A stretch of DNA of 64,000 nt from contig NC_134027.1 in NCBI RefSeq assembly GCF_964204645.1, forward strand, positions 25,718,485-25,782,484, given 5' to 3'. Origin of the DNA: Tubulanus polymorphus (lineage: Eukaryota > Nemertea > Palaeonemertea > Tubulaniformes > Tubulanidae). The notes below the pieces were generated by a model. That model was given only the letters and a program-made list of their open reading frames with translations, was not told where the DNA came from and did no database searches. The first letter of the stretch is position 1; each line of letters begins with the position of its first letter. Position numbers and translations under genes: made by a program. Positions 1-64,000 of this stretch are shown here, piece after piece.

Positions 1-235
1 CCTGCTTGTTGCTCATCAAGCCACCCTCATCGTCCTATCTATTGCTCCTCAAGCCACCCTCACCCGCCCTGCCTATTGCTCCACCTGACTCTGCCCTGCC
101 TGTTTCTCCTCAAGCCACCTGAATCTGCCCTGCCTAGTATTGCTCCTCAAGCTACCTGCTCCTCAAGCGGCCTGTGTCTGCCCTGCCTATTAGTCTTCAA
201 TCCGCCTGACTCTTTTTCATCTGATAAACAAAAAC
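1..235. repeat. imperfect tandem repeat in PMCA intron
   Basis: The stretch repeats a pyrimidine-rich unit of roughly 35 bases containing CTCCTCAAGCCACCT and CTGCCCTGCCTATTG, in about five degenerate copies. It lies in the intron upstream of the first visible PMCA exon. An open frame crosses it, but the composition is that of a minisatellite and no protein family is recognisable. Confidence 0.65.
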
Positions 236-292
236 GGTTACAGTGGGATTCAAACCCATTAGCTTAGGATAAACTAGACACCCAAGACGTCA
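232..292 (-). mobile_element. tRNA-derived SINE remnant
   Basis: On the minus strand there is a B-box-like GGTTTGAATCCC held in a T-arm-like hairpin (TGGG, seven-base loop, CCCA). A possible anticodon arm lies upstream. The A box is poor, so this is more likely a tRNA-derived repeat fragment than a functional tRNA gene. Confidence 0.35.
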
Positions 293-537
293 AAATTACA
301 GACAGAAATCAACATCTTCCTGTTTGAAGTTCTCCAGTATTCTGAATAGGATAATTTTTTTACCATTTTGTCATCTGGAGTACCTGATAATCAGAGGCAA
401 TTGGATCTGTTGACAGTGCGCAGTGTACTGCGGTAATTTATGGCTGTGAATTTTGTTCAGCATTCCATTCTTTAGAACAAATTTGGTCTGGTGTCGTGGA
501 TAAAGTAAGTTCATCTTGTCTTGTTTTTTTTTCCTAG

Positions 538-1443
538 GTCATAGATGGCTGGATATTGATGATGGCCGGTACGCTGCGATGCATGCGCCGCCATCTCAAC
601 ATTTCACCATCATTTTTAACACATTTGTCATGATGACACTGTTCAATGAGATCAACGCACGCAAGATCCATGGACAGAGAAATGTTATATCTGGACTACA
701 TAGGAATCCTGTCTTCATTGGCATCTGGATTGGCACCATGATTGCTCAGGTAAAAGCATTACCTCATTTCAAGTTCTTGGTTTCTATATCCCCATTATGT
801 TAATGTCCTATAGTGTTTCTATATCACCATTATGATGAATTGCAGTAGTTTCTACATCTTCATTCATACCCCAATGTGCTTGCATTCACAATTATCTTTA
901 TTAATGATTTGTTCTAATTAACAGGTTATAATTGTACAAATTGGAGGTGTAGCATTCAGTACTGCAAAACTAACACTTGAACATTGGATGTGGTCATTGT
1001 TCTTTGGTGTCGGAGAACTATTGTGGGGACAGGTTAGTAGCATTCATTAAATGAGGGCTTTATCTCAGAGATGCAAGTTTCTTGACAGATAACTCGGGCC
1101 AGTTGCTCAAAAGTTAGTTAAAGATAGCCGGGGGTTAATTATCGTCAACTATACCACTGGTTAACTTGAAACCGATTTTTGATTAAGTGGCCCCTGAAAT
1201 TTTGTGTAAACGATCTTAGATTGAAATTGTTAACCTTGTGGCAATATTCATCATCTGCAGGTTGTAACCACAATTCCAACTAATAAACTTCCTCGTATGC
1301 TGAGTTGGGGCTCCGCGACTGAAGAAGAAATTGAAGCTCTCGAAGATAAACTAGCAGCCCCCGATGCAGACCAGGATCAAGATGCAGACGGACGACGTGG
1401 TCAGATATTATGGGTTCGAGGTTTAACTCGTTTACAGCATCAG
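538..1443 (+). CDS. PMCA: plasma-membrane Ca2+-ATPase, shared 3' exons
   Basis: Three exons are read at 538-749, 925-1032 and 1261-1443, with acceptors ctag, acag and gcag and donors GTAAAA, GTTAGT and GTAAGT. They encode the last transmembrane part of a P-type IIB calcium pump. Visible family signatures are [62 protein letters not shown], then an acidic stretch and [17 protein letters not shown], which is the start of the autoinhibitory calmodulin-binding domain. The first visible exon begins inside a codon (phase 1), so the rest of the pump lies upstream of the window. The last exon ends in phase 0 exactly inside the calmodulin-binding domain, where alternative 3' exons join. The product exports Ca2+ from the cytosol across the plasma membrane using ATP. 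Family assignment is very secure from the near-complete match to animal PMCA. Confidence 0.96.
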
Positions 1444-3388
1444 GTAAGTGTGGAACGGCCTGTAGTAATGTCGCCGTCGTTGTCGTCGCTTCGTTCGTGG
1501 TTTTTTTACTTTCGTCGTAAATTAAAACAAGCCGAGCTTTCACGACTTATGCGACGAGAGACACCTACCAGCGATCCTACGTACTACAGGGCTCTTAACG
1601 AGTCACCTATGAGGTTTATACTAGGATAGCCTCATACTAGGATCCTGGGTTAGGCTTCCCTACAGGGCTCTATTTAGGCTGCTACAGTAGAACCTCGTTA
1701 TAACAAACTTTCAGAGACCATCTGTTCGTTATAACCGATAGTCCTTTATTAGAAATTTGGGACAAAATTGTAGGTTTGTAATAACTGATGGTTTGTATCT
1801 GAGTTGGTTATAACGAGGTTCCAGTGTGCTAGGCTCCTACTAGGTTCCTACAGTGCTCCTGATAGGTTCCTATAGTGCCCCTACAGGGTTCCTGAATTCA
1901 GATGGTTGATGTTGTAAGTATTTGTTGTGTTTTTACTGTATTCTTGCGGATGCGAGACCCCCTGATATCAACCTTCAATAAACTTAGTAGATTAGTATAG
2001 GGGGATTTAATTTTTCCCATGGCAATCTGGACTATCTTTTTCAACTTTCTGATTTCATGGGAACAGATGCTCATAGAGGGTTTAGGTTTATCAGGGATCC
2101 AGTTCCACTATTTTACTTGATTCTAAATTTTTCATTATTCAAATCAAAATTCCTGAAAAAATCGAAAAATTAGGGTTGATTTCGATTTTTCTGGGCTATG
2201 TTGTTTAATTACTCATTCTAAAATTGATAGTGAGGATTTGAGCCTTGGGGAGGGGGGTTATTTTCCGGAAAGGGTCTCGTCCCTGGAAGGATACAGTAAG
2301 AGGATATGGCTAGAAATTTGATCTATAGTTTTCAATTCAATTCTTAAATTACTCGCAACATTTTCTCAAAACGAAATATTAAAACAACGCTCTAAGCTTT
2401 TCGAATATAACGGCAGAAATATACACGATTTATTGCGTAGAAAGATATTATCGGTTATCGGTGCCGTTTCTTAATGCTTTCTCAAAATAAAAGTCGTTTT
2501 TTTTTTTCGAAATAAAGAACATGACTGAAAAAATTGTTGACTATCGTTTGAATATAATTGTTGTAATCATCGATATTGTGTCGCCATTCTTTATAATCAG
2601 ATGTTTTTTTTTCAAATTTCGGCAAAATTTCATCCTCCTTAACCCTTTCCTGACTGACCTTTCGACTTCATTACTGTGGGGCTGTATTGAGGTGTTCAAT
2701 GTGGCCTGACTGACCCTTTAATTAAATCAAAAATTTTCCTGAGTATACTTGAAAATGGCCAGAAAGGGTTAAGTTTGCTGATTTTTTTTGAAGAAGTCGA
2801 CTTATAACTCGAGTTTAGTCCGTGTTTTCTGAGGCTATCGATATAAGAGTATGGAAAAAAATATTTCTTCGAAGAAAACGAAATTCTTCTTTCGCAGGTG
2901 TTGGAACTGAATTCGATGTTGTATTTTACGCTGTGATTATAACATTGAGAAAAAAAAACCGAATTCATTCTCTAATTTCTAACAACTTTTTCTCTCCCCT
3001 ATTTCTAACTCCGGTGTTGGAATTTGTTAAACGATTTTCTCTCTAACTCGCATGCGGTATTATATCAATTTGATTTCGTATTTTCGAAACCTTCCTTTCT
3101 AACGACAACTCCCAGCGGCGATTCCAAGCCTCAAACGACTAGGTTTACTAAACTACGTTATTTTCTGCTATTTCTACTATTAAATCACTCAGAATTATTA
3201 TCATTATCATTATTACTATTATTATAATTATGATTAATATTAATTTATTTAGTTGGCACACATGCAGCGACGTTTTGATTATCGAGTTTATTTTCGCGTG
3301 CACCCGACAAACGCACACGCTATCGTTTATTTATTTATTTTTTCTCTCAAACTAACCAACAGCGCTTTGTGTTTTATTGTGCCAACAG
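1444..3388 (+). other. PMCA: PMCA intron with MITE and AT-rich sequence
   Basis: This intron joins the shared exons to the first alternative terminal exon. It holds a palindromic MITE near 1685-1826 and AT-rich sequence. Short open frames in it (for example around 2521-3227) show no recognisable protein family. If the intron is retained, translation would run on to a stop near 1629. Confidence 0.7.
1685..1826. mobile_element. mariner/pogo-like MITE
   Basis: Inverted ends are visible. The left end starts CAGTAGAACCTCGTTATAAC, and the right end, read on the other strand, is CACTGGAACCTCGTTATAAC. TA precedes the left end. About 140 bases separate the tips and no coding capacity is seen. Terminal CAGT and TA flanking suggest the Tc1/mariner/pogo group, though the TA is not clear on the right. 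Confidence 0.6.
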
Positions 3389-3757
3389 TTACGAGTGGTG
3401 CGAGCGTTTAAGAGCACGTTGGAGGACCTTGAAGAACGACGTAGCGTGCACAGTTTCCACAGCCTGCATAGTATCCGCAGTTCGCGTAGTCAAAGCCACA
3501 AACCTCTATTCGAGGACGTCAACTCGGCGACCGTGACGCCGACTGACCCCCCTCTGAACAGCACGGCCGCGTCGTACTTGCTAAACCAGGACCGACGGTC
3601 GAAAAACAAGAGCCACTCGGTCGATAACGTGGCCCTGATATTGGACAGCTCCGGTACGAGCCGGTCGGTGTTCATACCCGTCCCGAAGCTAATCGGAGTT
3701 GGCGTTGGTGGCGGCGGCGGTGGCAGCGACGCCAAAATTCACGAGACGACCTTGTAA
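3389..3757 (+). CDS. PMCA: PMCA alternative terminal exon 1 (b-like C-terminus)
   Basis: The acceptor gccaacag at 3388 joins in phase 0 after RLQHQ. The exon encodes 122 residues. They begin LRVVRAFKSTLEDLEERR, the second half of the calmodulin-binding domain, and continue with a Ser/His-rich SVHSFHSLHSIRSS region, KPLFEDVNS, and a glycine run (GVGVGGGGGG). The tail ends H-E-T-T-L. ETTL fits the class I PDZ ligand pattern (S/T-x-hydrophobic) like the ETSL/ETSV ends of vertebrate PMCA b variants. Length and layout make this the most conserved, b-like tail. The glycine run just before the PDZ ligand is unusual and may act as a flexible spacer. Stop TAA is at 3755. Confidence 0.9.
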   Translation, partial: LRVVRAFKSTLEDLEERRSVHSFHSLHSIRSSRSQSHKPLFEDVNSATVTPTDPPLNSTAASYLLNQDRRSKNKSHSVDNVALILDSSGTSRSVFIPVPKLIGVGVGGGGGGSDAKIHETTL

Positions 3758-5902
3758 AATATTTTGATCGAAGGCTACTTCTCATTTTACCCCCCACCCC
3801 TCGCTCTCTCTCTCTCATATAGACTATTGATATCTAGATATGGTTAATATTTGCGTGTGTGTGCATGTGATTTGAATTATGTTTTTAACGCGATGAGTTT
3901 GTATTGAAGACGAAGTTGTGGTTTTATTATTAAGTTTCACGAGGAGGACCTTGTCGTGCTGTACCAGCTATCCCCATATATGGCACGCGTATCAATAGAA
4001 TTTGAATTAGACTTCGATAGAATTCATTTAATCGAATCTGAAAAGAAAGACGGCATCATTGTCCAAAAGCGACACCTGGTGGTTCTTCACTTGTCACATT
4101 AGTTTATGTCCTACTAGACACTAGCGACACCTAGTGGATTCTCAATTGCCATTAAGAGAATGGTTCATGTCCTACTTAACACCAGCAACGCCTGGTGGAT
4201 CCTCACTTGCCACAGGGGGAATCCTCTATTGCAGCATATTTGAGATTTTATTGCACATTAGTGACACCTAGTGGATCCTTACTAGCCACAGTCAAACCTA
4301 GCATCCCCATGACAATAAGAATAATCAATCATTAATGAAAACTATACCAAACACATTGAAATGATTTGATGTATATTTGTAAATTCTGTGACGATGTATG
4401 GAGGAGCCTAAATGAACTAATTTTTACTACGTGCTCGTCACGCCATCTGGTGGGATAGCTGGTGTCGCGGTTTTAACCACTGCGAAAACTGCAGTTTAGA
4501 AACAAGATATACGTCAATTGCGGGCACCTTATCTAATCTATGAACTGATGATGATGAAATATAGTGGTTCCGTCGCGAATAAGACAAATATTGACAAAAA
4601 AAGCAACTCGTCGAAGCACTGAAAAATTGTAAATACGTTTCGATCACTTTAAAATGAGACTAGAGTCTCTCTCGATTGAAAGTCGTTTGATTATCATTTT
4701 ATTTTATTTTATATATGAATATATAGATATATATGAATATATATTTTTTATACGTACTAAGAATAATATAAATGCCTCTTAGATTCATCTACCACTGGCA
4801 TGTGAGTGTAAAGATCAATTCAATGTTTTATTGTGTACGCGATTAATTGAATAATTGATTACTATTGATAACTAATTGATTGTTGTTTTTGAAATTAGTT
4901 CGTGTTGGAGTAGAATTAGTAATTAAGATCTGGATATTGTAAATAATAGTAGTACGATAATACGCCGGTAGATGGCGTGCGTGTTGTTTTCCGCGCGATA
5001 TTGATGGATTTTGCCGCCGCCTCTTAAAACGGTTGCTGCTCATTGACTGCGATTGTGTTCTTCAATTCATCGTTCACCTCGGTCACATTCTTCCTTTCAT
5101 CATCCCCATCCTTATCATCACTGTCGTCATCGTCGTTATCCTTATCGTTCCTGCGTCTGCCCGATCGTTCGTACATCGCTACCGTGCATGTTTACGTCTG
5201 TCACAAATGAAAACTCTCCGCCGATATTTTGCGCATGTTCAAAAACTGTTACAAAGAATCCTCGGTCGAACACTGCATTTCACAGTTGCTTAGGTTTAAT
5301 TTGGTTTCATTCGACTCTGGACCCAGTTCCACAGTTAGACCTGACTACCACTACCACTATTAGTAGTAGCTCAATTACTCCATTGGAACATTGAAATATG
5401 CTCAAAATCAGAATAATTTCTAGTTCATTTTCAATTAGACTTAATTTTAGATGTACAAAACGATGGTTGACACCAAAGTAGTCAGGTTTGCAAATTGCGT
5501 GGGTCTTATTTGACTCTAGACCCAGAACTGGGTCGAGGAAATGATGTCATTATCAATAATTTGATGACCTTATAGAGTCGCATTTGACCTCGGAAGAGTA
5601 AAATGTAAATAACCTGCGACTGTGAAACCTTGTCGGGGTCGCGTTGATCGTTCCATATTCTATTTACAGTCCGAAAAAAAATCACGAATTGCATTATCGC
5701 ATTTTGAAAACTGTTTGCACACAAAAACACAAACCGTCTGTTGCCTAGTCTCAACGTTCATGTTCTTTGTTTCGTTCTCCATATAGTCACGCGTAGCATC
5801 TGTCGATGCGGCCATTTTGTTTTTGTTTTTTCATTTAATTTTTATTCGGTTTTCCGCGTCCATGTCTGACCATGTAGTTTTTGTTTTTTTCTCATATTTC
5901 AG
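3758..5902 (+). other. PMCA: 3' UTR of PMCA tail 1, then intron
   Basis: After the first stop codon comes a CT microsatellite near 3803, a tandem repeat with CTCF-like cores (4068-4274), AT-rich sequence near 4690-4760, and sequence leading to the pyrimidine-rich acceptor at 5902. No further coding exon is evident. The pyrimidine-rich stretch at 5050-5160 gives open frames by low complexity only. Confidence 0.5.
4068..4274. repeat. tandem repeat with CTCF-like cores
   Basis: Four copies of a 15-base core occur at 4068-4082, 4123-4137, 4184-4198 and 4260-4274, spaced 55, 61 and 76 bases apart. Each reads close to AGCGACACCTAGTGG and is followed by related sequence such as ATTCTCA or ATCCTCA. 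On the minus strand the core is CCACTAGGTGTCGCT, one base from the bilaterian CTCF core CCACTAGGTGGCGCT. A weaker related core (CACGCCATCTGGTGG) lies at 4439. The CTCF link is an inference; the repetition is directly visible. Confidence 0.55.
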
Positions 5903-6052
5903 ATTCGTGTAGTCAATGCTTTTCGCATGGGTTTAGATTCGCGTTACGACCTTGACAAACGTAGCCTAGCCTCCATACAATCACTACAAAACATAAGCCG
6001 AATGTCCAAAAAGCCTAATTATCCCGAAAACATGGCAGAAACCGCGATTTGA
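5903..6052 (+). CDS. PMCA: PMCA alternative terminal exon 2
   Basis: A strong acceptor (tttttctcatatttcag) at 5902 opens a 49-residue phase 0 frame. It starts IRVVNAFRMGLDSRYDLDKR, which continues the calmodulin-binding domain after RLQHQ and matches the IRVVNAFR of vertebrate PMCA. It then runs SLASIQSLQNISRMSKK and ends M-A-E-T-A-I with stop TGA at 6050. ETAI is a class I PDZ ligand. The exon is paralogous to the one at 11850, sharing VVNAFR, GLD-RYD, LDKR, SLQN-SR and KKP. It is therefore best read as a mutually exclusive last exon with its own 3' UTR. It was missed as an open frame because it is short and has no start codon. Confidence 0.88.
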   Translation: MRVVNAFRMGLDSRYDLDKRSLASIQSLQNISRMSKKPNYPENMAETAI

Positions 6053-9000
6053 CCTCCTTAATGACTAGCGATTCGCATCAAAACCGCTGTTAGGCTTAAA
6101 ATGACCCTCATTTCAGCGTACAAAGAAGACAGTATTACCGCTATGTTCCTTCACTTGTCACTTGTAGTTCTTTTCTTTATACAGAGAAATAATGAATTGT
6201 TACGACTAGCGAAAAAACACTTAAGGCTTTTCTAAAAAGATCTAAAAAAAAGTCTATATTTTTTAGCTGGCTGCATGTGTTCGAAATCTTGCTTAATCAG
6301 TTTCGTTTCGAATCAGTTCTTAAAAAATCTAGGCCAAGTTGTGCAGACGTTGCTTGTAATCTTAAATTGTTAGATCGGTTTTTGAGCTGAATTGGTCTTA
6401 GACTGGTCTTAGATGGAAGCCATGCGGTGACTGTGCAACTGGCCCCTGATCGCTAGCGCTTTTTAAGTTGCCGCTGGAATTTTGCTCGGCATGCTGCTCA
6501 TACGAAACGTGGACCTGGTTTTACGGTTTGCAGAGGTTTTTTACAGTTTTTTCGATTAAAATCAGAGTTAAAGCTAGTTTTAGGAAAATCGAAATCTAAT
6601 TCTAACCCACGAAACTGTAGAACTGGTTTGTGGTTAGTGAAAGGGTGGACCAAAGTATGAGTCCTGTCGATGATGATTTAGGTGAAAACGAAATCATTAG
6701 TGTCGCGTCTTGTTGAGCAGGATTTTCAACACGTGCAGTTCGCTATAAAGTTAATCTTGTTTTTCTTGGATCCACGAGACCGGAGTAGGACGAATCAGAG
6801 TTCAGGATCCAGTTCCACAGTAGTAAGTAAGAGTTAACTCCAATTAAAAATTAATTAAATTTCAATGGGGTAACTCTGAATCTCGAAATATTTCGAAATC
6901 AAAGATTTGAGTTAGACAAGGTTTACCTATCGAGGTTCAGCTACTAGTTCATAACGCGTTCATAATGCAATAACACATTGGTGACTGGGTTTTTTACTCG
7001 AAAGAAGAAAGATATTTTGAAGTCGAGCTAATGTGACGTAGTTCCTAATAATAACGAACTGTATTAATCATTAGATGAATTACTTTATAATGCCAGTGGA
7101 GAGTAAAATATAATTTGTTTTTTCTCGAAGACAAGTCCTATGTGCGCGTGTTGGGGGTTGAATCGGACAAACGTTCATTTCAATTTTTCCTTAGCTCTTG
7201 ATCTACCGATGTTATACACAAAAAAAACACCCAAAAACATGTTGTTGGTGAGAGTTTTCTTTAGGGGATATATATTCAAATTTACTATGTTTGATTAGAA
7301 AGAAATTAGTTTGCTATTTAAGGAATTTTTTGAAGTTGCTCTGAAGAAAATTGTCATCCTTTCTCTGGTTTTTTGTCTATGCATGTCTTGGCTGTTTGTA
7401 CATAGAATACGGGGGTCTTTTTAAGATTTACGTTACCAGTGGATCAGAACTCTTTGAATTGTGGCATCAAAGCCACTCCAAGATCTATAAGTTATAAAAG
7501 AATATGAGAAATAATTTGAAAAAAGCAAACCGGGACCTCATTCGAACCCCGTGGGGCTAGGTGATGATCCTGATCAGAAACGAATCTTAGATTTCCAAAG
7601 TGATTTGGATTCTTAAACATGAAGAATCTTACAGAGACCTCGCTCAAAATTACAGAACCGATTGTAGATAGATGTACAAAATCATGTGTTTGTTAGAGCA
7701 TGTTACTTTAGTTTTGTATTTGATAAAAGTTTTCAGAATATTCTATTTTGGAGTAGAAGTCAAAGAGCCAGTACAGACTAAATAAGTGCTTTCAATTCTG
7801 ATTGGTTAATTATGCGAGCTATGGACCAATCACAGTGGCTTTTACATTTGTACATAATTCCGGTTTGAAATACGTACTCGTTGATTGGTTACTTCATATA
7901 TCTTATGCATCGCATTGACATTTAGAAGCCTTAAACTTCTGATCCGAAATAGAAATTCTGATTACCTATATCCTTATATGGAAATGTCACAGACTATGCG
8001 ACATCTGAGAAGAAATTTTAGTTTCATATTTCTGGTGCTTGCTGTAGATACTGTCGTTATTCACTGTACATTTGTAGATAAGAAAGAATTGTTCCCTGAA
8101 CCCTTATGATGATTATTATTGCGGTATGCCTGTTTGTTCCTTTCGATATTAATCTGAATTCTTGGAAATCCATTATTTAGTTGACTACGAATCATTTGGA
8201 TGATGTTTTGATATTGGAATCGTGTTGGAACGAGATATCCGATAATTCCTTCGTTTAACGCACAGTTCGGCGCAATTCAAATTCTCCGCGCAAAAGTTGA
8301 TAATAATCATCGCGGTTTTATTTCATTATCCATCTTTAAAACCTAGACACTGCCATTTTCATTGGTCGATATTATACTGTTGAGATTCAGGAGTGGATCT
8401 GGAGGGACTTCAATCGAGATTTTTCAGGAAAAAGCTCCTGCTCTAGGATATCTGTCACGAAGTATTGAGGGAAATATTTTCCAGAGAAATTTCATTGAGA
8501 GTTTCCCCGAGATCTGCGCCCGTAGTTTCGACGCTATTTCAAACTTCCTCAAATCGCTCGTCTGTCTCCGTACTTTCTTCAAACTCTGCACTATGCGAAG
8601 AATTTGATTGGAGACGGATTTGTTTTGGAAGTGTTGTCACAACCATTTGTTTCCTCGATATTATTTTGTTAGCAGCACGATGAACTCCTCACCTTTGTTT
8701 AGATGATTATATTTTTGCATGATGTTTTGTTCGTTTTTACACAAACCGGGAATGCTCGTTAAGTCCGCTCGTAATTGCAACTCATGCTCCTCCAGGTCAC
8801 GGTAGTATTTCTATATTTGACTACTCCTTAAGTTACTTCTAACCTTACCGCAAAAATGTCTTGGATGTTGAAAGAAACTTGGTCAGTTGCTTTCGAATTC
8901 ATGGATTTAAACTTTATTTCGACTTTACGGCATCAAACTTGAGTGATACAAAGTTTAGATTTATGCTAAGCAGTCAAACTCATCATAGTTGAGGTGATCA

Positions 9001-11849
9001 TCAAATTGATGACTTACCCCCCCCCCCCCCCTGTTTGTAGATGATGAATTATCATAGATAGTGCATTGAATCGGAAATACAAATTGTAAGTCAAAAATAG
9101 AGACAACTTCAGCGTTGTGATGACTTATCCGAATGATGAATTACGCTCAGTAGATTGGATTATGCAAATTGCAGAGAAAAAGTCTTAATTTATGCAATGA
9201 CTTATCCAATGGACTTCAGTTTATGCCAATCACACCAAACCTGCGATGTAAGTCAGCAGCTGGTCGGCCGTAAATTATTTGAGTTGCAAATCTAGCGAAT
9301 TTAAGCATACCCATCCGAGGTTTACTATATATAGCATAAGAGATCTCTTCATCTCAATTGTACTCGTGTAACGCCGCCTAGTGGGGCGACGCTGAACTAA
9401 AATTGTTCGCTAATCATTGAAGACCTCGATTGTAGTCAGTTGAGCGTGAATGCTAGGGTTTCGAAGTCAATCGAGACGGAATCGGATTGATATTTCATAT
9501 AATCAGCAACAGAGTTTTTTTTTCGAATCGCTTTTAATTTTTTGCAAATCGATTTTTTATTTTTTTCGTTTCCGGCGGCTACGAAATCGTTGTTGTCGAC
9601 GAAAAGAAAAGCGTGGTTTTCAAATGAAAACTCAAACACTCAAAAAAATACAATAGAAAAATAGACAGAAGTAAAATAGATTGTATAAATATATGAATAG
9701 TAATAATATTCTGTATATTAAGTGCTTTGTGTATATGCATACAATACTTATGATAATTAGATTTGAATAAATATTATTATTATTATTAATATTATTATTA
9801 ATATTGATATTAGATATGAGAGATATATTACATTATTATTATTATTATTATTATTATACATCGGTTTCTAGTGGTAGCCGTTTTTGCCATCTTGGAAAAA
9901 AGTTCGAAAAAAGATCGGGGATAGTTGAAAAAATACCAAACCAACAATACCCATAAACAGAAAATTCTTAAAGACTTTAAAAGGTCTTTATGATTTTTTG
10001 CTTGAAACGATTTGTAGAAATAAAAGAGAAAAAGAGTGAAAGAGTTTGTGTAAATTTCATCGTAAATTTTTTTGGTTCGATTATGTTTTGTTATTATTAC
10101 TCGAAATGAATGGTTTTTATTGAAACGAATAAAACTTTTTAACATCTTCAAAAACAAAAAAAACAAAACAAAAAGATATTATCGTCGTTTTTACGAATGG
10201 CGCGGATTCGTTCGGCGTTCCGCCGGGGACGAGACGACCGGACTATCGCCGCGATGACTCTCTACAGACTGACGAACATGGATCCGAATTCGGTGGCATT
10301 CCCGTCCTGCCTTTTATGACATTCTTTACCAGACGACCGAAGCCTTCAGTTCCCAGTGCTTCTAGTGTTTATTTTCTGTATCACGTGCTTTTCGTGTTTT
10401 TGTTTTGGCGGTCGTAGTCGTCGTGCATTTCTGTTAGTATTGTAGCAACCACTACTCACCACTCCTACTACGGACCTTGCATCACCTTCTGGACACTCCG
10501 GGTATGAGGTAGATTAGTTTTTTATTTCTTCTTCAGTTTTATTTATTTCATAACTAGAAATTGCATGTTCGTATTATTTCGTATCGTTTTTAAGTTCGAA
10601 ATAGCCTTGAATTTTAGCGTCGTTATTAGTAACGGCCTATATTCTCTCTCCGTCTGCCAATGTTTCGATAGACGATACACGCATTGTGATGACATCATAC
10701 ACGCGCACATTCACCGTTTCCGACACTCGTGAGAAAGTTTCCGCTTTCGATGATGAGTTACGGAGACGAACCCCCTGCTGGTAATAAAAAGTCGAACTGC
10801 ATTGTCTCCGTGTTGGCTTTCTTAGTATATTCTTCTTAGAAAATATAGCCTGCTTTTGTAAAGTAAATAGCGTCATTGAAACCGATGACGCGTAAGATGT
10901 TACCGATAGAACTAATTTAGTTATTAACTATAGTTTGCTTTTCTTGTATCACGTGCCGAGAAAACGTCGCATATTATTATGAGCTTGGCTTCTTGAACAT
11001 ATACGACAAATTTGTCATGCGTGCTCGCCGTAATTACCAAATATGGAATGATTACCGTGCATAAATTTGCATACATAATTAACCCTTGAATACGATATAT
11101 TTTTATATACAGGCTATAGATTATTTGAAAGAAGAATTACTAACTGAAACTGTCGAGATTTTCGTGTTGATATGAATTGATTCATTCATCCGTCGAGCGC
11201 CGAGATGCCACCAACTGATTTCTTGCATTAAATTCTCAGAACCTGAGTTCTACAGTTCAACTCCGGGTCGAAATCGTTTTATTTTCAATAGCTTTTAACT
11301 CTTTCCAGTTCTTGTGATTTTAGATTCGATTTGAGAGTCAACTGCAGTAAAAGTCCTTAATAATGCCACCGAATGGGACCAATGAAAAAACATGGCATTA
11401 AAACAAATTTAGCGTTATAAAGAATGACATTTTCATTGAATTTGAGTCACATTGAGCAAATTTGTTCTCGAAAAAAAATGTTGGAAAAGATGGCATTATA
11501 ACGGACTTTGACTGTAATTAGAATTGAACAAATTTTAAGTCTTGAGGGTCAAATTTGAACTGGATCTGGAAGCTAGTTTGCACTGTTTCGAGTTAAGAGT
11601 TAAAGCAATCAATCGAAAATGAATGAATGAAACTGTTTAGGAGTGAATTTAAACTCACAAATGTAGCACTGGGGCCATTAACTCAAAAGTTGGTTAGGTT
11701 AAGTCTTAACCAACTTCTGAGCAACTGCCTGATGGGTGCTGATATTTAGAAGATAAATCGTGGCTGGCGTCTCGACTCGCGTGATGGACTCTCAGTTCGT
11801 TGTGTATTTCTAGTACCTGTGATGATTTTATGTTTTCTCTTGTTTTCAG
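6053..11849 (+). other. PMCA: 3' UTR of PMCA tail 2 and long intron
   Basis: About 5.8 kb lie between the second and third alternative terminal exons with no convincing coding exon. They hold a pallindromic GGATCCAGTTCCACAG copy near 6805, a poly-C run near 9018-9032, a repeat of the CAGTCAAACT family near 8971-9240, and a possible poly(A) signal AATAAA near 9768 in AT-rich sequence. There is also a GC-richer stretch with CCACTAGGCGGCG on the minus strand near 9371-9387, and a MITE at 11345. Open frames between 7885 and 10876 show no recognisable domain. Confidence 0.5.
11345..11514. mobile_element. mariner/pogo-like MITE
   Basis: About 24-base inverted ends are visible: left CAGTAAAAGTCCTTAATAAT (then GCCA), right on the other strand CAGTCAAAGTCCGTTATAAT (then GCCA). 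TA follows the right end. The element is 170 bases long and has no coding capacity. Terminal CAGT with TA is typical of Tc1/mariner/pogo derivatives. Confidence 0.75.
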
Positions 11850-12026
11850 ATTTGTGTTGTAAATGCTTTCCGCACGGGCTTAGATACACGATATGACGGT
11901 CTTGACAAACGAATGAGTCTCTCTTCGGACCACTCACTTCAAAATCTCAGCCGACTTATGTACAAAAAGCCCTCGGCAATGCCTGAACATCCCGAAAACT
12001 CCAGCAATGTAGAAACCGCACTATGA
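11850..12026 (+). CDS. PMCA: PMCA alternative terminal exon 3
   Basis: The acceptor tctcttgttttcag at 11849 opens a 58-residue phase 0 frame. It starts ICVVNAFRTGLDTRYDGLDK, continues with RMSLSSDHSLQNLSRL and a KKPSAMPEHPENSS stretch, and ends V-E-T-A-L with stop TGA at 12024. It is clearly related to the exon at 5903, so one exon arose by duplication of the other. Cys replaces the Arg at the second position of the RVVNAFR calmodulin-binding segment, which could change calmodulin affinity. ETAL is again a class I PDZ ligand. The surrounding 3' sequence would form a third 3' UTR. Confidence 0.88.
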   Translation: MCVVNAFRTGLDTRYDGLDKRMSLSSDHSLQNLSRLMYKKPSAMPEHPENSSNVETAL

Positions 12027-12631
12027 ACTACCCGCATGTGTATTTTATTGACTTGTAAATCCATGAGGGAACGCTTTGAGAAAAAAAAACCTTTTAAGTC
12101 GCGATGATCGCCGAACGCAAAAACTGTCTATATCAAAAATACCGACGCAACGGACGACTAGTAAGATTCGGTTTTCGAGTCCCGTTTGGAATTACCGTTT
12201 TTTTGACGCGGGTAGTTTTAGGGGCCGCGACAACAACAAAAAAAACCGAGACGCGCGGAAACGAAGAAGAGAATTTCTCTTTTTAGCCACAAGTTTTTAT
12301 CACTCGATCATCGTCAATTTCATATGCGTGTATATTCTCTCGGTAAGCACACATATATATATATATATATATATTCGAAACCTTATCTATATCTAAACGC
12401 GAAGAGAAACAAGTTATCGGAAGTTTACGACCGATCGAGATGGCCGACGAATCGAGAACCGGAATGAATAGGAACCTGCCATTAAATCGAGACGCGTTGT
12501 AAGATTTTTGGACTGTATATATATATATATTGTATATGTATGTATATGGCTAACATGGTGACCTATAGATAGCCTTGTTCAGTAGTGTTAATCGAGTTTT
12601 TGGCATCGTGTAAAAAAATGGAAATCGTTAA

Positions 12632-12952
12632 CCGCGATCACACACGAGTCTTGTAGATCCGAACCAGATTTGGCTTGTAGCACATAGGGCCGAGTCTAAT
12701 GTTCACAGCGGTGCTAGATGGGTCCGTGCCTGTTTGACATTTGGCCCGACCTTAACGTCAGACGAGGAGGCCTGTGCCCAATTTTAGCACAAGTCAAATT
12801 ATCCCAACTGGTTGTGGAAGTGACTCACCTCACTTGCCGCAGCATCATTTTGATAGCATAAGTGGTTTACGTGTAATCGCGCTCTCTAATTAAGCACGGG
12901 CCAAATTTGACTGGGGTCTGGTCCGGGCCAAATCGTCTGCGTGTGATCGCGG
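12632..12952. mobile_element. MITE with CCGCGATCACACG ends, copy 1
   Basis: The inverted ends CCGCGATCACACACGAGTC and, from the right, CCGCGATCACACGCAGAC bound about 320 bases. The interior segment GACTCACCTCACTTGCC, then the CAGCATCATTTTGATAGCAT stretch, and GGGCCAAATTTGACT recur at 35407-35675. This is a dispersed non-coding DNA element. Confidence 0.65.
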
Positions 12953-13334
12953 CTACGATGAGATGCGTTTGTGTAGTTCACCTATGCAAATGATGGGTTC
13001 TGGGTGCGCACTTTCTGTAATCTCTCCCCTCGAACAGCCCTCAGTCACTATCGCAGATGATACATATTCCATTGAGATTTAAGAACTGAATGTTCTAAAT
13101 TAGATTTGGAACGATTCTTACGCATAAAACGATTACCGGTAAACGTATTTAATTGCACGCAGTATTTCAATAGTCGTAGAAAGATTTTCCAATTTTGAAT
13201 ACTAACATATTGGTCTACGATACCGATTACAGAGAAACAATCATTTTCATCTTTATCATTATCAATCAGATTCAGGTGATTAGTAATTTCCGGTCGATGT
13301 AAACCGAGTTCCCCTATTGTAATTTTTGTGATTC

Positions 13335-13496
13335 AGGGCTGGGTTTCATAGATGTGGAAGAAAGATAGTCCCTGGGAACATTTTGAAATTTGTCAGTTAT
13401 AACCATGGTTTCTCATTGTTACTATGGTGGTTGTCACCCAAATTGTGGATTTACCCCTAGGGATTACTTTGAAACCAGTCTATGAAACCGGGCCCT
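13335..13496. mobile_element. foldback MITE, GGTTTCATAGA type
   Basis: The left end AGGGCTGGGTTTCATAGA mirrors the right end TCTATGAAACCGGGCCCT. The 162-base element has a partly palindromic interior. Its tips are like those of the perfect palindrome at 47367, and the GGGCCNGTTTCA tip is shared with other foldbacks in this window. Confidence 0.65.
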
Positions 13497-13696
13497 GGTG
13501 TTTATCGTGTAGAATATATCCCTATATGCATCTGCATCTGCATCTGCATACCGGTATCTGTGCAGCTGCGTTACGGGCAGGGAGGAGAACAACATTTTCC
13601 ACTTCATCGACAAAAAAAAAACAAAACGTTCATGTGTAAAATATCAAACAACAAAACACTTATAATAATTCATCATGGATTTTTATCTAAAAGTTA

Positions 13697-13803
13697 TATA
13701 TATATATATATATGAGTATAAATATTATATATATATATATATATATATGTATAATATATATACATGTATATATATATTATATATTATTATATATAATATT
13801 ATA
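13697..13803. repeat. AT microsatellite cluster
   Basis: Interrupted TA dinucleotide tracts with short TATATAATATTATA variants occupy this stretch. The open frames that overlap its edge are low complexity. Confidence 0.9.
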
Positions 13804-14292
13804 AATATTAATCTGATTATTTGTATGTATATGTATATCTGATTGATGTGTTGATTGGTGGAAATTTTGCACGGTTATGATAAGTAAAAAACCTGTGTGT
13901 AAACGTCGCGCTATCTTAGCATCTTGTATAAAGAATATCGCCATCGGCGGTCGTTGATTTCGCGATAGCGTTTAATCTCTATGATTTGTTCAGTGTATTG
14001 TAGTCGTCGTTGTGTTGGGCGCGCGTTGAAGTCGAGAAAGTGGATATTAGTCCTGGGCCCTGTTCCGCAGTCCTGAGTTAGAATTCGACTGATATTTGGA
14101 AATGAACAATATGTAGAATCACAACAGGGGCTGGTCACATTTCGTAATGTATCGGTCCGCTCCCGATGGCCAATATTTCTATATTAATTATTTGTATAGA
14201 TATGTAGGGATTGTGGTCATTGAGAGATGAATGATACATTATGAAAAGCGACGAGCCCCTGCGAGCAGGACCCGCTTAATTTGGATGATTTG

Positions 14293-14647
14293 CAGAGGCG
14301 GATCCAGACCGTATTAGCCGTATTGCCCAACACGGTCTAGAATTTTTAAGTGCCCTTCCAAATTTCACCGGCAATATTTTTAAAGGCATTATTTCAGCAA
14401 CCGCTAATTCCGTGTCCGGGTCGTTTATTCTGGATTGCTCTGAATTAGTCTCTAGAAGCCCTCTAAAAGCCTTTAAATGGTACCATATTTTCAAAATTTT
14501 CTGGGGGAGGGCTCCCATACCCCCTTCGAAGGACTTCGCGCCTTCGGCACTCACATTGACCTGGATACTGGGTGTACCCTAAGATCAGAAAGGTGCCCTT
14601 AAATATCCTTCCAATACTGTCTACCCATCCCCCTGGATCCGCCCCTG
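14293..14647. mobile_element. hAT-type non-autonomous transposon
   Basis: The element starts CAGAGGCGGATCCAG and ends CTGGATCCGCCCCTG, an inverted repeat with one mismatch, typical of hAT elements (CAGGGGCGGATCCAG). The five bases ATTTG flank it on both sides (14288-14292 and 14648-14652) and look like a target-site duplication. At 355 bases it is too short for a transposase. Short minus-strand frames inside are probably remnants or chance. A five-base duplication is shorter than the usual eight of hAT elements, so a shorter-duplication hAT group is possible. Confidence 0.8.
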
Positions 14648-16638
14648 ATTTGGGACCGATGAAATTCATTTGATTCATGAGAAATCCGTGGTAAAGATCA
14701 TATTAACGTATAGTTTGGCCTAGTCTAGTACCGAGCCATTGTAGAGGAACCCGTATGTCATCTGGTACACTCAGACTATAGTTTATCATAAACATAAATA
14801 ATGTCAACATTTTATTAAAATCCAGATTTAACTGTAATTTCAACCATAGAAAAGAAACTCAGGGCGGAAAAGAGTCCAGACTTGATTCGAAGTGGGCCAA
14901 CAAGGACCGGTCAGACGGTGCTCAATGCTACCACCTATGTGCAGTTTGACAGTCATATTATCAACAACAAAAAAAAAACATCAGTTCCTGTTTGCGGTGA
15001 ACTATCGAGTTAACGGCATGCTCGCACAAAATATCCGTTTTCAATCCTGAAAATCGGGACGTTGCCAAAAATATCCTTAACTTCGTAGTTGCAGCCCTGT
15101 AGAATTTAGTCTTCCAAACGATGTTTATAGCGTCAAACTGCGGGTAAGAGGTGGCACTGCATTACGGCAAAATCAAGCGGCCTTTTGGTCAATCGGGAAG
15201 TGTAAAATTTTGAAAATGATCGAATTTATCTCGACTTTCTAAATGAAATTTGATTCCCCCAGCAAATAGTTAAACGAAGTTTGAAATAAGATTTTGATTC
15301 GTAAATTGTCGCTTGAAGATGAGGTTAGATACAGAGCGCACTTTTCGCCGCTAATCGCGTTGTTTTACGAGTGTTAACCCTTTATTCTGCGTTCGCGTTT
15401 TTGTCTGGGCTATTATGTATCGATCTTCGTTGTGACTATTCTTCGTCTGTCTTTGAGTGTGATGTTTTTCCAAAACGAGTTGATTATCGAATGTAATATT
15501 CGTTAGCGTCGTCGTCGTCGTCGTCGAGTTTTAATTAACGAGAAATCATTTTAATTACGTGTGTTTAACGACGATCGACAACTACTGTATTTTAACGATA
15601 AATTCCTCGTCGGTAAAGATAGGTTTAGATGCACCGCATATACACACACACATACAAACATCCGAGTACATCGTTGTTATAGTTCGATTTCTTTTCATTC
15701 ATCTGTTTTGTGTCGCAAGTCCATGCAGATATCGTGTATACCATAATTTACCAGAGTTTGATATATCATCATCCAGTAGGTTTCAAATATGATATTATGT
15801 AGAGATGCAGTGATATTTCAGCAGTATATGATATTTAGAAAGTATTTAAGACGTTTTTTGCCGAGGTTTTCTTAATTTGAGCATTCATTCTTACTTATAT
15901 ACATAATATATATATATATAAAAAAATAACTGAATCTATGTATATCGACATATAAATATATATATTATAGCAAAATTCTGCTGTGTATTAAATCGTTATT
16001 ATTGGTCAATGAATTGATTAACATATTTTGATTTTAGTAGGTCTCGCGTGATTAATCAGTATCTGTAGGTAAAAGGTTTTAATTAAATGATTTATTTACG
16101 ATGAATAGTAAAATGCTATAAATGCGAGAACGTTTTAATTTTTGAGTTTGTTCGATTAAAGTTTTGACGATGTATGATATAGAAATGAGAAAACTTCACC
16201 CGAACAGCTACGCTTGAAATGTGACGTTGATTTATTACTAATTCGTTAAGGTTGTAGTTAGTAGTAGTATTAAAGATAATGTATTTATTGCTATATTTAA
16301 TGCTGAGCTGTGCTCATCTTTACTGTTTGTACTGATAATTAGATAAGATTCTGTAATCGTTTGCGTAAAATACTAGACGTACGAAAATCCATCCTTTTTT
16401 CCTTCGATCCGTTTTTAAATCTCAGATAGAAATTCTATGATTCCCGATCCGATCGGCATCCGGAACCTGTCGTTAGGCGTCGCTCCGGAATTCCGGCTGC
16501 GAGGAGGAAGGATGTCCCCGTACTGTACTGCGCTCGGTTGTACATTCGTCTAACTGTACATTGTCGATTAAAAAAAAAGGGAGAAAATCCGATTTTAATC
16601 TTTTGACAAATTATTTGTTAATAGAGATAGATAACGAA

Positions 16639-16643
<5 letters not shown>

Positions 16644-16668
<25 letters not shown>
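16644..16668. repeat. GATA microsatellite
   Basis: A run of about six GATA units is present in the region downstream of PMCA. Confidence 0.9.
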
Positions 16669-16669
<1 letters not shown>

Positions 16670-17155
16670 TTATAAAATCTGGTTGTTTTCAGTAGCTGTA
16701 CATTTTTGCCCTCGCTATCTCCGCATATTGATAAACTATGGAATATATATATATTATATATTCAAATGCGTCATATTTAATATAAATAAATGAATATATG
16801 AATATATATATCTTGTTTACAGAATTACTACTAATTACCTTATTAATTTATTAATTAAACGAATTAATCATTGATGATGATGATAATGAGAAAAACGGTG
16901 TTTATATCTATATGAGGAAACGCGCGAATCTTGATGTTGAAATAATTAGGAAATATCTGGCGGAAAGACGACGAGTGTTTGGCGATGATTCAATTCATCG
17001 CGGAAAGTGTGAGTTTTGCCCAAAATTTCAAAGATCTATCGCAATAGAAAATGTCCTTTTTTTCTTATCGGAGGCTACGTTTTTCAAAGCAGTCTCAGCC
17101 CAGCTCAGACGAGCGAAGGAAATTTCGAAATACTTCGAAGATCTTAAAACGTGCT

Positions 17156-17221
17156 AAGGTTATCTTTGGTCATTAACCAATTCTCAGCATAGATAACCTT
17201 AGCTGAGAATTGGTTAATGAC
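17156..17221. repeat. interleaved inverted repeats
   Basis: AAGGTTATCT (17156-17165) is complementary to AGATAACCTT (17191-17200). GTCATTAACCAATTCTCAGC (17169-17188) is a perfect 20-base complement of 17202-17221. The two pairs interleave. The right half is the reverse complement of the left half in two swapped blocks. Confidence 0.85.
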
Positions 17222-18188
17222 AATAATTTGAGTAGTTGAAAACTGCTTTGTAAAACGTCTAGACTTTTCACCGAGAAAATTTCTTTTCAAAATCAAAACA
17301 ACGCAATCTGAATAAATCTAGCTTATTTAATTTCGCTCATTAATTCGACTGAAATGTTTGGTGCTAAAACTAAATTTGATGACATTGAATCCACCTTAAC
17401 GCGGGCGCAAAAAGAGATCTTACCACACCAGATATTTCTAAAATAATCATAACTGGGTTTGTACAATGAGGTATAATAATAATTATAATAAATATTAATA
17501 ATAATTAATTGTTATCATAACAACAACTTGTAGAGGACAATAATATTAATACTAATAATAATAATAATGATGATTTTAGGTTTTGTACCTTCATTGAGGT
17601 TTTGTTCTGTTAATGCCATGAATGGTTTTTTTATGAAATAAATACTTTAAAAAGTGGAATATTTGGCGTTTGATGTTTGTTTTGTGTGGATGGAACTCGT
17701 GACCCCCCCCCCCCCAAATCCACCTCAATACCGGTATACAGGTCTCACACGACGTGATGTCCTGCCAGAGGTAAGCAACAGAACAGTATTAACACGTCAT
17801 CGGCTGAACCCAAGGGGGATGGTGCCCCGGCCTCAATCAGACCCTTCACCCGCCCCTGATAATAACCACGACCAGTATATGACATAGTCAACTCGCAAAA
17901 ATTTACAGTACGAATACATAGTAGATGAATAGATTGAATCGACTGTTACCATCCGTTATGATCCAGTCCCAACTTCGGCAACCTAAAAGCGAGTTTCAAC
18001 ATGACGTATTTGACACGGAAAAAACGAAAATACAATCAATTCATTTCATGAAATATATCGTATATATTTACAAATACTAAGATGTCGAAACTGTACAATT
18101 TTGATATCTAACACGTGCTAGTGCCCAGTCGTAACAGCAACATCATCCGGTAAATCATTCCTGGATCCGACTGTTCGTCTCTAACACC

Positions 18189-18473
18189 TTACAACCAATG
18201 AACACATCTTCCGGTTAGAGCGAAGATCAGAATCATTAACACGTGGATTCTGCCGAGGCGATTTCCTTTAACAGAAAACAAGTACATTATCAACAATGTT
18301 TTTGAAATCCCGAAAGTGAAGCTTGAAATTCTTATGCCATAGATCAAACTGCCTCCACAGGGATTGGAACAATACGTATCTAATTGTTTAAGCGGTTTAT
18401 TGTGTTTGTTCATCGAATATTCATCTATAGAAATATTCTCCAATCCACACGGCAGCTGCCGTGACGTCACGAA
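18189..18473 (-). CDS. probable last exon of CUB/LDLa gene
   Basis: A 94-codon frame lies downstream of the LDLa exon and stops at 18189. It includes LPCGLENISIDEYSMNKHNK, a Cys pair region (TYCSNPCGG) and a hydrophobic C-terminal stretch (RIHVLMILIFALTGRC). The latter could be a membrane segment or a GPI-anchor signal. Phase 0 joining fits the GTAAAC donor at 18847-18842. Two acceptors are possible: the ag ending at 18474, or the one before CTGCCG at 18456. Neither has a good pyrimidine tract, so this exon is uncertain. Confidence 0.4.
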   Translation of the reverse strand, partial: FVTSRQLPCGLENISIDEYSMNKHNKPLKQLDTYCSNPCGGSLIYGIRISSFTFGISKTLLIMYLFSVKGNRLGRIHVLMILIFALTGRCVHWL

Positions 18474-18529
18474 CTGTCACGGCTTAACGGTTAAATTTAC
18501 CAAATAAATCCAGTTAAGTCGCCATGTCG

Positions 18530-18606
18530 TAGTGATTGGCTTGGTGGTAACGGCTATGCCTTCCGCCCAATAGGTCCCGGGCACGATACCCGACCGGTGC
18601 GAACAT
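18530..18606 (+). mobile_element. tRNA-derived SINE piece
   Basis: An A-box-like TGGCTTGGTGG is followed about 50 bases later by a B-box-like segment in GTCCCGGGCACGATACCCGA, giving the layout of a tRNA gene (A box, anticodon arm region, T arm). Mismatches in the B box argue for a SINE head rather than an active tRNA. It lies in the last intron of the CUB/LDLa gene. Confidence 0.55.
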
Positions 18607-18847
18607 TTCTTTTTCATGCTTATCAATGGGTGGGAGGCGATCGGCCTTGGCGATACATTTATCATCGAAATCTTTCAAATAAATTAATTTTATGCTGAAG
18701 CAAGATGACTTGTTCCACTGTTCTAAGTCCAGATTGACAACTTAAGTAGATTCAACCAATTGAAAATGAACTAATTCTACTGTACTGGCTGCAATGGTGT
18801 CTGTATAACCGGCCTAGAGGGTTTTGATTGCGGATACCTGAGTTTAC

Positions 18848-20622
18848 TGGACACTCTCTTCCCGGGACGATTTCATCGGCTCTTTTACCACAATTATCAT
18901 AACCATCGCATTGAAGCGTTTTACTAATACAGCGACCACCATCAGGACACGATAATCCGTCATCACACGCTTCTGTCAAATATCAACAAGATCATAACAC
19001 TTCAAAAACTCATTACGTTTAATGCTGACACTACTTACTAATTTCATGTAAGTTTATAGTATTCCTGATTATGATACAGTCGAAACGTTGAGTAAAACCA
19101 TTTCCATATAGACGACGAATTTTACTATCGACTTGGTTGAAAATCGCCAAACATTTTGCACGAAGGTAGGCCTACTTAATGAACGACCCCAGCCCATAGT
19201 TAAAACTAGTTTATTTCCAATTATTTGACTTCCATAGATTTTCTTTTCATGAGCCTATCATATTCTTACTGTATTCAAATATAGTGTAAACTATTTCAAA
19301 TCCTTCGTGCGTTTTGCCCTGGTCGTCGCCGGAGTTACTTTCAAATTCAAACGTTACCGAATTCTGCGTCGAAAACATGGCGGTCTGTTTCAATTTCTTC
19401 GTCGGACCGCAGAGTCCGTGCCCTGCAACGAAATAATACAACAGTCGTTCATCGAATTTCGCTAGTATTAATAAGTGTTTCTTTCGGAATTTCAGTGATT
19501 CTTTTAATACTTACTTCCCGATAAACTTTTTGCCGGATTTTTACCACGTCCGTCGTAGATAGTGAGTTTATCTTTGGAACAACTGGCGTGGTATTCAATA
19601 TCCAGCATTTTGACGGTGAGTATTAGGAATTTATTGGTTCCAGCATCGAGAGTCAGGTAACAGTAAGCTAGTTTCGGGTAATACGCAGACTGCGTATAGT
19701 GAATTATACCCGCCATTTGACTTGATACATCGATCGTTTTCGTACAATTTCTATCCATATAAACTGAAATGTAATCAACAAAAAGGTCAGCGAATGATAG
19801 ATTAATAAACATCTCCAGTTACCAAGAACCCAATCTTGGCCAAAATGAGTTTAGATTGTTATACAGTAGATAGACTGCGTTTAACCCGAAGTCGATTGCC
19901 CGGATTATCACGTGCCCCGAAAAAAAAAAAAACATTACAAGTTTTCCTACTCCAGTTCATTGTGACACCAACCTATCTCCTGCTCGGAATGTTCCGTAGT
20001 TCGGGTACCTCAGAGGAGAGGATTTATTGGTCCTGTGAGATCTGAGACAGGGGAAGTCTATACTTCTCATGTACTACTAGTCTTGCCATACAGATCTTTG
20101 ATCACGTCCATAATGCTGATTGCAGCGCGTGGTGTGATAACCGTATGTTTTGTAAAAGTTTGATGGTTAAAATAATTAGAATTTGTGTGTAAAAAAGAAA
20201 ATACAGATCTTTCGCTAGAATTAGGTTCTAAACTTGTAATATGTACATGTAACGTCTGAAGACTGGTCTTAAATCATAAGTTCGGATCTGAGTATAAAAG
20301 GCTTTTAGAAAATCAAGGACAAATCAAGAATTGCTATACATAGGGGCCTACTAGTTTCTGAGAACCACTGCTTGAGAAAAAAACCCATGATTTATGAAGA
20401 AAAACTAAGAGCAGTGACGTTCAATTCTTCTGAAAATGGCTTACAGAATTGAGTCTAAACGTCACTACTCTCTTAGTTTTTCTTCATAATTGGGGTTTTT
20501 CAGATTGTATGATGAAGGATGAAGTCCTATATTAACTTACCTTGCGCATACTTATTCGACAGTACTGAGACGGGAAGAAATACGAACACCGTTAGGAACT
20601 GCATCAGAGAAAACCGGGCCAT
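18848..20622 (-). CDS. secreted CUB and LDLa domain protein
   Basis: Four exons on the minus strand are supported: 20541-20622, 19515-19763, 19270-19422 and 18848-18972 (or to 18838 with another donor). Exon 1 starts at ATG 20622 and encodes MARFSLMQFLTVFVFLPVSV then LSNKYAQ, a good signal peptide. The next two exons form one CUB domain (residues about 30-135) with its four cysteines (NC, YCYL, SCSKDKL, LCGP) and the motif DKLTIYDG. The LDLa exon has six cysteines (ACDDGLSC, GRC, LQCDGYDNC, REC) but has NCGKRADE where the family usually has DCxDGSDE, so the calcium site is imperfect. All junctions up to the LDLa exon are phase 1. With the putative last exon the protein is about 297 residues. 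It should act outside the cell or at its surface; the partner is unknown. Confidence 0.8.
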
Positions 20623-20792
20623 GGTCCGTACTGAAATATCTCCGCCCCTCCAGCTCGATTCTATCCCTTGCTGGCACACGGTCACAATACTAATTTCTCA
20701 CAGTGCTCAGACAGGACTAATACCTATACACAGTTGTAATGACAGCGCGTTTAACTTGGAATTCTTTTCTGTCATTCAATTAGGTCGTACTT

Positions 20793-20806
20793 GGATTTTA
20801 TAACTA
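20793..20806 (-). promoter_or_regulatory. possible TATA box of CUB/LDLa gene
   Basis: The minus strand reads GTTATAAAATCC about 175 bases upstream of the start codon, in a plausible position for a short 5' UTR. No other promoter element is recognised. Confidence 0.35.
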
Positions 20807-21302
20807 CAAGTACCAAACCTGCCTGACGTGTTTTCTACGACTCTCCACTCAGCGCGTGTACTGGTTTAACAATGGGTACGCCTCGCCTGTCGTTAATGGC
20901 GATTTTGATTTAACGGTAATTTAACGTTTCATACGTAACAAACAAACACTTTTAATAGTAAATCTGATTGCAGCGCTCAAGCGTTAAAACAATAGTAAAC
21001 ACTCTCGAATCAAAAACGACATTTCAGTATCTATTTTATTGTCAACAAAATATACAGAAAATTATTTATTGATTAAGGATAGATTTAGAAAATTATTTCA
21101 GGTCCGTTCTCCAATGTATCCAACGTCTGTTTATTTCGATTGAATTGAGTAGAGCTCGTCTTGGAAAGAAATTTCAAAGGGCATGCAGTTAGTCTTATTC
21201 CAAAAAGGATTTCTTTCAAAAAAGACATCTGTAGAAATTCACGAGAATCACAAAAGAATGTTAAAGAAACAGAATATGAATGATAAATTTATAAGCTTGG
21301 TA

Positions 21303-21380
21303 TATCCCATGATCCGAACCCGGGCCTACAAAATTCAGAGACAGCGGAGCGCTGGACCACGTAGTGGTCAGTGGAGATAA
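21303..21380 (-). mobile_element. tRNA-derived SINE piece
   Basis: On the minus strand, an A-box-like CTACGTGGTCCAGCG, an anticodon-arm-like stretch and a B-box-like GGGTTCGGATCATGGG occur in tRNA spacing. Departures from the B-box consensus (GGTTCGANTCC) suggest a SINE copy. Confidence 0.5.
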
Positions 21381-21624
21381 TCGTGATCGTGTCGTAAAAT
21401 CAGTGATAAGTGATGACATTAAGCAAATGGATCAATTTATTTTCCACAAGAAACAAAAACGTACATTTTCAAAAGATTACATTCGTATACAGGCTCTGCA
21501 TCAAGGTAAATTCACACAGGTAATGGATCTGTGGCCACCTACGTTGGCTTTGGGACCAACTTCACAGTGTCCAGGGAAATATTATGTCTCAGTAATCAAA
21601 GAAAATAGGAAATAATTTTAACCA

Positions 21625-21754
21625 GGACCCAGTTTCACGAAAAAGTTTAAGCCTAAAACGGTTAAGTTTGAATTGTTGTCCTCATTGAAAACATGAAGTA
21701 ACCAATAGCAATTACACCAAAAATTTGAGTTAAACTTTTTGTGAAACTTGGCCC
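21625..21754. mobile_element. foldback MITE, GTTTCACGAAAAG type, copy 1
   Basis: The left tip GGACCCAGTTTCACGAAAAA mirrors the right tip (GGGCCAAGTTTCACAAAAAG read on the other strand). The interior, with GGTTAAGTTTGAA and TTGTCCTC, GAAAACATGAAGTAA and GCAATTACACCAA, is almost the same as 27615-27745. Confidence 0.8.
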
Positions 21755-22190
21755 AGGGCTTGTTAAGCTTAAACCTCGCACAAATTCACGATCTTTCGGA
21801 ATTGAAGATGCAGAAAAATAGATTTCGAAACGTCCGGTACACTCGTCGGACCGCAAACACTTTCAATGCCAATCGGTTCCGGCTGATAATTAGTACCACC
21901 AATTCAATGTGTTTTGGGCGATGATCAGTACGCTTTTCGCTCAAGGTCGTTGATTTTTGCAATTATTTAAAATGACAACGTGATTTGATTTAAATGTTCG
22001 TTTCATCGCGTATTAACTCGAGAAAAATAAAGGAATCAAACACAATGCCCAGGAGGAAGCCTTCTAATTGGACTCCGGAGTGTTTTAGATTTTCAAACAG
22101 CACAGATTTTCGTTTTTCCGGTAAGTTAGATAGTAATCTTGATCTTGATCTTGTCAATATTGTTGGCCATAGCCATAGCCTAGGCGTCCC

Positions 22191-22456
22191 CAGGAATTTT
22201 CATAGGGGGTTCGAATAAGCATCAATCCAGCATCCAAGCACAATGTCTGGAGTTGGGTGGGCCTCCCCCAAAAACTGTTTTAAAATTGGAGACTTAAGAG
22301 ACGTTTTTCAAGGCTCTAAATGAATAACTTAGAGGTAAAAAACTAGTCAAATTGGCAAGAAAAATCTTGAACATTTATTACAAAGTAACTTGAGAAGTTA
22401 GCTATCTCGAAAAGGGAGTACGTCTGCTACCCCTGCACCCCCCTTGGGGATGCCTA
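22191..22456. mobile_element. MITE with TAGGCRTCCCCA ends
   Basis: The left end TAGGCGTCCCCAGG mirrors the right end (TAGGCATCCCCAAGG on the other strand). TGTTGGC is seen just left (22161) and right (22457) of the element. No coding capacity is seen. The superfamily is not certain. Confidence 0.55.
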
Positions 22457-23159
22457 TGTTGGCTTAAATCATCACCGCGTGCTGATGTTGATGGTTGTTG
22501 ATGATGCGTATTGGTGACGCAGGCGCCAGGGGTAGGTTCGATTGTTCAATGCCTATCCTTTTCTATTCCCGATTTATCATTCAGTGCCTACATATTCTAG
22601 AAATCTCTTGCGCGTTCTTTTCAACCAGAATACGCTCTACCCGGAAATCCCAAAAACCTGATAGAAGTGGCCTGAGAGAGACAGGTTGGCCGCTTACCTG
22701 GATTTCAGGTAATAGTCAGGAAACAGAAAACAGTCAGAAAATTCTGATAGTATTTGACTGTTTTTATTTATTGGATTCTTAGCAGATTGAGTCAGGGAAA
22801 ACTGTAGCCTAGACCTACATGTCGGGGAATAGTCAGGGTAAAAGCAAGCGATGTGGTGAAATAAAAGTGGCCACTCAGAGTGAGTTTGTAATCATTGGTC
22901 CATTCCTAAACAGGAATAACATCAAGCCTAAACCCTCAGTTTAGGCATAACTCTATTTGAGTTAAATTACTTCGTTTTCTAATGTATAATGAATTGATTT
23001 TTGCTAAATTCTTCCATAAAAAAAAGCGCGTGAACTTTTTATAAACTTCGTTATTTTTTCCCCACATCAAACAACGCGTCAATTGAAAGCGATTCATTAG
23101 TTCATGCAGCGGAAATACCGAAAATGCTGCCAAATACATTCCCCGTGTTTAAACTACAG

Positions 23160-23505
23160 TTTGATGGATGGGGGTAAAACAAAAGAATCAGAATGAGAGG
23201 GGTTCAGACTAGTGTCGGTGCCGACTGCTCTCCCGGTTCAGCAGTGGCTCTCTCTCACCTCAAACGCCGGCAGTAGCTTCGATACACTGTTTGTTTTATC
23301 TATAAACTCTCTCTCGCTATCAGTAGGATTAGTAGGATTACTCGACCGTATTGGTCCGGATTAAACCGGATTATCCGCTGCTGTGTTGTTTGTGAGCTAC
23401 GCCTGCGTTCCGCCGAAGCTCTACCCGTACGCGCTCTACAGTGAACTGGTTTAGTTGTTATGAAGATTTTGCGCCGCGAAAGAATTCACATTCGATCGAC
23501 CTAGG
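23160..23505 (+). promoter_or_regulatory. GRIP: possible GRIP promoter/5' non-coding exon
   Basis: A repeat-free, GC-richer stretch with CTCTCTCTCACC and several CCGG motifs ends in CGACCTAG followed by GTATCT, a possible splice donor. The one short frame inside ends at that TAG. It has the look of an upstream untranslated first exon, but nothing in the sequence proves transcription. Confidence 0.25.
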
Positions 23506-24159
23506 TATCTCATAAACGCCGATGACAAGATATGGTGGATTGATTTCTGAACTTTTTTGGGTAATAGTGTTGTGAGCCCATTTTAGAGAAAAGATTTATC
23601 TCAAATTGTACGTTTAGTTATTTAAATAGTAGTTCATGTTTTTAATGAGTAAACTTAACAACTGCTTAGAGATTGAACATCATAAAAAACTGAACCAAGA
23701 ATCCATTGAATTAAGATTCAGTTTTTTGTGTGGTTAAAATTAGTTTTGACGCCTTTATTCCTAGCTGTTTTCCAGAGTCGTAATCCACCAATGTAAAGAA
23801 ATCTTTGATACCGATTAATGATCTAATTCTTGATGAGTTTTTCCTACTGCTAAAGTGCTTATCTCTAATTTTCTGAGTTGAAAAAATCTTTGAAACCAAG
23901 TAGGTAAAGTAGTTCATAGTTAAAGTAAAAAAATTGTAACCATAAAATTGTTGGTACTTTGTGCACCGAGATATTTTTAAAACATCATTTTTTGTAGACA
24001 TATTTTTCATGTATTCATTTTATAATATTAATATCAAGTTGATTCAGGTGTTTCGAAATATCTAATGTTTTACATTGGAGGCCAGGATTTTGTTCTCTTA
24101 TGTCAATACTACCACCACCACCACCTCCGCTCGTAGGAAAAAATTAACGCGCTTATAAA

Positions 24160-24787
24160 TGTAAGTTTTCGCGCGCGACCTCGGCACTTGGCTTAACGAA
24201 CAGAGACAGGCATTTAGTTATTGTCAGCGATTTCGAAATCCGCTATTTTTGCACTCCGGAAAAATGAACTCGAAAATCGCAACTCTTTGATACTTCCGTC
24301 TAATTTTACTCAAATCTAATTTGCTTTTTTTGCGGTGACCGGATGTGTATAAATGCCGGGAAATTGCTGAAAAACAACTTTTTAGAACAATTTTTCTGGT
24401 ATCTCAAGTTCTTTGAACCGTAAAGAAGGGATTTTTCGCCGCTATTTTTGCGTCTGAATTGTATCTGGACTAAGAGTCGGTGCACGTGCTTTAACTTATT
24501 TCTGAAAAATGGAATACATTCACTAAAACGTTAGTTTCAACAAGCTGTTTGAGATTTTGTTTTAAAAGAACATTTTTCGACGGAAAAATCTCCGTACTTT
24601 TCTGAAAGAAGAACGGTGATCGAAGTTTAGTGCTCCGGAACGATACTATTTATCGACAAGTTGTTGGATGAATCTAGTAGTGGGACGGAATTTGACCTCT
24701 TCGCCGAAATATCTGCTCTTTTTGTGATTCGAAAAAAAAATTCGATACTCAGCGCCAAAGAGGAAAGTTTGATTTGAAAGAACAGCG
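24160..24787 (+). promoter_or_regulatory. GRIP: possible 5' untranslated exon of GRIP
   Basis: The stretch is CG-rich for this window and largely free of ATG-initiated frames and repeats. It ends at AACAGCG with a consensus donor GTGAGT. A strong CT-rich acceptor at 25762 lies just upstream of the first coding exon at 25869, so the two could be spliced. This is inferred from splice signals only. Confidence 0.35.
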
Positions 24788-25762
24788 GTGAGTGCTCTCT
24801 CTATCCCGGGCGCACGCTGGCATATTAGATCATCATCTATTCGTCGGTTTAGTTTACTCTGCCGTGCGCTTATGAATGATTTAATTAGCGGAGTTAGTTT
24901 TCTGCGAGGGGGAGAGGGAGGTATAAACTAAGCGGATATTAGTTGAACGCGGATAATGTAGGGTAGGATCAGCCTCTTGCCGCCGCGTCGCGAGATTTCG
25001 GGACTCTTTGAGATTCGATGCAGAATCTTCGCGAGAAGATTCTTCTTCTTTCTTCTTCCTTCGTCCTAATTGAAGGAGAACGTTTTCGTCTATCGCTTCA
25101 GCCACGATCTGTATGTAAAAGCTAACGTTGCGCTAACAGCGATAAAATCATTAACGGTTGTCCGTCTGTCCGCGTACGTGTTGTTAATCGTTGGATTGAT
25201 GATTCCGATACCGATAGTAAACGGATCGCAGGCCGTCCGTCGATGATCAGAAGTTTGTTACAATCCTCCAGATGCGCCGATAATACGAGGAACTGATGAT
25301 TTCGATTTGAAAGTCTGTGTTTTGATCTACTAGAACGTTTCAGTGTTGCGAGGATTTAACGTCGAAAGCTTTGGAAAAATCGATAGCTTTCGACAAATCG
25401 ATAGCTTTCGACCATTTGTATTGTACATAAGCCGTAAGTGTACCGTGAAAAGTGAATTTTTACATAAACGTTTTTGAAAAAGATTTTCGTTAATTCGTTC
25501 GTACGGACTAACGCTAGCCGGTTCGCAGCGTTTTTGAGGATGATCGCGTTAAACGAACGCGCGTTCGAGGACATTTCATCGGCGGAAATTCGCGCGGCGT
25601 TTTTTTTTTAGTCGAATCGAAATTTCTTATTTTTCCGCCGGAAAAATGCTCGGATTTTAACGAGTGAAAAAAACGACGCTCTTACTCACTGATAAGTGTT
25701 TCAAGTGTGAGAGTTCTAGTGTTGCAGTTCTCTCCATTTCTCTCTCTCTCTCTAAACAACAG

Positions 25763-25959
25763 CTCTTGACACTATATGTATATATGTATATTTATCTGGT
25801 GCTTCGTTTCGTTCGTTGATGTTGATGATCGTGAAATGGTGTGAATTCGTTTCATAAAAAGAAAAACGATGAAAATCATTGATAGCTGTTTTCCTTGTTT
25901 TTCCAAGAAGAATAAACGTGCTGAGAATACGGGATCGTTCGCAGATCAGGATAGAATCG
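25763..25959 (+). CDS. GRIP: GRIP alternative first coding exon A
   Basis: A pyrimidine-rich acceptor (CTCTCTCTCTAAACAACAG) ends at 25762. The coding start is ATG 25869, and the exon ends AATCG with donor GTGAGT at 25960. It encodes MKIIDSCFPCFSKKNKRAEN and TGSFADQDRI, then one base (G) that combines with AT of the exon at 48877 to make Asp. Two cysteines (7 and 10) followed by KKNKR look like an N-terminal palmitoylation signal and resemble the Cys-plus-basic N-terminus of vertebrate GRIP1. The precise phase match to the common exon supports the call. The coding part is 25869-25959. Confidence 0.72.
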
Positions 25960-26014
25960 GTGAGTGCTGCATGCTTCAACTCTCGAGCATCATGGACCCT
26001 ACGTGGGTTTTTCC

Positions 26015-26220
26015 TAACTTGACTCTGGGTCCAGTCAGACAGTTTGGGATTACCCTGACTGTGGATCCAGTTCCACAGTTGTGTGGGTTTAATTTGACTC
26101 TGGATCCAGTTCCACAGTTGTGTGGGTTTAATTTGACTCTGGATCCAGTTCCACAGTTGTGTGGGTTTCATTTGACTCTGGACCAAGTTCCACAGTTGTG
26201 TAGGTTTAATTTGAATCAGA
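26015..26220. repeat. 41-base minisatellite, GGATCCAGTTCCACAG family
   Basis: About five copies of a unit of roughly 41 bases contain GGATCCAGTTCCACAG, TTGTGTGGGTTTAATTTGAC. It starts only about 55 bases after the donor of exon A. Larger inverted copies occur at 34260-34950 and 39000-39360. Confidence 0.85.
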
Positions 26221-28890
26221 TCATTTTGACGCCGATCCAAACCCTGCCTGCACTGCTTTTGAAATACGGATATTGCTAGCCCTCAGCCATGAATAGTAAA
26301 ATCACCACACTGTTGCTACTGGTGTTGGAGATTACTGGGGCCCACATGTTTGATAGTGAAACAACATCCCCCTCCCCTGCTTTACCCCCTTCCTCCCCAC
26401 CCCCGTGCCCCCTCAGGTAAACCACTTGTATAAATGATGGTGTTGATATATGCGCTCATGTAACTGTGATTAGGTTTCAACCTTGTTATACATTTGTACA
26501 GTGTCAGCGCCTATTTATGCGAGATTTTTCATCCATCTCCGCCTTCACTGTGAACTATAACCGACCAAGAGCACTTCTTCTTTATTTTGCTCACGAAAAT
26601 CTGATGCCTCGAAATTCGCGCTATGCCGATAATTGTGAAGATACGATGCATAACCTTCTTCTTTTTAGAAGAACATTTTTCTCTGAGCTGAGAAAAAATG
26701 TTTCATTCACATCACGTATTTTGGTCAATGATCGGTATAAAAAAGATATTTGGGGTTTTTTTCTTTAAAAAGAAACTGTATATGGCCGGTTCTTAACGTC
26801 CCGCTAACATCGGAACCGAATTTCCCAATTATGTACTTTCATGTAAACAAAAAATTCTGTAAACTCGACCGCCGATCACACAACTATATCTGTACTTTGA
26901 TTTCCGATTTCAAAATCAAAACCTTTGTATTATTCCCGGCTGGTGTGGTGGGTCTGTAAGGGACACCAAATCAAAATAGCAAACGAAATCTACCAATCAA
27001 ATAGATAACAACAGGGTCAATCCCTATTTCAAGTTCAAACATCAGAATTTTTTCCTGCAGTTGAAAGTTCGGCATTCTCCATTCTGCTTATCCCGCTTTA
27101 AACGCGTATTTCTGTCAGAAAGTATGAACGAAAATTTTTTTCAAAGTTTTTTGTTTTACTAACTCGGTTTTTGCCCGAACTGTGAAAGTTGCAAAAATCG
27201 AAGTTGAGATTGATTCCTGCATTTGAAAGAAGTTGATAGATGTTCTACTATGTTGATCGGGGGTATATGAGGATAGAGTTTTAGGATGGTACTGATAGCT
27301 ACAGCTGTATTCTCTTGTCATTTCATTTATTGCGATGAATGCTTACCTAACTTGTATAAATAAGTTTACTTGTTTCTGTTGGTATCAATCAAAGCTTGTT
27401 CTTACTGTAACTTGTACGGATATCACTGCCGGCAGATAGTTTCGTTTAAGAACTTAAGCAAATCGTCAAAACATTCAACTGAAGTTGAATCAACAAATCA
27501 ACTCTACGGTATATACTCTAGATTTGAGTTCAGGGGTCGGAGTTTAAGGATGTGCAGTAACCCAGCTTTTCTGCATTTCTCATTGGAATTTTTATTTAGA
27601 TAAACTAAGGAACTGGGACCAGTTTCACGAAAAGTTTAAACCTAAAGCGGTTAAGTTTGAACTGTTGTCCTCTTTGAAAACATGAAGTAAACCAATGGCA
27701 ATTACACCAACAAATTCAGTTAACCTTTTTTGTGAAACTGGGCCCTGGGCAGACTTAACTCCATTAGTGGTCTTAGATCCCAGGAATAGTCTTAAGTTAG
27801 ATTGGCTATAGAAATAAGTTAGTCTTAGACTGGTCAGAATGAAACTGGCCCCAGTGTAATAAATCTGATGTGCTCCAGCACCCTATGTTCTGTTGGATAT
27901 ACTAATATTCGAGCCTTCTTGGTTGTAGGACTAGTTTTCATTACCATGATACCCATTTTTGGATGTGACTGGTCTTGATAGGCTACACAATGCTCCCTGT
28001 TCCCAAATTTCATTGGTCCAGTCCCACAGTTACGACCCAAGTCTAGAAGTGCTATTAAAAATCTTTGTATGATTAGCTATATAGAACTAAGATGGTCTTT
28101 TAGACTACGATTTTGAATCTAGGCCTCGACTGTGCAAGCCTCGCTTGCAACTTCTAGAAGCAAAACACTTTATTTATTTAACATTTCTTTCCAATTGATG
28201 CTTATAGTATTTCTTATTCAATCTGTATAATTACATGTATCAGAAGACCTCCCTGGATAACTGTAAAGCTCGTTTGTAGCAGAAGCCAGCCAGAGTTGAA
28301 TACGTCGTATTTTTGTAGCTAGCATTCATATTTGTTATAGTTCATCAACATATTTTTCTCTCTCTTTTCTTTTTATATTCACTTCCAACACCTGACATTT
28401 AAAAATCACTTCTACCTGTATGGTTCACTAGTATTCGCGGTAAGGTGACAGGGCTTCAGGCAAACAGTTGTTTAAGCTCAATTTTCTTTCGCTTTTTCGC
28501 TTTCTTTCAATTTTCTTTTGCAAACTTTTCAATACGTTTTTAAAGGATGAAATTTATTTTTAGCTGTTGTGGTGGTTAAATGTAGTTCAAAAGCATTTTT
28601 CATGATGGATGGTTCATTGGGTTTTGAGCCAACGGTTCTTAAGCTAACTGTCCAATTAAGCTATACGGTCCAGCTCAAGGCCAATATTGCAAAAATGTGG
28701 CGTTAACAAGTTATATTTTGAAAGAGTAATAGCACTGGTCGTATTTTTTATTGCAGATGATTCAGTTCATCAAACACTTGTTATTATGTGAATTTCGTTA
28801 GGCCTATGATGTTACTGATCTAAGCTGTAAAATCTTTTAGAAAATGAAATATCTTCTTAGCTTTCATATATTTTGACATGACCTGAAGTC
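26221..28890. other. GRIP: GRIP intron 1, part before GPCR pair
   Basis: No exon is recognised. The stretch includes a repeat at about 26805-27005 that recurs inverted at about 49905-50115 (shared CGACCGCCGATCACACAACT and GGGACACCAAATC), the foldback MITE at 27615, and a copy of a TTAGACTGGTC-type repeat near 27760-28130. Confidence 0.5.
27615..27745. mobile_element. foldback MITE, GTTTCACGAAAAG type, copy 2
   Basis: This is a close copy of the element at 21625. The left tip GGGACCAGTTTCACGAAAAG mirrors the right tip TTTTTTGTGAAACTGGGCCC, and the interior is the same apart from a few substitutions. Confidence 0.8.
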
Positions 28891-29677
28891 ATTAATATTC
28901 AGTAGCATGCGCATAACAGTATGTAAAATGACAGGTGAATCCTCGCTAAAATAGATCTGCAATTATTTAGGCATTTGGTAACAAGAAAACAAACTTAAAA
29001 GTTTATTGACACCTTTAAGAATTCGTATATTGCTTAATATTGTCAACAATTAATAATATAATATGAATTATATAATATTAAGGATCAAGAAAGTTTTTTG
29101 GATTTGAATATATCGATAATTGAATTGAATTGACCGGCAACCAGTCCAGCCCCGATATATTGATCGACGTAATGCACGTCCTCTCAAAAATAGTTATCAA
29201 GATTCATCAGATGTGGAATGTGTTTAATGAAAAAATAAACACCAAAATTCACAATTGTAATTGTTACTTCGAAACGCCAATATTGATGATGTAGCGCACA
29301 TCACACAGAACCCCTTAAGATAATGCAGTATCAATGTATATAAACATTATTATAACGGGTTTCACAGCGTCAGAAAATCAAGCTGTGTATATTGGTGATT
29401 GCTGTGAAGGAAAAAAATGCTCGGCACATTTTAAACCGGTCGTTTTAGCGAGAGATTAGGTTTACGTCTGTTAGCTGGAATGATACATGTTTATATCGAA
29501 TTGAATTGCTTGTAAAAGGTTAGGTTCTGTAAGTGTTCAATTTCTCCTTATAGATTTATTTAATGCATCGAATACTGATCACTATTTGTTTAAGATTATC
29601 GAGACAGAACTGGAAAGCAGACTCCTATACGCTGAATAATCGGAAATGTCGTATCAAAGTATAAGTCAACGGTAATT

Positions 29678-30619
29678 TTAATTTCTAAAGCGGATTTTCA
29701 TGCAGAAATATTCGCGAATTTCTCGTCCCAGTAAAAGATATATGTAGAAATTTACGACAAAGTTACACGCAAGAAAGTGAGTGGAAATATCATATAGAAA
29801 ATTTCTCTGCTCCGGTGAGACCGGTAAAAATGAAATAAAAGTATTTGGAAGTGTAAATATTGCAAATGCTAGTGAAACTGTTACGAGCATTATTGTTGTA
29901 CGTTTCGATTTTGTAGTTTTCTGATCGGACGAAACTATTTTTGAACCTCCAAATAACTGAATTATAATTACAGAATTTGATATCACGATCAAACTTAGCG
30001 GTAGGAGGAAAACATAGGTTACATATGAGGAGAAAAATTTGATTTGGTCGAGTAATTCATAGTAACATCCGAAGAACTGGTCAGTCGTATGTATCGATAA
30101 AGTTGGTAGAAGGTACAGGATCAGTGCACTCACTGCAGTAATTAACAATATAGCTAATCTAGCGAATCTAGGTGTACATATCAAACGAGATGAGAACAGG
30201 AAGAGAACAACTGCCACACGTTCTATAGATATCGCTACTATTAACCATGTACTATAGCTGCACGCAAGTGTCATTGTAAATTCATATATTTGACAACTAA
30301 TCACTGAATTCATCAAGAATATAGGATCATCTTTAACATGTAAAAGAACAAACTGCAAAACAGGCATCAGTGTAAAATTGATACAGAACGTGAAATCACT
30401 TACAGACAAAACGATAAGATAGTTTGCGTAAGATAAACTGCGGAATCTGTGACTTATCATTATCAGGAAAGTAGCTGAATTCCCGAAGGCTCCTAGGAGG
30501 AACAAGATAGTTAGAATGACCAATGTAACAGTACGGTAGATTCCAGACCTGTTTACGATAGACATAATAACAATGTAACTGTTGTAAGTTCGACCGATTT
30601 GGATCTGAGTAGAATTCAT
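29678..30619 (-). CDS. class A (rhodopsin-like) peptide-type GPCR, copy 1
   Basis: An intact single-exon frame of 313 residues has seven hydrophobic segments. It has N-glycosylation sites near the N-terminus (NST at 2; NRS at 23) and GNSATFLIMI in TM1, LSVSDF in TM2 and a Cys before TM3. SIERVAVVLFLFSSR stands in place of the DRY region, and the TM7/helix 8 stretch is VNFYIYLLLGREIREYF in place of NPxxY. TM6 lacks the usual CWxP. The Glu-Arg at the end of TM3 and the NFxIY in TM7 are like those of lophotrochozoan FMRFamide- and related peptide-receptor expansions. The ligand cannot be told. The gene lies inside GRIP intron 1 on the opposite strand, with a paralogue 2.4 kb away. Confidence 0.9.
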   Translation of the reverse strand: MNSTQIQIGRTYNSYIVIMSIVNRSGIYRTVTLVILTILFLLGAFGNSATFLIMISHRFRSLSYANYLIVLSVSDFTFCINFTLMPVLQFVLLHVKDDPIFLMNSVISCQIYEFTMTLACSYSTWLIVAISIERVAVVLFLFSSRLICTPRFARLAILLITAVSALILYLLPTLSIHTTDQFFGCYYELLDQIKFFSSYVTYVFLLPLSLIVISNSVIIIQLFGGSKIVSSDQKTTKSKRTTIMLVTVSLAFAIFTLPNTFISFLPVSPEQRNFLYDISTHFLACNFVVNFYIYLLLGREIREYFCMKIRFRN

Positions 30620-32052
30620 GATTGCTGATGATGAAATGAGAGTGTTCGAGAGCTACAAGCAATCATCTTGCTCGTAGCTGAGAGTGTACCAACTATCCCA
30701 TAGTGTACTACTATCTGAGAGTGTCCTGACTGTCTGAAAGTGCGAGTGTCTGAGAGTGTCCTGTCTGAGCGTGCACCGACTATCTGAGTGTCCTGACTGT
30801 CTGAGTGTTCACTGAATGTCTGAGAATGTTCTGGAACTGACCGAGTCTTCTCACATATTGGAAAATTAATTTACTATAAAGATATCACTAAGTCTATTAT
30901 ATATGTATATTTACAGCTACAATCCATTTGTAAAATGTATTGTTAACTGTAAATAGAAAATGAATTCTCAGAAATCTAACACAATTTACTCAGATTTTGT
31001 GACTGTTTATTATCGTGTAGAATATAAATGCAACTAGATTAAAAATGAATATTCGTTGTACAAGAATTCATTGTAAATGGTGTAATATATGTTATAGTAA
31101 AACATCTGAACAGGTTGGAAAATGTCTATCAGTTCCATACAGGGCAAACACAGCATCAGTTCATCATTCAAATACATAAATACACTGGACAGTAGCCAGG
31201 AATACTCAAGGCAGTTCTCATTCTTAGAATATAATCTTTCCATTTCATCAAAAAGCCGACATTTCATTAATATTCAGTCATTAATATTCAGTAGCATGCG
31301 CATAACAGTATGTAAAATGACAGGTGAATCCTCACTAAAATAGATCTGCAATTATTTAGGCATTTGGTAACAAGAAAACAAACTTATTGACACCTTAGAA
31401 AAAGTACATGTATATTGCCAAATATTGTCAACAATTAATAATATAATATGAATTATGTAATATCAAGGATGAAGAAATATTTTTTTGGATTTGAATATAT
31501 CGATAATTGAATTGAATTGACCGGCAAACAGTCCAGCCTCGATATATTGATCGACGTAATGCACGTCCTCTCAAAAATAGTTATCAAGATTCATCAGATA
31601 TGAAATGTGTTTAATAAAAAAATAAACACCAAAATTCACAATTGTAATTGTTATTTTGAAACGCCAATATTGATGATGTAGCGCACATCACACAGAACCC
31701 CTTAAGATAATGCAGTATCAATGTATTTAAACATTATTATAACGGTTTTAACAGCGTCAAAAAATCAAGCTGTGTATATTGGTAATTGCTGTGAAGGAAA
31801 ATAAAAGCACGGCACATTTTAAACCGGTCGTTTTAGCAAAGGATTAGGTTTACGTCTGTTAGCTGGAATGATACATGTTTATATCGAATTGAATTGCTTG
31901 TAAAATGGTAGGTTCTGTAAGTGTTCAATTTCTCCTTATAGATTAGATCGAATACTGATCACTATTTGTTTAAGATTATCGAGACAGAACTGGAAAGCAG
32001 ACTCCTTTATACTGAATAATCGGAAATGTCGTATCAAAGTTTAAGTCAACAG

Positions 32053-33003
32053 TTATTTGACTGAATTTCTACAGCGGATTTTCATGCAGAAATATTCGCG
32101 AATTTCTCGTCCCAGTAAAAGATATATATAGAAATTTACGACAAAGTTACACGTAACAAAGTGAGTGGAAATGTCATATAGAAAATTTCTCTGCTCCGGT
32201 GAGACCGGTAAAAATGAAATGAAAGTATTTGGAATTGTAAATATTGCAAATGCTAGTGAAACTGTTACGAGCATTATTGTCGTACGTTTCGATTTTGTAG
32301 TTTTCTGGTCGGACGAAACCAGTTTCGAACCTCTGAATAACTGAATTATTATAACAGAATTCGATATCATGATCAAAATTAGCGGTAGGACAAACACGTA
32401 GACTACGATTAAGCCGAAATAGAATATTTGGTCGCATAATGTGTGGTAACATCCGAAAAACTGGTCAGTCGTATGTATCGAAAAAGTAGGAATAAGGTTT
32501 AGAACTAGTGCATTTACCGCAATAATTATCAATATAGCAAACCTAGCGAATCTCGGTGTACATATCAAACGAGATGAGAACGGGAAGAGCACAACTGCCG
32601 CTCGCTCCAGAGTTATCGCTACTATCAACCACGAACTATTGCTGCACGCGAGTGTCATTGTAAATTCATATATTTGACAACTAATCACTGAATTCATCAA
32701 GAATATAGGATCATCTTTAACATGTAAAAGAACAAACTGTAAAACAGGCATCAGTGTGAAATTGATACAGAACGTGAAATCACTGAGACACAAAATGATC
32801 AGATAGTTCGCGTAAGATAAACTGCGGAATCTGTGACTTATCATTATTAGGAAAGTAGTCGAATTTCCAAAGGCTCCAAACAGGAATAAGATAGGCAGAA
32901 TGATCAGTGTCACAGTACGGTAGATTCCAGACCTGTTCACCACGGACATGATAACCATGTAACTGTTATAAGTTCGACCGATTTGCATCTGAGTAGAATT
33001 CAT
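32053..33003 (-). CDS. class A (rhodopsin-like) peptide-type GPCR, copy 2
   Basis: An intact single-exon frame of 316 residues is very close to the copy at 29678. Differences cluster in TM4 to TM5 (for example SALILYLLPTLS against NALVLNLIPTFS, and the QIFYFGLIVVYVFVLPLILI stretch), the region that often shapes ligand specificity. It keeps GNSTTFLIMI in TM1, TLERAAVVLFPFSSR after TM3 and VNFYIYLLLGREIREYF in TM7, and adds SVK at the C-terminus. Upstream of its start codon lies an expanded 69-base repeat not seen at that size in copy 1. Both copies are open throughout, so both are probably functional or very recently duplicated. Confidence 0.9.
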   Translation of the reverse strand: MNSTQMQIGRTYNSYMVIMSVVNRSGIYRTVTLIILPILFLFGAFGNSTTFLIMISHRFRSLSYANYLIILCLSDFTFCINFTLMPVLQFVLLHVKDDPIFLMNSVISCQIYEFTMTLACSNSSWLIVAITLERAAVVLFPFSSRLICTPRFARFAILIIIAVNALVLNLIPTFSIHTTDQFFGCYHTLCDQIFYFGLIVVYVFVLPLILIMISNSVIIIQLFRGSKLVSSDQKTTKSKRTTIMLVTVSLAFAIFTIPNTFISFLPVSPEQRNFLYDISTHFVTCNFVVNFYIYLLLGREIREYFCMKIRCRNSVK

Positions 33004-33088
33004 GACTCCTGATGATCAAATGAGAGTGTTCGAGAGCTACAAGCAATAATCTTGCTCGTAGCTGAGAGTGTACCAACTATCCCATAGT

Positions 33089-33345
33089 GTACTACTATCT
33101 GAGAGTGTCCTGACTGTCTGAAAGTGCGAGTGTCTGAGAGTGTCCTGTCTGAGCGTGCACCGACTATCTGAGAGTGTCCTGACTGTCTGAAAGTGCGAGT
33201 GTCTGAGAGTGTCCTGTCTGAGCGTGCACCGACTATCTGAGAGTGTCCTGACTGTCTGAAAGTGCGAGTGTCTGAGAGTGTCCTGTCTGAGAGTGCACCG
33301 ACTATCTGAGTGTCCTGACTCTGAGTGTGCACTGAATGTCTGAGA
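33089..33345. repeat. 69-base minisatellite upstream of GPCR copy 2
   Basis: A 69-base unit built from TCTGAGAGTGTCCTGACTG and TGAAAGTGCGAGTGTCTGAG is present about three times. The matching stretch of copy 1 (30705-30840) has about one unit. It begins about 85 bases upstream of the start codon. The open frame through it (33000-33374) is periodic and is not taken as a gene. Confidence 0.88.
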
Positions 33346-33780
33346 ATGTTCTGGAACTGACAGGGTCTTCTCACATATCGGAAAATTAATTTACTATAAA
33401 GATATCACTAAGTCTATTATATATGTATATTTATAGCTACAATCCATTTGTAAAATGTATTGTTAACTGTAAATATAAAATGAATTCTCAGAAATCTAAC
33501 GCAATTTACTCAGATTTTGTGACTGTTTATTATTGTGTAGAATATAAATGCAACTAGATTAAAAATGAATATTCGTTGTACAAGAATTCATTGTAAATGG
33601 TGGAATATATGTTATAGTAAAACATCTGAACAGGTTGGAAAATGTCTATCAGTTCCATACAGGGCAAACACAGCATCAGTTCTTCATTCAAATACATGAA
33701 TACACTGGACAGTAACCGGGAATACTTAAGGCAGTTCTCATTCTTAGAATAAAATATTTCCATTTCATCAATAAGCCAAC

Positions 33781-33865
33781 AACATGGAACAGGAACTTGG
33801 GATTTGAACCGTGCCTCTCGCCAGTCAGCTTTGTATCTACCCACTCGACCACCGAGTTCTGGTGG
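33781..33865 (-). mobile_element. tRNA-derived SINE head
   Basis: The minus strand has an A-box-like GGTGGTCGAGTGG (33846-33858 region) and a perfect-looking B box GGTTCAAATCC at tRNA spacing, in the order of a Ser/Leu-type tRNA. Acceptor and T stems pair only partly. It abuts the right end of the GPCR duplication. Confidence 0.6.
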
Positions 33866-34259
33866 TTTTCTCTGTAAGTTTGTCTGGTCAGTGTGGCGAT
33901 CGAGTTAGCCGTGGTGACCAGTCAGGTGTGGTGACTCTATTCACACCCGCTATCAATCACTGATTTCATCGGTCTCATTCAGGGCGTTGTCAGGAGTTTT
34001 CAAGAAGTACAATGTTTGTAGCTGATGATGTCATACTTCCAATTCGTTTGCCTATTGCGAAAAATTTCCGTAAAACATGTGGCACACTTTATACCTATAA
34101 GGTCCTTAGATCAGGTTTTTTCAACAGAGGGGTCATATAGTGTCTATTTTACGATCTGAAAATTTCTTATAAACCTGATCTTGAATTTTAGTGAAATAGA
34201 AAAAAATATGCCAAAATCTAAGCAAATTGCTGTTTTTTGTACATATATATTGCTTATGA

Positions 34260-34955
34260 ACTCAAACCCACTCAAACTCACTGGAACTAGATTGAGAGTC
34301 AAATTAAGCCCACACAACTGGAACTGGATTCGGAGTCAAACCCACACAACTGTGGAACTAGGTTGAGAGTCAAACCCTCACAACTGTGGAGGTTAAGAGT
34401 CTAATTAAGCCCACACAACTGGAACTGGATTCGGAGTCAAACCCACACAACTGTGGAACTAGGTTGAGAGTCAAACCCTCACAACTGTAGATATTAAGAG
34501 TCAAATTAAACCCACACAACTGTGGAACTAGGTTGAGAGTCAAACCCACACAACTGTGGAGGTTAAGGGTCAATTAAACCCACACAACTGTGGAACTGGA
34601 TCCAGAGTCAACTTAAACCCACAGAACTGTGGAACTGGATCCAGAGTCAAATTAAACCTACACAACTGTGGAACTAAGTTGAGAGTCAAACCCACACAAC
34701 TGTGGAGGTTAAGAGTCAATTAAACCCACACAACTGTGGAACTGGATCCAGAGTCAACTTAAACCCACACAACTGTGGAACTGGATCCAGAGTCAACTTA
34801 AACCCACAGAATTGTGGAACTGGATCCAGAGTCAACTTAAACCCACAGAATTGTGGAACTGGATCCAGAGTCAAATTAAACCCACAGAATTGTGGAACTG
34901 GATCCTGAGTCCAATTAAACCCACACAACTGTGGAACAGAATTGATAGTCACACC
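34260..34955. repeat. 41-base minisatellite, about 16 copies
   Basis: Units of about 41 bases read ACACAACTGTGGAACTGGAT then CCAGAGTCAAATTAAACCC, with variants lacking part of the unit. It is the reverse-complement family of 26015-26220. Frames on both strands across it are repetitive (for example NCGTGSRVNLNPQ) and are not taken as genes. Confidence 0.93.
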
Positions 34956-35406
34956 TGTGAGATTGGGTTGAAGTACTGAGGGAACTGTTTAATACACATG
35001 TATTAACTATAGTTTCACGGAGTCTGATGATTAAATTCAGTCAGTGTTTTCTGTATTGGTTGATGTATACACGTACACAACTCGGTTGGATGCCAATAAA
35101 CTCTGTTGGACTCAGAACACGATCCAAATCTTCACAAATGTTCTCTCTCTATTTTTAGTTTTCAATCAGCTATTTCAAGTTACTGATGTTATATTCTCGT
35201 TCATTAGAGCTTTCATCAACTCTACTCCTTCTTCTCTTCCTCTTCCTGCTCCTCCTCTCTAGTTTTCCCCGGGTGCATTTTTTCATTTTCTTCGTCATTC
35301 ATTTGTTTGCACTTTTATCGTGGAGCGAAAAGGAAAAAATCCCGAGTTCTTGTTTTGAATTGACCGTGTTAATCCTGAAAAGGAGCATCAGAATTTTGAG
35401 TTGTAA

Positions 35407-35675
35407 GCTGAGGTCACACGAGTGTATTTGACTCGGGACATATATCTGTTTGACATGGGCTAAGTTTGGCCCTCCCAAAAACATTGCACCAGAGATCTGT
35501 GCCAAATTTTAGTACCGGTCTAATCATTGTGTGTAAATTACTAACTGATTGTGGAAATGACTCACCTCACTTGCCACAGCATCATTTTGATAGCATTTTA
35601 ATAACGAGTGAGTGATTTACGTTTGAAAGCGCTCTCTATTTAAGCATGGGCCAAATTTGACTCTGACCTGCATAG
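35407..35675. mobile_element. MITE related to the element at 12632, copy 2
   Basis: It shares GACTCACCTCACTTGCC, the CAGCATCATTTTGATAGCAT stretch and GGGCCAAATTTGACT with 12632-12952, in the same orientation. Its outer ends are less clear. Confidence 0.6.
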
Positions 35676-36840
35676 AAAATCTGGATGAAAGTTCATTGAA
35701 AATGAAGTAGGTTTTGACGAAGTTGTCTTATTGAAATGCATACCATAGCATAGCATAGCTGGGATAGCTGGTGGCATACATGCAGGGTTATCTTTACTCA
35801 ATGAAATATTCTAATAAAACACTAGTATTTAGTGATGATTTTCCTGGTTTGATATTTCAGCATTTTCCTGTAATATGCTGTAAACGTTTCTACTAATGTT
35901 CTTGATTACCTATAGATGGCGTCCTGGTTATAACTGCTGCTGCTTCCACCGTCTGTTGGTATCTGCGGTATTTCAGAGGGCATCAGCCGCGGTGGCGGCG
36001 GGAGGAAGAGAGAGAGAACCGTTCAGGGTCGTGTTGATTTAACGAGCTGTTATATAAACTCACTTCATCAACACCGAGCAGTGGGATCTTCTGTAAACAT
36101 CGGTATAAGACGATACCCCTCAACCTCATCAGAGGTTTAATTCGCTTCCCTGATGCACAGTTTGAGATAACCCCATCACTTCACCTGAGATTTTAATTCA
36201 TTTCCCTGATGAATCCCAGTTTGATGAATCTGTTTAATTATTGTTCCATTGGCTTGAAAAATGATAACGACACTAACCTCATTAACCTTAGAGAACCCTC
36301 GAATAGATTTCCATTTCTGAACAAAAACAAGGAACTTATAATCAACAAAATGATAATAATGCAGGGCTGTTGTGTCAGGAATGTGTGAAGCTTATTTCTA
36401 GCGCCAGGGAACTTTGGATGTCCATATCCGTGCGAACCCAGGGATTCATAGTGGAAAGTGATGTTATTGAAGTACATGCAGTGTTAATATATGCTGTTGT
36501 GTTGTAATCTTTATCCAAAACTTGTAGACATGTGAAATGTATGTGATGAATAAGAAATTGGAAGAGTGTTGATAGAAAATCAGATATTCGTGCACACTAC
36601 TTCTAAAAGTCAAGCAGTAGTATTTGTGGGGAAATATGATAGATTCAATAATGCAAATTCTGTAAACTTGATGATTTCAGTAGGAACAATATTTTTCAAA
36701 TTGATACTATTGACAATGGGCAGCTTAGCAAAATTCAAACAAATTGAACAGGGAGATGATTCTAAATTAAATTTAAGACTCATTCACGAATTCATTCAAA
36801 TGTATCGCAATAGAATAATCAGCTGCTTACAGTTTATGAG

Positions 36841-37908
36841 ATGTTCAGTCACAACATTACTAGCACAACTACCGCAATGACAACATCTCAACTCAACCGG
36901 TGTCAGAGTTACCAAACTCATCCTGTTCAGTGGATGAACAAATTGTATGTTTTAACATATTTATGCTGGTATCTACCGGCGTCAGTGCTGGGTTTAGTAT
37001 TCAACGCATTCACGTTGTTAGTTCTAAAACAGTTTAAATCTGATAATTATTTTCTCATCAAAATTCTCGCCGTAGAAGATCTTTTGTTTATGATCGCTAC
37101 ATTCATTCTGTTTCCGCTGAGAACTGCGTACGTTTACACCGTTTTGGGAGATCTTGTATTTCGCACGAGTGACTGGAATTTCGGTTGGATTTTCATCTCA
37201 GTCGCCTTGCCATTTTTCTACATATTTCAGATGACTCGTAACTGGTGCACTGTACTGCTCAGTTTAGAGCGGTTAATCGTCGTATTGTTTCCGATAAAAT
37301 CTCGTAAAATTCCCAAGAAGTTAATATCAGTTTGGGCGGTGGCGTTCATTTCACTGTTAAGTTTTTGTGGTCATTTTTCCCAAATAATACCAGAAAAAAA
37401 ACTTGTGTTTATGAAATGTCCTGCCAATTGGCCGTATATTGTGATCCGGGGTGAAAAATATCAATATTGGAACAACAATTTATACGCATGGCGCTTTAGA
37501 GTTTCTGAGATTTTTCTTTTCATGTATCTTACTGTCATGATCCCAATTTGCTTTTTAGTTGTCATAAATTTTATCCTCATATTGGTGACATTTTACCGTC
37601 GGGTTACTCGACGTTCAGAGCTTGGTATAACTGATGAATCATCTAGAAGAGAAATGCGGGTTTTAAGGATGGTTTTATCGGTTGTTCTAGTGTTTATTAT
37701 TTGTGAAGGTTTTGGTTTTCTTGATCGTTTGGGAATTCTCCATAAATTTAAGGATATACCCGTAAGACTGATAGCGTTGGGATTTTCTATCATTGATTCA
37801 TCAGTAAATTTTATTGTGTATTGCGCGACAAATGACAAATTCCGGAAAGCAGCTTTTGACATTCTAAACTCAATACTCGGTAACTATGCAAATAAAATGA
37901 CTGGCTAA
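36841..37908 (+). CDS. class A GPCR, FMRFamide-receptor-like
   Basis: A single-exon frame of 355 residues starts MFSHNITSTTTAMTT (N-glycosylation site NIT) and has seven hydrophobic segments. TM1 has GLVFNAFTLLVL. TM2 has LAVEDLLFMI, matching the LAxxD motif. TM3 ends NWCTVLLSLERLIVVLFPIK, where ERL replaces DRY, and TM7 has SSVNFIVYCATNDKFRKAAF in place of NPxxY. The Trp in TM3 and the NFxxY form are common in FMRFamide-receptor-like families of spiralians. It is not closely similar to the two GPCRs at 29678 and 32053, so it is an independent resident of the same GRIP intron, here on the same strand as GRIP. The ligand is unknown. Confidence 0.92.
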   Translation: MFSHNITSTTTAMTTSQLNRCQSYQTHPVQWMNKLYVLTYLCWYLPASVLGLVFNAFTLLVLKQFKSDNYFLIKILAVEDLLFMIATFILFPLRTAYVYTVLGDLVFRTSDWNFGWIFISVALPFFYIFQMTRNWCTVLLSLERLIVVLFPIKSRKIPKKLISVWAVAFISLLSFCGHFSQIIPEKKLVFMKCPANWPYIVIRGEKYQYWNNNLYAWRFRVSEIFLFMYLTVMIPICFLVVINFILILVTFYRRVTRRSELGITDESSRREMRVLRMVLSVVLVFIICEGFGFLDRLGILHKFKDIPVRLIALGFSIIDSSVNFIVYCATNDKFRKAAFDILNSILGNYANKMTG

Positions 37909-38424
37909 TGTCACCAATGATCATGTAGAAATCAGCCGAGCTTCAGGAGACTGTTTTAACATTTCTGTACATCACTGAATTCTGCACATCATTAAATGAT
38001 ATGAATGTTAGCTAGAATAAAACACAACACCAATTGACAAGCAACCCATCAACTAGAGAGAGCGAATAATCATCACGTGATACTTCCAAAACGGTGACCT
38101 CCGTGGCCATCTTGACAAGTCACGTGATACAGAAAGATAATCACCTCTCCGTCTCCAATGTGCGCGATCGATTGCTCAAAAATTGCTTGCAGTAGCCGGT
38201 GAATAAAAATTGCCCCGTCTGCGCCAAGCCTATGCGGTTTCATTTTTAACTTGGTTTGAACTGAACAGGGGTCTGAGGGCCCTCCCCTGGAAAAATTTTG
38301 AAAATTTAATGTTCAGATATTATGGCTGATTCCTGTTGACAAATTCAATATACATGTATTAGCCTATGTTGTAATAGTTTTTGAAAGGTGATTGTTCTGA
38401 TTAGAAATGAGCGGAACTGAATTC

Positions 38425-38525
38425 TAATGATAATAATATAATAATAATTCATTTCCTTTTATAGCGCAATACTATAAAATAATCATTGCGCTTTTACAAT
38501 GTTTACAATGAAATTAAGACAATAC
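38425..38525. repeat. ATA-rich TATAGCGC-type dispersed repeat
   Basis: ATAATAATATAATAATAATT is followed by TTTTATAGCGCAATACTATA and ATTGCGCTTTTACAATG. The same layout (ATA triplets, TATAGCGC, later GCGCTTT) occurs at 62897-63080, and a related unit is tandemly repeated at 61726-62745. Confidence 0.6.
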
Positions 38526-38999
38526 AGAAATATCGATTAAGAGTTTAAAAAAGGCACAATTTATAGTAAGATCATGGGAAATAGGTGCGTTTAAAAAGAA
38601 ATGTTTTAAGATTTTCTAATGCGGGGGACCCCTGAAATAAACCCCACATTATCAGCCTGTAATGTTTGGTCATTGATGAATTTTTAGTTTTGATGCCATT
38701 TTTTCTGTGTATTCTGTCTTATTGCGGAACAGGTGATTCTCATTGACGAGTTTTTACCGCGGGTTTATTTCCTCTCTTTATGAAGTGAGTTTATCGTGTG
38801 GTTATTTCTCTGTAAAATTTTCCGGCGCGTTAAACAGATTTCGTTTTACTCAGCGGGCGTCCCTGCTCTTTAGTTCGTTCTGTTTTTGAATTTCAGCCAA
38901 AATCGACGTATTTCGTTGGTTGTTCTATGTGCGGGTGTCCATACCTCGGTGCAGTTGGTAAATATTCTAGATTTGACTCCTTAGTGTTAAAACACTAGG

Positions 39000-39365
39000 A
39001 CTTGGCTCCACAGTTCTGAGTTTAGATTTGACTCAAAGTTAACTCATAAGACTGTGGAACTGGATCAAGATCTGGATTCGATGCCAAATTAGGCCCACTA
39101 TCGGTGAGATATTGTGCCCTGAAACCAACTAGATCTGTGGCAATGGCACCAAAGTCAAAGTCCCAACATTTGTGGGAACTGGGTCCTGAGTCAAATGAAG
39201 CCAACACAACTGTGGAACTGAATCCTGAGAAAAATTAAATTCACATAACTGTGGAACTGCGGATGGAGACAAAGTCAAATTAAACCCACAATTGTGGAAC
39301 TGGGTCCAGAGTCATATTATTCCCATACAACTGTGGAACTAGATACAGAGTCAAATAAAAGGCCC
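39000..39365. repeat. degenerate GGAACTGG minisatellite block
   Basis: Several units contain ACTGTGGAACTGGATC, AACTGTGGAACTGAATCC and ACTGTGGAACTAGATAC. They are more diverged than those at 34260, with about seven partial copies. Confidence 0.75.
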
Positions 39366-39571
39366 AACTTGTTGAAACTTGGGGATGTTATAAGTGTGTT
39401 AATCAGTGTTGATCAGTGTTGTTTTTATACGAGGAAGATTCATCATTATTAGATCAGCCCCTGTTTTCATGTTGTGTAAACGACTATAGCCTCAGCTCGG
39501 CTCCTCATTCATGATGATCATGTGTATTTAGTGTAAAGTGTTAGTGTTAAGAGGGTTGTAGGGCGCCCGCG

Positions 39572-39683
39572 ATGTCTGCTGCTTATGTTGGAATATTCGT
39601 TCGATTAAAAGGATTTTTCGTGAAGAGATATATCTTCTGCTGTCGGTCGGCTTCTGAATCTTATAACACGCATACGGAACCAG
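39572..39683 (+). CDS. GRIP: GRIP alternative first coding exon B
   Basis: From ATG 39572 the frame encodes MSAAYVGIFVRLKGFFVKRY then IFCCRSASESYNTHTEP, and ends with a single G before donor GTCGGT at 39684. The phase and the G let it join to 48877 exactly as exon A does (G+AT = Asp). It has a Cys pair and basic residues near the start, as exon A has. The donor is not a perfect consensus, and no transcript evidence is available. It is supported mainly by the same-phase match and an uninterrupted frame. Confidence 0.55.
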
Positions 39684-40426
39684 GTCGGTAAATATTGTTC
39701 GTTTCAGAAAAAATCAATTCTTATCATTTTCTTACGCAATTTGCGTCGTCGCAGCGCGAGCGGATTGCCGTGAAAAATGTGAAACATTCGTGTGAAAAAT
39801 TGATGCTTGATAAAAGATTGAGAACAAGATGTTAAAAATCATGAAATTGTATGAAAAATTGTCCACCGTCAAACTAAGTTCTTGTAAAGGGTGGTATTTT
39901 TGTTATGATATATTTTACCTGTTCGCAAAATTCATGAATTCAAAGTAACAAACATTTTGTCTGCATTTCTTGTTTAAACTTGTGGGTTTTTACATCAGAA
40001 AATTAGAAATTGCGCTAAAACGTGATATTCTAGGCTCGGATTTACGAGAATCGTACTGATTTACGACGTAACAACTGGTTTATATGGTTAAGTTATTAAC
40101 GAATTTCTGACACGAGTTTTGTTTATTAGTTAAGGCTGTTTAACTATTTAATGAGTTCTACTCAGGAATTTATGTTTCGGTTACGTGAAACAACTGATAA
40201 GTTAGCTACAAACCCATACGGCTCAGGGACGGAACTAGAAATATAAAAATGGGGCCCGATGGAAGATAAGACATGAATTTTTTTTGGGGCTTATTTTGTA
40301 GGATGGTACTCCAGTAAAAAGATCCCTCAAGATAATATTCTTTCAGGGTAAGATAATCCTTATTGGGAGCTGTCGACTCCATAATTCCTTATCAATTGTT
40401 AATTACTGATGCTTTATTTTTGATTA

Positions 40427-40589
40427 GGATCCAGTTTCATAAGTTTGACTGATAGAGTTGAAATTAGTGAAATACACATTTAACCCAGTTACACAGTTTT
40501 CAGATAAGATTTAATACATTTGATTCACAATAAATTAATTGAAAATGGGTCGACTTACTCAGTTGACTTACAACTGTGGAACTGGGTGG
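40427..40589. mobile_element. foldback element with GGATCCAGTTTCAT ends
   Basis: The left tip GGATCCAGTTTCATAAG mirrors the right tip (CCACCCAGTTCCACAGTTG on the other strand), separated by about 130 bases. It belongs to the group of short foldbacks with GG-CCAGTTYCA ends seen across the window. Confidence 0.55.
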
Positions 40590-41994
40590 AGATTTTTGTT
40601 CCGCCCCGTGATTTGTTCCTGGCAGATGTAACTGGTTTGTAATGGACAGACCAAATCAAATCGAATCAACCAATCAGATAAATTCACATATTTCAAGATC
40701 TGAAACTTTGGATTAATTTTAACCGTAGATTTCAAACCTGTGAGAAGTGTTATAATCATTCAGCCGAACCAGTTCAAGTTGAACTGGTTCTGCTGAATGA
40801 TTATCAAGCTACTGGTGTTTTCCGTTAGATGGTGTTCGTCGATTCTAATCGTGTTTCCCAGTTTTACTGATAGGTGGAGCCACTGAATAGGGATCGGGTT
40901 CCGGCAGCCATCCGCTACAGCGCGATGAGCATCTCTTCTAGTTTATGATGTAAATATTTATTTCATGATCCACTGAGTTGATTTCCTGAAAGAATAATAT
41001 TTTTTTTGGGATCCGTATTTATTACTCGAGGTTCAGCTAAAAAGTATCGGGATGGGTTTTTAAAGTTCTCGCTATTTTAGATCAGAAATAAAAACAATAA
41101 ACAAAGACATATTTTGATAATCCTTTAAATGACGATATCGGTGAAGCATGAATTAGCAACATTTTTGATGAATTGATGAAACAGGTTGGTATAAAATTAC
41201 GTTAATTTCTTCATTAATTCAGATTAAGTTTTGAAAATGACTTGAGCATCATTAGGATAAAGTCGAAACGTCAAATAAACTACACTAACTCAAGGAAACA
41301 TTTCCGGACTATTTTCTGTTATTATTGTGAGGTTCTCTTTATATCAAGTTTGTACTTGTAAACTCTTGTTTTCATCCTATAATCAGTCGCGATTTTAACG
41401 AGATTATTTTCCGGTAAGTGTTAAGATTTATCACACATTCACTTTTTATTGCAATTTATTCGGGCAGCAAATTTTCAGATAAAACACATACACAGATTAG
41501 AAAGGTTACTGTGAAGGCAGTGGTTCTCTGCGCTCTCTCCTGCTCTTCTTCCCTTGCCCTCTTCTTCTCTCTCTCGCTGTCTTCCCGTATCTCTCCTCTT
41601 TTCTCCTCTCTTCTTCTCTTCATTCCCCTCTTCTCTCATATCCAGGTATATATTTGTATCAGGTGGTGTAGTGATAGATGTATTAGTTCCTCTGCGGTGG
41701 TATTTGTTATGCGGAATGTATATTTAGTGTACAGCGTTTAGAAGCTCAATTTTCTCTCCTCTCTTTCCTCTCTCTCCTCCTCTCCTCTCTCCTCTTTCCT
41801 CTCTTGCACTGATCAGCTTCTCAGTAATCTCAATATTGAAACTACAATTAGCTAATTACGCTATAAACCACACCTTTATCCCAACAACGTAGCAACAACT
41901 GTAGAACGTTTAGTCTACACCTCAGAAACTTCAATATCACTCCAGTTTCCCGTTTTCATCGTTCAGTGGCAAATAGAACATCATCATCATCTTC

Positions 41995-42895
41995 TCTGGA
42001 CTTGCTTCCACAGTTCAGGACCTGACCTACTTCCACCAGTTCAGGACCTGACCTGCTTCCACCAGTTCAGGACCTGACCTGGTTTCACAGTTCAGGACCC
42101 GACCTACTTCCACCAGTTCAGGACCTGACCTGCTTCCACCAGTTCAGGACCTGACCTGGTTCCACAGTTCAGGACCTGACCTGCTTTCACCAGTTCAGGA
42201 CCTGACCTGGTTCCACAGTTCAGGACCCGACCTGCTTCCACCAGTTCAGGACCTGACCTGCTTCCATCAGTTCAGGACCTGACCTGCTTCCACCAGTTCA
42301 GGACCCGACCTGCTTCCACCAGTTCAAAATCTGACCTGGTTCCACAGTTCAGGACCTGACCTGCTTCCACAAGTTCAGGACCCGACCTGGTTCCACAGTT
42401 CAGGACCTGACCTGCTTCCACCAGTTCAGGACCTGACCTGGTTTCACAGTTCAGGACCTGACCTGCTTCCACCAGTTCAGGACCCGACCTGCTTCCACCA
42501 GTTCAGGACCTGACCTGGTTTCACAGTTCAGGACCCGACCTGCTTCCACCAGTTCAGGACCCGACCTGCTTCCACCAGTTCAGGACCTGACCTGGTTTCA
42601 CAGTTCAGGACCCGACCTGCTTCCACCAGTTCAGGATCTGACCTGGTTCCACAGTTCAGGACCTGACCTGCTTCCACAAGTTCAGGACCCGACCTGGTTC
42701 CACAGTTCAGGACCTGACCTGCTTCCACCAGTTCAGGACCCGACCTGCTTCCACCAGTTCAGGACCTGACCTGGTTTCACAGTTCAGGACCCGACCTGCT
42801 TCCACCAGTTCAGGACCTGACCTGGTTTCACAGTTCAGGACCCGACCTGCTTCCACCAGTTCAGGACCTGACCTGGTTCCACAGTTATGGAGTAA
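41995..42895. repeat. 25-27-base minisatellite, about 34 copies
   Basis: Units alternate between TTCCACCAGTTCAGGACCTG and TTCCACAGTTCAGGACCCG joined by ACCTGCT or ACCTGGT. It forms higher-order groups, since segments around 42340-42480 and 42640-42780 repeat as blocks. Minus-strand frames (for example VEAGQVLNCGTRSGPEL) are periodic and not taken as genes. Confidence 0.95.
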
Positions 42896-44242
42896 AATTT
42901 GATATCAAATGTGACCTGCTTCCTGAGTGTGATCGAAGATCCTGTTTCACGTGACTGTGCGACACATGTTGAATTGAGTTTCATACATTACTGGAGTTTA
43001 AAAACTGGGTTCAAACTTGAACCGGCCAATTTTCAACCCCAACATTTGTGTATTAAGCATCGAAATTGGAGAAATAGAATTTACTTTTTTCAAACCAACG
43101 AAATTCATTCACGTAGAGTTTGTAACTGTTTTTCGCCGCAATGCGTTGAAACTATTTTTCTTTTTTGTGCGATGATTTCTAGTTTCTTCGACGGGTACCG
43201 ACGACGGTGTGTTACAGGGGCGTATTAACGGGCTATGATGAATCACAGTCGGTGGTGGTTTCGAAGCCGACTTAATCCACGTACGAAACATTTTTAACCC
43301 CCTCGATCTGAAAAACAACTAAAACCTTGCCGATATTCATCGCGTTCTGAACGTATCGCGTTCATCTTTCAGCGATAGGAGAAGATATTACCTCAGAGTC
43401 TGTGAATTAAATTTCCGCTTCGACATAAGTACTACGGTCGATCCCCGGTAATTTAGAAATACTTGTATCTCGGCTATCTATATCCGACTAATTACTTCTT
43501 CGGTACATGAAGAGATAACCATTCGCCGCACCATGGTCAGCAGAAATATGCTTTGATCCGATCAGCGAAATTAACCGCCGTTTGAAAATAACTTCTTGTT
43601 GTTGTTCTTCACGGGGAGGCTGTTGTATTTTTACCTGATGCGGCAGAATGTAAAGAATTATAGCTCGGGTAGCGGCGCAACGAACGGAGAACTAGAAAGT
43701 GGTTTTCTCTCCGTAGGTCTTACCCTGGTTGCATCATACGCAGCAAGAAAGAAACTCGTCGTTGTATGTTTATCTGCTGCTCTCTTGAGCGCGAGCGCGA
43801 GAACCTAAAACACGAATTTCACGAATCTCGTATTAGATAAGAATATTCAGTCGGAAGTCATTCGACGCGTAACGTCAAACGCCTTCGACGCCGTTTATTA
43901 CGGAGAGGTAGAATTTCGCGTTTAAAACTCGAGAATTTTTTCGCGTTAGCAAAAAAGAAAATCGTCGTTATTTTCGACGATGAATTATTTTGATTGGAAA
44001 TCGTGGATGAAGTCGAATTCGGTTTCTTAAATTTTTCTGATCGCGTTTCGTGAAAAAATAAACGTAACTGGATTCATCGGGAATAGTTTTACCGGATACT
44101 GAGACCTCGGGAGTCTATGGATGTATATATGTAATTATATGTAGTGTTATTGTGTGCGTTTATGATTAACGAGGAGCAGAAGTTAAGAAAAATAATTCGT
44201 AAAAAAAACTCACCAGGATTTTAATGCGTGGAAAGTATAAAC

Positions 44243-44267
44243 ATGTTGTCATGCATTTTGGACCAAG
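44243..44267 (+). CDS. GRIP: possible GRIP first coding exon D
   Basis: From ATG 44243 the frame encodes MLSCILDQ and ends in a single G before donor GTATGT, the same phase as first exons A, B and C. An upstream out-of-frame ATG lies at 44224. The exon is very short, so the phase match could be chance. A Cys near the start fits the pattern of the others. Confidence 0.3.
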
Positions 44268-46930
44268 GTATGTATTGGTCTCGTCCGAAGGTTTGGACCC
44301 TGTTCTACGGGTCTTCGGTTGATTCTGATTCCATAGGTTACGACATTAAAATGAACTATTTGAACTATCTCGGAGTCAAACTATGGAACTGGATCATCCG
44401 GGAAGGGGTTGATCGTATTATGGTGAACAAAAGTGTTTTGTTTAGTGGGAAAATGGATATTTTGTGGATAAACATTGGTATTGTGTTGGTGGTTATTGAT
44501 ACTGAATGTAAGATGTTGGATGATGATCGGGAGTGCAGTAAACTGTATTTACCTCTTATGCCTGACACAACATATTGCAAAGTTTCTTACTCATATTCTT
44601 CGTAATAATGACCCATCCCTGCTCAGACTACCACAAAATTTGTATGACTCGATGATGAGAACCTATGAGAGATCTACTGTCGTGGGCACCTGAAATGTTG
44701 AAATCTCTGTGAACTAGAAAAATTTGAAAAGTCATCAAAACTGAGTGCATTCAGATAGAATCAGGTTTTGGTAGATAAATCATAGGATATATCGGAAGTA
44801 GTTAAGACTCAATCTATTGATTTTGTAAAGATGAATGTGAAATGAAATGGTTTTGGGCATAGAAGAAGGTCGGCAGGTAGGTATTTGGAGGTATTGAACC
44901 ACTTCATGAAAATGGTGTTAGATAGATGGATAGATATGGATACGGTAGATGTTTCAACACTTTCTATGCTCGGGAGGCAAGATGAAGAATGGTCTCTTCC
45001 AACTATTTAATAGAGAATAGTCTACAAAATGGGTATTACAAAACATTGCTTAACATGTTGGTAAACAAACGTAAGAAACAAGAAACAATAAAGTCTCACC
45101 TTTAGACTTATTCAAATAAAGTCTGAAGATGGGTCGAAGGATTCCAGCCGGAAACGCAAGAAAAAGAAACAAAAACAGTTGTTTAGATTGATATTGTGGT
45201 TTTCTCTCAATGTCGAAACATTTTTGAATGGAACAAATAGGTATTGATGAAACAAACCCAGTCGCTGATCAAGTGGCTTTAGTTGATGGTACTGTTTGAC
45301 TCACTCTCTCTCCCCAACCCGCCCCCTCACATTGCAGTACAAGTAGTTACGTAATGTTATTCTGTTGTTTCTATATGAAGTTATTAAACGTCTATTTTTC
45401 CTCTCCCTTCGTCTCTGAGTCGATTGAAACTCAGTTATCATAAGATAATGTTGGTATTTCGCTACGGTCTCTCGTTCGTTCTATTGAGCTAATACACGTA
45501 CTGCCACTGCGCTGTATCTAATGATCGAGATGAGAGTTCTGCTGAAACTTTAAGGAGTGCTAGCAGTATTCTCGTTCTATAGGTAGAACATAAGAATGTT
45601 TCCCTAGTAGTTACTGTGGCAGAATTCAGTCAAAGACATGAAATCGATAAGATTAGTAGTAATACAGAAAATATTCCACACTCGGAAAGAAAAATGAGTC
45701 TGAAAAGATTTGCTTTTAGGATTTATTTTCGATATTTCGACTATATCCACAGGAATACTACAGAAATAAATCATTTACTTAAAGTAAACATTTTGTGACT
45801 GTAGAACGATAACCACACTCTAACGTGGTGAACGGATAATAAGATAAAATCCAACTATTTACAGATTAAAAGAATTTAAAAACCAGAATTTATTTATTCA
45901 ATCAAAAATATATAAAAGACACGACGTTTCGATCTCACACCTGACGATAATCTCTAGGGTGAGATCGAAACGTCGTGTCTTTTATATATTTTAGATTTGA
46001 TAAATAAATTCTGGTTTTTAAATTCTTTTAATCTGTAAATAGTGGGATTTTATCTTATTTTGTGACTAGTTTTTCCTCCTGAGTGTGGTTGGCATTTTCT
46101 GTGATATTGCTGCAACACGGACAAAGTTTTTCGCAAACGAAGTTCAACCTTCAAGAATGTTTTTAGTTTTAATCGATGCCAAAAAGTTACGAGTACATTT
46201 TTTTGTCAGCCAACTTCACAACAGTTACAAAATAAGTATAAGTTGTACAATGATCGGAAAATGACTTAACTTTAAACGCAAGGTTCAAAATTAACAGTTC
46301 ATTTACTCGGTCCACTTTTACAAATAGAAAATTTACAGGTATCGTTTTCTATTTTGAAAGCGGAGCTGCTGTTGTTTCCTGGAAAATAGTTCATCATAAG
46401 TTCTAACACGGGGTTTATTGAGCCACCTGATGTAACTCTTGAGTTCGTGAAGATTATCGCGCGCTCTGAAGATAAGGTCTTGAGTCGGGGCTATTTCTAA
46501 TTAGAATTGTTGATCTGACTTCTGTTGTACTCGGTGGTCCTCCTCCAGCTTGTTCTTCTCGCTCGTTCCGTTCCCGTCTGTTCAGATATCGGCAGATATT
46601 CTCCTTGTATTGATAATAATTAGAACACGCTGCACCTTATCAAAACAAGTGTTACGGGCAGGCAGGCAGGCAGGCGGACAGACGGACGAGAGAGAGGGAG
46701 AGAGGAGTTCCTATCGGGACGAACTCTCCTTGTTCAGGTGAACCGAAGTTCTCCGCGCGCGCTCACACGCTTCACTAATTCCGCAAACCGTAACCCGGGA
46801 TGTGGTAAATTTTATTACTACTCGAAGCCGATGATCATCGGATAATGTTCGTTAAAACGGAATCGTTAACGAGCGTTCGTCATTAAACGACGGTTTATCG
46901 GATGGTATTAAATCGATCTCGCGGTTTTAA
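44268..46930. other. GRIP: GRIP intron and 5' flank of first exon C
   Basis: A 125-codon frame overlaps the start of this stretch without a recognisable family. A long perfect foldback lies at 45839-46058. Positions 46540-46740 are GC-rich with AGGCAGGCAGGCAGG and GAGAGAGGGAGAGAG tracts and end in TTGTTCAG before GTGAAC, a possible 5' untranslated exon. Confidence 0.45.
45839..46058. repeat. long foldback with about 100-base arms
   Basis: The arm at about 45839-45945 (TAAGATAAAATCC at its outer end, GACACGACGTTTCGATCTCA at its inner end) is nearly the exact reverse complement of the arm at about 45959-46058 (TGAGATCGAAACGTCGTGTC to GGATTTTATCTTA). The loop is near CACCTGACGATAATCTCTAG. It is probably a foldback or MITE element. 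Confidence 0.88.
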
Positions 46931-47033
46931 ATGGCTAGTTATTTGTGTTTATACGGCGAGGATCACAGTCTAGAGCAGCATCAATTCAATGTATTTTATT
47001 TAGTTACGTTCGATATCGGTCTCGGAGACGAAG
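46931..47033 (+). CDS. GRIP: GRIP alternative first coding exon C
   Basis: From ATG 46931 the frame encodes MASYLCLYGEDHSLEQHQFN then VFYLVTFDIGLGDE, and ends in one G before donor GTAAGA at 47034. Joined to 48877 it gives GDE-D-YEIEYRQ. The donor is good and the surroundings (46750-47030) are CG-rich and repeat-free, as expected of a promoter-proximal exon. It is the nearest of the alternative first exons to the common part of the gene. One Cys lies at position 6. Confidence 0.6.
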
Positions 47034-48876
47034 GTAAGAAAATGTCGATCAAAAAGTCAAATTCAGAAAAACAATTTTTTTTTCGGTACAAGAAATGATT
47101 AAAGTAAATGGATGGTAGACTCAATATCTGGAATTCGGTCCAGTTATATTTAGTCTAAGCAGGTTGGGCACTTCGGGAATCAGAAAAAGATCAGGGAATT
47201 TCACAAATTTTACCAAAAACCTGGAAAACTTGGATTATTTTATTGACCATGTGTTTCTTTATCGATACTTGATTCACTGAAAAATGAATGAATTGTAACA
47301 TTTTAAATTTCTCTGATTCGCTCAGGGAGTTTTGTGTAATAACATCGAAAAATCAGGGAAAACTCAGGGCCCGGTTTTATAGACTGGTACTACCTTTTAC
47401 CCGAGGGCTAACTCAACTCAATTTCAATTGAGTTAACCCTCGGGTTCAAGGTTATACCAGTCTATAAAGCCGGCTCCAAAGGATTTGTAAATTGGTGGAA
47501 AGGAAGAGCTTAAAATTGAATTTCATTTTGAATTTAATCAAAAGTAAGTCAAGAACGAATTTTTAACCCACAATGGAACACAATTCTGGAAGTTTCTTTG
47601 AATCCGTCAGTTCCGTAGTAAACAAGAATGAATTCATTTTGAGATGCGTATTTCGGAATTTCTGAGATTTGATTCTGAGAAAATCATTTTTTATTTTCAC
47701 ACTGCAGCCAAGCGTAAAAACAAACAAACAAACAATCAATTTTTAGAATCGACATTTATTACGTGGGTAAACACATGTTTTATGCGTACGCAGTTTTTAT
47801 CTGGGGTTCGGTTTTTCGAAGGCAATAAAGAACTATTAATTTCCCCGCGCGTCCAACAACCACTTTCTCATAGCTCTTACTACCGATGAATAAACCACTC
47901 AATCAACTTCAACTTACATTTATCAAAGTTTTCTCCGATGAAACATCGCTTCAGATTGAAATCACTGCTGGCGGAGCTGCACGCTTTTCTATTCGTTATC
48001 GTCCGATTTTCAAATAACTGCTGCATACCTCGTTTCGAATCAGGACTCTGTTTTGCTGGTCTCTGAATTATCACTATTACTGTAATCATTACTATCATCA
48101 TTGCTATTATATGATAATTGTTAATGAACAAAACCCACAGTTGATGATTTGAAAATTTATTTTCCGACCGTTTCGAAGTTTTTACCAACTTTGTCGTCAT
48201 ATCGCGATTATGATATTTTCATTTCTTTGATGATGAAGTCGAAGTGAAGCCAAATTAGCAAAACCCACTGATTATAAAACAGTTTATTCCGACAGTTTCG
48301 AAGTTTTGACTTAAACTTCGTCTTCAGAAACATCGACAAAAAACGTTTTGTGTTCGTTTCGTTGATGATGAAGTTTATACGAGGGTTTTTAAGCTTCTAA
48401 GATATGCTCAGATCAGTATTTCTTAAAAACTTAAACAGTCGATAATGATTGTTAATTATTATATATCATTATTTTATTGTTTATTGGTTTTCATTATTTT
48501 TTATCGATTATAATTGTAATGGCAATGTTTCATTTCACCATTATCATCCTCATATTATTATGATTACCATTATTATAAGATTGGATTTTATCGGTAATTT
48601 TGCTCTCAAGATAAACCCGATAAATGTTTCAAAAAAGGATTAATAATCTTTTTAAGAGTTCCACGCGTTTGTTGTGGATGAATTGTGAATCTAGATTCTA
48701 ATGAAGTTTTACTTTTCATTTCTTAAACCAATCGACAAATCGTAATCCCAACGCTGTAGATCAGACTCCCAGACCCCCGGCCCCCGGACCCCTGGCCCTG
48801 CCCCCTTATTGTATTATTCTGTATTCTCTTAAATGATATGTTTTACTGAATGTTTTGTTGTATGGTATAATTTCAG
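47034..48876. other. GRIP: GRIP intron before common exon 2
   Basis: The stretch contains a repeat with CTGGAAAACT and AACTCAGG pieces, the perfect palindrome at 47367, inverted copies of GTTTCGAAGTTTT near 48170 and 48290, and AT-rich sequence. No exon is seen. Confidence 0.5.
47367..47477. mobile_element. palindromic element, GGTTTTATAGACTGG ends
   Basis: GGGCCCGGTTTTATAGACTG at the left mirrors AGTCTATAAAGCCGGCTCC at the right, and the centre (CAATTTCAATTG) is itself palindromic. The two arms (about 53 bases) pair with few mismatches, so the whole 111 bases form a hairpin. Confidence 0.85.
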
Positions 48877-48939
48877 ATTATGAGATTGAATATAGACAGG
48901 CCACGACAGACACGATCTCCAGAGCCAGACATGTCGATG
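48877..48939 (+). CDS. GRIP: GRIP common exon 2
   Basis: The acceptor taatttcag ends at 48876 and the donor GTTAGT starts at 48940. The frame set by the next exon is open throughout and gives (D)YEIEYRQATTDTISRARHVD. The exon needs one base from upstream and leaves one base, so it is symmetrical. It lies just before PDZ1, as the short N-terminal segment of animal GRIP does. It could be skipped without a frame change. Confidence 0.72.
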
Positions 48940-48970
48940 GTTAGTAATGTATACATACACTCTATATTTC

Positions 48971-49008
48971 CCGGGGGGGGGGGGGTGGTTGAGAGGGGGG
49001 GATAGATG
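48971..49008. repeat. poly-G tracts
   Basis: Runs of G (about 13 and then shorter runs) lie about 30-70 bases after the donor of exon 2. G-runs near donors can act as splicing enhancers or form quadruplexes, but nothing more can be shown here. Confidence 0.7.
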
Positions 49009-49505
49009 TAGAAATCGAATGTGAAGAAGGTACACGGTGCAAAAGTGTTTCTCATATTTGCCTTTGAAACTTAGCACGTCTCAGTTATTTACAGATAAGA
49101 AGAACACTTTTACTTTTCCGATTAATTTACTTAGGAAATATATATGTATCGAGGTCTATATGCATGTAGCAGGCTTTGTAGCGAGTCTGAAAGATTCTGA
49201 AAAGCGCTCACCATCGGAAATATTCGGAATCTGAGTATATGTGGAAAAAAGTATCGCGTTTCTAGAGATTTCCGTGGATAAACCACTGACTGGGTAGATA
49301 TTTTCCCATAACAGAAGGTCAAGGTCGCTTTATATCTCTGCCACGAGAGATTAGTAGAAGTTCCGTTAGAAACCCCCGGAGTAAAACCAAATCGTACTTC
49401 GAACCGCGAGAGTCGATATCATACTACGTTATTCGGAACGCTCCGAATTAAGTCCTTTCCAATTTAGAACGGACCAAGCGTTCGCACTGAGCGAAAGCTG
49501 GTTCT

Positions 49506-49521
49506 AATATATATATATATA

Positions 49522-49584
<63 letters not shown>
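49506..49584. repeat. AT dinucleotide microsatellite
   Basis: About 79 bases of TA repeats with one ATCTAT interruption near 49522 lie in a GRIP intron. Confidence 0.95.
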
Positions 49585-49588
<4 letters not shown>

Positions 49589-50304
49589 TTGTTTTTGATG
49601 TGTAGTAACAACTTGTTGCCAACTATTTCTGATGGAACAAGAAGAGCTATATAGAGAGGAGTAATACCACAGTACGAGAAATAAATCATACGTCAAATGA
49701 CGTCAATCAACTGAACAATATACGTATTATTATTCTATCTGGGTTTATACCACTTTCTGATTCCTTGAAAACTTGTTTATATCTAAATTGAAGACCGCGA
49801 ATCTCTCGTAAATTAGTAAAACTATATATAGATGGAGAACAGTGTGCGTGAATAAGTAATTTCTAGAAACCCAAACACAGATCTTTACCGGGGTTTGTCT
49901 TAAAATTGGGATTGCATGCCCCTCTTATTTGTATGATTGGTATAGATTTGGATTGATTTGTTATGATTTGGTGTCCCTTACAAACCCACCACACCTGCCG
50001 GGAGTAAAACAGGGGGTTTATCGCAGTACAGATATAGTTGTGTGATCGGCGGTCGAATTTAAAGAATTTTTTGTTCGAATCGAAATGCATAATTGGAAAT
50101 TTCGGTTCTGGTTCACTCAAACGATCTTCCAACCAGCCAGGTTCAAACTGTACCCCTTGAAAACGCCCCTAAATTACTGGTAATTTGATTGAATCTCTTT
50201 TTTTCTGAAAGTTGAGCGTGCTGTATTGGTTGAAGTATCATAGCTTAAATGCTTTGTAGGAATACATGCATTTGCTATATGACGTAAACCTCTTAGACTT
50301 TTGA

Positions 50305-50610
50305 TATGTTCTACTTGCTAACGTCTGAACCTCTGGAATGACCAACTAAGTAATAGTTTCTTTGATGATCATGCTGATTGTATTCCGATATAGAAATGGC
50401 TTCATATCATTATGAGGCAATACGTGCACCAAAGTATTGTAATTTTGATATTTTCTACTTGCTAATGTCTGAACCTCTGGTATGACCAACTAAGTAATAG
50501 TTTCTTTGATGATCATGCTGATTGTATTCCGATATAGAAATGGTTTCATATCATTACGAGGCATTATGTGCACCAAAGTATTGTAATTTTGATATTTTCT
50601 TCTTGACTAC
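50305..50610. repeat. 144-base tandem duplication
   Basis: A 144-base unit containing CTACTTGCTAACGTCTGAAC and ACCAACTAAGTAATAGTTTC is present twice, with a partial third copy (TTTTGATATTTTCTTCTTG) at the right. It lies in the intron before PDZ1. No coding capacity is seen. Confidence 0.88.
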
Positions 50611-50884
50611 TCCTCGAATTCTGCAATGACGTAAAAGTATGAAGCGCTGTTTATATACAAAACTTCACGGGAAGCACAGAATGTATACAAAGAGAGCCTG
50701 GATATACTGTGAAAATAAAAAATGGGCCCCCGAGAGCTAGCGGGGAGAGGGTATGATAGAGCATGAACAAAAGCTCAGACGTACTGTATTGTATTTTGAA
50801 CTGAAGTGTACAATGCGCACTAGATCATAAAGTTTTTTTCTTAATACTTTAAATACTTTAGACGGTTGAGTTTTATATTTTCAG

Positions 50885-53381
<2,497 letters not shown>

Positions 53382-53929
53382 GTAAGTCTCAACTCATCCC
53401 TTCTCCATCTACTTGTGATACAATGTGATAGATTGCAACAGGTCGCAAATGGGCGCATAGGTTGCCTATGACATGACTGTCAGTAACATTCAGTGACTTG
53501 ATGTCAGTGACTTGATCATTGCTGGTGGTCACAGAGAATGTAGTCGCAAGGCTGACCTAACCACCTTGGGCCTGTTGCACTGTTATGACATCTTATGTCC
53601 AAAAGTGGTCTTAAAATCTGAAGACTGGCCTTAAGTTGTTAGATTGGCTATATAACTATATGATCTTAGTCTGGTCTCAAGTTGTTTGATTGGTTATAAA
53701 ACTAAAATGGTTTTAGAATGCCTTAAGTTGTTAGATTGTCTACAGAACTAAGTTGGACTTAGACTAGTCTAGAGTCAAAGCCGTGACTATGCAACCGGCC
53801 CCTGTACATTATGAATTATGAAACTAACCCGCACTACAAAAAAACATGATTATATCGTTAATGTTGTTGTTTCTGGGATTTTGGTACCTGATTGGTGATT
53901 ATTTGATGATTTCAATTCTTTTTTTGTAG

Positions 53930-54515
53930 CCACCAATTCTCGTAATGTGATGAGTAAAACAGTGGAGGTATTGCTGGAGAAAGATGGTCTGACGTTCGGT
54001 TTTACAATCCGTGGAGGAGACAATAACGACAAATCTAAATCCCGCCCATTAACTGTCACTCAAATCCGACCCGGTAGTGCTGCTGATAGGTATGTCTGCC
54101 GAAATCAAAATTAGGCATCTAGTACCACACGATTGAAAAATTCTGAAATGTAGATAGTGTACTCATGAATCGATTAACTTGTCAAATTGAACTCAGGACC
54201 CAGTTTCAAAGTTCTTAAGTTTGATTATGAACAGTTAAAATGTGCTCATTTTCAACATTTTAAACTGCAAAACTGGATCTGAGCCCTGCATTGAATTTGA
54301 ATCGACGGAAATGAGTCCTGTTTAATAGACTTGAAGTAGATATTGAATGCTCAATCATTTTATTACCAGAGAAAGCAGTCTGAAGGTCGGAGATCGTATT
54401 CTGGCTATAAACGGAATCAACGTGATCAATATGAAACTGGAAGAAGCTCTTTTACTATTAAAACGTTCCGACGAGGAAGCCGTAATACTCGTCGAGTATG
54501 ACGTCTCCGTTATGG
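53930..54515 (+). CDS. GRIP: GRIP PDZ domain 2 (two exons)
   Basis: Exons 53930-54089 and 54370-54515 encode MSKTVEVLLEKDGLTFGFTI RGGDNN..., then SKSRPLTVTQIRPGSAADR, ESSLKVGDRILAINGINVIN and MKLEEALLLLKRSDEEAVIL, ending VEYDVSVM. The binding loop is LTFGFTI. It matches vertebrate GRIP PDZ2 (GNTFGFVIRGG; ITCVRPGGPADR; IEYDVSVM). Leu stands where PDZ1 has His, suggesting class II or mixed ligand choice. The introns fall after the Arg codon of ADR (phase 2) and at the domain end (phase 1). Confidence 0.94.
54195..54283. mobile_element. short foldback, GGACCCAGTTTCA ends
   Basis: The left AGGACCCAGTTTCAAAGT mirrors the right side (CTCAGATCCAGTTTTGCAG on the other strand), with AACAGTTAAAATG in the centre. 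It lies in the intron that splits PDZ2. Confidence 0.5.
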
Positions 54516-54990
54516 GTAAGAGTAGCTCCCCGTGCTCCCCTCACCCCCCTCACTCCCCTCCCCATACATCCATCCATCCATCCGTACAACCTAACACGGT
54601 TGTTCTAGTCTACGCATACTTTTACTTTTTAATGACTTTAACGAAGCAATTTGTATTTCGAATGAAAAAAATGTCTAGCAGCGGCGATAGTGTTTTTCAC
54701 ATGGTTCGTATTTGGTACCTGGTGCTCTCTATTTCTCAACAGAAACAAAACTGAAAATTCCAGAGTAAAGACAACTTCGGCAGCAATAAGTCAGATAATT
54801 AATACACCAGGTACCTGAAATAGGTCTTAGACAGAATGGACAAATTGGGCTGCTGAACAAAACCATTGATTTCTAATTTTTTTTGAACCGTGTTCAAAGA
54901 CCAAAACGTCTTCTTTTACTCAAGTTGAATCAGAGAAAAGAAACTCCATTTTTGAAATGATACACGGCCATGCCTACAAAACTGAAAACA

Positions 54991-55261
54991 CAATCAAACT
55001 CAGTTAAGTTGCTACATTACTGAAGTCATGTTGTCTGTTCTTTTATCGCAATTTGAATTTGCAATTCAATCAACTAAATCTTAAGTCGTCATTTGATTTA
55101 GTCGTCACATTGAATGAATGAATATCATTGTAGAAGTCGTCTCTATTTTTCAGTCCCAATTTATATTTCTAATTCAATTTACTTTAAGTGTAAGTCGTCA
55201 TTTGGATAAGTCATCAACAAAATGATTGTCCCAACTACGATGACTTAAGCGAGTTTGACTG
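54991..55261. mobile_element. CAGTCAAACT-type MITE in GRIP intron
   Basis: The left end CAATCAAACTCAGTTAAG mirrors the right end (CAGTCAAACTCGCTTAAGT on the other strand), with TA after the right end. The interior has AAGTCGTCATTTGATTTAG and AGAAGTCGTCTCTATTTTTC. It is the same family as 58918-59384, and pieces recur near 8971 and 51300. Confidence 0.65.
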
Positions 55262-55706
55262 TATTTTCAGAACATCAATTCTTAATTTATTTGTGATTTA
55301 TCAGTGATTTATCATTTTGGGTTTGACATCTTGTTTTGCCCTCTTTGATTGAAGATATTTGGCTCATTAACTTAAGTGAAAGATTTGAAATTTTTATCAG
55401 ACAAACTTACCAATCAATTTGGACGACTGCCAGTGATGTGGTTTTCCCATGAAGCCGCAGTCTGAAATTCTATTGTACGAAGTTAATGATCGCTCGCTGT
55501 GTAATTGAGCCGCGTAACTGGAGGTTGGTTGGGGGGGTTAACCAGTGGCACCGGCGGCTGCAAATTTAATTTCCGAACCTTCAATCTTCCGCTGCCGAAC
55601 GAACGGTATCACGATTAAACAGATATAAACGGTCTGTTATCTCCGAACGCCGGTTTCGTTACCGTTTTATAATCAACGGTACGTTTTTAACCTTTTTCTT
55701 TCATAG

Positions 55707-57361
55707 ACGACGTAAAAAACGTTTGCGGACCGTTGCTGATCGAGATCGACAAAAACCCAGGCGCCAGCCTCGGTATAACGCTTACGAGTTCGACCTCGAG
55801 GAACAATAAAACGGCCATTTTGGTCGAGAATGTAAAAGAAGCCAGCATAGCAGACAGGTGTGTATGAGCGCGCGCCGTGTGTGTGTGTTAAACATATATA
55901 TGTAACATCGGTTCTTGCGTAAAACAAATATTATTTGAGTAAGAAATTCTAATGAGGGTAAAAAACTTCTGCTGCGCGTGATCTCGGGGTTCGTTCCAGT
56001 CCTAAAAAATCGTGGAAAATTTCTAGAAATTTGTCATTATTTTTTCGATACCTGCCTTGGATAAGTTCTAAAAGTTTTTTTTTGAGGCTATGAAATTTTA
56101 ATGTGGTGTGCATAAGTTTTCCTTGCGGTTTTCGTACTGTTTTCATAAACTTTCAATTCTGCATCACTGAGTTGAAGCTCATTCCTAATTTAGTGGTTAT
56201 ATTATGTAAAATTGGATATTTAGAGCAGTCTACTGTACTGAATTTTTGATCTGAACTCTGTACATCGATATCGATTCAGTTTCAGTAGTAAAAAATTTTC
56301 TTACTGCGTTGAGTTGAATCTAGTTGATAGGTTACTGGCAACAACAGGTTTACCAGTATGAGGTAAACATTCTGCAATAGACGTTGGTTGTAGTGCATTG
56401 AAAATGTCTTCCCCCAAATTCTTTCAATTCTTGTAAAAATCATTCATTTACCTGCCAAAAATCAGATGCCAGTACAAAGCTTTTCTCTAAAATTCTCAAA
56501 TGATACTTAGAAATAGCTTCTACCATTCAGTTAAATGTTCTTTCTAGCTCGTGGCACAGAGTTGCACAGTCATGACAGGTCTTAATTCATGAGATTGGTC
56601 TTAAGTTGTTAGATTGGTTGTAGAACCAATGAGCTCAGACAGGTCATAAGTTTTTAGATTGGTTATGGAATCAAATCAGCGTAGACTGGTTTGAAATCTA
56701 AACCATGACTGGAACTAACCCCAAAGTTATTAAAACTCTACCATTTAGATTTGTATTTGTTGGGTTTGCCTTTTGTGCAAGTTTGGAATTTTTTCTCCAC
56801 TGTTGGATAGAAATTCACGTCTGACCCAACCAGCTGGGGTCAGTAGCTCAAAAGTTGGTTAAACTTAACCTGTGGATGATTGAAAATGCCACAATTAAAA
56901 GTTCATTGTTACCACAGATTTTATCCACTAGTCATCCTTAACTACTTTTAAGTAACTGGCCCCAGTACTTTTATGATGTTGTATTTATTTAGATATTTGT
57001 TCTTTTATTTGTAGATGCGGTGCCCTACACAGCGGGGATCAAATCCTCGCAATCGACGAAACTAGTTTAGAACACATGACTCTAAACGAAGCGACGCAAT
57101 TATTGAAATCAAGCGTCGGGGAACAAATGAAACTCGAGATTCTACCTCTCAGTAAAATGAGAACTCGTCAAATGTCGACCGTACAGAGTATGACTCCGTC
57201 GTGGCAGGGTCAAACATCGATGCCTCCGCCGCCGTTAACAGAGCCGCCGTTACCGCCCATACCCCCTCCTCATCATCTCCCCCCTCCTCCTTCACCACCC
57301 CCTCCGCCGCCGCCACCGCCACCCAGATCGAGCTCCGGCAAATCGAGCAGCTCCGGAAAAT
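55707..57361 (+). CDS. GRIP: GRIP PDZ domain 3 and proline-rich linker
   Basis: Exon 55707-55857 encodes [20 protein letters not shown], the binding loop LGITLTSS and [15 protein letters not shown]. Exon 57015-57361 continues [40 protein letters not shown] and EILPLSKM. It matches vertebrate GRIP PDZ3 ([46 protein letters not shown]). The second exon then runs into a linker with [17 protein letters not shown], a longer run of ten prolines and [11 protein letters not shown]. Such a run could bind profilin, SH3 or EVH1 partners; this is an inference. The exon ends in phase 1. Confidence 0.93.
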
Positions 57362-57643
57362 GTAAGAATTATTCTAAGTTATTCTGTATTCTGAGTAATT
57401 CTGTTTGAACAACATTCACTTGAATAAGATTGAGAGAAATCCTGCAATAATTCAGCCTCAAAGATGTAAAGTTCTTGAGTAAAAGAGTAAGCCTTATTAT
57501 GGCTAATAGTCTTTAGCCGAAACATTGCTCCAAATATTCAAACCTTTTAGTCAAGAACATCTAACTTTGGCTGATTATTGCGGGATTTCTCTCGTTTATT
57601 CATCCGACACAAATATTGTGAATCTTCTCGACTTGTTTTGTAG

Positions 57644-57826
57644 TTGTATCCATTCCTGTGGTATCGTCGTCGCCGGTAAGCAGTACGTACGCCAGTAGCA
57701 CGAGCCTCGCCAGTTCACATCACACGAACAGCTCGCAGAGTACGTACATGACGTTCGGCACGTTCGGTAAACTGCACAGTTACCGTGAACGAGCGGCGTT
57801 CATACGGCCGCGACGCGGATCCGTCG
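57644..57826 (+). CDS. GRIP: GRIP linker exon between PDZ3 and PDZ4
   Basis: The acceptor tgttttgtag ends at 57643 and the donor GTAAGA starts at 57827. It joins in phase 1 and leaves phase 1. It encodes FVSIPVVSSSPVSSTYASST and SLASSHHTNSSQSTYMTFGT, then FGKLHSYRERAAFIRPRRGS and V. Ser/Thr-rich followed by Arg-rich sequence is also found in the vertebrate linker before PDZ4. No fold is expected. The exon is symmetrical, so it could be skipped in frame. Confidence 0.82.
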
Positions 57827-57875
57827 GTAAGATTCGACGAAATTCGTTCGAAATTTTAATTCTTGTCTTCTTAAC

Positions 57876-58440
57876 ATGTTCGCTGCCACTGCAATTCTTA
57901 CCAGATGCTACTACAAGTTATCTCGTAGTCGGCAAAAGAGTTATTACGATCAGACTTTGTTCAAAATTGACCAATGAGCATTGAGATTGAAGCAGAGCCA
58001 ATCAGGAACTATGTCATTCAATGCAAGAACGCAAATATCAAACAGTGAATAAGAAAGATCAGCTACGAGATAACTCGTAGTGACAATGGTGGCTGAACTG
58101 GAACTATGAGATAACTCGTAGTGACAATGGTGGCTGAACTGGAACTATGAGATAACTCGAAGTGACAATGGTGGCTGAACTGGAACTATGAGATAACTCG
58201 TAGTGACAATGGTGGCTGAACTGGAACTATGAGATAACTCGTAGTGACAATGGTGGCTGAACTGGAACTAGAAGATATCTCGAAGTGGCAATGATAGTTG
58301 AACTGGAACTAGAAGATACAGAACTATGAGATAAACCATAGAAGCAATGATGGCTGAACCAGAACTACAAGATATCTCGTAGTGAATATGATGGCAGAAC
58401 AGGAATTATAAGATAACTTGTAGTTGGCAGCGAACGTTTT
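57876..58440. mobile_element. foldback element with 41-base repeat inside
   Basis: Left pieces AACATGTTCGCTGCCACTG and CTACAAGTTATCTCGTAG mirror right pieces ATAACTTGTAGTTGGCAGCG and AACGTTTT. Between them, from about 58064 to 58420, a 41-base unit (GAGATAACTCGTAGTGACAA, TGGTGGCTGAACTGGAACTA) is repeated about eight times. The element lies in the intron before PDZ4. Confidence 0.75.
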
Positions 58441-58917
58441 AAAATCATCTGGCAAAATATTTACAGGAGGTTTTTCTAAAATGTTTGATAACCTGTCATA
58501 TTTGGTCTTTTTTTGTACGTATGAAAAAGCCGGCGCTATTTTCAATATGAATTCCCTCTCCAAAAGTTTAGAGGATGACACAATATTTTGTGTAGATTCC
58601 AGTTTGACAAAGGGTTCTTGTGTATAGCGCGCTTTTTCATACATATTCAACTTCTTGATCCTTTGAAATTCCTTTGTGCTTTCGCTGTGAATCTAACTCC
58701 ATAAAGAATATTTCGCTTGCTTCTGATAACAACCCCGCCCCCTATTGTCCGCGTTTCACGGAGATTTGCTACTTTCTCCACAGATACACTGTTGGATGAA
58801 CGAGATGAATACGGTTTAGCAGGTGACAAGAACAAATATCCCAATAATTTGATAGCATAGATGTAGCTTTTGTTTTGTTTTACTGCCTAAAATTAGTGGC
58901 TTGGCTTTTGCCAAATA

Positions 58918-59384
58918 CAGTCAAACTTACTTGTGGCGATCATTATGTTGAGAACTATCCAAATTATCACTTAAACTTAGAATGAATTGCAAATTCAAAT
59001 TTGGGCTGAAAAGTAGAGACAACTTAGAGACAGTTATGTACAACTTATCCAAATGCAGAGCTGCTAACTGTTTCTGATTTTCAGTATTTTGTTACTATTT
59101 TATCCCAAAAACTAGTGATGTGATTTATTTTCTGCATACAGTAATGTGAAAAATGTTACTGAGGGTAACTCATGACTTGAACTATTGATAACTTTCATAT
59201 CTCGATGAGATTTTATTACATACAATTTAACTCGTTACTGACAGCAGTTCACAGAAGTTGGCAGCCTTGCAAATGACTACTTGCGCTCAGTAAATTGAAT
59301 TATAAATACGAATTGGAACTCAAAATAGTGACGATATAAGCAATGTAACAATCTATCTGGTTAGGACTGAACCGAGTTTGACTG
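58918..59384. mobile_element. TA-flanked CAGTCAAACT MITE
   Basis: The left end CAGTCAAACTTACTTGTGG and the right end (CAGTCAAACTCGGTTCAGTC on the other strand) are inverted, and TA lies on both sides (58916-58917 and 59385-59386). The length is 467 bases, with no coding capacity. TA duplication with CAGT ends points to the Tc1/mariner group. Confidence 0.75.
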
Positions 59385-59948
59385 TATCATCTTTATTACT
59401 TCAGAATGATTTTAAACAGATACACAATGAGCAAGTTCCGTTAGTTTCAGTTTGGCAATTATAGAAAATATCTTTTATATCTTTTAACTTGACATTTATG
59501 ATGTTTCATGTACCAAATACTGTATAGCGTGCATAGGTGTTGATACTCAACATTGTCCGGCATCAATTGAGATGTATTTCGAATACTAATAGTGTTGTGT
59601 CGTCACTGAATTTATTAGTTAGATTATGTGTCTAGAAGTATTGCACATGCATGATTTTAAATGTATGTTCTAAAATATACTGGGATCTAGAAAAATGAAG
59701 TAACGTAAAACTTGATCTTCTGCCGTTTGAAGTCTGCTCATAACTAAAATTTGGCTGATGATTCAAAAGTATTACACATAAACCCTTTGGAAGATCAAAA
59801 ACTTTGACTCTTGGGTAAAAACATTGAAAACGAACTAATCTTAACTCCAAACCAATAACTATGGAGGATTTTATAAATTCAACGTCTGTGAATCTGTAGT
59901 TTTTCTGTGCTGTTTTTTTTTCTGAATGAATTTGATGACATTTTGTAG

Positions 59949-60682
59949 GTTCAGGCGGAACGCCCGGTCAGATAAGTCACCCGGAAGTTACGGAAATCAC
60001 GTTAGTCGGTGATGATCGCGGGGTTGGTATCGCTTTACACGGAGGAGTTTTCTGTAAGGATATCGTCACCGATGCTCCGGTTATTGACTATATCGATGCT
60101 GGACGTGCTGCTGACAGGTATTTATAATGTCTACTTCAGGGGCGGATGCATGGTCCAATTCGGGGTGGCCACTGACCTGGAAAACCTGGAAAACTCAGGC
60201 AATCAAAGAAATCTAGAAAAAATCAGAGAAAACTCAGGGAATTTGACAAATTTTAACAGAAACCTGGAAAACTAAGGGAAATAAGATAATGCTATCGACC
60301 ACGTGTTTCTTTATCAATATGTGATTCAAGGAAAAATGAATAATTTTTAAAGTAACTTTTTAAACCTTGAAATTCATCTGACTCACTCTGGGAATTTTGT
60401 GTAATCACATTGGAAAATCTGAGAAAGTAAATCAAGGAAGATTTGTAAATGGGTGGAAAATGGCCACCCTGCAATTTTGATAAAATGATTTTGGAGGGGA
60501 ATGTGATCAACACTTGATCACATTCTGTAAATTTATTTTCAGGTGTGGTTTGATACAGGAAAACGACCGGTTGATATCGATAAACGGTCAATCAGTCGAA
60601 GGTCGACCACTCGACGAAGTGCAACGATTCCTTAAAGAACCAAATCGTAAGCTGGTTCTCGAAATCGAATTCGAAGTAGCCG
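59949..60682 (+). CDS. GRIP: GRIP PDZ domain 4 (two exons)
   Basis: Exons 59949-60117 and 60543-60682 encode GSGGTPGQISHPEVTEITLV, GDDRGVGIALHGGVF, then APVIDYIDAGRAADR, CGLIQENDRLISINGQSVEG and RPLDEVQRFLKEPNRKLVLE, ending IEFEVA. It matches vertebrate GRIP PDZ4 ([36 protein letters not shown]). The loop RGVGIAL is atypical, as in vertebrate PDZ4 (GFGIQL). The intron again follows the Arg codon in phase 2. The intron between the two exons holds a GGGTGGCCA-ended repeat. Confidence 0.94.
60161..60471. mobile_element. repeat with GGGTGGCCAC ends
   Basis: GGGGTGGCCAC at the left mirrors TGGCCACCCT at the right. The interior repeats CCTGGAAAACT and related AACTCAGG pieces. Related pieces occur at 22680-22870, 47165-47360 and 60700-60790, so this is a dispersed family. 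Confidence 0.55.
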
Positions 60683-60851
60683 GTAAGTAGTGAACACTAG
60701 CAGGGCAGCGCCCCTGACCTAGAAAACCTGAGAAAAATCTAGAAAGGAATTGGGGAAAATTTGACACACTTTCCCAAAAACCTGAAACACAGGTCAACCT
60801 ATACGCGACGATTAATGGCAATTTGCGAGCAGTTTTGATTATATATTTCAG

Positions 60852-61718
60852 ATTCAGTGATTCCGTCTGCCGGAACGTTCAATGTGAAACTAGCGAAAAG
60901 AGGCGGTACGTTAGGTATCACTATATCGGCTCATAAAAACCGTCAAGCCGGTGAACCATTGATGATCTGTAGCATCAAACGAGGCAGCGTCGCTCACAGG
61001 TCCGTATCAGCGATCAGTTTTAAAGACTTTATCATGGTTTCTAGTTTTGAAATCAGGATAGTTAGGGAATAGTCGGGCGATTGTGTTAAGAAGCTAAAAA
61101 TCCGGGAAAGGTCAGGTGAATTTGATAGTTATGAGATAGTTAGATCGTGCGTATAATCAAATAGTTTCCGTCCATGTTTGACTGTGATAAATGATTGGAT
61201 CTTTAGCAGATCGAGTCAGAGATATCGGGGTAACTTACACGTCACAACTAACACGTCAAGGAAAACATTAATAATAATAATATTAATAATGTTTTATTTA
61301 CGAATTAAATTACAATACGAAGTAGTAGGAATTAGTACAAAATATTGTAAAATAGGTGAAGTTAACATATACTTATAACCTGAAGGGCCCAGTCGCCCGC
61401 ACTGAAAACAACCGACGTATCGGGGAATAGTCAGAAGAAAGCAAATCGAATAAAAGTGTCCACCCTCTTAATTAACTGACCATCGAACGAAATTCACAAT
61501 CTTAATCATAATTCGACCAAGCCGTAAAAACGCCCCGTGTTTTCAAATAGTGTTTTGATGACGTTATTTCAGGTCTGGTATAATTCAACCCGGTGATAAA
61601 CTGTTAGCGATCGACGCGTTACGCACGCACGATCTCGGTATCGAAAACGCTGCACAAATACTACAGAACGTCGAAGACATCGTAAGCCTTAAAATCAAGA
61701 AAGAAGAAAACTTTACTG
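60852..61718 (+). CDS. GRIP: GRIP PDZ domain 5 (two exons)
   Basis: Exons 60852-60999 and 61573-61718 encode [70 protein letters not shown] and [20 protein letters not shown], ending IKKEENFT. The match to vertebrate GRIP PDZ5 ([56 protein letters not shown]) is very close. The donor of the first exon reads GTCCGT, which departs from consensus at position +3, but homology on both sides supports it. Confidence 0.95.
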
Positions 61719-61725
61719 GTGAGTA

Positions 61726-62745
61726 ATAAAAACGCTTCCTAGTTATAGTAATAATAGTAATTTGATCTCTATAGCGCTCTTTCACTGTGAAACAATTTTC
61801 AACGGCGCTTTCCATCATTACGCCCAGCCTATAACTCTTTACTGTAACCATGCATCAGTCATCACTCCTAATAAAAACGCTTCATGATAATAGTAATTAT
61901 AGTTATTTGATCTCTATAGCGCTCTTTCATTGTGAAATAATTTTCAACGGCGCTTTCCATCATTACGCCCAGCCTATAACTCTTTACTGTAACCATGCAT
62001 CAGTCATCACTCCTAATAAAAACGCTTCATGATAATAGTAATTATAGTTATTTGATCTCTATAGCGCTCTTTCATTTTGAAACAATTTTCAACGGCGCTT
62101 TCCATCATTACGCCCAGCCTATAACTCTTTACTCTAACCATGCATCAGTCATCACTCCTAATAAAAACGCTTCATGATAATAGTAATAATAGTTATTTGA
62201 TTTCTATAGCGCTCTTTCATTGTGAAATAATTTTCAACGGCGCTTTCCATCATTACGCCCAGCCTATAACTCTTTACTGTAACCATGCATCAGTCATCAC
62301 TCCTAATAAAAACGCTTCATGATAATAGTAATTATAGTTATTTGATCTCTATAGCGCTCTTTCATTTTGAAACAATTTTCAACGGCGCTTTCCATCATTA
62401 CGCCCAGCCTATAACTCTTTACTGTAACCATGCATCAGTCATCACTCCTAATAAAAACGCTTCATGATAATAGTAATAATAGTTATTTGATTTCTATAGC
62501 GCTCTTTCATTGTGAAAGAATTTTCAACGGCGCTTTCCATCATTACGCCCAGCCTATAACTCTTTACTCTAACCATGCATCAGTCATCACTCCTAATAAA
62601 AACGCTTCATGATAATAGTAATTATAGTACATAGTTTGATTTCTATAGTAGCGCTCTTTAACTGTGATAGAATTTTCAGTGGTGCTTTCCATTTATTGAT
62701 ATTATTACCCCCAGCCTATAACTCTTAACCATGCACCATCCTGGG
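61726..62745. repeat. 145-base tandem repeat in GRIP intron
   Basis: About six copies of a 145-base unit run TTGATCTCTATAGCGCTCTT, CAACGGCGCTTTCCATCATT, ACGCCCAGCCTATAACTC and ATGCATCAGTCATCACTCC, with more than 95 percent identity by eye and a degenerate last copy. The first unit starts right after the donor of the second PDZ5 exon. Each unit repeats the same 60-codon frame, which is a consequence of the tandem structure. Confidence 0.96.
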
Positions 62746-62895
62746 GAGAAGTAACATCCGAGCTACTTCTAGCGCACAGGAGTCACCTTTCAACCCAGGT
62801 ATCCATATATTCCTGGGTGGAGAGAGGCAATGACGGTAATTGTCATGCCCAGGGACACTACAGTAATGTAGTATCTGTTTATCTATTCACACTAC

Positions 62896-63037
<142 letters not shown>

Positions 63038-63317
63038 TCACATTTATATAGCGCCTTTTCGCTAATGTTCACCAGCGCTTTGTATGGTAGTAGTGCTGAA
63101 ATCACAGAGCATAGGCTTTGCAGAAAAGCAAATGGTTTACTCTCTGTTTGAAAGTATTGATTTCAGTTATATTCTGTATATTTGCATCGAGAGAGTTCCA
63201 CAGAGTTTGAGCAATACATTGGAAGCTACGTCCACCAAAGGATTTAAGATTCTAGAAACTACCTCTTCGAAATGATAAAGACAGTTATCACTTGATAGAT
63301 TTTTGTTTGATTTGTAG

Positions 63318-63975
63318 ATGATATGGATAACGCGATCATATGTACAGTAGAATTACAACGACACGGAGGACCGCTTGGTATAACACTTTCGGGAACTGAA
63401 GAACCGTTTGATCCGATTATCATCTCCGGTCTAACTGAAGGTGGATTAGCAGAACGGTAATTATCTGATTTCTACGTCTTGAATTTGTGAAGATTTGACC
63501 TCAAAAAGTCAAAACGTTGGAAATGAACTGATTTTGCTGGTAACTTAGAGTTTAACTTTGAACAACTGGACCCAGTTCCACAGTAGTGAGTTGGAGTTAA
63601 TTCTGATTTCATGTTAGTTCATTTTCATTGAGTTAACTCTGTGGGGTCCAGAGTATACGAGCTATTCTCTTTATTCTCTACTTTTCTACTTGTAGTTCTG
63701 GTTCTCTGTTTATCGGTGATCGTCTGCTCGCTATCAATGATAAGAGTCTACGAGGACGCCCTCTATCCGACGCGATGTCGATGCTGCAGACGGCCGGTGA
63801 TTTCATCAGTTTACGCGTCGCTCGGACTGCCGAACCGGCTTCAGGTACCGACACTCCGTCCCCAAAAACTGTGACAAGTTCTAAATTAAAAAGTTCACTG
63901 TGGAAAAATTTTTAATCGATTTTACGTTTACGATTTTCAGGCGGTCAAAATAACAGTTCAACCGGCAGGAAAGAG
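63318..63975 (+). CDS. GRIP: GRIP PDZ domain 6 and start of next linker
   Basis: Exons 63318-63456, 63696-63844 and 63941-63975 encode [67 protein letters not shown] and [20 protein letters not shown], then VARTAEPAS and [12 protein letters not shown]. It matches vertebrate GRIP PDZ6 ([54 protein letters not shown]). The last exon ends in phase 0 at a GTAAAA donor. The window stops there, so PDZ7 and the C-terminus expected from vertebrate GRIP are not visible. The gene is therefore incomplete here. Confidence 0.94.
63568..63649. mobile_element. short foldback, GGACCCAGTTCCACAG ends
   Basis: The left tip GGACCCAGTTCCACAG mirrors the right CTCTGTGGGGTCC. The interior has GAGTTGGAGTTAAT and its partner GAGTTAACTC. 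It sits in the intron between the two PDZ6 exons. Similar copies occur at 6805, 54195 and elsewhere. Confidence 0.6.
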
Positions 63976-64000
63976 GTAAAATATTTTACTTATAACTGAG

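Follow-up and report, generated by a model that had tools for sequence, protein, structure and literature searches.

Three candidate tandem last exons, each with a predicted PDZ-binding end, at the 3' end of an apparently single PMCA gene of Tubulanus polymorphus

The tails of PMCA (type IIB Ca2+-ATPase) pumps help to set the speed, the place and the scaffold of Ca2+ clearance. In vertebrates a PDZ ligand is carried by the b forms of these pumps and is absent from the a forms, according to passages of PMC8835232 and PMC9307954, and the question raised by a locus of the nemertean Tubulanus polymorphus is whether a PMCA gene can vary its tail and keep the PDZ end throughout. We read the locus, with a probability of about 0.75, as the 3' end of an apparently single PMCA gene with three competing tandem last exons. 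At the level of the sequence, it has the exon anatomy of a PMCA 3' end, a junction at the inferred position of vertebrate splice site C, a first terminal exon homologous to the vertebrate b tail, and two further terminal exons related by duplication and held under purifying selection.

Exon anatomy and the splice junction

The window, i.e., the whole stretch of 64,000 nucleotides that was analyzed, opens with the PMCA gene already running and contains its 3' end (Table 1). Segments upstream of the window make up the remainder of the pump and carry the pump motifs TGES, PEGLPLAVT, DKTGTLT and TGDGTND. Minisatellites lie between these upstream exons (-36800 to -35100 and -9950 to -9200 in window coordinates) and read as open frames of tens to more than 200 codons, with repeats of CLPGPTSLTLVSTWPYLSYPSV and of MYYHTVLL.

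Table 1. Features of the PMCA 3' end, in window coordinates.
Feature	Position	Strand	Remarks
PMCA exon, last membrane region	538..749	+	HRWLDIDD...GTMIAQ; first two bases finish a codon; Pfam PF00689 and PDB PMCA matches
PMCA exon	925..1032	+	VIIVQIGG...LLWGQ; phase 0 at end
Last common exon	1261..1443	+	first half of calmodulin-binding domain, W anchor; donor CAG/GTAAGT (slash, exon end), phase 0
Open read-through of first intron	1444..1629	+	61 codons; FILG end without PDZ ligand; candidate tail if the intron is retained
Terminal exon 1 (putative)	3389..3757	+	122 aa; end HETTL; apparent counterpart of vertebrate b tail
Terminal exon 2 (putative)	5903..6052	+	49 aa; end AETAI; apparent duplicate of terminal exon 3
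Candidate polyadenylation signal past terminal exon 2	10128..10133	+	AATAAA, motif only; others: AATAAA at 9766 and 10019, ATTAAA from 6555
Terminal exon 3 (putative)	11850..12026	+	58 aa; end VETAL; apparent duplicate of terminal exon 2
Further candidate polyadenylation signals past terminal exon 3	ATTAAA from 12481; AATAAA from 16785	+	motif only
Candidate polyadenylation signal past terminal exon 3	17637..17642	+	AATAAA and G/T-rich sequence; motif only

The assignment to PMCA is supported by structural matches of the three C-terminal exons joined to the tail of terminal exon 1, with E values of 5.7e-66 for PMCA2 and 3e-63 for PMCA1 in the PDB, and by a TIGR01517 (PMCA-type) match of 96 bits, which is partial and under the full-length cut-off. 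The last membrane helix is followed by a calmodulin-binding domain: PF12424 scores 55, 59 and 61 bits for the common exon with each of the tails and 24.6 bits for the common part alone, and the common exon with its tail can be aligned to 2kne, a peptide bound to calmodulin. Taken alone, the tails stay under the PF12424 cut-off (12.9, 14.9 and 17.6 bits versus 22.9), and that of terminal exon 1 has no significant match PDB-wide (E values of 0.095 and 0.1).

An AG precedes each of the three terminal exons, which begin in phase 0 and run to a stop codon at the last position given in Table 1, in agreement with the original prediction as to position, phase, stop and final residues. The protein reads TRLQHQ up to the junction and then LRVV, IRVV or ICVV, and this point falls within the 2kne peptide, which bears out the claim that the common junction sits inside the calmodulin-binding domain. 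In the PMCA1 chain 6a69, RIQTQ is followed by MDVVNAFQSG..., which we take to be the a/d-type insert, with another such start (IRVVNAFRSS...) coming later, at residue 1156; in the PMCA2 chain 9gsd, RIQTQ directly continues as IRVVKAFRSS. Judged by these two protein chains, from which the vertebrate junction was deduced, the nemertean junction is at the same point as vertebrate PMCA splice site C, after the conserved Q.

The acceptors had also been described as good. Over the 21 bases that precede the AG, terminal exons 2 and 3 have a pyrimidine fraction of 0.86, a value reached by 0.3% of 3,391 plus-strand AGs, and terminal exon 1 has one of 0.67 (reached by 10%); three constitutive acceptors give 0.57, 0.57 and 0.86, the one at position 538 having been scored one base off, at 539. 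With donor weights that were not trained on the source genome, three donors of the PMCA gene score 3.8, 4.5 and 8.7 bits, the strongest being that at 1443, and the best internal donor reaches -4.2 bits in terminal exon 2 and -0.9 bits in terminal exon 3; terminal exon 1 has one weak site (1.8 bits). With a stop codon in every tail and no serviceable donor inside terminal exons 2 and 3, a single exon would supply the C-terminus, and the splicing together of two tails seems unlikely for these two. Neither AATAAA nor ATTAAA occurs between the stop at 3757 and terminal exon 2, and an mRNA ending with terminal exon 1 would thus need a variant signal (e.g., TATAAA at 4767) or a longer 3' UTR.

The PMCA gene of this animal is apparently single, one having been found in genome searches in which only the best candidates were scored. 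In the 268 Mb genome, the common exon with the tail of terminal exon 2 (E up to 10) and the tail of terminal exon 1 (E up to 1) matched exons of the PMCA locus only. A candidate second PMCA gene was rejected, as the sole match outside the locus (44.7 bits) reads, by its motifs, as a Na+/K+-ATPase. No relatives were found in viral_contigs with the common exon and terminal exon 1, or in genome_contigs with the common exon and terminal exon 2, as expected for an animal gene.

The remainder of the window holds several other putative genes. Downstream of the PMCA gene, a plus-strand exon of a PDZ scaffold gene (54347-54754, with the PDZ part at about 54371-54490) has a GRIP1 chain as its best match (66.4 bits; best non-GRIP chain, 36.6), and 50845-51006 on the same strand, with a PDZ-like motif only, perhaps belongs to the same gene. 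Human ATP2B2 and GRIP2 are located close together on chromosome 3, so linkage between PMCA and GRIP may be old. Three single-ORF genes resemble rhodopsin-type receptors: two closely similar neighbors on the minus strand (29678-30619, which was scanned and matches 7tm_1, and 32053-33003) and one on the plus strand (36841-37908, 7tm_1). A possible secreted protein gene lies on the minus strand at about 18900-20622, with, by eye, a signal-peptide-like start (MARFSLMQFLTVFVFLPVSVL) and Cys-rich stretches. No Rfam family was found in the window at gathering scores.

Kinship of the three tails

The three tails stand out from the remainder of the window. A profile built from two vertebrate b tails was run against the 2,889 open segments of at least 15 codons on both strands of the window and ranked the tails in the first three places, with E values of 0.00034 for terminal exon 3, 0.0037 for terminal exon 1 and 0.048 for terminal exon 2, the next segment having an E value of 1. 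A six-frame scan of the window with the motif [VI][VIL][KRNQSTAV]AF[RKHQ] gave three matches, which are the three tails and nothing else. An acidic residue followed by [ST]x[VIL] precedes 19 of the 5,735 in-frame stops of the window (0.33%) and all three tails, of which terminal exons 2 and 3 are duplicates and hence not independent. Codon usage did not separate terminal exons 2 and 3 (log-likelihood ratios per codon of -0.09 and -0.13) from 170 open stretches presumed to be noncoding (mean -0.25, sd 0.17).

Neither the profile scan of the 2,889 open segments nor the motif scan gave a fourth tail in the window. The stretch 10143-10316, which contains an AFRxG-like sequence, was rejected as such, as it obtains 2.4 bits (E value of 28) even in a profile that includes the three tails themselves. 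The surrounding region (10190-10500), just past the AATAAA at 10128, looks richer in G+C by eye and contains a short open frame with IRSAFRRGRDDR; by eye, no good acceptor precedes this frame, and the profile does not support it (E value of 28).

The tail of terminal exon 1 is, by alignment, the counterpart of the vertebrate b tail. With its first eight residues removed it scores 69 against the PMCA1 b tail, a score equaled by none of 2,000 shuffles (mean 24.3, sd 4.5), and it does not align to the a stretch, where 836 of the 2,000 shuffles were as good. Terminal exons 2 and 3 form a pair of their own: 34-35 of 49 aligned residues are identical, and past the first eight residues no shuffle out of 2,000 is as good. 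By the Nei-Gojobori method, with two alignments of 49 codons and no error estimate, dS is 1.07-1.08, dN is 0.20-0.23 and dN/dS is about 0.2, and in the 600 bases on either side of the two exons no similarity beyond chance was found (16 and 72 of 200 shuffles as good). On these figures the pair is an old exon duplicate under purifying selection.

The link between terminal exon 1 and the pair is less firm. Past the first eight residues, the similarity of terminal exon 1 to terminal exon 2 (44 of 2,000 shuffles as good) and to terminal exon 3 (13 of 2,000) is weak, as is that of terminal exon 3 to the vertebrate b tails (8 of 2,000 for PMCA1 and 13 of 2,000 for PMCA2); in the same comparison, terminal exon 2 has no similarity to b, with 1,877 (PMCA1) and 1,764 (PMCA2) of 2,000 shuffles as good. 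The case for an origin of all three tails from one exon is therefore weaker than that for the pair, as terminal exon 2 lacks similarity to PMCA1 b and resembles terminal exon 1 only weakly. The three exons have the homology expected of a tandem duplicated exon substitution (homologous alternative exons), strongly for terminal exons 2 and 3 and more weakly for terminal exon 1 versus the pair. The simplest history, likely as regards terminal exon 1 and the pair, would be that a single ancestral terminal exon of the b kind, already ending in a PDZ ligand, was copied and its copies then diverged, and the three PDZ ends would in that case be inherited.

Tail choice and alternative explanations

We propose that three tandem alternative last exons, probably derived from one b-like exon, compete for the last common exon and its strong donor. 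Depending on the exon chosen, the pump would receive a different distal half of its calmodulin-binding domain, a different linker (tail lengths of 122, 49 and 58 residues) and a different final tetrapeptide, and in each case the anchor phenylalanine would be kept, together with a class I PDZ ligand. We infer that splicing uses each of the three in vivo, that the choice is specific to the cell type, and that it alters the calmodulin response and the PDZ partner. The original prediction, of several last exons that serve as alternatives and uniformly end in class I PDZ ligands, has support from sequence, homology and selection; its overall interpretation, in which tail choice tunes calmodulin affinity and PDZ partner, stands in part and is kept here in conditional form.

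Every tail keeps VVxAF, i.e., the VV pair and the anchor F. The first ten tail residues have a net charge of +3, +2 and +1 in terminal exons 1, 2 and 3; PMCA1 b has +2 here and the a stretch -1. Passages of PMC12693652 set out how much the anchor F and the first V matter for calmodulin. It is possible that tail choice affects calmodulin affinity, and the effect is probably milder than that of a/b splicing in vertebrates, which alters the same half of the calmodulin-binding domain.

Class I PDZ ligands have the C-terminal form [ST]-x-hydrophobic, to which the predicted ligands ETTL, ETAI and ETAL of terminal exons 1, 2 and 3 conform. All three exons end in ETx[LI], and no vertebrate-type a/b switch, in which one alternative is without a PDZ ligand, is seen among them. 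The last residue and the tail length differ among the exons, and such differences could change the PDZ partner. Among vertebrate pumps, passages of PMC9307954 report NHERF2 as bound by the b forms of PMCA1 and PMCA2 and not by PMCA4.

A different origin would make terminal exons 2 and 3 this animal's version of the vertebrate a-type exon, the a/b split then predating the protostome-deuterostome split and the a form having lost its PDZ end later in vertebrates. The shared junction and the shared VVNAFxxG start speak for this origin, which we consider unlikely, and in a search with the PMCA1 a-type stretch terminal exon 3 is the best of the 2,889 segments, at an E value of 0.2 that is not significant, with terminal exon 2 in eighth place and terminal exon 1 not listed. 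With the first residues included, none of 2,000 shuffles against the a stretch is as good as terminal exon 3, and 14 of 2,000 are as good as terminal exon 2; since VVNAF is common to all, the two exons resemble a and b alike as long as these residues are kept. Past the first eight residues, however, the similarity to the a stretch, which is one sequence of 34 residues, is not significant (1,572 of 2,000 shuffles as good for terminal exon 2, 196 of 2,000 for terminal exon 3), and kinship of the pair with that stretch is not supported there. A profile of the pair likewise obtains 1.7 bits on the a copy of PMCA1 versus 12.9 bits on the b copy, the latter value being itself only suggestive.

Two further explanations concern the use of the exons, and both are still less probable than an a-type origin. 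A PDZ switch might persist in the form of a PDZ-less tail made by retention of the first intron or from an unrecognised exon. That intron does stay open for 61 codons after the donor, with a chance of about 0.024 at the local stop frequency, but 33% of the 170 open noncoding stretches have a codon score at least as high, the read-through has no Pfam match, part of it resembles, by eye, a degenerate local repeat, and the donor that would have to be skipped is the strongest of the three scored; the read-through is probably intron. The least probable of the explanations holds that in most tissues the tail of terminal exon 1 alone is used and that terminal exons 2 and 3 are seldom-used relics. Terminal exon 1 comes first after the common donor and is the sole tail that matches vertebrate b well past the calmodulin-binding half, and the codon usage of the other two cannot be told from that of noncoding sequence. 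Yet relics would hardly have kept frame, anchor residues and PDZ end. In the pair the frames are intact, dN/dS is about 0.2 at a dS of about 1.07 (49 codons, no error estimate), there is no usable internal donor, and the acceptors are as pyrimidine-rich as the best of the three constitutive ones.

Comparison with known systems

A gene in which the tail varies and the PDZ end is kept would separate two effects that are mixed in vertebrate a/b splicing, and would provide a clean test system. Exon swaps are already known in the PMCA genes of vertebrates, Drosophila and C. elegans, according to passages of PMC9741552, which place Drosophila PMCA and C. elegans mca-3 among the families in which vertebrates, arthropods and nematodes have tandem duplicated exon substitutions, and take these to be convergent. 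The Tubulanus polymorphus gene bears on this view, as the residue at the junction and the b tail are common to the nemertean and vertebrate genes, and partly inherited exon swapping may be considered next to convergence. A possible though on balance doubtful history is that the protostome-deuterostome ancestor had a single b-like, PDZ-ending site C exon, which was tripled in this lineage without a PDZ-off form, the vertebrate a form having arisen later. In that history the coupling of one pump gene to calmodulin and to scaffolds would have been diversified, and one spliced gene would do the work of four mammalian genes.

What appears to be new here is the set of three tails, all PDZ-ended, with one clear b counterpart and no detectable a-like exon. 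In the literature searched, which mostly excluded subscription papers and included parts of PMC5641333, PMC8367381, PMC12092002 and PMC9546857, we found no report of three PDZ-ending PMCA tails in one gene. The b identity of terminal exon 1, the duplicate relationship of terminal exons 2 and 3, their lack of detectable kinship with the vertebrate a-type stretch past the common start, the exon swaps known in flies and worms and the apparently single gene are points that go beyond the original prediction.

PMCA splice diversity seems not to be general in arthropods, as attempts to find PMCA splice variants in a spider mite failed, like those in Spodoptera, according to a passage of PMC5535873. 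For bivalves, passages of PMC6987452 describe one PMCA gene that gives rise to several isoforms; they stress apical targeting and splice site A and contain no comparison of tails. The fly PMCA and C. elegans mca-3 belong to the same family and have homologous exons that are swapped by splicing; the passages of PMC9741552 give neither exon identity nor sequences. In the vertebrate genes ATP2B1-4, site C has the same inferred junction in the calmodulin-binding domain and a b tail that is PDZ-ended and homologous to that of terminal exon 1. Where vertebrates have one PDZ tail and one without, the Tubulanus polymorphus gene has three PDZ-ended terminal exons and no detectable a-type exon. In human ATP2B1 and ATP2B4, two C-terminal exons are distantly homologous to each other, as stated in an excerpt of PMC4465641, and 77 of 236 human tandem duplicated exon substitution events are C-terminal according to PMC9741552, again in part. 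In such C-terminal events, as in the nemertean gene, homologous 3' exons give rise to alternative C-termini; unlike in that class, the nemertean set would number three exons, with terminal exon 1 far removed in sequence from the pair.
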